NCBI RefSeq assembly: GCF_032854445.1 | Contig: NC_088299.1 | Location: 3,447,001-3,511,000, forward strand | Length of the DNA: 64,000 nt | Source of the DNA: Liolophura sinensis | Taxonomy: Eukaryota > Mollusca > Polyplacophora > Chitonida > Chitonidae | Direction of reading: 5' to 3' | Part shown: positions 1 through 64,000 of the stretch, piece after piece | How the letters are laid out: each line of letters opens with the position of its first letter | How positions within the stretch are numbered: the stretch's first letter is position 1 | The notes under the pieces: model-generated | Seen by the model: only the letters and a program-made list of their open reading frames with translations | The model's database searches: none | What the model was told of the DNA's origin: nothing | Translations under genes and position numbers: made by a program

Positions 1-277
1 ACCCTGAAAGTAAATATGACGGATTACTTTAGAAGTAGGATTACTGGAGGAAGTATAAGGCGAATTAATGTATGGGCTGATATCAACTGGGTGATTGAGT
101 GAGGGAGTTAAGTTGATGGATATTTTTGTTGAAAAATATTCGAGCTTTTAAAAACAAAAAGACAAAAAAAAAACAAAGAAAAGAAAGTCAGGCATGCAAG
201 AACACTGTGTGAACAGTTAACAATTAAATCTCAAATATGAATAATATGAACACTCGTGGGTTCTGAGATATACTTAC

Positions 278-3200
278 CCATGGGTTCTGAAATAAGAATG
301 TCCCGTGGCCGACAGAGCCATTAAATTTCATAACCAGTTCCTCTTTGCTTAAGGACGGTGTGCTGAGCTTCTCCACGACAGCATCTGACAAGATTTGTCT
401 GCCTTTGTGCGCTTTCTTGGCGGCCACCAGTCCGGCCAGTTTTGCCACAGACTCGGCCGTGCCCGCACCGCTAGCGGCTGGAATGGGCGTGGCTCTCAGG
501 TCTGGGTCCGCAAAGATGCCTGGCTGTTACATAAAAGGAAATATGCCATTCACAAAAGTCAAAGGTGGCAGACAGTTAGAAAATGCAATGAACATTTGAT
601 ACAATGGCGGTTTTTTTTAGCGGTTGTAGACAATCTATTGATGTTAGAAGAAAACACAGCACTAAACAAAATGTATGTATGCATCGATAAAGAATACCGC
701 ATAAAGTAATAAAAAAAATATAATGCTTTATTTTTGTGATGTTGCATAACCGATATATTGCAGTTCAAAGTAAACATCATCCCTACACTGAGAAAATCGA
801 AAGGGCTGCCTTGTAAATTATAAACAAACAGACTCAGGGTACTTCTATAATTCGTGGCCGCAGGTGTTTCCCCTAGCCGAGGTCTCGCGAACCCAGTTTT
901 GCCTTTTAGCAATATGTACGAGGACTTCAAGTGACGCGACATCGGGTTTCCGTTTGCTCTAATATGGCACATTCCATACCCTCCTAAGAATTCTAATTAC
1001 TTATTAATTCAGAAAATGTCTGTAACCTTTTAGGTCTGCTTTCACGTTATTCCGAAAAATCAGAGTTTATAGGCCTATATTGTTTGTTATCTCTTCAAAG
1101 TATTGTTGCCGGATTCATTTAGATCAATATTTGTACTTCATATTGGATTTCATGTTAGATAATGCAGATGGCTTGATTTATTTATTTATTTTATTTATTT
1201 GATTGGTGTTTTACGCCGTACTCAAGAATATTTCACTTATACGACGGCGGCCAGCATTATGGTAGGAGGAAACCGGGCAGAGTCCGTGGGAAACCCAGGA
1301 CCATCCGCAGGTTCAAATGGCTTGATCAGAGCTATAAAATGTTCATGATGACTACCAAAGCCCCGAGGGCAGTAAAGGTGATCTCAGACATTCCATGCCA
1401 GAGACTGGGACAGAACTAGTTTAAGTCCCACGCTAAATAACTGACGGCTAAGCCTAATCAAGGGTCATTAGATATGCCAAATCAATGCAAGAATCTGGTT
1501 TTCGAACGTCGTCAGACGTTCTACAACGTGAACGAGCAAACAAAGTCTTTACTGGAAACAGTTTTTCCATGAAAACCAATTACATATCGAGAGGTTACAT
1601 AAACGAACCGGCAGGTATTGCGTGGAAACGGACGGCCAATCAGATTCACGGAATTCATCGAATATGTAGAACCTAACAACGAATCGCACTGGTTTTCAAA
1701 ACTTCATCTGGTGTTATACAAAGTAAACCTGGACAAAAAATTGCATCGAATCCGAAAAAAACTTGGAAGGGCTACTGCACGGAAACCAAGCCGGACCAAA
1801 CAAACAGAGCCGATTCAGATCAGAATTTAAATGACGAATGACTATCGTTATTTCATGAGGAAAAGAAGAGGCAGAACACAAAGGTCGCACAAAAAATTAC
1901 CGTAAATTCTGTGTATATATATATGTACTTTGACCGATTCGACTTGTCTTCGTTTTGCCTTCCACAACATCTTCCGAAATAAATTTTTCTCCAATTGCAG
2001 AAGATGCAAATTGAGTTGGAGTTTGATATACATTTGAGGGCTGTTTTAGAGAATTTTTATAATCAAACTCTTTTATCGCTAAAAGTGAAAGAAGTCCTAC
2101 CGTACCATGTGACATGTCAAAAATGTTACGTTGATTGCATTTACAATGTGCAAAACAGTTATTAAACAAACTGTGTAGAAAACTGATGGGCCGAGTGTTT
2201 GTGAACATAAGATGTTCCTCACGGAAAATGATGTTATTTGTGCTTTCGGAAAACGTCGATACAGGTGATTGGAAAGTTAATGTCAACAAAAGTTGTTTAA
2301 CATTTTTCACAAGTCACATCATAGTACTTTCCAATAAGATATCGTCTTACTAAAAAGCTAAAAAAATAGTCCCACTTCAAAATCTACAAAAGATCTCTAC
2401 CTCAAAAATCCCTTTTTTGGTTAAACACTGCACTAAGCATTAACATCTCACCAATTCGTCTTTGACTAATCCGTTGGTGATGTTTTTGTACCACGGATCG
2501 CCAAGCATCATGCTGAATAGCATTTTACGATACTCTGGCATAAACAGGAAAGTATAGACAACATCCAACAAGGAGGGTTGGTGCACCCGAGCCATTCGGT
2601 ACTGTTCAGAGTAAGGAGTGGCAATGAAGAAATCCAGACCTGGATGAAAGCAATTATGACACAATAAAGCCGAGTCGGCATTTCAGAAGTCTCGCGAGTT
2701 CACGCAGTTTTGAGCGAGATAGGGTGCGAGGTTCTCTTAAATTAAACTAACATGGCTAAAACGTGGGGTTTCACCGTAGATGCTAGACTGAATATACATT
2801 TACATCTTACACAGTCGTGTCTGTCAGCTTAACGGCGCTGTTAGCATCTCTCGTAAAATCACGTTTTTTAGCCACCTCAGCTTGCGATAGACCCCACCTT
2901 GTCTTGTCCAAACCTACGTGAACTTGCGAGAGTTCTGGTATGTTGACGGCTTATTACATACACATCAAAGATCGACAACAGTAAATCCATAACAATTGCA
3001 TACAAGTCGGGAAACTTTAGCTGTCTAAAAGCAATTCGGTGCAAATCTACATGTGTAGTCCATTGTGCATTCTGAGGCAAATCTGCGTGTGTAGTTCACT
3101 GTTCATTCCGCGACAAAACTGCATGTATAGTCTATTGTTCATTCCGCGACAAATCTGCGTGTGTAGTCTACTGTTCATTTCATGGTAAATCTACATCTAT

Positions 3201-6200
3201 AGTTCACTGTTCATTCCGTGGTAAATCTACATCTACAGTCCATTGTTCATTCCGCGACAAATCTGCATGTGTAGTCCATTGCTCTCAGGGGCAAATCTGC
3301 ATGTGTAATTCACTGTTCATTCTGGGGCATTTCTACATGTGTAGCCCATTGTTCATTCTGGAGCAAATCTGCAAGTGTAATTCACTGTTAATTCTGGGGC
3401 ATTTCTACACGTGTAGTCCATTGCTCATTCGGTGTAAATCTACATGTGTAATCCACTGTCTATTCTTGGGCAAATCTGCATGTGCAGTCCATTGTTCACT
3501 TTGAGGCAGATCTGCATGTGCAGTCCATTGTTCATTTTGAGTTAAATCTGCATGTGCAGTCCATTGTTCATTTTGAGGCAGATCTGCATGTGCAGTCCAT
3601 TGTTTATCCTGGGGCAAATCTGCATGTATAGTCCATTGTTCATTCTTGATTTTACGAGAACGCACATGCACATTTGTTACGCGACAGAACACTGCCAAAG
3701 GACCTGGGATAAAGCCCAGATTGGGTCATGCCGAAGACTTTAAAAATGGTACTTGTTGCTGGCGAGGCAGCATGGGCGGTAAGACCCAGAAAATATGACC
3801 AGTTGGCCCGGTATCAGTGTAATGCGACTGGACATTTGGTGTTTTCACTCTTCGGCATGATACTTCACTGGCTGCAGCACTTTGGCGGCATGGTATCGCA
3901 CAAAGTATATGCCCATACACTTAATGACCCCTCGTAGTCATAAGACTGAAAAATTGTTAAGTACAATGTAAACCACAAGCATACATACAAAGGCACAATG
4001 GTCAATTCAGTTTGGACTGAACACGCCATACTATCTCAGAATGTTGCATTTGGGACCACCTGGTAAGAAAAGCGGATAATCGACCCCAGAGAGGTACGAT
4101 AAGAAAGTGCAAATTTCAAAATCTTAGATCAATTCTGTAAATTTCCGAATGAGAAGTTATATAACCTGATCGAAGCACCCACAAAACTTATACAACCATG
4201 CGCAGTAATAACCCACCAAAAATGCACTCTCGATCAAAACGCCAATTTTTCTCTCAAACGAGGCACTGTGTTCTTAATTTACAGTATGAAAATCAACGTT
4301 AACCAGCAAAATATTTTTACTGAAACGTTCATGTGGGTATGTGCTGTCAGTTTCCTTTTGGTTAACTTTTGTCTTCACATATAAAACATGAACTTCATAA
4401 TGTGATCGGTTTTGTAATATTTTGGCAAGTTTAAAATCCATATTTCTGCCGTAGTATGTCAGGCACCTTTCATAGAATTAACGGAGTCAGTGTGGAGAAC
4501 AGGTTGCACATCTAGGAAGAGTTCGAATCTCTGCGGTTCTATTTTCTTTCTTTGGAAGCATACTTTTGGCCGATTTGCGTTAAATAAGTGTCATCACGAA
4601 TTAGAATGGATACTTATTATGGTATGGTAGTACGTGACGTGTGGCAACTATAGCGAAATCACACGTGAATCCTTGTTGAGAGCACAAGTGGTCGTCTAGC
4701 TATCATTAATATTAACATTTGGAGCGGAAGTATAGGGCTGAATGTTACAGTTATTTTTTTAATTGATTGGTGCAGAGCTCATTTATTTTTTAGAAAGTTA
4801 CAATTGTGGTGAACTGATTTCCCCACTCTACATTGTCTAATGCAAAAAAGATATTTCAATGTGACAGGAGTAGTATACCATTTTTGGACTAAAACAACTC
4901 TCCAGTGCTTGTTTGGAGTCAGTAATCGCTTCTTGAGGTGTACATGCACTTTCTCGCACTGGGGCCTAGTCCCCGCCTTAATATACCAGGTTCTTTGGTA
5001 TGGATCTCCTAGACAAATGGTTTGATTGTATAAGATTGGTGTTTTACGTCGTACTTAAGGATGTTTCACTTACATAGCGGTGACCAGTATTATGGTGGGT
5101 GGTTGCTGGAAGACCGTCTTACGAACGACCGGGAAGTAAGCTGGCACAAGTTGGACTTGAGCTTACAGCGAACGCATTAGTGAGGGTCTCCTGGGGTATT
5201 GCACTGCGCTAACACGCTAACTACTAGGCCACGGATGCCAACCGTAAGCAAATGAAACTGAACGTATATATTTATATGTTAACATGCATCAAAGAAGAAC
5301 GGGTAAGATAAGACAGCAAACAATATCCGAGTTAAGCTATCTTCAACTCATGCTTGAGCGTTTTGTCCGATTGCATTCAAATTTGTTTCCTACATAATTT
5401 ATGAGTTCGTAAGCAAGTGAAATTTTACAGCGTCCATGGAATGTTGTTATATTCTTTTATTGTTAGAATAAGTTCTCAGTTGAGGGTAATCTCGCAGTGA
5501 AATTTTCTTCATACTTTTGTTCCATGCATAGGAATTTCCACAACAATGGGGGAATTTCCACAACAATGGGGGAATTTTGAGCGGATTCCCCGACTATTAT
5601 TTATAGGTTGATCCAAATTCACGCTAAAAGCTTGTGTATTTTTTAAACCGTTCATTTACGACAATATGCACACGTAACAAATGAATGTTTCTAGATGATG
5701 GTTAAACCACGTTAGTGTGGAGCGTGAGAAGAATTTTAAGGACGATTTTGAGATGAACCTTGTTGAGCTTAAGGTTAAGCGATTTTTTTTTACAGTATTC
5801 CCCCGCTAAAGTATTGACACAATGCAATTCAGGCAGCATTCGGAGTGTTCAAGAAGATCTTACCAAGTGGAACTTTGAGATCCTCCTCGTATATCTGATA
5901 AATTGGTCGGTGTTTGGGGTCTACTTTCCTTGCTAGGAAGTCTACATACATTCCAATTGTGAGAGCGTGGTATCCTATCTCAGTACCTGTAGAAGACAAT
6001 CAGGTAAATAAAAGTCTCCAAATATTGAATATATGTTTTTAAAAAGATACGCGGTGAGCCTACAATGAAATTTACGCAGAATTGGTCTCTTACTTTCAGA
6101 TCTCTCTAAATGTCTATGTGTTTGTAGATTTCCATGTTTTCTAAATATTCCACGAATGACATAATTAGAGGAGAGAAAGACATTTAGGCATTATATCTAA

Positions 6201-9200
6201 ATTATTGCTATCTTACATAAATCGGAATAATATAGTTCATGGAGATTTATTCCTATATGTTCAAGACATCAAACGCTTAAATACAAATGAAGTCATGCCT
6301 CGTCCACTGTTAAAGTACATATGGCTTACCAGGCGGCCAGTGGGGCTTCTGTTCCGCTAGAATTCTTTCCACCTTGGCAGGATTGTTGACTACATCTTTA
6401 AAACTCACTGTTGAATCAAGTACGTACAGACCAGCCTATCAATCACAAAGCCAAGGTCTTTGTTGGTGTATTTCCGGTATAAAAACTCAGTCACATATGA
6501 TAGAGGACTTAAACAAAGCCAATTCTGCTGGACTTTAAAAGTACTTAAAGTAGTCTTAATTTTGGATTACAAGCTAAATTTTGGTGATAAACAGGCCAAC
6601 CCCATGTTCTAAGCTGCCAGTGCTGGAGGAAGCAACAAGTACCGTTTGTAAAGGCTTTGGTATGACTCGACCTGGGTTTGATCCCAGGTCTCCTGACTTC
6701 AAGGTGGACCCTCTAACAACTAGCTCACCGAAGCGATCATTTCTGATTAAAACCCCATTCCTCTTAACAAAGTAACTTGTTGGGGATGCCCATTAAATAT
6801 AAGGCACATCAATTAAATACGGACATAAATTTACCTACAATGGACTACATGTATTCTGGGGTCGTCGCTACTCTGGTTTTGCTCTATATGCTTTAAGTCT
6901 TTCATATTGTATTCCTACATAAACCGGGTTTCTGCTAGTGGACTAAGCATCAACGAGGCCTGCTCCTTTTCCATTGTTTTCATGTTATTCTTTATTAAAC
7001 GTGATGACAACACAATATTTTGAGTTATTCTAGACCAGTGAAATGACCCAGAAACCTCCCACCAATGGGGTCGCTTTGAGTTCAAGTCCAGCTCATGCTG
7101 GCTTCCTCTCCGGCCGTACGTGGAAAGTTCTGTCAGCAACCTGCGGATAGTCGTGGGTTTCCTCCCACCATAATGCTGGCCGCCGTCGTTTAAGTGAAAT
7201 ATTCTTGAGTACGGCGTAAAAGGTCAATCCAATACACAAACAAATACACGAGCTAACACAAAAATGAATGAATAAATAAATGAAAACATAAACATTCAGA
7301 CGTGTACCTGATGACTGATCAGCATATTGACAGTCACATTTTCCTTGCCGTTCTGGGCAAATTCCGGCCAATATTTGGAGACTAGGTCGTCGTACTTCAC
7401 GTAACCTCTTTAACATAAAGTCAGATGAACATAGGTCATTCACGCTTTTCCAGAGTTAAAGTTGATGAATATCACAGGTCTTAAACACATACGTCGGCAC
7501 TGGATCCATCCTTAAAAAAAACTGGGACCGTACAGAAAATCTTCTCTCTGGGTTTTGAAAACCCTGGAGTACATAGGAGGCTTACATTAAAACTTTGCCG
7601 GTGTCAATAAAAAGCTGTTTTTATGATTTCTGTTTGTTTTGTCTCGTGCTGTATCAACAACATCAGCAACAAATATCCCTTACTATGATAAACTCTTAAA
7701 CAAACATGTTGAATCATTAAACCAATCGATCAATCAATAGTATCAATTATGTCCAAAATCAAATTTGTCCAAGTTTATACCCAAAATGGCGGACAAGTTA
7801 AATTTCAGATCGAGAACTCACTTATCCACCAAGGTACTGAAGGCGAGAGCAGCCACAAACTTGGTTGTGGACGCCACGTGCGTAATGGTATTTTTCTTCC
7901 ACTTGACTTGATAAGCCTCGTCTGTGTACCCTCCCCACAGGTTCACCACCAGTTCCCCGTCCACATACGCAGCGAAGGACGCTCCTCGCATGAAACCGCT
8001 TTTTAAGTTCTTTCTGTAACAAACAAAATCCCACACCAGATATGTAACCATGTTAATAAGAGTCAGCTTCCGTTTTCGTTCACATAATTGTAGAACGCGT
8101 TTACAAATTGTGGGTTTTTACACATATCAGACAGTAACATGTAACCAATTATCCATAGTTCGATTGTTTATACATAAATTGTTGTATATCTGATAGGATA
8201 CTGGAATCCTCTCTTGCACAGGCCGACTTTTAGCTTCCATGTGCATATTATAGATGTATGTGTACCTCGATCGGTTTCATCTTTTAACCATAGCAATTTC
8301 CTTAACGACGGGCCTTGGTGCGAGACGACATGGACGTTTTACGACGTTGCCACGATGTCATCGCTCTAATGCGAATTTGCGCTCAATCGGTTTGCAGGCC
8401 ATCTTTCATTGCTACAAACCAGTGCATTATATTACACTTATAAATGTATGTAATTGGCGGGATGCATGGACCTGAAGTATCAGAGTTGAAGTATCAGATC
8501 ATCTGACATTCGCTATATATTCTCATTAAAGTACAAATACAAATTCAAGCTAGAGTTTTGACATAGTACCGTAACTCTCCTACTGGATGAAGAGCTAAAG
8601 AGCGATAGTTGAAGCCAATGGGCGAATCCGTGCAGTCCGGTAGTGTGGTACTGTTCGTATGGAATAAACATTAGCAGTATATGGACATTGTACTGACTAA
8701 CTGTAGCCATTGTAGTGACTAACTGTAGCCATTGTAATGACTAACTGTAGCCTTCATTGCGGGGCAGCACAAGGCGTAGCTTTATAGAACAGTTTAGCAC
8801 CTTAAGAGTATCGTGATGTGGCATTTGTCAGAAAATGCGCATATCTATATTTGATTGTAGCTTTGTCTTCATTTTACACAGCACAACAACCAACCCATTA
8901 AAACAATCCGTAAAACACATTGAGTATACATATCATATTAAGATTATACACTAAAAATATTTTTCTTAACTATATTTCACTATCTGGTAAAGACAATGGA
9001 ATGGGCAAGAACGTGCAGAGCTTTCGAAATGTTACACTTAATGACACAGACGATGACGCAAAACAAGCTTTGCGCATCCCTCTAGGGCAACCTACCCATA
9101 TTTGGGAAAACTCTGACAATAACAGAGTCAAATTAAACATCAGTGTCAGCAGTTTATGTTAGTTACATTTCTCCAGCTGTTTAATAATATAAAATATTAT

Positions 9201-11373
9201 GTTTTCAAAAAGCACAGACAGGATGCTCTACATCACCACATAATGGTTGTTTAACAGGATATTTTATACATTTATATGAGAAATGGAAATATATACGCAC
9301 CTTTTAGTCCATTCCATTGTCTTTCAACATAATTAAATTAATCTTAATTACTAGTGATTTAATATATGATGTATGTATTCATTGTTTAATAAAGGTTATT
9401 TTGCGCCTTTTTTGTTGGGCTATATGTTTTGTTTACACCAAGATATGGTCGAAAATAGATTTCCTGGTATCTGGCATCAGGAGACCGTTATTCTGTTTTT
9501 GTATGATGCCTAGCCACGGATCCGCGCGTGCATGGTTGACATCAGTATTGTTAACCACTCAGTCCACTCAGCATATACCGACGAGCCTCAGTTCTGCAGC
9601 TAGCTTGAGTTAAGTTAGATAGTTAATACATGTTGGATTCCTGTAGGCTTGTACATAACATACACACATTATATTTTGGGCTAAATGTATGCAACAACGC
9701 TATGGCAATGGCATGAAGCTTGTAGAATGGCATGAAGCTTGTAGAATGGCATGAAGCTTGTAGAATGGCATGAAGCTCGTACTACACTGGGAGGATATGG
9801 AGTCGCATGCGTCTTTACCCCACATGGCCTTATCCGTGGCCGAATTAAGACCGGTTCTCGACGCTATTGACTGCAGCCTATTACACACATCAACCAGCAT
9901 TAAACACAATAAAATCACTGCGGTGTCGGGTATGTCGGTGGAATCTTGTTCACAATAATGACAACTTTGTGACACGCAGCTAGTGTCACACAAAGTTCAA
10001 ACGTTCATGAAGAGATCTAAGCACAGGCAGCGGCTTACGTGGTTAATAAGTGATCCGGCCATGCTATTCTTCCTCAGTTTTTGATTGATGTTTTACTTGG
10101 TTAATAAGTGATGCAGTTCGGTGGCTTATTGATGCCATGCCATTTCATTTGATTTTTTTTGGCCTTTTCCTACATACTTACTAGTTAGGCGACTTATCAA
10201 GCTGTTTATTAGTAAAGGTAGTTAATTGGTTTGCAATAAAATCACTTTTAAGCGAAGAAAATTCTTTTTCACAATCGCATTAATTTTTTTTCACATAGGA
10301 AATTCATGGGGATATTAATATCCACTGCGGTGAAAATGATCCCCATCGGGGTATTTTTTCATTTGAAAAAAATAATTTCCTCGTAAAAAATAATTTCCTT
10401 ATAAAAATGATTTCCTGTGTACAAAACGGACTACTATTGTGTGTATTATCAATCAACCAAGGTTACTGATAAAACAGCTTGATATGCCACCTTACTAGCA
10501 AGTATATATATATAGTAAACTGCCAGAAAATTCAAATATAACTGCACGGCACTAATATGCCACCGTAATGCAGCCATAGTATTCTTCCTTTTATTAGATT
10601 GGTGTTTTAGGCCGTATTCAAGGAGATACTCAAGAACTTATTTGCCGGCAGCCAGCATTATGGTGGGAGTAAAGCGAGCAGACCCCACGGGAAACCCACG
10701 GCCATCAGCAGGCTGCTAACAAACCTTCCCAGGTATGACCGGAGTGGAGGCCAGCATGAGCTGGATTTGAACTCACGCTAACCGCATTAACGAGAGGCTC
10801 CTGTGTGATTGTTCAGCGCTACTACGCCAACTAGGCCACGGAGGCTCCCTATACATAGGGATTCACTTTGCATATTTATTTAATTATTTATCTGATTGGT
10901 GTTTTACGCCGTACTCAAGAATATTTCACTTGCGGCCAGCATTATGGTGGGAGGAAACCCACGACCATCCGCAGATTGCTGGAAGACCTTCCCACGTACG
11001 GCCGGAAAGGAAGCCAGGATGAGTTGGACTCATAGCGACCGCATTGGTGAGAGACTCCTCGGTCATTACGCTGCGCTGGCGTGCTAACCCACTGAGCCAC
11101 GGAGGCGCCCCCCCCCCCCACTTTGCATATAGACCTGCACAAAAATAAACACGTCAGATAGAAACATCACCATTCCGCAGATAAATGCGTGTCACATTTT
11201 TTGCTAAACACTCAGTAAACCAGTAGAAATAAATACTCCAGCAGAGAATTGCAAGTCTTTCTTTAGGTGCATGAACTTATTAGTAATATGAACATAGAAT
11301 GCTATTTTTTTCAGCTCGTTCCACGTAAGAGGTTACTTAGTGATGTAGACTATATAGCCTACGGTCGGTACTC

Positions 11374-11442
<69 letters not shown>

Positions 11443-11974
11443 TTTGTGTGCGTAATACATCTCTCAAGGTTGAAAGACTGGTGCGAGCGTTGTTTGCTGG
11501 TGTGAAGTTGGTTAAGAGGAACTGGGGTGGGGTGGGGGGGCTTTATCCCTTATTCAAACAGGCCAAGTTGCGGAATTATTATTAACTTTTTTTTCAGAAT
11601 TTTCCATAAAGGGCCTAAAATATCATCGAGTGTTTACGCTTATGTCAAACTTATGTCAAGCACTAAATAAGGCTGGTATTATGTTACCTAAGCAAATTAA
11701 GCCAAATAGCAATTAAGAAGTTTGGTGAACACGTCCCACGCATACAGGACACAAACACATTGTGAACATGCATTTATTGCATTGCCGACCAGGGAAAATG
11801 TTAAGACCTGCATGACATAGGTTACACTGACCTGAAGGTGTCAGCCACGTGTTGATACTGTGGGGTCCAAAACCCCTGTACGTCCAGCTCTGAGATGGGG
11901 TCTACTCTCGTTAGGTAGTAGTACACCCCCACCGCTGCCAGCCCCACTACGACGCTCCACTTCATCCACCCCAT
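278..11974 (-). CDS. Beta-lactamase domain-containing protein (serine hydrolase), 3' end off window
   Basis: Seven exons on the minus strand: 11832-11974, 7822-8013, 7308-7407, 6330-6435, 5864-5986, 2452-2639, 278-523. Phases match at every junction and all donors are GT. They give about 366 residues; the last donor (GTAAGT at 271-277) shows that more exons lie beyond the left edge. The product has a short hydrophobic N-terminal segment (about residues 6-20) that suggests a membrane anchor or signal. The beta-lactamase/esterase fold follows: a [16 protein letters not shown] block, the SxxK nucleophile motif STTK (about residues 96-99), a [10 protein letters not shown] block, SHQAGL across the exon 3/4 junction, and GYHALTIG where YxN lies in class C enzymes. 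By family this is a LACT/EstB-like serine hydrolase related to animal 'beta-lactamase domain-containing protein 2'. Substrate is unknown. ATG 11974 is chosen because it opens the exon just before the hydrophobic stretch. The family assignment is firm; the exact orthologue is not. Confidence 0.9.
1178..1316 (-). repeat. SINE-A copy, 5'-truncated, with target-site duplication
   Basis: Tail and body of the abundant tRNA-derived SINE family here called SINE-A. The sense strand ends in GTACGGCGTAAAACACCAATC followed by AAATA repeats; here it lies on the minus strand. The 10-bp direct repeat ATGGCTTGAT flanks it at 1168-1177 and 1317-1326, so it inserted already truncated at its tRNA-like head. It lies in the intron after beta-lactamase exon 6. 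Confidence 0.85.
2090..2350. repeat. Degenerate relative of the MITE at 30281-30636
   Basis: The stretch shares several blocks with the internal part of the element at 30.3-30.6 kb, in the same order. Examples are CATGTGACATGTCAAAAATG against CATGTGACCTGTCAAAAACA, and GTTAATGTCAACAAAAGTTG against ATTAATGTCAACAACAGTTG, followed by a shared CATTTTTCACAAGTCAC-type block. The terminal inverted repeats are no longer clear in this copy. It is intronic in the beta-lactamase-like gene. Confidence 0.6.
3037..3652. repeat. 36-bp minisatellite, about 17 units
   Basis: Tandem array with unit of the form GCAAATCTGCATGTGTAGTC followed by CATTGTTCATTCTGAG. Units start near 3041, 3077, 3113, 3149 and so on, with one unit shortened by about 3 bp near 3290. 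Because 36 is a multiple of three, parts of the array are open on both strands. The minus strand reads as a 12-residue repeat ([12 protein letters not shown]-like). The array is in the intron between exons 5 and 6 of the beta-lactamase-like gene; those exons join without it, so it is probably not coding. Confidence 0.9.
3690..3985 (+). repeat. SINE-C copy
   Basis: A second tRNA-derived SINE type, called SINE-C here. Body blocks (GACTTTAAAAATGGTACTTG, TGACCAGTTGGCCCGGTATC, GCAGCACTTTGGCGGCATGG) recur at 47.9-48.2 kb. Its tail (GACTGAAAAATTGTTAAGTAC) resembles that of SINE-B. The head is decayed. It is intronic in the beta-lactamase-like gene. Confidence 0.75.
5030..5245 (-). repeat. SINE-A copy, diverged, near full length
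   Basis: The SINE-A tail (TTGGTGTTTTACGTCGTACT) is at the left. The body is diverged, with a deletion after the TATGGTGGGTGG block. The tRNA-like head in reverse complement is at the right (CTGCGCTAACACGCTAACTA, then GGCCACGG). It is older than the other copies. The surrounding 3990-5860 intron otherwise shows only a 20-bp direct duplication (GGAATTTCCACAACAATGGG, twice) at 5531-5570. Confidence 0.75.
5531..5570. repeat. 20-bp perfect tandem duplication
   Basis: GGAATTTCCACAACAATGGG occurs twice in direct succession, followed by the start of a third copy (GGAATTTT). It is intronic, with no evident function. Confidence 0.9.
6590..6760 (-). repeat. SINE-B/C fragment, head region
   Basis: In reverse complement this holds the tRNA-like B box (CCTGGGATCAAACCCAGG) and an adjacent TCGAGTCATACC-like stretch typical of the SINE-B/C head. 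The body is short and decayed. It is intronic in the beta-lactamase-like gene. Confidence 0.6.
7030..7240 (+). repeat. SINE-A copy
   Basis: Reads in SINE sense from ATGACCC through the B-box region (GAGTTCAAGTCCAGCTCATG), the CGGCCGTACGTGG block and TAATGCTGGCCGCCGTCGTT, to ATTCTTGAGTACGGCGTAAA. The first 35 bp of the head and the AAATA tail are lost. It lies 68 bp from beta-lactamase exon 3. Confidence 0.85.
8687..8752. repeat. 22-bp tandem repeat, 3 units
   Basis: Three units of ATTGTAGTGACTAACTGTAG + CC. The units differ at one base (ACTGACT, GTGACT, ATGACT). Intron 1 of the beta-lactamase-like gene. Confidence 0.85.
9704..9778. repeat. 19-bp tandem repeat, about 4 units
   Basis: Unit GGCATGAAGCTTGTAGAAT repeated with almost no divergence, which implies recent expansion. 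Intron 1 of the beta-lactamase-like gene. Confidence 0.9.
10173..10506. mobile_element. MITE-like element with about 55-bp terminal inverted repeats
   Basis: The left end reads ATACTTACTAGTTAGGCGAC then TTATCAAGCTGTTTATTAGT. The reverse complement of the right end reads ATACTTGCTAGTAAGGTGGC then ATATCAAGCTGTTTTATCAG. There is no coding capacity; the centre is A/T-rich with a second, shorter inverted pair (CATGGGGAT / ATCCCCAT). This structure is that of a non-autonomous DNA transposon. Superfamily cannot be assigned. Confidence 0.75.
10592..10855 (-). repeat. SINE-A copy, diverged full-length
   Basis: Tail (TTGGTGTTTTAGGCCGTATT), body (CAGCATTATGGTGGGAG) and reverse-complement head (CTACGCCAACTAGGCCACGG) are all present with many substitutions. 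It sits about 20 bp from the next SINE-A, in the same orientation. Confidence 0.85.
10876..11118 (-). repeat. SINE-A copy, near full length, with TSD
   Basis: Complete element from the AAATA-type tail to the tRNA-like head (CTAACCCACTGAGCCACGGA). It is flanked by the 12-bp duplication CACTTTGCATAT at 10864-10875 and 11119-11130. A C-run adjoins the head end. Intron 1 of the beta-lactamase-like gene. Confidence 0.9.
11376..11441. repeat. (TA)n microsatellite
   Basis: Uninterrupted TA repeat of about 33 units in intron 1 of the beta-lactamase-like gene. Expected to be length-polymorphic. Confidence 0.97.
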
Positions 11975-12881
11975 GTTTTGCAATCGTTCCGTCCTTACAC
12001 AACTAAAAAGTGCGACAGAGCTTTTTGTCTGACAAATATTTTCAGATTGTCTATTGTAGGTTAAATGGTTTGGTTTGCTGAACCTCTGTAGCTTGATCTG
12101 TGTGTCATCAGACTAGAGCTACACAGGATGTAGGTCTACGGTCACACTCCTAGACACTTCACAACTTGTACGTGTATATAAAGGTGAGCTGCATGAAGGG
12201 GTCATGAAAAGACAGTGGGCCAATAGCTGCACAGGACGGGTCAGGAATGAGGACGACTGCTTATATTTCTTCAGGCATGCACATGTAGGTCAATATGAAC
12301 TCATAATTACATCAGAAAGGAATAACATTTTATCAGTACCTATATAACTATCTAGAAAGGCATTAAAAGTGTACCACATTTGCACTGATTGATCAGCATG
12401 GACTGGAACATTGCATGGACTGTTTCAAGCATGCACGTGTACATGTAAGCCAAAGTGAATTCATACTCTCGGGTACAACGTTTCATCAGCGCATCGAACT
12501 ATCTAGAAAGGAATTAAAGCTGTATCACAAGCTGAATGGTCAGCACTGAAGTGGTGTGGGATACCGGACCTTTAAATTACTTACCAGTTTATTTATTTGG
12601 TTGATATTTTACTCAGCAGTCCAAATTTTCCAACATTCACAACACGACACGAGCTGTTGTTAACACTGCCCCCCCACCCCCCCAAATTTCCCACATACAT
12701 GAAGGGGAAAGATTTTACTTATTGTATTGTTTTGAATTTTTCACTTACATATGACGGCGATTAGGTCTATGCTAACAGGGAGTCCCGAAAGTAAACCACA
12801 CATACCTTCTACAGGTAACTGATAAGCGACTTCATTGGTCAAGGGTCGGACGTCGGGGTGAGTGAACACTTTACAGATAAG

Positions 12882-13222
12882 AGTGAGTGAGTGCTTGGGG
12901 TTTAACGTCGTACTCAACAATTTTTCAGTCATATGACAACGAAGGAATCATTAGGGTGCATGTACGTGTAATGTGCCTCCTTGTTGCAGGACGGATTTCC
13001 ACCGCTCTTTTTATTTAGTGCTGCTTCACTGAGACGATTTACCGAAGGCAAGTAAGCCGCCCCGCCCGAGCCATTATACTGATACGGGTCAACCATGCTG
13101 AACGCCAAGCGAGGAAGTTACAACTTCCTCTTTTAAAGTCTTAGGTGTGACTCGATCAAGGATTGATCCTGGGTCTACCGGTCCCGAAGCGGACGCTCTA
13201 CCAACTGTGCTATCCGGGCCGG
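12882..13222 (-). repeat. SINE-B copy, full length, with TSD
   Basis: SINE-B is a tRNA-derived family of about 340-360 bp with head GGCCCGGATAGCACAGTTGG and GAGCGTCCGCTTCGG (A-box region), B box GGATCAATCCTTGATCGAGT, a GGCTCGGGCGGGGCGG body block, and a CACTCACTCAC tail. This copy is on the minus strand. A 12-bp duplication TTTACAGATAAG flanks it at 12870-12881 and 13223-13234. Confidence 0.92.
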
Positions 13223-13807
13223 TTTACAGATAAGAAGCATGCAGATTTTATGACTTGAGGAAGCCGGAATGCACGGGGAAACCGGAACGCATGGAGGACA
13301 CCATATGCGATGAATTGTGATGCAATATGGGCAGTTGCAAGTCTAGGGCCCTTCATTCATAATGTTAAATTCTATAAGCCTGGTGGTATTGACTGCAAGA
13401 ACTCCCTGTCTCGGGTGATTTCATAATTCTATAAAGGAACAACAACAACAACAACAACAAAAAAAGGGCCATTTCTACCGAGTACGATAATCGCAGCGAT
13501 TTCCGCAGCGCCACCCGCAGTGGATCACTTCTAACATACATAAGTACAACCGTCTCCACTAAACTCGCGGCAGGTATCGCCATAGCGTTTAATTTTCCGC
13601 ATTTTCTGCGTTTGCCCCCTACGTCTTTCTGGTAGTAATTATCGTGTATTGAGTCTGGCTACATATACATTATTTATTCAGTGTATATAGAAACATCACA
13701 GTGTGAAAGATGGACGAAAAAGAGAGAATAATTTTGGAAGATGAAAAAAATCAATGCTCTTTTATTAGGCGAATCAGAGTTACAAAACAATCTTCCATGT
13801 CGATTGT

Positions 13808-14147
13808 CGTCCGCTTCGGGACCGGTAGATCCAGGATCAATCCTTGGTCGAGTCACACCTAAGACTTTAAAAGAGGAAGTTGTAACTTCCTCGCTTGACG
13901 TTCAGCATGAAGGGGATAGTACAACGACTGGTTGACCCGTATCAGTATAATGGCTCGGGCGGGGCGGTTTACTTGCGTTCGGTAAGTCGTCTCAGTGATG
14001 CAGCACTAAATAAAAGAGCGGTGGAAATCCGTCCTGCAACAAAGGAGGCACATTACACGTGCATGCACCCTAATGATTCCTTCGTCGTCATATGACTGAA
14101 AAATTGTTGAGTACGATGTTAAAACCCCAAGCACTCACTCACTCACT
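13808..14147 (+). repeat. SINE-B copy, head-truncated, with TSD
   Basis: Starts inside the tRNA-like head (CGTCCGCTTCGGGACCGGTA) and runs to the CACTCACTCAC tail. It is flanked by the 13-bp duplication CCATGTCGATTGT at 13795-13807 and 14148-14160. It is inverted relative to the copy at 12882-13222, 585 bp away. Confidence 0.92.
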
Positions 14148-14179
14148 CCATGTCGATTGTTGAAGTAGATGGGTGAAAT

Positions 14180-14260
14180 TTGCTTTTCCCGCGCTGTGAT
14201 TTTCCGGTCAGACCCGCATCTGGCGGGAAAACTTCACCACGTGTTTCGCGCAGCGGCTCT
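14180..14260. promoter_or_regulatory. Possible E2F-like site pair with an E-box
   Basis: The stretch holds TTTTCCCGCGC near 14183, its mirror GGCGGGAAAA near 14222, and CACGTG near 14238, within a locally GC-richer patch in AT-rich DNA. These match E2F and E-box consensus words. No transcript start or adjacent first exon is recognised, so function is only a suggestion. Confidence 0.25.
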
Positions 14261-15884
14261 GGTGGAAACGGCATTTGCTTTACAAATAAACAAACCAAAA
14301 TGCGGTTAGAACAAACTACACGCAGTATGCCTCCACTACTGTCTCACCGACTAGAATAGGCCTACGTTGTTTTTTAATAACAGAATTTCCTGAAGTCCGG
14401 GTCCAAAATGATAATGCCTTGAGATCACATATCACAAAAGATAAAATATAATACATTTATGAGTCTCATATTATACTAAAATGTGCAAACAATGTCAAAT
14501 ATGGGGTTTAGATTAAAGTCGACAGCAGTTTAGGTAACTTGTGTCGTCCTGCGTTAAAACATATTGAAAACCGCCATAACACAAAGTCATGGTTTTTGAA
14601 ACATTATGACGTCACCCAAGGCAATGCAGTTATGCAGTTTAACATTATGAATTAGAAGAAAAGTGTTCAAATTTCATTTTCTGCGGACGAATATGGACTT
14701 CAAACATATGCATAAGTAGAACCTGTGTTGTTACGTGTCACTGACTGAAGGCTGTTTTGGTAAACGAGTATGACTGATTTTACAGGCAGCTGAATATACA
14801 CTGATGCTTGTGACAACTCCATCACTAAATACCGCTAATGCATGAACTAAGTCATCCAATAATGGCCCATAACTAACGCTGATTATAATTTTTATACCAG
14901 TTATCCTAATAGGCACTTTGCGATATGCTGAGTATAAGTTCTAAGCCCTTGCACAAACCCGCTTTAAAGGAAAAAAAAGTAACAAAAATTAAGTTATTTC
15001 AGTAGAGGGACCCATGCAGACCTACATGGTTAAAATTATAGGCATTTTTCGTCCTTTTAATTGGTAACTCAATAAATCACCCTTTAATCTGGAATTCTTA
15101 TGAGACAATGGTTTACGCTATTTTAGAGAAACCGGAAACACGGTGTCGCGTCATCCGTACCTTATATATGCTCTTCGTTTGTTATATGCGAGACACAGCT
15201 TTGTCGTGAGAAGTACGGTCCCCTTATTATTATACGGTCCAACAAAACGTATGGTGGCCTCCTGATCGAAGCCTTAAGGAATAACGCCAGACGCATTCCA
15301 CTACCACTTTCTGCTTGACAAAGGTTTAACATGTAGCTAAGTCCATGTAGGCCTATATCAGAAGGAAAACAGCCGATTTAACACGACTTCTACATGGGAC
15401 TAATATAACAGATCAGCTATTTTTAGTCCCAGATTCTACATAATTCTACAGCATTCTACAAAAGCGTAAACTAGGAACGAGTGTCGTCATAGCGAACACA
15501 TGCCTCTCGGATGGCATTAATATCTTGCCCTTGGTTTAACTGAGAACATGGCGGCCCATTCGATTTTCCCTACGTGGGCGTTTTTGCTTACTATGAACCG
15601 CGATATCTCGGTTATGCTACTACATCACAAAAAAACCCTTGACGTTTCTTTAACTTTAAATGTGACTTTTTATAAATACTTATATACGTTTGGTTTAGTG
15701 TTGTCTTTAAGTCTTTAAAGAATAATGGATCAAGAGTCGAAATGTGATCCAAACTGTTTTCCGGAATGGCTTATTTCGCAACCTCTTCGTTGTGTTATAA
15801 AAACTGGAATATTATAAAAGATATATTTTATTTTGTCTCTTGGTCCGTTGTTTATCGATAAATATAATCGCGCACGAGTGCAAT

Positions 15885-16075
15885 TCCAAACTTCCCGCCA
15901 CGTGGCTTTTGACATTTGTAACCCGGAAGTAGTCGTTACAGCTGACTGGTTGTCAGACAGTCAAGTGCGCGCGCTGAAATTCGATCGGGTATGTGCGTGT
16001 TTTTATGAACACCAGCGTCAAAACTCTGACTTGTGTAGCCTCTAAATGTACTTACCGAGTTTCTTTGAGACGCGC
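15885..16075 (+). promoter_or_regulatory. Candidate promoter patch upstream of the TRIM gene
   Basis: A CpG-richer stretch in AT-rich DNA. It has an E-box CACGTG (15899-15904), an ETS-like core ACCCGGAAGT (15921-15930) and GTGCGCGCGCTGAAATTCGA followed by TCGGGTATGTG, which could be a splice donor. This is compatible with a first untranslated exon of the gene at 21202, but nothing proves it. Confidence 0.25.
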
Positions 16076-16601
16076 AGTTGTTAATTCAAGGTGTTCGTGG
16101 CAAATTATCAGCAAATAAGAGAAACGAGGTGAAAGGCGTAGAACGATGTCAGCGCTAGTTAACTAGTTCTCGGCCTAGTTAAATATTTTTTACTCATATT
16201 GACACAGCACAGTTGGAGTTTGGAGGACTGGAAGGATGCTGGCCTCATGTTTACGTGGATACTGGACAAAAGTTGTGTTTTCCTCTCTGCCAGCAGTGCC
16301 TAATCGTCATCAAGAGAAAAGAATTTGGTTGAACATGCAGACGACAGTTTAGGTGGTAAGATATCTACTTGTAGATGTGGCTTTAACGATGTGCATGGAT
16401 CTGTCTAATGAGCATTGCCTCATGGGTTTTCGTGGCATTAACACTTTGAGCGCAAGACCAGAATGTGCGACGCCTTTTAGAGTAAAAAGTAACCGAATGC
16501 AAATTAACTTTGATCCACACGATCCAATCCATCTCGCGTTCAAAATGTTGCGTTTTTCGCATTGAGACGAAAATGTGAGTACCGGTACCATGAATGATAC
16601 G

Positions 16602-16607
<6 letters not shown>

Positions 16608-16651
<44 letters not shown>
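16608..16651. repeat. (TA)n microsatellite
   Basis: A TA run of about 22 units in intergenic DNA. Confidence 0.95.
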
Positions 16652-16656
<5 letters not shown>

Positions 16657-19600
16657 TTCTATAGATTTCTAACAGTGCATGCTTGTTAGCAAGTTCCTAG
16701 CCATTGAGGGCGTATGTTCAAATCCAGTTCTCGTTGTTTTGACTGTGGCTGTAAGTCAGGAAGATTGTCTGGAATGTGTACATAGCAAAGGAGAGTGCTT
16801 TCCTCATCAAGTCAACAAGTCTTGGCCATGGTGTTAACACTGATCAGTCAATTCTGAGACGGATCAGATCAACAAAGGGTCTTTCTTTGTTTCTTAGCTG
16901 GGAAATCTTGGCAAGTAGTAGTGTGTTTTAATTGGCTAATTAATTTGAGCCTGTTTCCGCCTCATTATTATATGATATACATGTATAGTATGTAGTGAAA
17001 ATAATGAAATCTGGACTGTGGGTGTAGTACCATGGCTGAATGCTCAGAGCATAATACTGTTAATGTATAGAGGCTCTGAGAGTGACATTAATAAAAGACT
17101 TGAAAGACAGGCATACAATATACATGTACGATGTATGACAATGGGAATTGAACTGGATTAGAAACACTCTAAGTTGTGATTTCTAATCAGATGAATATGT
17201 TGGCTTGTAAGCAAAAGGTAAGGCTTGGAATATTTTGAGACTTTGGTGCAGTAACAATAGCAGATTAGCTAGAAGGGATTTGAAGAGTGTACATTTTGCA
17301 TACGGTTTCACATATATAGTGAAAACACATTAGGATTATACTTGTTGTAGCTGCATAAGACTTCAGTTGTTTACTAATCTTGTAAACTGCTGTGTAACTA
17401 GTAATTGTAACTCTGCATGATTTAATCTTGATGAATCAGATATTCAGGCCTTTCTGGCAAGTGCTTTTAAAATATATTATGCATTTGCTTTAACTGATAT
17501 AAAATTTTGTCCTGGACTTAGTACCCATTTTGTATGATTCTGAGAGTTCCACTTATCCACTTTTAGAAAAATGTGTTGAAATTTGCTCGGAAGGTATAAG
17601 TGTAGGGTGATACTGCACTGGAAAAGCACACGATTCAACATCAAAAGTAATATTTGATGATATTTAGTTTCATGGTCTCTAAATATACTTTTTGGGGGCA
17701 AATTTTTAGGGCAAATACAGTATTTATTTACTTATTTGCTTATTTGCATTAAAATCACAGAACATTAATTTGAAATGCTGAAAGGTTTGGGAAAGATAAA
17801 AAGTTTGAAAATTTGTACTGCACTAAAAATTCAAACAGTACTACATTGTTCTGACTTCAGAATCACCTTTTCTGTTATTCATGTAGCTGTAATCTGTATG
17901 AGTTGTTACATATAATGTCCACACTACAGTTACATAACTACAGTTACAGTAGGCCTCCTTGTCCTGAGGGGTTTATACTATTCTAAGCAACTTCTACTAT
18001 GCTCATGTGAATTTACTTTTGTAGATCTTCCCCCAGGCAGACCTAATGGTCCGCAGCTTCAGGCAGTCTCTGTGTCTTGCATATATATAAGTGTGTAGTC
18101 AGTTGTGTGTCGAAACTGAACTTTGTGTTCACCTGATTTGACTTAGGTATTGTTTATGTAGTCTCTCAGCGCATCTGGCATGGGTCGAGTATCAATGGCA
18201 GAGGCTGTGCTTATCTGAGAGGCAGGCATCATGCAGGTCAGGGCGTAATATCATCTGCTCCCATCTCTGGCACTATTCCAAAATATAGGGATGTTAGATG
18301 AATGTACTCACTGTACCTAACTACTGTGTCTTACTTCGGGAGAGATGTAACAATTTTGTTTGTTTGTTTGTTTGTTTTTTCTGTGTTTTAATTTTTTTTT
18401 GACTTCTACATGCGCATGTACAGTATTTGTATAGGGCATGATGTAAACATGACAAGAAGAGATTTTTCAGTTCAACAGATCTATATAATGGGTCAACTTT
18501 AATTTCAATAAATGCATATATAAGAAAGGAATCCAACTTAATACTACACGGGTGGTTATCTGCAAGGTGGACAATGTGTAGGGAACCATGAAAGAGCTTA
18601 TCTGCATGGTAATCCCTGACCTGTAATCTTCTATAAATCTGGGCAAGGCACCATTACAGGGAGGTTCAAAATAATCTACATGTATACCTACTCATTGGAT
18701 GTCCAGTTCTGAAGGTGTGAAAGTACAATATATCTGTGCCTAGAACTTGGGCCTACTGGGGATCTAGTGGAGGGGCTAGTTTTTCTTGTGTCGGTTATAC
18801 TTAGGGTAATGATTGGTATATTGGCATGTGCTTAGGTTTGCTTAAAGAGATAACTTGAAGGAACGCGGATACAGTACTTCAATTCATATACGTGTATATG
18901 TCAAGTTCTTGTCCCCGAAATTTCTTGAACTCTTTTTTTTTTTCACATGTTATCATGCAATCTGTATATTTGGAAGGGTATGACTTAATTACATTAATTA
19001 TCTACTCAATTCAATTAATGTTTTTGTTTGTGGATTTTCGTGCAACATGTACTTTTATCTGTTCGCTTAGAACAGAATCATTTCATGAAGCAACTGAACT
19101 ACACCTTTGTATATTAATGTATTATAGGAATTGAGGAAATGGGTTATACATCTAGGCCTAAATGTACATGTAGCTAGTAGACATCTTATTCATTTTTGAC
19201 ACCCTTACCCCTGTTCACCAGAAAACTTGTTAAATGATTACTGTTTTGGTTTACAAGTGTTATTTCAGAAGTCAAAATTGACAAAAATTTTAGTGGTTTG
19301 CAATTTCATAGAAAGGGCTGCCTATGTGTAAATGCATGGCTTCTATTGACATAATTTTTGGTCTGTGTAAGTCTTCAGTCCTCGGTCCTCCGTGCCCCTT
19401 CCTTGAGAGCCTCATGTGTTATAGTTAATTCCAGCTGAGTTATTAGGTAAAGACTCTGTTTTGAGGTCTGTGCCAAGTGAGGTTAGACTGTTCGTAATGT
19501 GCTTATAGCTTAACTGACATTGACAGGTTTTTACGTCATACAGTCGTGTGGTAGGTGCACGGAGAGAAGCATGTGCGTGGACCGTTCCCTGTTTTACCAG

Positions 19601-20737
19601 CCAGACTGAGGACAGGTACATGTATGCGAGGAAATCAGGATTAATTATCGAGCATAAATTTGGGATATGATATTCATGTGCCTGAAATCTATGTATTCTA
19701 CAACCTGATAACTTCAATGTGATTACCTCTAAGAATTATTTTATTTTGAAGATTGAACTGTTTTCCTTGGTTTACATGTAAGTTATGTTCCTGCATGTAT
19801 TATTCGTAATTCATTTGTTAGACATACTCATTACATGTACATGTAACTTTAACAAATTGTTTGTCTATAGCGATAACACATGCACATTGCAGTGTTATAA
19901 AGATGCTTATCAGAACATGTATGTATTTAATATTTTCATGCACAGTGTTATGTACTGTGTTCTTCAAATTGGATCTCTCCAAAAGAAAAAAGCAAATGGG
20001 CAACTGCCAATATCAGATGGAATGAAATTTTTGAAATGAAATTTTACCTTTTGTACATGTTAGTAGTTATTGATTGCAGCTATGCATCCTGAGATTGACC
20101 CATGCAGAATTTAAATTTATAACTCTTCTATGATGCAAGTTGAAATAAGTGTGATAGTCTTTATTGAGCGTATTAACTTTTTTGTCAATTATTAATTGCC
20201 TGTTGATAATTTTACGCCCCAAATCAAATAGCGATTCTGCAAAAATGTCTGGACATAATCTGAAAACAGTACCATGGTTAGCTGATGTTGTTATGCGTGG
20301 AACTCTTGGCGTGTGTATAAGCTGATGTACAGATGTAGCCTGTGTTGGGTAAATTACCAGTGCCTGAGCATATGAAGCTGTAGTATAAAGTACAGACTGA
20401 GGTAATATATAGGCTTACAAGTCACCGCATTCCTGGGCATTCTTCTCAAGCTGTGGCTGGCTGGTAGGGGGATTATGTGTTGCTGAGACAAGCTAAGCTT
20501 GGCCCATAACACTCTCAACTGGATATGATAGATGTAGGTCTAGTTGTCAGAGTCAGAATTTACAGAACAGACTGACATGATCTAGTGGCATTTGGTGGTG
20601 TTTTAGCTCCTATTTTCGATCAGCTTAATTACTAGCTGTTTATTCCTCAACCATATGATCACATACAGTATATTAAATGTAGGGTTTTCTTTTGGAACTT
20701 ACCTGCATATGCTTGTGAATATATGTGTATTGTGTTT

Positions 20738-20832
20738 ACATGGGGCCCTCACCAATCCAATCGTCTTGAGTTCAAGTCCAGCTCATGCTGGCTAATTCCT
20801 TTCCAGCCGTATGCGGGAAGGCCTGATGAATT
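20738..20832 (+). repeat. SINE-A fragment
   Basis: Holds the B-box region GAGTTCAAGTCCAGCTCATG and the following GGCTAATTCCTTTCCAGCCG block, then decays. Head and tail are missing. Confidence 0.75.
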
Positions 20833-21153
20833 GTTGCGATGGCTTTTTGAATCCATCAGGCATTTGACCATTGTACGCATGAGGTTGCAAGATCAAATAG
20901 AGGCCTAGCTGCTTCGTCTACAGCTTAAGTCAGCTGAAATTTGTCAGTCATGTTGAGCTGTGATGGTTTAGTAGGTGCACTCTGATATCTTCCACCTATA
21001 AACTTGACAACTAGCCGTATCATACATGTGAGTGAGGAAGTCTTTGAGTACAATGTCAAATACCATTCAGATAATTCAAATAACTACTGTATTAACTATG
21101 TAATACTGCTAACTTTTAGTTTTTTCTACAAGGTGAAGTGGTTGAAAACCATC

Positions 21154-21193
21154 ATGGAAAGACCACTTTCTGATGCCTGACAAGTTGAGGTAA
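21154..21193 (+). promoter_or_regulatory. Two short overlapping upstream open frames before the TRIM start
   Basis: ATG 21154 opens an 8-codon frame ending in TGA at 21178-21180. ATG 21173 opens a 6-codon frame (MPDKLR) ending at 21191-21193. Both end within 25 bp of the main ATG at 21202. If this stretch is in the mRNA leader, they would be expected to lower initiation at the main start. An AG acceptor (TTTTTCTACAAG, ending near 21132) may mark the exon's left border. Confidence 0.45.
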
Positions 21194-21201
21194 AATTCAA
21201 G

Positions 21202-24200
21202 ATGGCTGCCATGGAGGTGGATGGAGAATTACAGTGCCCCATCTGCCTGGATCTCTTCACCAGTCCCATCATCCTCCCATGTTCACATATTCTTTGTCGG
21301 CGACCATGTGCAGAAAATCTTTTTGACGATACATTTATTCGTTGCCCGGTGTGTCGTGACAATTGTTATGTCACTGGAGGAATCGGTAGCCTTCCCAGAG
21401 TTCTTGCTTTGGAGAACATCATTGAAAAGTACAAAGCCATTGGTGAGAGACGACAGCGTGACACAGAGAGTCCTGAGAGTGGCTCGGATGATGTCACTGC
21501 GGGTATAGATACGGAAAACGAGGTGCTGTGTCAGCTTTGTGATGCCTCACCGAGACGTGCCAGAAAGTCTTGTCTGGATTGCAATGCATCGTACTGCAAT
21601 CGCTGTCTGCGGATTTCACATCCCGCACGCGAACCGTTCAGTCTCCATGACCTTGTCGAGCCTCGATGTCCACTCCGGCCAAAAGACGTTCTTTGCACTG
21701 AGCACGGGGAGAAGCTGACTATATACTGTTACTTGTGTAAAGCGCCATGCTGTATCCTCTGTGTGGAAAAGGACCTTCATCCTGTAGAAGAGGGTCACAA
21801 GGCTGTGTCATTGGAAGAAGCTTATGCTCATTATAAGGTAAAATGGATAATTATGTAATCATAATAAGCATAATTGGCCAAAAAACTAAGTGCTGGAGTC
21901 ATTATATATCTACAGTGCTTGATATAAGGGCGAACTATTGGCCAAAAGTAAACTGTTTGAAAATTGAACATTATAGGTGAACGAAAAATTTAACTCCTAA
22001 AAACTGGACTGTTGAAGTGCAAAAGACATTTTTCCACATTCTTGTTAAAAAGGTGTATTCCACAAAAAATTTCTTAACCAAACCCTGATGTATGTTCATG
22101 AAATTATTGCGTGAAGGCATTACAGTCTGAAGAAAGTCAGGTTACAGTCGTGTGTATTTATGCTTTTATTGCAACTTAAGTTGACTACCCTAAGTTTTCA
22201 TTCTTTTCAACCGCCTCTACAACCAATATTTTGAAACATTTCGAGAGAACTACAGTATAGGATGTAGAGAGAAATAATTTGCACAGTTGCAAACTTGCAT
22301 CTTTAATGACACAAACAAATCGTTTTTAGCATCATTTCGTAATAATTGTAGGCATAAATTTCATTGACAAAAGTGCTTTAATGGTTGAAAAGGTTGGAGA
22401 TCTACAGTACTTTAGCTACTGACTTGTAAACCTTCAATTGCATTGACAGTGGTTTCTCCGCACTATTTTTTCATTGCTTTGTTTTTAAACAGGGTGTAAT
22501 AGAAACAAGTTTGAGTCATTTGGAGAACAGCCAGTCAAAACTAGCGTCAGTACTGGCCACTAGGAGAGCTCGTATAACAGAGCTACAGGTAATGTGGTTG
22601 TCATGGTTACTACTGATCTCTTAACCAGACATTGTTGTTGTCACAATTCTACTGTACAATTGTTCTTTAGTACAGCCGCTGACTAAAACGTCTCCAAAAT
22701 ATTGTTTCAGGTATATGTAGGTCATTGTGAAGAGTGAGCAACCTATAATAAGGAAGATTTATTAATTAATATCAAATCATATACATGTAATACTTTCAAA
22801 TATAGTGAGAATTTAGATGTATAATACACCCCTAGAAGTTAAAAAGCATACTATGTTGGATAGTAAGTACATGTATCAAGAAAATCAAATTCTTTCATGT
22901 TTACTGACGTAACCAAACGTACTGTTTAAATAAGTAATGTGGTGAAAAACAAGAAATCAAGCGTTCTGAGTATGACACAAAATATTAATCAAATAACTAA
23001 GTAATGAAAGCAGTGAAAATAAAAAAGGCTACAGATGGATAAATACATGTAATGATAATTGATTTATGAGTATGTTTTTGCTATGAGCTATTTATTGTCA
23101 AAATACCCTGTTTCTTTTAATTTTTGTGACACTTGGTCAGTTCTTTTTAGCCAGTGTACATGTAATTGTAGCAGGAACATTTAGTTTCTTTTTTCTTACT
23201 TGGTTAGTCCATCTAATGAACAACATACTCATATGTTTACTTTTCCAAAAAGCTGGAAAAGAAATATATTATTATGCTTTCTGCACTTCTAATATCTATT
23301 CCAAAAATTAGGGCAGTTGAAAACAATTCATTCCAAATTTAATGAACTGAATGAGACATTCCAAAGTGATGTTGGCTACAAAATGGCTGTATAATAATGT
23401 CTATGTGACATTATATGTGGCGATTAAAGCTAGAATCATTTATTGAAATATGACATATGTTAACTAAAGGACGCAATCAAGCTACGTAAATTGTCTGACT
23501 TGCACTCTTTGAATTCCAAAGGATTTTACAGAATCACCTGTACCTGTTCACAGACTAATATCAGTGTGCGCCGGGAACTGGTGAACCATCAGTGTGACGC
23601 TTTAGTGAATGAAGTTGAGGCTAAGAGGAGGTTTTTCCTGGCTGACTTGGATTATGAAGAACGTGTACGACAGATGGACATTGAGAGCTCAGTCAGTGGC
23701 CTGGAGAGGCTGATGGCCTCTGCAAAGAGTGTAACACGTTACTCACATGACGTCATGGCCAAGAAGGAGGCTGGGGCATTCCTTCAGGTAAGTTGGAAAA
23801 AAAAGGTAGACTAAATTTTCAACCTTACATCCTCTAGACAGTTATTTTCCAGCTTCAAAACAAATTATCAAAAGACATTACAGTTTATGAGTTTGGAATA
23901 TATTCTAGAATGTACTAAGAAATTAAGGGTAGCAGAAAGAAACACTTGACAAAATTGAAGTGCCTGTGTTTATTGTCATTGTTGGTAGGTATGGTAAGTT
24001 CTTTAATATTTAGTTCTTTAGTTCTTAATATTGCATGTGTTTTATTGAAAATATACCTTGTAAGATAAGCTATTGCCAATTGCATTTTCAAAAATGTGAT
24101 TTTGTTTCATGTTATTTTCTTTCTTACAGCTTGCTAACGCATTAAATGATAGGTAAGTTTACCAAGAACATAAAGCAGATTGTATTACATAGCATGAAAA

Positions 24201-27200
24201 AAAGACTGCAAAAGAGTGATGGCCAGAAGCTATTCTGATCAGTAGTACTTTAGAACTTGCTTAATCAGTTTATAGTATTCTAAATTTTTCATAGAAATCA
24301 TGCAAACATAATTGAAAACATACTTTCTGTACTTTGTAGATTACTCACCATGTATGCGAGCATTGATTATCTGCTGACAAAGAACAATTCAGTGTAACTA
24401 TTATGATAGCTGATTTATTTCATTCTTGATTCTTAAATTCTTGGAAATGCAACATTTTCTTATGTCACTGCTTTCCATTTCATATGCTACATATTTTAGC
24501 ATAACAACATTTCAAAAGAATGGTTAGAAAACCCTTCCCTCTCTTCTCCAATTGCCCATTAATGTGCACCTCCTCAAACTTCTGAAATCTTCTTTCATAT
24601 TTTGGAGAATACGGCATTGTCACATCTTCTACATGTAGCTTAGATTTTTTTACTCCACTTGATACGACACTAGTTTAAATATATGGTTGTCTTTGATTCA
24701 CACAAATTTCTGTGGCATTATAAACCCTTGTTGTGGTGTACCAGACTGGTCCGGGTGACGTTAGACTGTGATAGTTGCCCTGTTCAACCTGAAGGTCAAG
24801 ACAATGTCCATGTTGTCGAGGGGAAAGTTGTCGACTTTCGGAAGGAAAAGGCCATTCTTCAGGACATGCATTATCTTCTAGGTAAGAATTGGGAGAAATC
24901 GGTAAATGTCTTCAAAAGATGTTAGACAAGTGTATCTAGACTTTTTTGAAATGTAGGGTGATATCCTACTGGATAAATTTGAGTTTTTGAACCACAAATA
25001 ATATTTTATGGCACTTTACTTATTGCCTCTAAAAATTTAGGTAATTTAATCTAATGCAGTTGTAATTATTCCAGTTTTCATTACAAGGAAATAAAAAAAT
25101 TGTTTGGATGCAAGATTTGAGTAAACTAATGTTTTGTTTGATCCAGGTTTTTGTGTTGATTACAACATTATTTTTCATAGTTCAACTTTGTCAGCATTAA
25201 GTAGTTTAAGGTAGGCTGATCACAGTGTTGACATATTTTGGGTGCTGCTTCAGTGAAACACCATCTGGCATCAGTGCTCATTTCTTATCGTGTACAATGA
25301 TCAGTGTACTAACATTAAAATTTGTGCCCAGTTAAAGGCATTGCCTTTCAATGGCAAGGACATTCTGGGGCTGGGTTTCAAATCTAGGCAAGCTCAGGCA
25401 ATTTAATTTGTAGATTACCCCGGTCTGACTGTTTTGGGGGCCTTTGTGACAATAAGTAGTTGACAATGCTGTGTGACAGTTTGCACAGTTTAAGATCACT
25501 GTCTTCTACCAGGTGGTGGGCATATCTAGAAGTCACATGTGGGACAATTGGTCAGCTACTTGCCAAAAGTCAGTGGTTTTCTATAGGCACTCGTTTCCTC
25601 CATCCATAAAATTTGGTGAGTGAAAAATTGATTACAGCATTATAAAGTAACAATCGAATATATATAAACATTTCTTACATAGTTAGAGATATTCAAATGG
25701 ACATTTCCACATTTTCATTATCATATTGTTTGGAACAGTTCCTGCCACTCCGATTATTGATGTAACTCGTTGTTCACGATCAGAAGACACTGTGGCACTT
25801 GTTGTGTGCCCACCTAAAAACCACCATGACGTGATTGATCAGTATCAGGTCCAGTATTTCTCTGAGGAACAAAAGGCTCTTGGGTTGGAGGTAAGCATAT
25901 ATACCTAGTGGCCGCTAGTGTTAATGTAACAGGCAGCCCCAGTGGTGATCGCATATTGGCAGCTGCAGCTGCAAGTGTATGCACATCCAGTAGTCATGGA
26001 AAGGACATGCTCCATTTCCCAGAGAAGATTTAATTTTTTAAACTATATAGAACGGGCCTTATTGATAAGAAGGGGCCTCTGTGGCTCAGTTGGTTAGCGC
26101 GCTAGCGCAGCGCAATGACCCAGGAGTCTCTCACCAATGCGGCCGCTGTGAGTTCAAGTCCAGCTCATACTGGCTTCCTCTCCGGCCGTACGTGGGAAGG
26201 TCGTGGGTTTCCCCTGGGCTCTGCCCGGTTTCCACCCACAATAATGCTGGCCGCCATTGATAAGGAGGGGCCTCTGTGGTAAAACACCAATCAAATAAAT
26301 AAATAAATAAATATTGATGAGAACTGATGCCATGTGATAGATTTACAGTGTATGGCACGTTGTAATGATTACAAGGCTAAAGTGTCATCAGAAGTGAAAG
26401 CCTTTGCTAATGTCTGTAGAAATTGTCTGACCTGATAGCATAGGCATACTTCTTATGTGATGTTCAAGGGTTGAATGATGCAGATAGGATGTGAATTGTG
26501 GAAGTTTTGATGGAATGCCATCAGAAGAGTAAAAATTCATAGTCTTGATCATTAACCATTTCAAAAAATCAAAGACTTTGGAACAGGATTAGCTATTTAA
26601 AGCAGGGTGTTACATGTTGGATGTTGGCCATGCATTTTTTAAAAAATTTTATGCAGTTGCAAAAGAGGCTATTTTGTTTTGAAGAGTGCTCCCCCTTGTT
26701 TTTTATGACCAGGATCACTTGGAGTTTGGTAACCCACAGGAGGATCGGCAGCTGGTGAAGGGCGTGGCTAATGGTGGATTTCTGGTGCTGTTGATAGAAA
26801 ATCTGTGTCGTGGCACAACCTACTATTTCAGTGTGACAGCCAGTAATGCCACGGGAAAGAGTGCGGCATCAGAAGCTGTGCAGTGCGCCACGCTGCTCCA
26901 CGGGGAGGGGATTGTTCCAGGTGGGTGAGGTGATGTCCTGCGCATTTAAGTGATTTAATCTGATTTTGACCTGATTTCAGTGTTGTACAATGCCACTTAA
27001 AATTTTCACTTACATAACGGTTTTGGATGGAGGAAACTGGAGTACCCAGGGTATACTACTGACCTTTGGCAAGGTCAGTTCAGTGAAGCAAACAAATGTG
27101 TACACAGCACAGGTGACAGGTGGTCACACGAGCAGTGTCAACCGTTCATTGTCACCAACTTCCCTCAAGCAGTGGAAGCGAGGAAATCTGCAAATTACCT

Positions 27201-27836
27201 GTCCAATGCTGGTTTGAACCAGCACTGCGTTTGTCCTAGTGATTGAAAAGCAAGCACCTTTAATCACTTGGCATGACTGGCTGCCCACCTGATTGTGTGG
27301 TGATTGATTGGCCGTGGAGTCTACCAGAATGCACTAATCAGACGATGGTCCATGAAGCTCACCTTAGAATTCAAACTTGAATGCATTAACTCTGTGAAAA
27401 AACATTACAAAATATTTTAGGCATAATTTTCAGTGGCTTATCTAGTTACTCTTAGTTAAATTTGAGCTCTTCTTGTGATCTTCTTTGAAGTATGTTTTCT
27501 GTTGTAGTGCCGGTGATTTTGGACAGCCTGTGCCGTCGCTACACGGCGTCTATCCAGATCTGCAGCTCCAGTCCTCTGGACGTTGTCGCCGATCAAAAAA
27601 TCAGCCATTACCTCTTGTTCAGGGATTCCACAAATAATCGGGCGTACAAGAGCGTGTCCATGTTCGGCCGACAGGAACATCGGGTGTTCGGGCTGGACCC
27701 TAACACAGACTACGATTTCTTGATAATGGCATGCAACCAAAAGGGAGAGAGCCAACTTTCGAATAAAGTCACTCTGCAGACAGAGGTGTCAGCACTTGAA
27801 ATGGTAGAGAATAGCTCTGGTGATGAAAACGTTTGA
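21202..27836 (+). CDS. TRIM-like E3 ligase with two B-boxes, coiled coil and two FN3 domains
   Basis: Eight coding exons: 21202-21837, 22493-22588, 23554-23787, 24130-24152, 24745-24881, 25739-25890, 26713-26920, 27508-27836. Phases agree and all introns are GT-AG. The product has 604 residues. Domains in order: RING (residues 12-52; C12, C15, C27, H29, C32, C36, C48, C51), B-box 1 (from CQLCDAS, about 110-155), B-box 2 (from CTEHGEK, about 165-205), and a coiled coil across exons 2-5 (about 213-370). Two fibronectin type III domains follow (first from VPATPIIDV, exons 6-7; second from VPVILDSLC, exon 8). The protein stops soon after the second FN3; there is no SPRY domain. RING/B-box/coiled-coil proteins are ubiquitin ligases, and class I TRIMs with FN3 often associate with microtubules. 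Substrate is unknown. The RING has C-x3-C after the histidine where C-x2-C is usual. The start context AAGATGG is good. Introns hold MITE and SINE copies; the rest is featureless. Confidence 0.9.
23119..23309. mobile_element. Small inverted-repeat element, second copy at 42972-43106
   Basis: Ends are AATTTTTGTGACA and TATTCCAAAAATT. It shares ATGTAATTGTAGCAGGAACA and TTTAGTTTCTTTTTTCT-type blocks with the copy in PHB2 intron 4, whose ends are a perfect inverted pair. No coding capacity. It lies in TRIM intron 2. Confidence 0.65.
26070..26312 (+). repeat. SINE-A copy with an internal duplication of its own 5' junction
   Basis: Full tRNA-like head (GGCCTCTGTGGCTCAGTTGG, TTAGCGCGCTAGCGCAGCG), B box, body and AAATA tail. 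Flanking repeats are ATTGATAAG (26061-26069) and ATTGATGAG (26313-26321). Near the 3' end the usual GTCGTATAAGTGAAATATTC block is replaced by ATTGATAAGGAGGGGCCTCT + GTGG (26256-26279), a copy of the left flank plus head. TRIM intron 6. Confidence 0.85.
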
Positions 27837-30135
27837 GTGGAGATTTCAGACTTATGAAATCATTGATTTTTGTTGTGCAGTCTTAAGCAGAATATTTCAA
27901 ACGAGATTTCATCAACCAGCTGTTTGGTTGAAGGAGTTGTTTTACCTTGCTCAATACAAAGAACAAGAGTTTTCAGTAAAACCTTATATTAAATTGTGCA
28001 CATGTGTTTGTGACTGCTTCGAAACATTACTCTGGATCTTGTTTGAAATTTTCAACCAGATTCGATAGAATAATTCTGTACGTTTGTGTGTAGACATTTG
28101 TGGAAATTTTAACAGCCTGTACTTTCCCTGTTATTTCAAAAATCCTCATTCCTGCATTTGTGCAAGTGCTTTTCCAAAATATACAATAGCATAGAATACA
28201 GGTGAGATGCTGGAATCTCCCAATGCCATAGGAATGGGAGAGTATGGATGTGGCTCTGATGGGCTACACAGAGGTGCAAAAACATGCACTTGATTGAACC
28301 CTGTAGTGCTTGTGTACCATGTACATGTGTTATTTATAAGAAATACACATACAGCTGTCCTGGGCTGTGGAAAAGAACAACAGAGTACATGTACATTGCT
28401 GTTTTGGTAATCCTGTATGTCCTAAGAGCGGTGTAAACTGATGGGAATTGAGATAATTGAATTGCTGTACTAAATCTTGGCATCATATTAAAAACATTGA
28501 CACAAAAGTTTTCTGTCGATTCCACTTTTCCTGGTGTGACATCGTGCCGAAACACTTGGCATCACCTATTGCTGAGGTAAAGCCACAGATGACATAGTAC
28601 TTTCATATGCACTGCGACATTTCATTCCACAATAACTGACTTACTTGATGTCATATCTGCCTCATGGGTCATCACGTAAGGAATATCGTCACGCTGCAAC
28701 ATGAAAATTTTACAGAAACTGCCAAAGATTTTGTTTTTGAGGACTTTTCATTTATAGGGGTTAATTGTAGTTCTTTGTAAATCTTTGGAACAGTAGCATT
28801 AGCTGTGTTCCGTAAAGTTTCCTGCTTATGATTTTAATATTTCCGGCCGGTTTCACGTGGGACTGAAGTAGCACTATAAAGGCAGAACTGTCCCCATTGG
28901 TATTTCTCTTGTATGAATCTTTTAACAAATTCACGTATCTGTGTATGTAGTATTTAGTGTGGATGTACATTTGTGACCCATGATTTTCACGAGTCATGCT
29001 CATGTATGTAATACAGGCTCTGATCCAAAACAGGTAAATGCAGATATATATATTGGTGAGGTAAATGACATGACCACAGATTCTGCCTAGTCACTTTTCA
29101 GTATTTATTCATGGATAGAATTATAATGTATTTTGAAATGTGATATGAAAACTTACCAAAGTTATATTAACATTGTGACTTAGACGTAGTACAGTGTATA
29201 TGCAATTTCCATTCTGTACATACTGAAGATATTATAGCTTTAAATTACATTTTTTATTGAAGAGTTTTATTCTAGATCACAGTAACTTTCATTATTATGT
29301 ATTATAATTCCATTACTTTGTTTTTTTGAAGTTTTATTTTTTGATAGAATGAGGATGATCTCAAAATGCATCATACGTAGTCAAATTTTAATTTATTGCT
29401 ACATTTGAAATGTATCTACATTTCCACATAGTGAACAAAGTATGTATACAACAGTATATAGATGCATTTTAGCATTGTGTCCTACGTTGTTGTAGAATTG
29501 AGTGAGGCATAGTGAGTTAATGAGCTAGGCATGTGATGCACATGCAAGTCTTGAGTACGGCGTATAAAACCAATCAGGTATAGAAATATTGTGTGAAAAG
29601 AATGAAAGGCAAATATGCCTGTGGTTCAGCATGTACAAGCAATTCGCACCTGATGTTCCGTTACAAAAATTGGACTGCGGTACCATTGGAAAAGTTGTGT
29701 AAGTCATGATGGGCATTGTGATTACTAAATAGCAAACATGCCTGAAAACTTAAAAGTAACTACATGTAGCAACATTAGTTTTTATTTATTAAAAAATTTA
29801 GACCCTTTACAAATGGTCTTGGATTTTAGAGTGTTTAACGCTTTTAAGGTGTTATATGGTGTTACTGCTGTTCAAGACTTTTGAAAATTTGATTTGCCAG
29901 ATTGTTCAAGTGTCAGATATTTTGTTTCGTGTTTTTTCAAAGGCGTACGTTAACACATTTCATGAACATTTCTGTCCAGGTCATTTTATATTCCTTTGTA
30001 CTTTAACACCCTCATCCGCCAACTTGTTGAGGGGGAAAGGGAACCCAAATGTTACATTTTAAAGCTGGCCTTTGAAATTTCATGTCAACAAAAATTGATT
30101 TCTTGAATAAAGGTTTTCACTGTTGACAAAGTTGT
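27837..30135 (+). other. Probable 3' UTR/flank of the TRIM gene with a polyadenylation signal
   Basis: AT-rich DNA with no convincing gene. An AATAAA at about 30106-30111, followed by a T/G-rich stretch (GACAAAGTTGTTGTGTTGAT), is a good candidate poly(A) site, but nearer variants cannot be excluded. A short SINE-A tail fragment (CTTGAGTACGGCGTATAAAA) lies at 29552-29580. Confidence 0.45.
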
Positions 30136-30280
30136 TGTGTTGATGTATTTATTGGAATGCCTCATTGGAACCCTATGCTAAAGACATTTGATTGGACACC
30201 AGGCCCAGTCACAGTGATCTGGCCCATCCCTACATCCTGTCATTGGCCCATTCTCTAATGTTGTGTATCATGTCAGGATA

Positions 30281-30636
30281 GGGGAGTTTCGAGTTCGAGA
30301 TCTTTTGTCGATGAAGGTAGAAAAAGTCCCCCTGTATCATGTGACCTGTCAAAAACATTAGGCAACTATATTTGATCACATGAGCGTCTGAAAAACAGCG
30401 TCTGGAAAACAAAAAGTCATTTAGAATAGATGAATGGATAAAATTGAGAATCTGAACGTTTGTGAACTAGGGAAGTTTCTAAAGCAAAGAAGTGCCCTTT
30501 GTGCCTCTCAAGAAGGGTAAGACAGGTGATCAGTAAATTAATGTCAACAACAGTTGCCTAACATTTTTTCACAAGTCACCTGACACAGTAGGACTGTTTT
30601 GCCTTTGTCGACAAGAGTTCCAACTCGAAACTCCCC
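30281..30636. mobile_element. MITE, 356 bp, long terminal inverted repeats, TA target duplication
   Basis: The left end reads GGGGAGTTTCGAGTT then CGAGATCTTTTGTCGA. The reverse complement of the right end reads GGGGAGTTTCGAGTT then GGAACTCTTGTCGA; the similarity continues for about 50 bp. TA flanks both ends (30279-30280 and 30637-30638). There is no open frame of note. The structure fits a non-autonomous Tc1/mariner-type element by its TA target, but no autonomous partner is seen here. A degenerate internal relative lies at 2090-2350. Confidence 0.85.
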
Positions 30637-30694
30637 TATTGCTGAGTTTCCCAATTTTTCTGATTTATGGTTGGAGAAACACAAGTAAACCACA

Positions 30695-30905
30695 GGGGCC
30701 GATTTCACAAAGCCATTTTTGAGTCAAAATTGGAAACCTCCTCACGAGGCTTTGTTTTGTTAATGAAAGCTAAAATTTTGAGACATTTGCCTGAAGATGA
30801 CAATGATGAGGTGGACAGAATTTTACATTCCCAAGTCCAAAAATAAGCTTTAACACGGTATTTTACATTTTGACAAGTCAGAAATTGCTTTGTGAAATCG
30901 GTCCC
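30695..30905. mobile_element. MITE-like element, about 211 bp
   Basis: Left end GGGGCCGATTTCACAAAGCC then ATTTTTGAGT. The reverse complement of the right end is GGGACCGATTTCACAAAGCA then ATTTCTGACT. The inverted ends match over about 28 bp with few changes. It is non-coding and only about 60 bp from the previous MITE. Confidence 0.8.
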
Positions 30906-31955
30906 AGAATTTTGTCAGATACCTGACAATTTCCTAACATGTCAACAAGTTTTCATTTATATACACTGGTGAACAGGTTCATTGTTGTGAAAACAGGAGT
31001 AAACCACCGACCTTTGGCGAGTTACTCTCCAACCTTTCCACAAATGGTCCTCAGTGAATTTCATGTAAAACCACACAAGTGAGAACTGTCAAGCGTTGGA
31101 ACCACTGTCACCATGGAAGCAGGTAAATCTCGAAAATTCCCAACAATGAGATTAAACCAGCATCTTGCATGATCTAGCTATATCCTTTTACCTCAACAAG
31201 ACTTTAAATGGTCAGAGTTCAAACAAAAATTTGAGTTTTATTGTACTTTAAGAATTTATGCACAATAACAGGTACTCCACTTGTTCCACAACAACAAAAA
31301 AACAATTTAACCACACTGACTCTGGTGCCTGCATGATGAGATTTCACAGAGAGAAATTCTGGGATCAATAAGTATCATAATGACTGTAGGATGTGCAGTC
31401 TTCTGATATAAAGCCCACTCACATTTGTTCTGTGGCCATTATTTAGACAAAATGTCATGAGAGTTTACAGCACATGGGTTCAGGGCGCTAATTTTCACTC
31501 CAGGTACATGTATGGGACTTGACCTACCAGTGACATGAAAGATTTGTTTTATACAAATTTTACATTGCAATTTATATTCCCTTCTCCTTTAACTCTGATG
31601 GCAAAGAAGAAAACTGAGGAACTAAAAATAACAAGTGCCACTTTTAAAATGTTGGTGTTTTGTTAGCCATAGGAAGCCGGTTCAACTTTAAACTTCAAAG
31701 GCCAGTGGTAACTGGCCACAGCTGCTCTGTTGTAGAGAGTGTAGTGGCGCACAGCCTGAAATGTGAATGTGGCCTGTGATCAAATGTGAAATGATCACAC
31801 ACTAATCATTTCAATGGCACCATAATTACTGCATCAGCAAACAGTACTGGTTACTATAATATTTTTTCACTGCATAAAGAGATGTCACCATACTTCAGTT
31901 ATCTCCAAACTCTTGAATTGAAGTATAGTATGTAATGTGCTTTATCTTTGTCTTG
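30906..31955. other. Intergenic, convergent side of TRIM and MRPL47
   Basis: No gene, RNA or clear repeat recognised in about 1 kb of AT-rich sequence between the TRIM gene (plus) and MRPL47 (minus). Confidence 0.6.
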
Positions 31956-31959
31956 TTTT

Positions 31960-32058
31960 ATTTATTTATTTATTGGATTGGTGTTTTACGCCGTACTCAA
32001 GAATATTTCACTTATAAGACGGCAGCCAGGATTATGGTGGGTGGAAACGGTGTCCTCT
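31960..32058 (-). repeat. SINE-A tail fragment forming the MRPL47 3' flank
   Basis: Tail and body end of SINE-A in sense on the minus strand, starting 14 bp after the MRPL47 stop codon. Its tail supplies several overlapping AATAAA words on the minus strand (about 31960-31976), roughly 95-110 bases past the stop. Confidence 0.85.
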
Positions 32059-32071
32059 TGTTTTACAACCA

Positions 32072-35000
32072 CTACCATCCTTCTTTTGGCGGATCCTCAA
32101 TGTCAATATGTGGAAAGCGCTTCCTTAACTCTGCAATGCGACGCTTCTCCTTGGCATGTGCGCGATGGCGATCTTTACGGAGTTTTTCCGCGTACAGATG
32201 AATGTACTTTCCTCGTATCTTCGTGTAAGGTGGGTGCAATGCCTTGTGCATTTTGTTCATGAAAGGCGGGATGAAATGCTCTCTGGTCTGCCGTTTTACT
32301 TTCAGTCCTAATATGTTTCTGTCTTCTACTATTTCGGGTTTTCCAGTCTTGCCAGTTTCCAAAAGGTTATAAGCTTCATTCCTTTCGTCCACGACTGACA
32401 ACAAATTCTTCATACTCTCGTCCACCTGTGGACAGTAACAGATACAGACCAAAATTACAAGGCAATTTCCTTTGGGCATCACATTTCATTACAGATTTGA
32501 TTTCTTGACCAACTTGAGAAACTTTGATTTCCAATACTGACAACTATCTGAAGTCCAATAAAAACGAAGAAAAATGAGACTTGGCCATTCCCAACTTAAG
32601 GCGTCTAGCCCCAGTGCTCTACAAACTCCTCAGTACAATCAGCTTAACGGAGAATCAAGATGGATGTATTTCGTGATAATGATTGCACTTGTTTTCAAAA
32701 ATTTCTAAAATTGAAAGTAACTGTTTTAGCAGGAGTTGAAGCATAAACTAAGGTATGCACTAAGGAAAGGATTCCTATTTCTAGGGTAGATACAAGAGAA
32801 ACAGGAGATGAACTCTAAACGTATTTATTTATTTATTTTATCGGTGTTTTACGCCGTACTCAAAAATATTTCACTTATACGACAGCAGCCAGCATTATGG
32901 TGGGAGGAAATCGGGCATAGTCTGGGGACAACCCACGACCATCTGCAGGTTGCTGGAAGACCTTCCCACGTATGTGAGTTCAAGTCCAGCATGAGCTGGA
33001 CTTGAACTCACAACGACCGCATTGGTGTAAACATATTGTAGCCTCTGTATCTATGTATTTACTGTAAATTCAAATGGCATCTACAAAACAACTATATGTA
33101 CATGTAGGTATATGCAGCTGTTGTTGCAACCTAGACATGTGCATGCATGGGAAGACAACATTGTACTCAGCCATTACCGTAATATTAAGAAAAAACTGTC
33201 CAAATTCACAATGGGACAAAAAAAAAAAAAAACAGGACATAATGACCTGAAACTTGATCTGTGATTTCATGGTAAAATCATGTACCAAGTTTCAATTCCA
33301 TGATAAGCCATCATGAAAAAAAAAACAAAAAAAACTCCCTAACCAACCTACCCTTTTTTCCAACTCATATTCTTGGCAATGGGTTATGCCCAACAAAAGA
33401 TTTTTTGGGCACAGTATGGGAAGTAGTGTCAAGTACCCACCTTGTCTAGTCTCTCTGGACTGGGGAACAATTCACAGGCCCTCTTATACTCATGCTCCAT
33501 CGTCATCAACATGTTGCGCTCCTTCAACAGTACGTACCTAAACAAAGGCAGAATTATCTGAATCATCTGTCAAGTTACAAGTTATCATATGTATTAACAG
33601 AAAACATTTGTTGTCCTAGCACACTTATTTGCAGGTTCAAAAATATTTAGATATGCCACTTATATCATAGCTGCACAATCTTCAGTCGCAGACACTGCCA
33701 CACGCCAACGTGGCGAGAAACACAATGCAGCATGCCGATATAAAGCATGCCGCATACCTATTGCTGGTCAAATCCATGTTATAACATCTTCCCTTTCCAT
33801 CGCTACACACAATTTTATTGGATGTTTTCTACGGAGATGGATTTGATCAGGTAGAGGCATGTGGACTGCTTTTCTGCGCTGCAATCAGCACTTTGGTAAA
33901 TATTTAGATATTTCGACATGCCATGACGACGGCTGCTTAACCCCTGATCAGATACCCCATCACCATGGCGTGTCCAAATACTTACTAGTCAGTGTACTCA
34001 GACCAGAAAATCAAGCCTCTGTCAAGCATCTTGGGACAAATTATTGTGATGAGAAACATGTGCTTGGTTATTCTAGGCAGCTGAATTTACGCTCAGGGTT
34101 ATGAGTCACATGTAATTTTACACTACATTACAGAATGGGAAAAGAAATGAACATTACTTAGTAGGTATAGTAACTTTAGGTACGGTCATTTTCCTATAGC
34201 TGGTATAAACAAATTATAGTTGACTTACATCTATATGCATTAGCGGGGGCCTCCTTGGCTCAGTTGGTTAGCGCGCTAGCGCAGCGTAATGTCCCAGGAG
34301 TCTCTCACCAATGCGGTCGCTGTGAGTTCAAGTCCAGCTCATGCTGGCTTCCTCTCCCGTCGTAAGTGGGAAGGTTCGCCAGCAACCTGCGGATGGTCGT
34401 TGGTTTCCACCCACCATAATGCTGGCCGCCGTCGTATAAGTGAAATATTCTTGAGTACGGCGTAAAACACCAATCAAATAAATAAATAAATATGCATTAG
34501 CAACAAAATTAGTGGGCTAACTGATGTTAATTATTCTACACAGTACATAGTTCAGAGTTTTTTAGATTTTCATCAAAACAATGACCAATCTTATAACATC
34601 TCACCATAACTTGTGTAGGTCCTCATTGCTTTTGATACGTAATTCATCCAGCTTCCATGGTCGACCTGGAAAGATGTGAGAGAGTTATTCCCCTTACTAA
34701 GATACCATGCACTGGTGGGGCTCCTAGGAGGAGCTCAAGGTGGGGGAACATAGTGTTCACTTAAACTAAATCCACTGCTGCCTCCTACTTCCTAGCAACA
34801 GCTATTGCTCACTAGCTGTATTCTCATGCAAAGCACTATTAAAGCAACAACTTGTAGCTAAAAGTCTGTAATGGAAATAAAGTTTCTTTACAGAGTGTCA
34901 GCATACTATATTCAGTATCTCAGATGGGTTCTGTAGTCTGTTTATAGATTAAAATACATGTGCCCAGCTGCTTCTCCATTTCAAGGTATTCAAGGTACTA

Positions 35001-37520
35001 CAAAAAAAACTTGGAACTTCAGGCTACAAAACTTTTCAACGCCCTGCATGAACTCTCTGACATAATTCACTGGATAATGAATAATTTGTTTCACAAGTGA
35101 CACGCACATTTTGTTTAATTCTCAGTAACTCATTCATCTTACAGGGCCACTTAAGAATTTGGGGGGGGGGGGGAATTTGAATTGGGAACAGAGGTATGTT
35201 TATTTACTTATTTATTTTATTGGTGTTTTACGCCGTACTCAAGAATATTTCACATACACGACGGCAACCAGCATTATGGTGGGTGAAACCCATGACCATC
35301 CGCAGGTTGCTGGAAGACCTTCCCACGTACGGCCGGAGAGGAAGCCAGCATGAACTGGACTTGAACTCACAGCGACCGCATTGGTGAGAGACTCCTGGGT
35401 CATTACGCTGCGCTAGCGCGCTAACCAACTGAGCCACGGAGGCCCCCTACAGAGGTATTCAATACTGCACAGAGCCTTCTCTCACCACAAGTAATTTCTG
35501 ACTCTGTCCAGAGTTTCTTGTCCTCAAAGAACTCATCTAGTCCTGGTCGCTTAACAGAGGTGTGAAAGGTAGAACAACGCATTAGATTCAGTCTGCAAAA
35601 TCTGAAATCAAAATTCGAATCAAAAGTTCAAGAATGCAGTGTCAACATTTTAATGAAGTCTAATAAAATAACACGTAGCCATTTTACGAAAAATTTATTA
35701 TTACTAATAGATATGTAATTACCTTGAGTGGCCTTACTGAAAACAGGCACTTTTATTGAACAGTGGGTGAGAAGGGTCTTCCTTTCTTTCTGTAAAGTTT
35801 ATAGCCAAGGATTCATATCTAAACAGCTCAGTTACCGACCACATATCATTAGCTTTCAATATGTAGCTCTCTGTTCATCAGCATATAAAGTCTACAAAGT
35901 ACACATTGTCTGCACATGTTTATCCCACTCATCAAACAGATAGGAATGAAAGCATAAATGGTTTATCCATTCACAACTCCAGTGAATGTGGCAGTGCATC
36001 TGGTTTTTGGAAGACCGGATTTTGGGGTGGGGGTGTGGGGGTGTGTGGAGGGAGGGGAGGAGAGGGAGGGGGGGGGGGGTTATTGCCATTGGCCGTCAAC
36101 ACTGATCATATAATATCGCCACTGTCATCATTTAATTTCACTGAAGTAGAATGCACGTGTTTTCTACATATATTCTTGGGAATGTTATGGCAGAGTCACG
36201 TCAATTCCCTGAACAGCCAGCTTTTCAGAATGAACATCTGAGAAGGATCTCACTGACTATCAAAAGGATCAACTTAGTCTTTGCAACTGCCCTATTCTTA
36301 CAGTGTAAGTAGTACTGGACTACATGTACTTCAAAACATATGGAGGGTGGTGTCATACAATAATTACATCTTTTTTATTCATAAATGCCTTACATTTTGT
36401 GTATCTCACCACGAATAATTACAAGTCTTTATGATTGACAGGATCCTGTAACACGGGTCGAAAGTTGGGGGTCATGTGACCACACTTTTGTGTCGAAAAC
36501 AAAATGGCCGCCCAATGTTAAAGCACTGGGGAAAAGTCCACTTTTTGCCACTTGCCTGTAAGTCCTAGTGGTACAAAATAACATCAGGAAAGCTCTGAAG
36601 AAATATTCAGACTATCTGGAAAGCTCGAAATTATACAAATCCAACGGATACATGATTGCTGACAGAGATTCAAAAATAGACATATTCCTACACAATAAAG
36701 CTGGGAGGACCATTTTCTTCACCCATGCTGTTTGTTACTAAGGAGATCATGTGGTATCTATCTTCTGATCTCTTGTCTCTTACAGAATAACTCACAGTGC
36801 TTGAAGTTTGATGATTATTCCACGAGATTTATTCATCTATTTGATTGGTGTTTTATACCGTACCGCCAGCATTATGGTGGGTGGAATCTGGGTAGAGCCT
36901 GGGGGAAACCCACCACCATTCGCAGGTTGCTGCCAGACCTTCCCACGTACAACCGGAGAGAATTATTTCATGAAATAATGAATTCATAGTGCTGCAGTAA
37001 CGTTGTAGCTGCTGTGAGCCAATCATCAGCAGCCTCTTTGGTCATGTGACTATAGTACTAGAGGTGAACACAAAGTGGATTTAACCCAAGAGAAATAGAC
37101 TCTGAAGACGATTTACGCATACAAAATGAAACGTATAGCTTTTAGTTTCAAAGACAGTCCTTCTGAAAAAGCAATCAGAATGTATTTAGACTTCAGATGA
37201 CAGTTTCAATGTAGTGTAGTACTTTAAACTTTAGAAATCTGCAATAATCAGAATTCTGCTCATTTAGCTCCATGTTATTTATCATCTCCTGCTCCTTACG
37301 ACGAACCCAGGTGCTCGAAACAAAAATTTGTCATAGTTTTCACTATTAAATTCACTTTAACTGGAGAAGACACTTCTACTGAGAGAAGGAATTTGCATTG
37401 TGACTGTCTGCATCTGACTGGCCATTACCTGCTAGCTGGGTTTGTGAAAGCAGAGTTTAGCACGTGTGAATTCAATGAAAACAAAACTCGACAACATCGC
37501 GATGTCCAGTGAGCTGCCAT
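32072..37520 (-). CDS. MRPL47: Mitochondrial ribosomal protein L47 (uL29m)
   Basis: Five exons: 37429-37520, 35486-35592, 34605-34665, 33441-33537, 32072-32425. The phases fit (92, 107, 61, 97 and 354 nt), giving 236 residues against about 250 in human. Exon 1 encodes an arginine/serine-rich leader without acidic residues, a good mitochondrial targeting peptide. The L29 core follows: [34 protein letters not shown] and [11 protein letters not shown] basic tail ends [20 protein letters not shown]. These blocks align with human MRPL47 ([37 protein letters not shown]). The protein is a large-subunit mitoribosome component at the tunnel-exit side. It is head to head with PHB2. The introns carry four SINE-A copies. 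Exon 1 was found by phase and leader composition and is slightly less certain than the rest. Confidence 0.95.
32826..33027 (-). repeat. SINE-A copy with a perfect hairpin inside
   Basis: SINE-A on the minus strand, head-truncated, between TAAACGTATT (32816-32825) and TAAACATATT (33028-33037). A normal stretch of about 20 bp is replaced so that 32974-33011 forms a 17-bp perfect inverted repeat. MRPL47 intron 4. Confidence 0.85.
34245..34489 (+). repeat. SINE-A copy, full length, with TSD
   Basis: Complete head (GGCCTCCTTGGCTCAGTTGG, TTAGCGCGCTAGCGCAGCG), B box GAGTTCAAGTCCAGC, body and AAATA tail. Flanked by ATATGCATTAGC at 34233-34244 and 34490-34501. MRPL47 intron 3. Good reference copy for the family. 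Confidence 0.95.
35198..35448 (-). repeat. SINE-A copy, full length, with TSD
   Basis: Full element on the minus strand, flanked by ACAGAGGTAT at 35188-35197 and 35449-35458. It sits 37 bp from MRPL47 exon 2, inside intron 2. A G-run precedes it at 35161-35173. Confidence 0.95.
36020..36082 (+). repeat. G-rich tract with G-quadruplex potential
   Basis: About 60 bases with at least six runs of three or more G (GGGGTGGGGGTGTGGGGGTG and onward to a run of 11 G). It is C-rich in MRPL47 mRNA sense, in MRPL47 intron 1. Confidence 0.85.
36833..36962 (-). repeat. SINE-A fragment next to a palindrome
   Basis: The tail and middle of SINE-A (GATTGGTGTTTTATACCGTA to CCTTCCCACGTACAACCGGA), with an internal deletion of the GAATATTTCACTTATACGAC block. 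It is followed by the perfect 18-bp palindrome ATTATTTCATGAAATAAT at 36963-36980. MRPL47 intron 1. Confidence 0.8.
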
Positions 37521-37954
37521 TTTGACTTCAGCCGATTTTCTACAGAGTTCCGGCTTAGTACCTCTGCTGCTCAGTTTCCCAGAGATTGATAATCTTAAAA
37601 TAATCCCATGTGCCTTTTTGTTTTTTCCAACAAAAATATGGTTGTATGTGAAAGATTCTTATTTATTCTGTATAATATGTGAAGGTTTACCACTATATTG
37701 GCATTTTACAACACAAAAAGCTTTTTGGTGGATCTCATGGGAATCAATATACGGCCTACTTGTGGACCGTTGACACCGTAGACAACTATCCGACATTTTA
37801 CGGAGATTGGCGGCTTGAAACGAACAAATTTAAACCAATGAAATCGTTTCGATTTGTTGACTGCGGTCAGAACTTCCGTTGTATGGCATCCCCATGCTTT
37901 CTGCTCGACCTTGCATCAGGCCTTTTTGGTGAAATAGAGATAAAACTTTAAATC
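37521..37954. promoter_or_regulatory. Divergent MRPL47/PHB2 intergenic promoter region
   Basis: Only 434 bp separate the two start codons, so 5' leaders and promoters of both genes must fit here or overlap. A CCAAT-like word (ACCAATG) is at about 37834-37840. An upstream frame (ATG 37838, 37 codons) ends 3 bp before the PHB2 ATG. No TATA box stands out for either gene. Confidence 0.7.
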
Positions 37955-40900
37955 ATGGATCAGAAGAAACTAGGAGACCTTGCTGGGCGTTTGAAGGGCG
38001 GTGGAAAAGGAATGGGAGCTGGACTTGGGCTTCTGGCAGCAGCTGGTGGATTAGTATATGCAGCTGCTCAGTCGATTTACACAGGTACCACAATGACCGA
38101 AAACTTTGCCAAGTTACCAAACAACAACGACAATATTTGTTTGAATTTTTAGTTATTTTGTTGGTCATTTACGCCGTTGTTTGAATTAATCAAACAATTT
38201 GCTGTAGTTTTGGTGTCTAAGGTGGTAAGTCTAGTTAAAATTAACACTGGTAAAGTGGTATATTCCAGTTCCACGTTGGATATACAAATAGTACTTGTAT
38301 GGAAGAAAGGGAAATTGGGGATGTGTGAAGTTGAGGTTGCTGTCACGTGGATTTGCATTGAAATTTTAAGAACGAGTTCATCAGACAACACATGCAGCAA
38401 CCTTGTCTTCAGAACAACCAAGATACCTCTTAACAGGAGTAGGCAATTTGGTTTTCAGTGATTTGCCACATAACCTGTTTCGTTCTAAGTCATTTTTTGT
38501 ACCTTGTTTCAGATACATGTGCGCAGAGCACATATGATTATATGACAGAACCCATAGTATAATAAGGAATGTGTGTACATAAGTTGTTTTTTTTTTGCAA
38601 ATGAAATCTCACATTAACTTAATTAATAAGAAGGTATCCAGAAATATTGGCATCATCAAACACATTCAAGCAAATGTCAATAAAAGAAGACTGCTTATTT
38701 TGCACTACTCTCTGATATATTTCCTTATCTTCCTATGCAAATGTTTTATGGGGTAACACATACATGAGTCATCTCCATCCCTTAGTAATTCTTCAGAAAC
38801 GCATCATCCGCCTCATCACTTTCTCACAAAGACTGGATCATGCGGCTCCAATATTTAAGAACCTCAAAATCTTTCCATTTGCACAAATACACAGATACTC
38901 ATCCTTGCTACTCGCACATAAATTCACTTACCAATCACCCTCTCTTCCTCACAAATTTCATCAGCTGTTCAAAAGACAATCTGACGTTCACAATTACCAA
39001 ACCAGATCCTATTCTTTCAAGGTCCATGTGATTTTTCTAACTTCAAATCTATCCACACATTTCATCAGATCATCAGCCCCAAGGGAGTAGAATAAACTTC
39101 CTCCAAACCTCAAAGTAATCAATGTCACGTCTTTATTCAAATCCAGGTTAAAAGATTTTTTAATTAACAATATTTGATCCACATTAGTCATGCAATCTAT
39201 GAGACAGAAGGTGTCGCACAAAATATTATTCACACTATTGTATTGTTAGCTCATGTAGTTTTGTAGTGTTACATTTCTATGTGAGTTTTTTCCTAAGTAA
39301 ATTTGTTAGTTTTTTAATACAATTGTTCAGTAATTATCGCTCCTCACCAACCATGTATTACTATTTGATAATAATGAGTCAGGGATAGAACAAGTCCCTC
39401 AGATTTTATTCCCGCCGTTTACGAGATATGTAATTATATATATATTTATGTATGGTGAATAAACATTCAATTCACTTCATTTTTAAAAAAAAGCAGAAAT
39501 TAGTAAAACAATTTTGGCTGTTGGAAAGATTTGACATTAAAAAGCATGTGGAAAGCTACATGTAAACACAAACATAGTCTTTACACATCCAGTGATATTT
39601 GCTCATGTGCATATGAAGCCTTTTGTTGAAAATTTTTTAACCTAACAGCTGCTTTCTGTTGGTAAATGCTGCATCATTAACACCATGGTTTTCTTTCTTT
39701 CTTTCAGTTGATGGTGGTCACAGAGCTATTATTTTCAGTCGTATTGGAGGAGTAAAGAATGACATTTTTACAGAGGGAATCCACTTCAGGTACGTAAGCA
39801 GCATACAGTTTTGTCAGAACACAGATAGCAACCAATTGAAAACTTCACCTTTTACTTTGTTCCATCATGTTTCATCAGAAAGGCCAAACAGAATCTGTTG
39901 AAGTGTTTTGTGTATGTATGCATGGGCTATTACATCATACTTAACAATTTTTGGATACAGTGAAGACTAGAGTGCCGTGTTTACATATAACTTTCTGCAT
40001 AACTACTTACGTTAATTCATTCATGCATCCCTGAATGAGGCTGGCCAAATCTGGAGGAGGACCTTTTCAGATGTCACTTTGTAGTCCATCTGAGAAAAAC
40101 GTGTGACACATGTAAGAAGAACGTCTTATTTACAGTGTTTTTCGTTTTATGTAAGTTGAACATCTCTCTCAGGGCATAATCCAGCCCTTCTCAGCGTCAG
40201 ATTACTGGATGCTGTCGTTCCCTCGAAGTGCCCTTTGTGTCAGAAAAGAAGAAAAAAAAAGAAACAGCCCGAATTCATTTTAAGACTTGGATTAACTACA
40301 TAGTCGTAGAAATGTATGAGAATCAAAATGTTCAACAATGAGGTGCCCTTCACCGATGGTTCCACTCCCTGCCCTTCTGAGGCCAGATTAGGCCCAGTCT
40401 CTTTATTTTGAATAAATGAAAAAGCAGTAAAAGCATGTGATAATGGGAAACCTAATGGCACTAAAAGGTGCGTGGAAATCAACAGGTGAATAGCACCCTT
40501 GTCTTCATGATTCCCACCAGTTCTGTTTCAATGCTCTGATCTCTCAGTGCTGAGCCCAAAAAACGAGGCAGCAACAAGCTTGAAGCAACCACTAATTGGC
40601 AAAAGTCCTGAAAACCAGATATTTCTTCATTTATTATATTCATATTGATTTGGTTGTAAATTGAGAGTGAGGATGTCAGTTCTGAGCAGTTCATGAATTT
40701 GTCTGATACATTTTGCATGTGGATTGTATTCTTGTTTTATTTACCTTTGTTTTATTTATTTATTTATTTATTTAATTTTTTTTGCAGAGTCCCGTGGTTT
40801 CATTATCCTATCATTTATGACATTAGATCCAGGCCGAGAAAAATCTCTTCTCCAACTGGTAGCAAAGGTAAGCAAACTGATGGTTGCCTATAAAACCTGT

Positions 40901-43900
40901 ACAATGCTGCACCATTTGACATATTCATAGCACCAGTGAAGGCTGAGTTAGATAATTTACAACGCTAAAAAATATGAAGTTATCAGTCAGACAGCCGTTC
41001 ATGTGACTTTTCCTTCTGTGAGCGGCTTGTATGCTTTTATCTTAGACATGATAGACAGGCTATCAATATTTCGTTGTATTCATTTTAATCCCAAGAAGAT
41101 CTTTCGTGTACTCCAAGTACTCTGGTGTCGAGCATAAGTGCTTAAAATTAGAATTAAAAGTTGGAAATTTTATGTGAACGTCACAAAATGTCATTCTTGC
41201 AAGATGGCACTTAGGATAAAATGATGTGATATGGAAAATTTGGCTTCCATTACACTTGTTTTAAATTTGTTGGACTTGTGTAGTAGTCTGTGTAAAAGTG
41301 TGCCTGTGTGCAGTGCAAACTGGTGAAGCTTACATATATTTATAAACTCATAAATGACAGTAGTAGCATTGCCTTATGTAAAGAACATTATTAGTGTTAC
41401 TAACGATGTCTGAATGTTGAACTATGTAATAATTGCTGAAGACATGAATCAAGCAATTCATAATTGTATATGCATGCATGTTACTGATTTTCATTTTTGA
41501 ATACATTTCTTTACTCTCATGGTTGCCTCCCTTGCCTAGTCGGATTTACAGATGGTCCTTATTCATTGTCCTAGCCAGATATGATGATTTTTGGCTTGTG
41601 TGTATGTAATTAATGTTACTTGTAGTGAGAGTAATGATAGAATGTTGGATCTCTACATTAATATTATATGTTCACTTTATTTTGCCTAGTATGTTACTTC
41701 ACATTTGTATTCTCTTGGTTACCTCCCTTACTTTGTCAGATTTACAGATGGTGAATATTTCTCTGCGTGTGTTGTCGCGGCCAGATCAAATGATGTTACC
41801 AACCATGTACAGACAGCTAGGCACCGACTTTGATGAACGAGTTTTGCCGTCCATAACAAATGAGGTACAGCCACTTGATAGTCTAACTGTAAAAACCGGC
41901 CCGGATAGCACAGTTGGTAGAGCGTCCGCTTCGGAACTGGTAGATCCAGGATCAATCCTTGATCGAGTCACACCTAAGACTTTAAAAGAGGAAGTTGTAA
42001 CTTCCTCGTTTGGCGTTCAGCATGAAGGGGATAGTGCAATGACTGGTTGACCCGTATCAGTATAATGGCTCGGGCGGGGCGGCTTACTTGCCTTCGGTAA
42101 GTCGTCTCAGTGAAGCAGCACTAAATAAAAGAGCGGTGGAAATCCGTCCTGCAACAAGGAGGCACATTACACATGCATGCACCCTAAGGATTCCTTCGTC
42201 GTCATATGACTGAAAAATTGTTGAGTACGACGTTAAACCCCAAGCACTCACTCACTAACTGTAAAAAAAGGAATCTGTATTTACTTCTACTTTTCATACT
42301 AGCTTGATATATTTGCTGAGAACTCAAGGTGTTTGTTGGTGGTGTTGTGGTGTTGTGCTGTTCTGATAGCACAGTTTCAATCCTGGGTTGGGTCACACCT
42401 GACCATACAGCATAAAGGGGATAGTGCAAAGACTGGTTGACCTGTATTTAGTATAATGGCTCGGGTGGGGAGGCTTACTTGCCTTCGGTAAGGTGTCTCA
42501 GTAAAGCAGCACTAGATAAGAGCGGTGGAAATCTGTCCTGTAACAAGGAGACACATTACATACACTCTAAGAACTCCATCGTCGTCATATGGCTGAAAAT
42601 TGTTAAGTATGATGTTAAACCCCAAGCACTCACTCACTCACTCAGTTAAGTTGGGGGCGGGGGGAATGGTGGGGTTTAGTGCACTGTTTGGTACCCCAAA
42701 AATTGCGCATATGAGTTAGGCAAGGATGATATTACAAATCTTTCACAGGCCTTTGCCTGTTTTTTTTTTTTTTTGAACAGTTGTCTGATTATCGCACACC
42801 TTGCAAAAGACCAGGAATGTGATTAGCACACCTAAGTTTATTCTCTCCAGAGTTCTGATTTTTTCAGGTGTGTCTTACCAGCAAACCTAGGCTATGTCTT
42901 AGGAGAGCTTACATGGGAGTGTGATTCGAAAATTCAAAGTCAAACGGCCACTGTACTACCATATTTCTTGTAATTTTTGGGACACCTGGTCTGATTATAA
43001 TGGCCAGTATGAATGTAATTGTAGCAGGAATATTGAGTTTCTTTTTTCTCACATAAACAAATGTAATATTCTACGTTCAACATTACTAATATCTGTCCCA
43101 AAAATTGGAAGATTTGGGGTGGGTGGTAAAATTTAAGGTGAATAATATCTTATTCAAACAAATCTTTTCAATGCAGTAGTACCGTAAGTGGGAAGGTCTG
43201 CCAGCAACCTGCGGATGGTCGTGGGTTTCCCCCACCATAATGCTGGCCGCCGTCGTATAAGTGAAATATTCTTGAGTACGGCGTAAAACACCAATCAAAA
43301 AAAAAAAAAAAATCAATGCAGTAGTACATGTGTGAAGCACAATATTGATTTTGAAGAAGTTAGAGTCCAGTAAAAGAAAAAAAAATGCTTAATGTTTCTT
43401 TTTTGGCACTTCAGGTATTGAAGAGTGTGGTTGCAAAGTTTAATGCATCACAGCTGATAACACAGCGTCAGCAAGTCAGTCTTCTTATCAGGAGAGAACT
43501 GACAGAGCGAGCTAAAGACTTCAACATTATCCTTGATGACGTGTCCATCACTGAGCTCAGTTTTAGCCGAGAGTACACAGCAGCTGTGGAGTCCAAACAG
43601 GTGAGCCATCAGTGACCATGAGGGGTTTCTATTTTTGCAGATAACGCACCATCCCTGGTTAAACGATTTAAGGTATTGTTGAATGGAGATGGTAGGTTAT
43701 TCAGCAGTTCTGTTATGGATATGAATTCAGCGCCAGGAACTTGATAAAAGGAGACTGGGCATTAGTGCGTTTCCAACCTGCAGACGGTTGTGGGATTTCC
43801 CATGAGCCCTCCTCGTTTTTCTCCCACCGTAATTCTGGCAGCTGTCGTATAAGTGAAACATTCTTGAGTACGGTAAAAGTAAAACACCAATGAAATAAAG

Positions 43901-46676
43901 AAATGAATTAATAATTGTTTTATTTTGACTGACAGGTTGCCCAACAAGAGGCTCAGCGTGCCCAGTTTGTTGTGGAGAGAGCCAAACAAGAACGACAACA
44001 AAAAATAGTCCAGGCAGAGGGTGAAGCTCAAGCTGCTAAAATGATATCCTTTGAAAATGATGAGACTTCTGCATCTGCATGATCACTGACCCGCCCCCCC
44101 CCCCCCTTTCCTGCCCCACCCCCCTGCCTTCAAAAAAAGCAAAACAAAACAAAATAAGAAAACAAACAGAAAAATCAAAAATTGTTCATGACTAAGTTGC
44201 TCATTTTGCCACATTCTACGAGCTGTATAGTCTTATAAAAGTTTTTGAGGTTTGTTTGAAAGTAAAGATGACATCCTTCTGGAAATGTGTTAGTTTAAGT
44301 ACCAAAAGTTACAGTTTGTTACATTTATTTGCCTATAAAAATGAAACAAATTGGGCAAAATTATCGTGTATACGCTAAATTTTCCTGCAGGCATTATACC
44401 AGGGGACGGAAAACTCTTTTTCTTTCCGATATCATTTCTGCCAAGTGATGATGACGTGAATCTGACGCTCAGAATCGGGTGAGACGTAACCAGAGTTAAG
44501 AAGTCGCCTGTAATCTTGGTTCCCTTGCAGAGCTGGCGAGCGGGACTGTAAGGCCGGGCGTAGAGTTGGGAGCATAGAGGTCAGAGGTCGTTTGACTGTA
44601 GTACTGTCACCTGACTGATCTGCCATGTGCTGATAGAATTTAAAGGGGATGTTGGTTTATTAATTTTTTTTTTTTGTGTTTTTGCTACTCTCACATTCAA
44701 CCGATTTCTGTGTTTGTGATTCTGTCTTTAGTAATCTGATGGCAGATTAAATTCTTTTAAAAAGGAGCATTCTTTTTGCTAGGAGTACTTTAAAAATCCC
44801 AATGCATTCATAAAGATTATGAATGTAGCTGACATGCAAAGTAATCTGGCAAGTTGTGTGTTTGAGGTGACTAGCCTACCTATTGGGTGGAAGATCACTT
44901 TACACAGTGGTCTCTCATTCCATCCCACTACTTTTCCAGACTTTTTCAAATGGCTCATTGTATAGAATTCAATCTTGGTACATGAATTCACCATAACAAG
45001 TTGCATATCAGGTTCGAGTTTTAGACTCCTACGTCAAGTGTGGACAAATTATGATGTTTTCGGACTTGAGCAGTTTTCCAGACTTGCATGTTTTTCCAAA
45101 CGGTTCATCTTATAGAATTGAAACCTGTTACATGGCTTCACAGCAAATCAAAGATCAAGTTTGTTCCCTACATACTGTGTAGTTCATCAGGCCAAACTTC
45201 AAAATCTGTTTGTTTTGAGTAACTCACCTATGTCTGTTTTTGAGCTTGTTTTGCCATTTTTTAAAAAATTTTTTTAATTCATTTTTTAAAATTGAAACCA
45301 GAATAACTTAAAGTTATTCTGTTAAAGTTAAAGTGTCTGACTGGATTTTCAACCCAAATTATTGCCATATATGATCTGTTGTGGGTTTTGACAGTTATTA
45401 GTCTGATGGCTCAAACCTATAGGGGACATGGCAAACTGCCTGCCCAAAATTCACAACCTGTTAGTTACTCAAAACAAACAGATTTTTAATTTTGGCCTGA
45501 TAAACTACATGTAGATCCCAGTGTAAGATCTGTCCAATATGCTGTGTTGACCTTGACCTTGGTGACATAGGGCAGGCCATCAGTCAGAATCCAGGTTACC
45601 TGAAGCTGAGAAAGATCAGAGCTGCGCAGAACATTGCCAGAACAGTGAGTTGTGTGAACACCAGCAGTGATTGCTCAGCCAGCTTTCAATGACCTTCAAT
45701 GACCACATATTTATCTAGAGCTAAAAATTCTGTTTGTTGCTGTGTTTAAATTTTTTTTTACCTTAGTGTTAAGACGTGTGATGAACATGGGCCCAGTAAC
45801 ATAAGTCCATTGATAAGTCCATTTGATTTTGCCTTGTCAGTATTATTGGCTTCAGATGTCGTCAGGCTTAAGTGGGATATTGTTGATCCTACAATACATG
45901 TAGTGGTACATATATGTGGTTTCCTCTAGGCAATGTCCAGACTCTGCCAGACTTCATTTTGTTTCCTCCATGCTGTGTTTAGTTTCTTCTATGCTATATT
46001 TAGTTTCCTCCATGCTATATTTAGATTCTGCCATGATATATTTAGTTCCCTCCATGTTGTATTTAGTTTCTATGAGGCTGTATATTTCCCTCAGGCTAAT
46101 CCTGACTGCTGTCGTTCAAGTGATATATTCTTAATTGTGACCACAAATAATCAGTTTCTTGCTGCTGTAATGCTGTTTGCTTTGAGCATGGTGCAAAACA
46201 CCAGTCAAGCAAGCAACAGCAAAGATCAGGTGAAATAAATAAATAAGTCATCAATATTGATCAGTTCAGCACTGTGATGCCTGAGGTAGAGAGTCCTCAT
46301 CATGAGCGGGAATCCTTGACTTGAAAACTGGCTGCCTTGTACGCCCTGTGCGGAAAATAAAAGGCGAAGTATTGGCCTTACAATCTCAGTATGCAATGAC
46401 TGAATACAGAGTCTGCCCCTAATTTACATGTACCTTCAATTTGCTCCAAGCTACAATGTAGTTTCAATTTGCATTTGTAGGATAAATAATTTGCATGCAT
46501 GCTCAGATTTTGGTAACTGAGATTTATCTTTGATGCTTGAAATTTCGTTTTCATATTTTTTACAGGTGGCAACCTCACAGAACCGTGTGTATTTGAATGC
46601 AGGGTCATTGATGTTAAACATCTTAGATGCAGAGTTTGACACATCAGCAGAAGCGCTATCAAAGAAGAGAAAGTAG
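37955..46676 (+). CDS. PHB2: Prohibitin-2
   Basis: Eight exons: 37955-38084, 39708-39789, 40788-40867, 41740-41864, 43415-43600, 43936-44043, 45567-45644, 46566-46676. The product is 299 residues, the same length as human PHB2, with consistent phases. An N-terminal hydrophobic anchor (about 20-40) is followed by the PHB/SPFH domain ([46 protein letters not shown]) and a coiled coil (from [12 protein letters not shown], about 200-250). The C-terminus is [19 protein letters not shown], then [15 protein letters not shown]. Prohibitin-2 forms ring complexes with prohibitin-1 in the mitochondrial inner membrane and is an inner-membrane mitophagy receptor. Introns 1-5 and 7 are GT-AG. Intron 6 is AT-AC with U12-type signals; without its removal translation stops after 13 extra codons. 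Introns carry LINE, SINE and MITE remnants. Candidate poly(A) signals are near 47283 and 47512. Confidence 0.97.
38750..39480 (+). mobile_element. Non-LTR retrotransposon 3' fragment
   Basis: A frame from about 38750 encodes the C-terminal region typical of CR1/L2-like reverse transcriptase proteins: [40 protein letters not shown], then an NYQTRS motif. The rest of the ORF is missing; an AT-rich 3' region follows and ends near AATAAACATTCAATTCA. PHB2 intron 1, same strand as PHB2. Confidence 0.75.
40172..40402. mobile_element. Possible diverged inverted-repeat element
   Basis: Left CAGGGCATAATCCAGCCCTT resembles the reverse complement of the right end (TGGGCCTAATCTGGCCTCAG), with moderate mismatch. 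It is non-coding and in PHB2 intron 2. It may be an old MITE, but similarity is low enough for chance. Confidence 0.3.
41519..41597 (+). pseudogene. Decayed partial copy of PHB2 exon 4 with its intron border
   Basis: GGTTGCCTCCCTTGCCTAGT then CGGATTTACAGATGGT copies the true exon 4 border (GGTTACCTCCCTTACTTTGT then CAGATTTACAGATGGT at 41719-41752). Similarity resumes at CTAGCCAGAT-ATGATGAT against CGGCCAGATCAAATGATG after a gap of about 13 bases. The acceptor AG is GG in this copy, so it should not be spliced as an exon. Confidence 0.7.
41896..42254 (+). repeat. SINE-B copy, full length, with TSD
   Basis: Complete tRNA-like head (CGGCCCGGATAGCACAGTTG, AGAGCGTCCGCTTCGG), B box, hairpin-like GAGGAAGTTGTAACTTCCTC, body and CACTCACTCAC tail. 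Flanked by the perfect 13-bp duplication CTAACTGTAAAAA at 41883-41895 and 42255-42267. PHB2 intron 4, 31 bp from exon 4. It looks young. Confidence 0.95.
42360..42648 (+). repeat. SINE-B copy, diverged and internally deleted
   Basis: It has a B-box region (CAATCCTGGGTTGGGTCACA) and a body like the copy 100 bp upstream (AAGGGGATAGTGCAAAGACT, GGTAAGGTGTCTCAGTAAAG), with tail ACTCACTCACTCA. The AAAGAGGAAGTTGTAACTTC block is missing. PHB2 intron 4. Confidence 0.85.
42972..43106. mobile_element. Small inverted-repeat element with perfect 13-bp ends
   Basis: AATTTTTGGGACA at the left and TGTCCCAAAAATT at the right are exact inverted repeats. The interior matches the element at 23119-23309 (ATGTAATTGTAGCAGGAATA, GAGTTTCTTTTTTCTCA). 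Non-coding; PHB2 intron 4. Confidence 0.75.
43183..43312 (+). repeat. SINE-A copy, 5'-truncated, with TSD
   Basis: Starts at GTAAGTGGGAAGGTCTGCCA and ends with CACCAATC plus a run of A. Flanked by the 15-bp repeat TCAATGCAGTAGTAC at 43168-43182 and 43313-43327. It ends 102 bp before PHB2 exon 5. Confidence 0.92.
43772..43912 (+). repeat. SINE-A copy, 5'-truncated, older
   Basis: From CCAACCTGCAGACGGTTGTG to ACACCAATGAAATAAAGAAA, with small changes such as ACGGTAAAAGTAAAACACC. It lies immediately before PHB2 exon 6 (43936). Confidence 0.85.
44044..44053 (+). promoter_or_regulatory. U12-type 5' splice site of PHB2 intron 6
   Basis: Exon 6 ends AAA ATG and the intron begins ATATCCTTTG, which equals the U12 consensus RTATCCTTT with A at position 1. 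The reading frame K-M continues correctly only if the intron starts here. Confidence 0.93.
44432..44626 (-). other. Uncharacterised coding-like frame antisense in the PHB2 U12 intron
   Basis: A 64-codon ATG frame opens [15 protein letters not shown] and contains [20 protein letters not shown]. Local base composition is more GC-rich than the surrounding intron. No family is recognised. It could be a nested small gene, one exon of a minus-strand gene, a retroposed fragment or chance. Confidence 0.3.
45171..45517. mobile_element. MITE-like element with about 50-bp inverted ends
   Basis: Left GTAGTTCATCAGGCCAAACT then TCAAAATCTGTTTGTTTTGA. The reverse complement of the right end reads GTAGTTTATCAGGCCAAAAT then TAAAAATCTGTTTGTTTTGA. 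Non-coding, AT-rich centre. It lies inside PHB2's U12 intron, and its right end is only about 50 bp from the 3' splice site. Confidence 0.8.
45550..45566 (+). promoter_or_regulatory. U12-type branch site and AC 3' splice site of PHB2 intron 6
   Basis: ACCTTGAC (45550-45557) fits the U12 branch consensus YCCTTRAC. The intron ends GGTGAC (45561-45566), an AC terminus, about 10 bases later. Exon 7 then reads ATA GGG CAG GCC (I-G-Q-A), which aligns with human L-G-E-A. The nearby AG at 45569-45570 would break the frame. Confidence 0.9.
45950..46083. repeat. 21-22-bp tandem repeat, about 6 diverged units
   Basis: Unit of the form TTTCCTCCATGCTATATTTAG. Units differ by substitutions. It is open in two frames only because of its simple composition. 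PHB2 intron 7. Confidence 0.85.
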
Positions 46677-47895
46677 TTCACACGTAGACAATTTGATCAA
46701 TGCATCTAATTTTGTTTTATCAGTCTGCGTTAGTTATCTCCCCTGAAAGAATTTCTCATTATTTTGCGCTAATTTCTAAATACATATAGATGTATTACCT
46801 ACATGTTGATATTGTCCCACTGATGTTTTCAGGATTAAGTGTAAAATACATTTGGAATGGCTTAAAAGTGGATAGACTGTTAAGCTTGTATGATGTTACT
46901 GGAAATGTCATCCAGGATATAGGTGAATTGCAGGATCAAACCTAGTAACCATGGTTTGAAAAGTGAAATAATCTTAAATCGTTGCACATCTGAGAATTTA
47001 TTGGTACACGGGAAATGCTTTGTTACCACATAGTTCATTTAAGGAGGAGGTCAGCTATGATTGCTGGTAAATCTGAGACTATTATACAGGTTGCACTAAA
47101 AATGTTGTCAGAATGTGAAGTTAAATTGATATTCAAATTGGTGATACAATTTCGGGACTTGCATGGGTTTCATTTGTGAAGACTGACTTCTGCCTGTGTT
47201 ATCTTACCACTGTAACTGCCAACAATCATAGTGCTGCTGTTGACAAATTTTCTTGTTTTGAGATATATTGAACTATATTAAAAATAAATAAGAGTAAATA
47301 ATAGGCAATGAGAGTGGGAATATTTCACTTTTGTTCATGGTCTGCTTTGAAATAAGCATTGTTATAACCAATTTTGAAAATCATAGAAGTCTCTCTTTGA
47401 ATTTTTATCAAGAGAACAAATATTTCTATAGTGCTTAAACATTTAGCGTTTTGTTCTGGTATGCCTTTAAGTGATATTGTCAACACCAGTATTGTAAGCG
47501 CATGTAAATGAATAAATGGGGATTTACTCTAATCTCCTTACGGCTAATCCTTTCTAGAAAATCGTTTCTGCGTAAAGTGCTGAGTTATTGATGTAGTGCT
47601 ACATCGTAGATAGTGTATACTGAGTGCATATATATGCACAATTCTGAGAGAAATGTTAACCGACCAAACTGAGACAGATGTAGGGTCATTTTTTCGTCTT
47701 TTTTTTTAAATGAATGAAACATTGTAATATAAAGAAAATGGCTTCCTTGAATATGTTAACCAAGAACAAAGTGTGTGTGTCTTTAGGGATTTTGTCATTC
47801 TTCGAACATACACAACTGTTCCTATTCTAATGGATGCTTATCTTGCGGATCATGTCATTGAATAAATCCATCTTGACTTATTTCGACTTCACTTG
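46677..47895 (+). other. PHB2 3' UTR and flank
   Basis: AT-rich, no coding signal. AATAAA words at about 47283 and 47512 are possible polyadenylation signals for PHB2. Confidence 0.5.
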
Positions 47896-47899
47896 TATA

Positions 47900-48242
47900 T
47901 TGTGCCGTCGCCGTCGTCCCCCGTTTTCCGCGGTAAAGTCGGAAGTCCCAAGATCAAACCCGGGTCGGGTCATACACGTACGAAAGATTTTAAAAATGGT
48001 ATTTGTTGCTGCCTCGCTAGGCGCTCAGCGCTGAGAGGCCAGAGCAAGGAAACATGACTGGTTGGCCCGGTGTGTTGACTGGGAGGGCTGTCCTGTCTGG
48101 TGCTTTCAGCATGATACTTCAGTGGCGGCAGCACTTTGGCGGCATGGACTCACAAGAAGACACATATGTACACACACCTTATGACTCCCCGTCGTAATAT
48201 GACTGAAACATTGCTGAGTAGGACGTAAAATGCAAAGCATTG
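47900..48242 (+). repeat. SINE-C copy
   Basis: Head with a GATCAAACCCGGGTCGGGTC B-box region, body blocks GATTTTAAAAATGGTATTTG, TGACTGGTTGGCCCGGTGTG and GCAGCACTTTGGCGGCATGG shared with 3690-3985, and a tail ATATGACTGAAACATTGCTG. Target duplications not resolved. Confidence 0.8.
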
Positions 48243-48529
48243 ATTCTTTCCTCCGTTTTCTATGGTTCCAACGTGGCGTCCCGGTTAGGTTTTCCATCTG
48301 GACATTTCTGAAACGTGTAGCAGATATAATGATGTGCGCACGTGTGTTTCTACACGGAACAATTGTTTCATGACTCAATGCATCTTTATATTTTGGAAAC
48401 AAGGGATTCACTCCTTTTGAACAAGGTAACCAGCCATCAGGGTTTGTTGATGAAATCGGACTGAGGCTTGGTGATGAAAATCGTGTCACGCAATCGTTAG
48501 GACAGGCGTAGTGTTGGTCCATTCTCATC

Positions 48530-49200
48530 TTTGAGATTCGATCCTTACGGTTTGAGGTTCGAGCGGTAATCCTGATATTCGACCGTTATTCCTTGCGATT
48601 TTAATCCCTAATCCCTAAGATTCCAACATTCTTTGCGACTGGAACATTAATAGTTGAAATTCGACAGATGCAGCATTGAGTGATTGAGTGATCTTACAGT
48701 GGTCTGTAGATCTCTTGCCTTCCTGCACCATGACCGAACGTTTAAGCGTGATTTATGATTGGAAAGTTTAGTTCACCGGATGATTCTGAAATAGTCTACA
48801 GGGTCGAATTATAAAGATAACGAATCAAGCACGTGATTGATCCCACTCCTTACATCGTATGCGTCGACCTCTACCTTTCGCTTTACATCAATGTCACGGT
48901 AAAATAGCAACTTTTGTACAGAAATTTTGAACAACGCCGAAGTCACTGGGGTCACTGTGATGAAGCAGGAAGTGATGTTAAAAAGTACAAACAATCCTCA
49001 ACCTATGTCTCTTTAATACTTTATACACAGACATTCTCTTTATCTAGAGTATGTATAGCACGATTTTAACCAAAAACTGAAAATAGTTTTACCACTGTAT
49101 GCTCTAATGGGATCAAAATATTGTGGAAAACAGCGTTTAACAGGAAGTACAGTAAGCAACTCTACTGATCATTCGTGCAGAACACCAGCCGGTCTGGCAA
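48530..49200. other. Intergenic stretch between PHB2 and the receptor gene
   Basis: No gene recognised. 48530-48670 has a degenerate periodicity of about 20 bp around a GATTCGACC-like word (GATTCGATCC, GGTTCGAGCG, TATTCGACCG, AATTCGACAG), perhaps an old minisatellite. Confidence 0.4.
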
Positions 49201-49225
49201 TAACATTTCCACGGATATACATAGC

Positions 49226-51964
49226 TCAGTAACCGTGAGCTGACACTTGTCGTGTGGAGTTGATCAAACATTCTGTGCAGTTAATGAGACAGAGTTCCGG
49301 CGAATCGTGTTCCTGAAACTGTATGAGGACGACGAAATAAGTGACGAAAGCTCCAGCAATCTGGTAAACAGAAACAGGAAATCAACCATGAATGGTTTGA
49401 ATTACCTACCAGTATACCTACGTACGTGATCAAGTTGTTCTTCACGAAGGCACTGTGATAACAAAGATCATATCCAATGTAAAGAGGCCATGCCTGTGCT
49501 CTGCTTACCGTCATAATTGTTGGTTTGTCAATCACGAACATGTCCAAGGCTGTCAGTCCGATAGACTCTCCTGTCAGCTTATTTATAAACACGGTCATCT
49601 GTAGAAAGAAAACCATTCTATAATCAAGTCGGCTTTTAAATGAATGTTTGGGTTTAATGTTGTACTTAATTTTCTGTCGGCTTCCTCTCCGGCCGTACGT
49701 GGGAAAGCATGGCAGTAACCTGCAGATGGTCGTGGCTTTCCTCCCACCATAATGCTGGCCGCCGTCGTATAAGTGAAATATTCTTGGAATATTCAAATAA
49801 ATAAATAAATAAATAAAATTTGTTCTTTCATATGACGAATCGTTAGGTGTGTGTACATATACTGTGTCTTAATTCTTCTGGCAGGGCGAGTATCATGCCG
49901 AATTCACTAGACATTCAACCCCACAGACACGGGGCCAACTAGTCCTCTTTCCTTGCTCTAACCTCTCAGTACTGAGCGCCCAGCGAGGCTTTATCATTAT
50001 CCTACCCGGGTTTGATTCCGGGTTTTCCGACTTCGAAAAGGACGCTGTAATCCTTAGGGCAGCGAAGAGGAAACTTTGGAGTAGTAAGTAGAAAGCGCTA
50101 TATCGAGATGCGCAGGTTCAATACTCGGCATTGGGTAGCGACTTTATTCATTCTCTCGCTCTCACTAGCTGTTTCTTCGGTCCTGGTTACAACAATGAAC
50201 CGTCAACGACACGATCCCCCTTGATCTGTGAGCAGGGATATGATTGTATCAGAAAACATGGACTGCTTTAATGTTTTTTTTATTTCATTATTGCTTTAAC
50301 TCCACATTTAACAATTTTCCACTTATGCGATGGTGGTGAGTGAATTTATGGGTGGGAGGAAACCGGGGTAAAACAACCGACTCTTATCAAGTTACTGTCG
50401 AACTGTCAATACCAATATGCACACCTTATTGGCGGAAATTATGCACACTTTATTCAACGAACGTTAGACTTCACGCAAACGGCCACACAATTACTGCCAC
50501 CAATACCCCGACAATCTGTCAGAGCGGATTTCCTGTCCAAGGATGTGATATAGTTCACCCCTATAAATCAAACTCTGCGAAGACAACATGAAGGAAACAA
50601 TAAAGATTTGTCTGACATACCTGGAGTGAAAATTCTGGTGAGACGTCCTTAAGCTTGATGTCGTGAATTGTCTTTAGAGGAGCGTGCGCCTTGATAATGG
50701 AAAAGGAGAGGGATTTAATTAATTTATTTTGATTTGATTAGCCCGTTATTGTCTGTTTGTTTTAATTTATCGCCTACTGTATATTACCACCGCATGATCT
50801 ACACATTGATATACGTTAAATGTAGGTATACAGAATACCTTGCAAATTAAGTACGAGAAAGCGGGATTCGCTAATAAAGCGGGCGGTGTATTGACTGTGA
50901 GGAAAAAGTAGAAAAAAATATAAAAAACGACTGTTAGTGCTCATCATGTGATTCAGGTAGCCACCACCATAAGCAATCAACACCAAATACAGCAAACTCA
51001 GTGCCAACCAGAAGAAATGTGCTGCTAACACTAAGGCATTGGATTTAACCCCTGGATGCCAAAACATACTGTAAAGCATGAGCATTCCGTCACAGAGCCG
51101 AATGAGAATACCAGCTGCACTGAAGGCGCTTAACACGTCATCAGCCCTCTCCACCAAGTGGCAAATATCTTGATGACGACGCCGAAACCACTCCAGATCT
51201 GCGATGTCGCCTTCTGGGGAGATTGCCTTTCGTAGGTCGCTATGGAAAATTTCAAACTCTTTGTAAACGACGCCCGACATGAATAGGAAAAGAGTTGGCG
51301 TCAATATCCAAGCTGCGGATCTGTAAATATGAAGAACGATGACGAGCAGCTTCATAAGAACGACACTTTGACTGTTAGGCAAAACGGGGGCGAGTGTAAA
51401 GTCTCCCATGTTTGTTTGGAAAAGGATATAAGCATTAAATGCCCAGTTCAAAACCATAATCATCCAGGATAACAGTAGGTACCCGGTAAAACTTCTTCTC
51501 ATGAAGCGGCCATACTCCAGTGGACACAGACCCGGGTCGTCGACAGAACTTCCGCGATTTGTCTTTACAAGTCGTGACCACTTGAGAAGAAACTCCACAA
51601 AGCGATTCTCGGAGACACACGCCTTATAAGTGACAGTGGCGTTGACACAAGAATGTACGTACCACAGATGTGTGATAATCTTGAAGAACGAAGCTACTCC
51701 AAAGTTCTCATCTTTATAGGCGAAGAAAAGCTGAAGAACACTGGCCCACAGGAGAATTAAGACGAATATGGAGTAAGTTCTTGTGACTGGCGACCACTTG
51801 TTCTTCGTACAGTTGAGAAACAAGAGTCCGTAGAGGTTCATGGATACCACAAGATGTTTGATCAGCTGGTACGGGGTGTCTTCCATACAGGCCTCGATTT
51901 TGACTGAGCACTTTTTATCGTTGTTTTCTTCTTGGTCGAGACATGGTTTCTGACGTGTATGCAT
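49226..51964 (-). CDS. Gustatory-receptor-like 7TM protein (minus-strand copy)
   Basis: Four exons by homology to the copy at 60391: 50945-51964, 50621-50689, 49509-49598, 49226-49360. If spliced, 437 residues. The product has seven hydrophobic segments: five in the first exon before the cytoplasmic-type loop, one at about residues 308-334, and a seventh in the last exon. The loop carries VVYKEFEIFHSDLRKAI and EWFRRRHQDICHLVERADDV. The last exon carries AGAFVTYFVVLIQF, which fits the gustatory-receptor signature TYhhhhhQF. GR-like proteins are ligand-gated channels or receptors in insects; ligand and role here are unknown. The three short 3' exons all join in phase 0. Odd point: the donor after exon 1 is AT-GAGC, where the sister gene has GT-AAGT. 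Without splicing, the frame reads on 43 codons to a stop at 50816-50818 and loses the C-terminal exons, including the TYhhhhhQF segment. Confidence 0.85.
49640..50062 (-). repeat. SINE-C copy interrupted by a SINE-A insertion
   Basis: Minus-strand SINE-C. Its tail (TGTTTGGGTTTAATGTTGTA, 49644-49675) is cut from the rest (CATATGACGAATCGTTAGGT onward to the B-box region TACCCGGGTTTGATTCCGGG) by a plus-strand, 5'-truncated SINE-A at about 49677-49818 that ends in AAATA repeats. It lies in intron 2 of the receptor gene. Confidence 0.75.
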
Positions 51965-54960
51965 GGTGGTAGAAACGTATGCAACAGTTCCAGTCAGTAA
52001 TTATAGCCAATCGTTGAAATCTCAACTTGATATCGCTTACAACGAGGATGTATCAGCGTTAAATAAAATCAGTTTCATTGCCCAGATAAAGGTAAAAGTA
52101 TGGATAGAGCAGACAATGAAATAACTGTAATATATATAGTGTCCCGAAATCGCCGCACCGGACTTGTCAGTAAGTTGGTTGCCTTCTTCTAGCTAGTCAT
52201 TATGACCTACCATGTTGGTAAGGGCAGTCGACGATTCTCGGCATCTGCAACTGAGAATTGTCAAAAGGTTGATGTTCCTGTCTCTTGGTGTCTTCGATGT
52301 TTTCGGATGAACTATCCCTTGTATTGTCAAATGAAAAAATGCAGTGAGGTGGGATAGGCATGAATTTGGTGATGTACATGTATCGCATGCTTTGAAATGA
52401 ATACATCAACATATGGTGCTGCCAAGCTCAAAGCACGGGTCACATGTCCACTAGAATTGCAGTGTAAATATATAAATGATGTTAATGTTTAGATGAAAGG
52501 TTGTTGCCGTCAAGGTGACCGATAACAAATGACATCCATTATGTTTGTCTTGCTCTTGGTAGTGATGTGAGAAGCGAAGACACTAATGTGTTGTTACCTG
52601 ATGTCCTGGCCACTTGCACAAAGGAATTGTAAGGTGATTTTGAATTTTTGGAGTTACAATCGCCAAATTTGTCGCGTACATAAAGTTGACCTGTGACATG
52701 GATAATGTACCGTGAATAACTTTTCTTGTCTTCATTTTCAAAAGAGTTCTATGTCATAATGATTCAGCAGTTAACAACAACAACATGAAAGCATGCTCGT
52801 GCCATCTTAATGAACAAATTACATTGCACGTCTTTGTAATTAAGGTAAGTAATTGTACGTAACGTTAATTTTGGTGTGATTGTAAACATTTACAACTGAG
52901 TCAACCCGACCGTAATTTCTGATTGTACGGGTAACAAGTCACAACCATAGAAGCTTACATTTACAAGCCCTTCGATCAAGGAGGTGTCGATTGTTAGCTA
53001 TGGCTACGAATGTGATCCTAGTAATATACAAACAATACAGATTTTCGACCTCTTTGTAAATGCGAACCTAGCAATGTATCGGTAAAGGTTTAGCCAAAGT
53101 TTCCCCAGTTTGTACCGGTTTGCACAAAGTGCACTGGCCTAGGAAGCATCCGCAAAATCACAACACGGAATCCAGCATTATGGTACAAGTCTAGGTAAAG
53201 TAGATGTTTCTTAGTGTCAGAAGGCATGGCTTCATAAATCAGGTGTTTTGTTGTTTTATAGCCTTGCTGAAAATATGCCGTGAAAAAAGGTAAATACTGC
53301 ATCCAGTTTTGCTTGTGGATAACTTTTGATTTGCATGTATAAGCGGGTGATGGAGATTGGTTAACGCCGCGTTACTTGACCATTCGGAGAAATCGGATCG
53401 ACGGTCATGTATCTCACTCCGTTTGAATGCTGAGTTACATTATGCAAAATATCAAATTTCAGATAGAAAAATTTTCAGTAACGACATGATCGCTTTATTG
53501 ATGAGACTGAAATATCTCATCAATAAAATCACAGTGACGAAATGTATTAAAGAGCCTATTTTGAAAACAGTGAGGAAAGCATTAAATATTATCTGTGTTG
53601 TATTTTATGTATTGACCCCCACTCTTGAATACTCAGGGCTCCAGGCCCAATGACCACACCAAGCCCCATGCGACCCACCCCCCTCCAACCCCCAACCTCC
53701 AACCCCCAACCCCCCAATCCCCCAACTCCCGCTTCCTACGCCACTGAAGTTCATATCACGGGATATTCAAGCAGAAGTAAAGCGGCGATTCATAACTGAA
53801 TATCTTTAGGAGAAAGTGCATGTGCTTGTACTAACTCCCGAGAACAAAATATTCAACAATCCACTTGAGGTTAACATTATTGATCTTCGTACTGTCGTAA
53901 TTTACATTAAACTTTTCTTACCTAAGGTCATTCGGGTCCAAGCTGTGTGACCTATATTGTTCATTCCTGCCTTTGCGATGACGATTTGCCAACACCCTGG
54001 TAACGTGGTACTTGTGTATTAGGAGAGAACAAAGGTCTTACCGGCTTGGATCCGACTCATCACTTGGAGAGAAAAACGTATCTCATTTCCCGTATCTTGT
54101 ACTTATTGACCTCCAGTAATTGCTAAGTGATTTCATATCATGGAGCGTGCTCTCTGTGATGGCGGAATCTGGAAATTAAGACAGTCAATTCTTCACAGTA
54201 TACAAGACTGGGAGACTGTGAAGTCCGCGTTGGCTTTAGAGCAGCAGTTTTCCATATGAGTCAAAACTAGTCTAAGCGATGGACGAGAGTTTCAAAAATT
54301 GAAAAATTTTGCATGTCTGGCATGTAAGCATTAAACGCACTCTCTTTAATTTTAAGTTTAATAAATTTAGTTCACAAATGAGTTTTGGGTTAATTAAGTC
54401 ATGGTGCTGAAGTAGGTGTAATTTGCCACTATTTTAGGCAATTACATGAACAGTAAGAATAAAAGCTGTAATTCACCGGTTACGCGTGACCACTTACCAG
54501 CTATCACCCTGTCATCGCTGCCCTGGTTTTACTCTGTGTGCTGTATTTCTATAGTTATATTAGCAGAAAATGCTTTGTGGGACCCATGACAGTATATACA
54601 GGGTTCTTTTAAAGATAGGGCTAACATATTTGTACAGAACCTTCCTCCAGAGGACTCTAACAACTGGCAATTTCTTCTCTCTTTTATGTTAGCAGTCCGA
54701 TTTACTGCGGGATTTTTTTTTGCTCCTGATACATGTCTTTGGAATTTTAGAGCTAATATTGAATGGATATTTTACACATGGTCTACTATTTTATGCCCGA
54801 TCAGGGCAAAATACATAATACAACTGTTCGGTTAAACAGCCGAGTAAATGATCAAGCACTACCCAGATTAAGTGACTGGTAGAGTAACCGAGGAAGAAAC
54901 TGATGCAGTAACTGATAGAGTAATTTAACAAAGCCTGTGTTCCTTGAGACTGTTAAAGAT
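51965..54960. other. Intergenic region between divergent receptor genes
   Basis: Upstream flank of the minus-strand receptor. No gene recognised; open frames are short. A C-rich, simple-sequence stretch (ACCCCC/AACCTCC-like) lies at 53655-53730. Some promoter elements of the receptor gene should lie near 52 kb but cannot be named. Confidence 0.5.
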
Positions 54961-55427
54961 ACACCTGAAAGATACAGCTAGCTTTGCCATGATGAGTACG
55001 AACCAGATCAACCAACAAAACAAGCACATTATGTCAAAGAGTTAGGTTTATTTACGCTATCAGTGTTAGCCTGAACGATTGTTAACCGAATCAAAATGTA
55101 GTTTTGATCGATATTTCTATGTAATCTGTTGTGCAAAGCGAGTCAACTGTAGCAGTGACAACATGTGACTGCCATTGTTGACAATACTCTGTTCAGTTCT
55201 TCAAATATGCATTAGTCCACTGAATCATGCCTGGTTTGTCAGCGACTGCTGGGCATTGAAAATTAGCCGATTAGCGAATTGGCTGGCTGGAAAAAAAGAT
55301 GAATGTTAATATTGTCCAAACACTTATATATTTCCCTTTATTCTTTGCTTTCGGTGAAAACCAACGGAAATTGTCACGTAGCCAAGAGCTTAGATTTATA
55401 GAGACAATCAGAATATGCTGGATATAT

Positions 55428-56934
55428 ATAAAAAAAGAAACGCAAAACCCAAATATCAATGTAAATTTGATATTATTCAAGGACGTGTAGATCAGCGGAA
55501 AACAAAGATACATGAATGAAATTTTTTGGAGCAATGCATTGCTATGTTGTCCATATTTCATGAGAATAACAGTAATCACAGTCATTACTGCTGTCCACCA
55601 GGTGGTGTTGAAGTCAGTACCTCGTATGACCACCTCCAGCTGCTACCACTGCCCGACACCTCCTGGGTACAGATCGAATCAGCCGTTGGATGTTTTGTTG
55701 TGGAATCCTTCTCTATTCCTCCTGCAGTAGGTGGCACAACTGTTGAAGATTCTGTGGTGGAATACGACGTCGACGCACCCGTGTATCGATCTGATCCCAA
55801 AGGTGTTCGATTGGGTTTAGATCCGGGGATTTGGAGGGCCAGGATATTGATGCTGTTATTGGCCAGGTAGTCCACGGTGGCTCGTGCTGTGTGGGGCCTG
55901 GCGTTGTCCTGTTGGAAGAGCTGCCGTTGTAGGTCAACAAGGCGAAGGCGGAGAATCTGGTCGATGTATCAATTGGCCGTCAGATTGCCTTGGACAAGCA
56001 CAAGCTCCGATCTGTGGGTGTATGAGATCGCTCCCCACACCATAACACTCCCTCTACCGAATTTGTCCACCTGTCTGATGCAGTGAGGAGCAAAACGTTC
56101 ATAACGTCGTCTGTAGACACGGTCTCTACCATCACGTCGTCTGAGGAGATAACGGGATTCATCGCTAAACCATATGCGCCTCCAGTTTGCCAGGTTCCAT
56201 GGCAGCACCGTGGTACACCATCTCACTCGTCGACGTCGATGTAGTCGTGTCAAGGAGGGGGCAACTTTTGGACGTTTGGCACGTATTCCTACTTCTCGGA
56301 GACGGTTCCTGATTGTCTGATCGGACACTCTTCGGGCTCTAAACTGTTCTTGTGCTGTGTCCCGGGCGGTACGATGGTGGTCACGTAGGTGGGTTACCCG
56401 GATGTACCGATCTTGGGCAGGTGTGGTGACTCTAGGTCTTCCTGATCTTGGACGGTCATTTGTCAGATTTGTTTGACGAAATCGATCCCACAACCGAGTT
56501 ATTGTGCTGGGATGAACGTTGAAGATCCTTGCAACCTCACTCTTTGATTCGCCAGCTCGCAATCGTCCAATTGCCTGATTTCGGTCGGCAGCGTTGAGAC
56601 GTCCCATTTTCGTGTACAGTACTTGCAAAGATATTGGATAAAATTGTGAGATTCGTTTGGGTCTTTTATAGTCACATGCTGTACTCATGTTTTGCACGTG
56701 ACAAACAATCATTGTGCCTGAACTTTGTGCTGCACGACCTCAACGCACATCATAACAATCCTAATTGATAAAACCGTTCAAAATCAATTTTGATTGCGTT
56801 TGGTCAAGGATGATCTTCTGAAACATTCCAGTAACAATGTGCAACCCTACAAAACTGTTTGAGTTAACATATGTGTACAAAATTGTAAGTATCATTTTTG
56901 AATTTCATTTGGCGTTTCTTTTTTTTTGAAGAGT
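55428..56934 (-). mobile_element. Tc1-like DNA transposon, about 1.5 kb
   Basis: The ends are inverted repeats: left AAAAAAAGAAACGCAAAACC; the reverse complement of the right reads AAAAAAAAAGAAACGCCAAA. Between them lies a single transposase frame on the minus strand. Size and structure fit Tc1. An exact TA duplication is not visible at either end, so the borders are approximate by a few bases. Confidence 0.85.
55614..56607 (-). pseudogene. Tc1-like transposase, inactivated
   Basis: Starts MGRLNAADRNQAIGRLRAGE. It has a paired-type helix-turn-helix (about residues 5-45), a GRPR linker (about 56-59) and a second DNA-binding helix set. The first catalytic Asp is in WFSDES (D149), the second in QDNARPH, and the final acidic residue in SPDLNPIEH, a DD34E-type layout. 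Two lesions break it: an in-frame TGA at 55969-55971, and a frameshift near 55850 just before the SPDLNPIE block. It cannot make an intact enzyme. Confidence 0.9.
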
Positions 56935-57211
56935 GTATCTATGTAAGCAACTGGTAATTAGAACAGGGACAATGTACCTGTTATGCCGTGAAGACACTAG
57001 TTATACTTATAATACGGGCCAAACAGATTTTAGATTGCCCATCCAAGAGCTGACAAAAAAGAGTTATATCAGCACGCCCCAATAAATTCAGCACCACTGT
57101 TTGTTCTCAAGTGCTTAGCACCACTAGTAACTTTTGCATTTCAGCACAGTTATTTAAACCACCACAGGCGTTATCATAAATCGTTTCCAAATGCTCCGGA
57201 TCACCACCGTT

Positions 57212-57770
57212 ATTTCATCTTTCCAGGATATTCCTGTACCTCGGACCCTCGACAAAGATAAAGATCCTGACTCCGAAGACAAAAATATCGAGGTTTTTCT
57301 ACCGGACAAACCCTTCAAATTGGCCCAACCTCTTGAGTCTCTTTGGACTCTTGTTTCTCAACTGTAAGAAAAACAAGTGGTCTCCAGTCACAAGAGCTTA
57401 CTCTACAGTCGATTTAATTTTCCTGTGGGTTTGTGTCTTCCAGTTGTTCTTTGCCTACAAATATGAGCAGTTCGGAGTAGTTTTATTCCTCAAGATATCA
57501 CACATCTGTGGTACATACATTGCTGTGTGAACGCCACGGTGAGTTTCAAGGCGTGTAACTCTGAGGACCGCTTTGTGGAGTTTCTACTGAAGTGGCCGCG
57601 GCTTGTGAAGACAAATCGCGGAAGTTCTCCCGACGACCCTGGTCTTTGTCATGGGAGGCTTCCTGAGACGAAGATTCATTTTGTGCTTGATATAAGCCTG
57701 GACGGGCACGGCATTCACCATAGTTTATGGTAGTTATTTTATTATCAAAACCTGGCAGTATAGATAGTAA
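57212..57770 (+). pseudogene. Gustatory-receptor-like pseudogene (first-exon remnant)
   Basis: Aligns with the first part of the gene at 60391. The start codon is ATT. An 11-base deletion follows CCTCTT (about 57334), there is a one-base deletion near 57496 (AAGATATCACAC), and deletions near 57648 remove the LKYGRFM-encoding part. Recognisable pieces are KNKWSPVTRAYST, QLFFAYKYEQFGV and LVKTNRGSS. Homology fades after about 57770, and no downstream exons are seen before the LINE fragment. Confidence 0.9.
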
Positions 57771-57943
57771 GCTTGCTGAAACAAAAATATCTAAAAAAAT
57801 CCTCCTCTGGGAATTTCTGCAGAGTTTCAGCAGATTAAAAATCAGAAAGAGATTAAATTGTCCTTTTCTTCCACAAACATGCAAGACTATAATAAACCGT
57901 TAAGTACTGGTAAACCGAAAACTGCATACCACGAATGTGGAAT

Positions 57944-58425
57944 GGACCTGATGACGTTTATTATAAGTTTCTGAATCATTTACCACCCTAGCCAGTTGAA
58001 ACTCTCTTAGTCCTACTTAATAATATTTGCATAACTGGTAATTTCCCATCCTCGTGGAGGGAGGGGTTTATTATCCCGGTTCCAAAACCGGGTAAAGATC
58101 ATACTTTTTAGCCAACAATTTACTATATAATATATAATGTGGTTTTCGTCAAACTAGATCTACTATGGATCAACTTGTTCGATTTGAAACGTGATGGTTT
58201 TATAAATATATATTTTTTGCCTTGGAAAGGCCTACGACACCACATATGGTATTTAAAAAGATCTGTCAGATGTGGGGCTTAAAGATAGTTTACCATTATT
58301 TATATCTGAATTTTTATCTGATCGTCATTTTAAATTACGGCCGGGGACCACTCATTCTGGCTCGTATGAGCAGGAAATTGATGGGGACTTACCGTGTATG
58401 CACCACATCGCTGTAGCATAGCCAC
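57944..58425 (+). mobile_element. Non-LTR retrotransposon reverse-transcriptase fragment, decayed
   Basis: Broken frames show reverse-transcriptase landmarks: NFPSSWREGFIIPVPKPGKD, then CGFRQTRSTMDQLVRFET, then an EKAYDTT-like block and FKLRPGTTHSG. Stops and frameshifts separate them. It abuts the receptor pseudogene and may have helped truncate it. Confidence 0.75.
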
Positions 58426-58429
58426 GTTC

Positions 58430-59485
58430 ACGTCATATTGTTGGTACATGATTTGTTAAACAGACCCGACTCTCCTCATTGTAAGACTAGAAACTCTGCC
58501 TGAATCAGACAATAGCCATAAATGATGGTGCTTGTGTTGAGTAAATTGCGTGTGTAATTTAGTGCATTCTTGTGGTGTTCAGGATCGTTCCATTCTTCAC
58601 AGACATTTCTGTTCAAATTCGACACACTTTGGTGGTTGTGTCATTTTAACAGTCATCACCGACTTTTGTGTTGACATTCTGGAGACTATATAGTTGACAT
58701 ATTTCATCAAATACTGTATCGTTCTATAAAGTTGTAACAGCCTGCGAACCAAATCAGTAACAGAGCAGTTTACTGACGGTTCAGAAGGACTGTTAATGAA
58801 TACATGTTCTGGTGAACTAAAAGGAACAGTGGTAGCGATGTTAATTGTGTAACCCGATACGATTTGAACCTTATCTCGTACCGAGTGAAATCCGAGAATT
58901 TCCGAGAATGATCCAGGCCAGGCTAGGTAGGCTGTCACGTTGCGCAACAGGCGCTAAGAAGAAACAAGACGAAGTTGTTAAAGCCTATTCTATCCCCCCC
59001 CCCCCACACACACAGAATTAAGAAAAAGTGGAATAACGGTATTTTCCATTTTGTCGTTGTCTTTTCCTACCTGTACAGGGATCATGAAATTTTAGACTAG
59101 TCAAAGGGAAATTGAGCCCCTGCAAGTGACATAGTTATTTCAGAGCTACGTACATGACGTATGGATGATGTAGTGTCTGATTGTTTGACGTAGGAAAGTA
59201 AAAGTTTTGGAATAACAAAAGTGATATCTATAAGCTACGTAAAATAGCACTTTTCTCACCGAAGGACACTCTGATACTTTACCTATATATGAATCTATAT
59301 ATTGTTCCTATATATAAAAAACAAATCTAACACGTAAACAAGTTTAAATTCTGTTAGTTACAGAAATGAACAGAAAGGCGGTATATTATTTGGGGAGTTA
59401 AACGTATCAGCTGGTATGTTCCGTAACACACTCGATGTTGTTTGAAAGAACATCTCTGTTTAGTATGTATATTTGACTACTGCCT
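58430..59485. other. Intergenic stretch, nothing recognised
   Basis: AT-rich sequence between the reverse-transcriptase fragment and duplication unit 2. A C-run plus short CA tract lies at 58986-59013. No gene or clear repeat. Confidence 0.5.
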
Positions 59486-59489
59486 GCCA

Positions 59490-60960
59490 CTGACAGCGAG
59501 ATAAATTTGCCATTGTGAATACGAACGAGATCAATCGCGCTAGCAGCAATCAGTAATCAGCAATCAACGAAACAGGCACATGGCTCCAAAATGATAGGTT
59601 TATTTACAGGAATGTTTTCAATATAACTGTAAACTCCATTAGGCTGATGGTTAATCGAAGCATGCGAGCATGCAGTCTGCTGAGCAAACAATCGACAAAA
59701 TTCAATAGCCATTGTTCACAATAATATGCATAGGGCTTTAAAGAAGTCTTTAAAAGGCTTTAAAGTAAAGGATGGTTAGTTTGAATGCTTGACATGTGCA
59801 TATCAGCCGATTGGAAAATTGGAGGGAAAGTCTCTATTGTCCACACACCGCAATATTCCTCTCTATTCTATAGATACTATGAAAACCAACAGAAAATGTC
59901 ACTTACCCGAGGCTCCTAGTGTCTATGGCGCTGTTATGCTTAATGGAGACAAACAAAACAGATTTGATGTAAGTATACAAATGCATTAGTAATAGGGTTA
60001 CAAACAAGAGATCACTTCTCCCACTTAAATCAATGTTACGAACTAGTAATGGGTTTTTATTTGACACTGGACTGAACAGATTTTAGATTGTTTCTCAGTC
60101 CGGCCGAAAGCTGACAAATCAAAAGAGCTTTGTCATCATGTTGGTAATTTTACCACCATTCATTCCTCAACTGCTGTGTAATCAGATCAACCTTTGGTTA
60201 GATGTCTGAGGAGCCTTTACGCCCTATAAAGCTGAATGACTTTGCATTTTATCTCCAAACGTTCCGGGTAATCTTTCGATAGATGTTTGGTGACTTTGCA
60301 CTTCTACGCTTTTATTCAAACCATCATTGCAGTCGTTTAACGGCTCGCACCATCAGAAGTGATTTCCATATACGTCGGATCACCACCGTTATGCCAGTTT
60401 CCCACATAACGCCTCTACCCCGGAGCCTGGACAAAGACAAGAATTCTGACCGCCAAGGCAAAATCGAGACATGTATGGAAGACAAACCCTTCAAATTGGC
60501 CCGACCTCTTGTTGTCTCTATGAGTCTCTTTGGACTCTTGTTTCTCAACTGTAAGAAAAACAAGTGGTCTCCAGTCACAAGAGCTTACGCCATAGTCGTG
60601 TTAATTCTACTGTGGGCTGGCGTCTTCCAGCTGTTCTTTGCCTACAAAGATGGGCATTTCGGAGTAGCTTCGTTCTTCAAGATTGTCACACATCTGTGGT
60701 ACATACAGGGTTGTGTGAACGCCACAGTAACTTTCAAGGCGTGTAACTCCGAGAACCGCTTTGTGGCGTTTCTCCTGAAGTGGTCGCGGCTTGTGAAAAC
60801 AAATCGCGGGAGTTTTCCCGACGATCCTGGTCTTTGTCCATTAAAATATGGTCGCTTTATGAGACGAAGATTTATTTTGTACTTGATATTAGCGTGGATT
60901 GGTGTGGCAATGAACAGCGTTTGCATTGGTTATTTCCTCTTCAAAACTCCGATGTCAGAT
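59490..60960 (+). repeat. Segmental duplication, unit 2 (intact receptor copy)
   Basis: Counterpart of 54965-57770 without the Tc1-like insertion. It includes about 900 bp of upstream flank and the first half of the receptor exon. The short frame at 59789-59989 in the flank is not conserved as a frame in unit 1 and is unlikely to be a gene. Confidence 0.7.
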
Positions 60961-63948
60961 TTTATTTTAGCACCCATATCGCCAAACGATAATTTTGTAA
61001 TTCCTCTGAAAGCGATATGTTTTGTTACCCAGATATACAGAACGGCAGCTTGGATCTTGCCCGCTTTTCTTTTTCTGCTCATGTCGGCAGTAATTTACAA
61101 AGAATTTGAAATTTTCCATGGTGACCTAAAACGGGCAATCTCCCCAGATGGCGACATCGCAGATATAGAATGGTTTAGAAGACGTCACCAAGATATCTGC
61201 CAAATGGTGGGGACTGCTGATGACGTGTTGAGCGCGTTCAACGCCGGTGGTATTATATTTCCCACTTGTGAGGGCATGCTGTTGTTGTACAGTGCAGTGT
61301 GGACTGAGGCTGTGAAGTCAGAACCAGTGGTGTTAATCGCTCATTGTTTCTGGATTTTTGGTGCCGTTGCTTATTTACTGTTGATAGGATATGGAGGAGG
61401 CTACCTAAATCACAAGGTAAGTTACCTTTCCGTTCTGCTAGAAATGTCTTCTGAAAACTCATTAGTTAAGCTGCTAATTTACAAATATAACATACATAGC
61501 TTCTGTAGGCAGTGTATTACATACCGACATTTTGTGGCAATAAAACTGTCGCTTTTTGGTGTGATACAAGTGACTTAACTGAGGAAGCGATTGGCTATAT
61601 ATAAAGCAAAGGTGAATTCAGGTTTTCTGCTGGAAAAGATGTAGACGAATTGTGCAGACTTCTCCCGAGTATACTGGATAATTAGCAAAGATATAAGAGA
61701 TAAGATCATCTTTATAAAAAAAAATACTCGGTCAATTTTGTACTTGGATTGTACTTTCCGATTCGTGCCATCTGCACACTATACACGGTAAATTCGGAAG
61801 GATTGTGTGATATCTGAAGTACGATTCAGCGAAATTTTGTAATCTGAAGAGTGCTCTAGGTGACTTGTTTATCGCACACCAGTGGTTTCTGCTTTCGTGA
61901 GTTTCGCAAATACCTGTATCACCCTCATGGAGAATCGATAATTGTATAATACGAGCAAGGTAAGAATAAATCGACGTAATAAATCGACGTATCTGTAAAT
62001 CTCTAGGTATTTCAAACAGTTAATTAACCTTTGGTTTCTAGGCACACGCACCCCTGAAGACGATCCATAACGTCAGGGTAAAGGAGACATCTCCCGAGTT
62101 TTCTCTTCAGGTAAGAAATACACACGGTTTAATAGGACCTTGGCCAGGCCACCCCAAACGAATACGCCGACTTCTCATTTGCATGTACCCTGAGCACAGG
62201 TAAATATTACCTGACCCAAAATCATTCCTAGGATGGCCCATGTATAGGTTTGTGCGTGGTGAGGGCAGTTGTAAAGAGTAGGTTTGTGCTTTTGTTGTAA
62301 GTGAATGAGTGCTTGGGGTTTAACGTCGTACTGTGGTTTTGTTAATCAGTGAGCCCGTTTTCAGATCATGCTGATTGTGAATAGCTAGTTCTTCAATGAA
62401 ATAACGTCAGTTTACAACGTGATGTTAGCCTCAACTTTCAAATTTCAGAAAAGGAAAAAACCTCAGAGAAAATAAATCAGTTAAAGTGAACATAAAGTTT
62501 GCCACTACATATAGATAGAAATAACGGTATAGCTCACAGTTATTACAAAAAAATATGGAAAAATGCTATAAAATTTTGAAAGCGGAGAAGATGAAGTATT
62601 CGGGATATGACAAGGACGGACAATTCACTCCGAGTAGCCACGTTGTAGAAGCCGTTATAAGGATGACAAATCACTAGCGCTGAAAGCGTGACGTGATAAC
62701 TGGCTGGCACGTCAAAAAATCTGTTGGTTCAAGATTGCAAGTGTGGTTTCTTATAGTGGACAGACAGATATCGATGCAATAAATTGGATTTTGCGGTTAG
62801 CTTAAGTTTTAATAGGATATATTTTGATCCACACGTTGATGAGCAAGTAACTGAGAACGACTTCCCGTGTCACAATGCGTACATGTTGGGCAGGATACTG
62901 CAGTAACTTTTCAGGGTGAGCTGGCAAGAAAACCACGTTGGGAGAGTCATTGCTTGAAGAAAAATTTTGTGACTTTGCATTAGTTTTACCTAATAAAGTC
63001 AGATTTTATTACGAAAATATCTTCCCAAAATCTGAATGAAAGGGTCTGTTATCAATTATAAAGTCCTGCTATGTTCGTTAAATTCCCTGAAGTCGGTACA
63101 GCCAGCCAGACCATATGCTTACCCCCATGCAGGATGCGACCGAGCAGTTGGCTAAAACACGACGCTTGTGACCACTAACATCGCCGAGCGCCAGACTAAA
63201 AGAAACATTGGTCCTGTGAACACCCGACACAGCTGGCACTCTTTGGTTGGGTATCAGCCCGTTTTTGTTTGTATTTTCTCATTGTCACATGGTTTTTACC
63301 GATGGTACGGGAGAGCGCCTAGGTTTTGTGACGTCACCCGGTTAACTCCAGGTACAGCAATTCCGCTTATCAAAATGGCCCCTACAGTATATATGAAGAA
63401 TTGGTGAATATGGTTTAGCAAATGATTCAAATTTTAGGCCTAATAAACTGGATTATATTCATGTATGCGATCATTATATTTTACGTCATAATTTTTATTT
63501 GTTAATTTATTTTGTTAAGATTGTACATGGTATGATTGCACCAGGATCTGAAACAGTTTGCATCTGATCGCAGGTGATAGTGTTGATAGTGTTTCTCAGA
63601 GGTTATGCTATGTCAGATCTTAAGTGGCAATGCTGCGTCTGATTGTAAGTGGCAGTGTAGCGCTACAAGTTGTAATGTTTCGTGAGTGGTGTTTCGTGAG
63701 ATTTTAAGTGGTAACGTTTGATCCTTTTTTTAAGTTATAATGTCGGTTTAGAGCTTTCAATCCTACCCCTTGGAAGTTTGGACAGACACTTAGATTTTAA
63801 GTTATGGTTACAACAAACAATAACTGAATTTCGATTTGACGTTAATTTCCACTTCTAGATGAACATGTTCCTGAACAAACTAAGCGGAGATTCTATCGGG
63901 CTGACAGCTTTGGACATGTTTGTGATTGACAAGCCAACAATTTTGACG
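60391..63948 (+). CDS. Gustatory-receptor-like 7TM protein (plus-strand copy), 3' end off window
   Basis: Exons 60391-61416, 62042-62110, 63859-63948 give 395 residues; the final exon lies beyond the window. All junctions are phase 0 with GT-AG borders (GTAAGT, GTAAGA, GTAAGT). ATG 60391 is chosen over 60283 because the sister protein aligns from there (IETCMEDKPFKLARPLVVSM against IEACMEDTPYQLIKHLVVSM). The loop keeps VIYKEFEIFHGDLKRAISPD and EWFRRRHQDICQMV. Exon 2 reads AHAPLKTIHNVRVKETSPEF and exon 3 holds SIGLTALDMFVIDKPTILT. The missing exon should carry the TYhhhhhQF helix, as in the minus-strand copy. Chemoreception is inferred from the family only. Introns (61417-62041, 62111-63858) show one SINE-B tail fragment and otherwise nothing recognisable. 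Confidence 0.9.
62298..62334 (-). repeat. SINE-B tail fragment
   Basis: GTGAATGAGTGCTTGGGGTT + TAACGTCGTACT equals the reverse complement of the SINE-B tail. The rest is absent. Receptor intron 2. Confidence 0.7.
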
Positions 63949-64000
63949 GTAAGTTTTAAAAAAATTTCTGTTATTCAAATTGTGTTCGCAGCTTGTCTGT

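Follow-up and report, generated by a model that had tools for sequence, protein, structure and literature searches.

U12-type introns with AT-AC termini are known from prohibitin-2 (PHB2) in both an insect and a vertebrate. Table 2 of Lin and colleagues (PMC2831892) lists such an intron in the Drosophila PHB2 gene, CG15081/l(2)03709, and gives its human orthologue as a U12 intron of that same subtype. Work on embryonic stem cells has used Phb2 to test U12 splicing (PMC3695530), and a fly study calls it a classical U12 gene that retains partial residual splicing (PMC7644725). Among U12 genes, PHB2 is reported to suffer the severest reduction in fly U6atac mutants, whose downstream effects may, it was suggested, stem primarily from its mis-splicing; defects of the minor spliceosome could affect mitochondria by way of PHB2, a route put forward for the fly before (PMC2952598). 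The Phb2 protein is also lower in a fly minor-splicing mutant (PMC12084885). When the minor snRNAs are blocked in human cells, alternative splicing increases in the vicinity of the minor intron of PHB2; the overall rise is reported as mainly exon skipping, the event type being unspecified for PHB2 (PMC8034651). A survey of minor introns describes a relative enrichment in molluscs (PMC10639083).

We analysed a 64,000-nucleotide stretch of the genome of the polyplacophoran mollusc Liolophura sinensis, here called the window. Its forward strand carries a complete PHB2 coding region (37955-46676), which consists of eight exons, counted as coding exons only with untranslated exons outside the model, and which when spliced gives a protein of 299 residues with no internal stop. 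The protein has the length of human PHB2, and its residues 72-299 align with residues 72-299 of the human protein (8rrh_B) gap-free, with an E value of 1.8e-113, across the junction of exons 6 and 7. Pfam identifies a Band_7 domain; a second match, to Med2, falls below its cut-off. Six of the seven introns have GT-AG termini and one, intron 6, is AT-AC. It interrupts the coding sequence after codon 237, between M237 and I238, and is very probably the ancestral U12-type AT-AC intron of PHB2, retained in a mollusc.

Table 1 Positions, within the window, of the PHB2 coding exons, the AT-AC intron with its signals, and sites relevant to mis-splicing.
Feature	Position	Strand	Basis
PHB2 exon 1, first coding exon, start codon at 37955	37955..38084	+	local alignment to human N-terminus; spliced frame
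PHB2 exon 2	39708..39789	+	tblastn with human PHB2; GT-AG borders
PHB2 exon 3	40788..40867	+	tblastn with human PHB2; GT-AG borders, spliced frame
PHB2 exon 4	41740..41864	+	tblastn with human PHB2; spliced frame
PHB2 exon 5, 186 nt, multiple of three	43415..43600	+	tblastn with human PHB2; spliced frame
PHB2 exon 6, 108 nt, ends ...AAKM	43936..44043	+	tblastn with human PHB2; spliced frame
Cryptic GT (AGG/GTGAAG), candidate site	44021..44022	+	border scan
Putative U12-type AT-AC intron, intron 6 of 7, phase 0, 1,523 nt	44044..45566	+	border sequence, border scan, spliced frame
Putative U12-type 5' splice site ATATCCTTT	44044..44052	+	border sequence, border scan; complementary words in U11 and U6atac copies
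In-frame TGA met on intron 6 retention	44080..44082	+	spliced-frame translation
Branch word CCTTGAC, probable branch A at 45556	45551..45557	+	sequence; complementary word in U12 copy
3' splice site AC	45565..45566	+	border sequence, border scan
PHB2 exon 7, 78 nt, begins IGQA	45567..45644	+	tblastn with human PHB2; spliced frame
PHB2 exon 8 with stop codon	46566..46676	+	tblastn with human PHB2; spliced frame

The locus thus agrees with the fly and human introns in gene, PHB2 being identified by its sequence, and in the AT-AC subtype. The mammalian intron was compared at this level of gene and subtype and not by sequence. The Drosophila intron is listed as intron 3 of 5 (PMC2831892), whereas that of the mollusc is intron 6 of 7 on coding exons. 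The original prediction had tied PHB2 to minor splicing in this lineage, a link that the AT-AC U12 introns of fly and human PHB2 show not to be special to it, and had left conservation in other animals as a question, for which the same source gives a published answer at the level of gene and subtype (PMC2831892). An AT-AC U12 intron in PHB2 is therefore known in kind and in gene, and is ordinary and well precedented. Our literature search, which mostly covered papers outside subscription, found no paper joining prohibitin, U12, mollusc and intron, and within that literature a description of a mollusc copy may be lacking. With it a mollusc joins an insect and a vertebrate, an occurrence that retention since the bilaterian ancestor would fit. 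Published Phb2 exon coordinates include a 77-nt exon near the gene end (PMC5063418), compared with the 78 nt of exon 7 here; we do not count this as evidence.

Intron 6 has the 5' splice site, branch word and termini of U12-type introns in general and, like them, lacks a pyrimidine tract: its last 25 nt are without the T-rich stretch seen in the other introns of the gene. Its 5' end, ATATCCTTT, agrees with RTATCCTT and lies exactly on the border defined by the protein. The branch word CCTTGAC places the probable branch A 10 nt ahead of the intron end. The commonest U12 branch word is CCTTAAC and the longer consensus is TTCCTTRAY; CCTTGAC differs from the former and matches seven of the nine positions of the latter, the two mismatches being the bases GA immediately 5' of it. 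An AG at 45569-45570, 4 nt 3' of the AC, is also plausibly spaced from the branch A. We rejected it as the true 3' end: paired with the 5' site of intron 6, it would lengthen the intron by four bases and break the reading frame.

To define the borders of intron 6 we scanned positions 43980-44109 for the last exon base and 45500-45639 for the first, and scored the products against human PHB2. Within these ranges 4,628 border pairs keep the frame without creating a stop. Four of them, with termini TC-TA, AT-AT, TA-CA and AT-AC, tie at the top score of 260 and give an identical protein, because the first bases of the intron, ATA, repeat the first bases of exon 7. The original prediction had described the intron, its AT...AC termini, its CCTTGAC and its PHB2 frame as we find them. 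It had also held that only these borders keep the frame, which the number of in-frame pairs and the four-way tie show to be too strong; what stands is that AT-AC is the sole recognised terminal class among the four, and for that reason we take these borders to be right. Pairs with three other sets of termini were rejected, their best scores being 204 for GT-AG (10 of the 4,628 pairs), 236 for GC-AG (49) and 246 for AT-AG (40). There are 22 AT-AC pairs in total, the second best of which scores 249 and adds three residues.

Taken by themselves, the 5' and branch words are neither rare nor more frequent than chance, which argues against relying on bare motifs. The window holds three copies of ATATCCTT, where 2.57 are expected, and ATATCCTTT occurs 7,881 times genome-wide against 7,480 for the control, the same word read backwards. 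Over both strands of the window (128,000 positions) there are three instances of RTATCCTT and 19 of CCTTRAY, 16 of the latter with a suitably spaced AC or AG. What exceeds chance is the coincidence of the motifs with protein-defined borders. By arithmetic from the window frequencies, the chance of the 5' word at one of the four allowed cuts is ~1e-4 and that of a correctly spaced branch word ~1e-3. The two other ATATCCTT words in the window lie at 31180 (+) and 51422 (-).

The genome also encodes the minor snRNAs. Matches over the gathering score were found for U12, U6atac, U11 and U4atac, with at least five matches for U12 (four over the cut-off), at least two each for U6atac and U11, and at least one for U4atac; these counts are lower bounds because the best candidates alone were scored. 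None of the four had a match in 14 control genomes, a weak control since all are prokaryotes. Pairing read by eye showed that ATATCCTTT is complementary to AAAGG in the 5' end of one U11 copy and to AAGGA in one U6atac copy, and that CCTTGAC is complementary to GTAAGG in one U12 copy, a pairing in which the branch A would be bulged. Together with the border scan, these matching snRNA genes bear out the U12-type AT-AC class first proposed for the intron. Four of the five U12 matches, two strong and two weak, lie within 18 kb (G000:C1:65318678-65336263), which suggests a small tandem family. Elsewhere in the genome, one stretch of contig C8 contains eight domains of the haemocyanin beta-sandwich family; this family is molluscan, and its presence identifies the source as a mollusc.

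Given its signals, its frame and the snRNA genes, intron 6 is probably removed by the minor spliceosome. The steps of minor splicing, from recognition by U11 and U12 through U6atac exchange to branch attack, are established knowledge. Applied to this locus, ATATCCTTT and CCTTGAC would be recognised jointly by U11 and U12, after which U6atac would displace U11 from the 5' site. Attack of the A at 45556 on the A at 44044 would follow, and exon 6 (...AAKM) would be joined to exon 7 (IGQA...) to yield the 299-residue prohibitin-2.

It is extremely unlikely that the major spliceosome removes this intron instead, either as a major-class AT-AC intron or through shifted GT-AG borders. The best GT-AG pair, which scores 204 against 260, would delete nine residues, seven of which are identical in human PHB2, and the lack of a T-rich 3' end argues against major-class removal. 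Moreover, in sodium channel genes every major-class AT-AC intron has G at position +5 (PMC2831892), whereas intron 6 has C. That the gene is a non-functional copy whose borders mean nothing is hardly conceivable. Partial copies of the PHB2 3' end do exist downstream, but the copy in the window is complete, with 299 codons, no internal stop, its borders in order and the human length, and a genome search found PHB2-like matches to exons 6 and 7 solely at this locus, PHB1 apart.

An independent U12 intron, at a site differing from that in fly and human PHB2, is highly unlikely in our judgement. The likeness to the fly and human intron concerns gene and subtype rather than codon-level position, which leaves some room for this reading. 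Against it, the same gene carries an intron of the same rare AT-AC U12 subtype in both fly and human, and new U12 introns arise rarely, a single case of U2-to-U12 conversion being reported for the 19 U12 introns of the fly (PMC2831892). From gene, subtype and rarity, we infer that intron 6 is the same ancestral intron as that of fly and human PHB2.

Failure of minor splicing could have several outcomes. The original prediction was a stop after 13 intronic codons, with loss of the tail and the C-terminal part of the coiled coil. Retention does meet a stop in frame, after 12 sense codons with the TGA as the 13th, yet retention is one outcome among several. A stop far upstream of an exon junction leads to RNA decay under the NMD rule; the retention stop lies far upstream of the junction of exons 7 and 8, and RNA decay is therefore expected rather than a truncated protein. 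Since exons 5-7 are all multiples of three, skipping of exon 6, exon 7 or both leaves the frame intact. Likewise, the cryptic GT used with the AG at 45569-45570 (44020 joined to 45571) gives an in-frame deletion of nine residues. One could imagine that the amount of prohibitin-2 in this mollusc, and with it mitochondrial capacity, is governed by minor splicing, and that limiting U6atac would produce shortened, readable PHB2 forms rather than simple loss, but we consider this unlikely. Were it true, PHB2 forms missing parts of the coiled coil would arise by way of the symmetric exons 5-7 and the in-frame cryptic GT-AG pair.

Intron 6 contains an inverted repeat (45178-45227 and 45460-45509) with 50-nt arms that are 92% complementary and 232 nt apart. 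It sits shortly 5' of the branch word and could fold as a hairpin in the pre-mRNA. For the region 44800-45540, 41 genome matches were listed; leaving aside self and arm-on-arm matches, one of these (81% identity, contig C9) overlaps an arm, and 36 of the 41 fall in 44910-45163, a dispersed repeat whose matches are 66-88% identical. A 50-nt piece of this repeat recurs 150 nt further on.

The paralogue PHB1 (G000:C4:19423571-19430708) was considered as a second host of the intron and rejected, as its exon reads uninterrupted through the matching site (AAQL-LAK here, AAEL-IAN in human). Of the two prohibitin genes, therefore, PHB2 alone has an intron at this site. The 3' end of PHB2, from within intron 7 through exon 8 into the sequence beyond (window 46083-48227), is found twice more on the same contig, ~28 and ~58 kb downstream (L047, 1063-3201, and L048, 1032-2566), at ~91% DNA identity. 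One of the exon-8 copies has a normal end and the other does not. The U12 intron is absent from both copies in the 3.2 kb read, because the similarity begins inside intron 7.

Other prohibitin-like sequences were also recovered. Six Band_7 matches lie within ~560 kb (G000:C13:7619780-8183765), four of them with stops inside the matched stretch that may be introns or broken copies. Two scans of virus and prokaryote collections yielded prohibitin-like proteins on one viral contig, from 11 pattern-matching stretches, and on 38 contigs labelled prokaryotic, from 95; none of these entered the comparison. One of them (L009), at 47% identity, is labelled as a Rickettsiales MAG and might be of eukaryotic origin.
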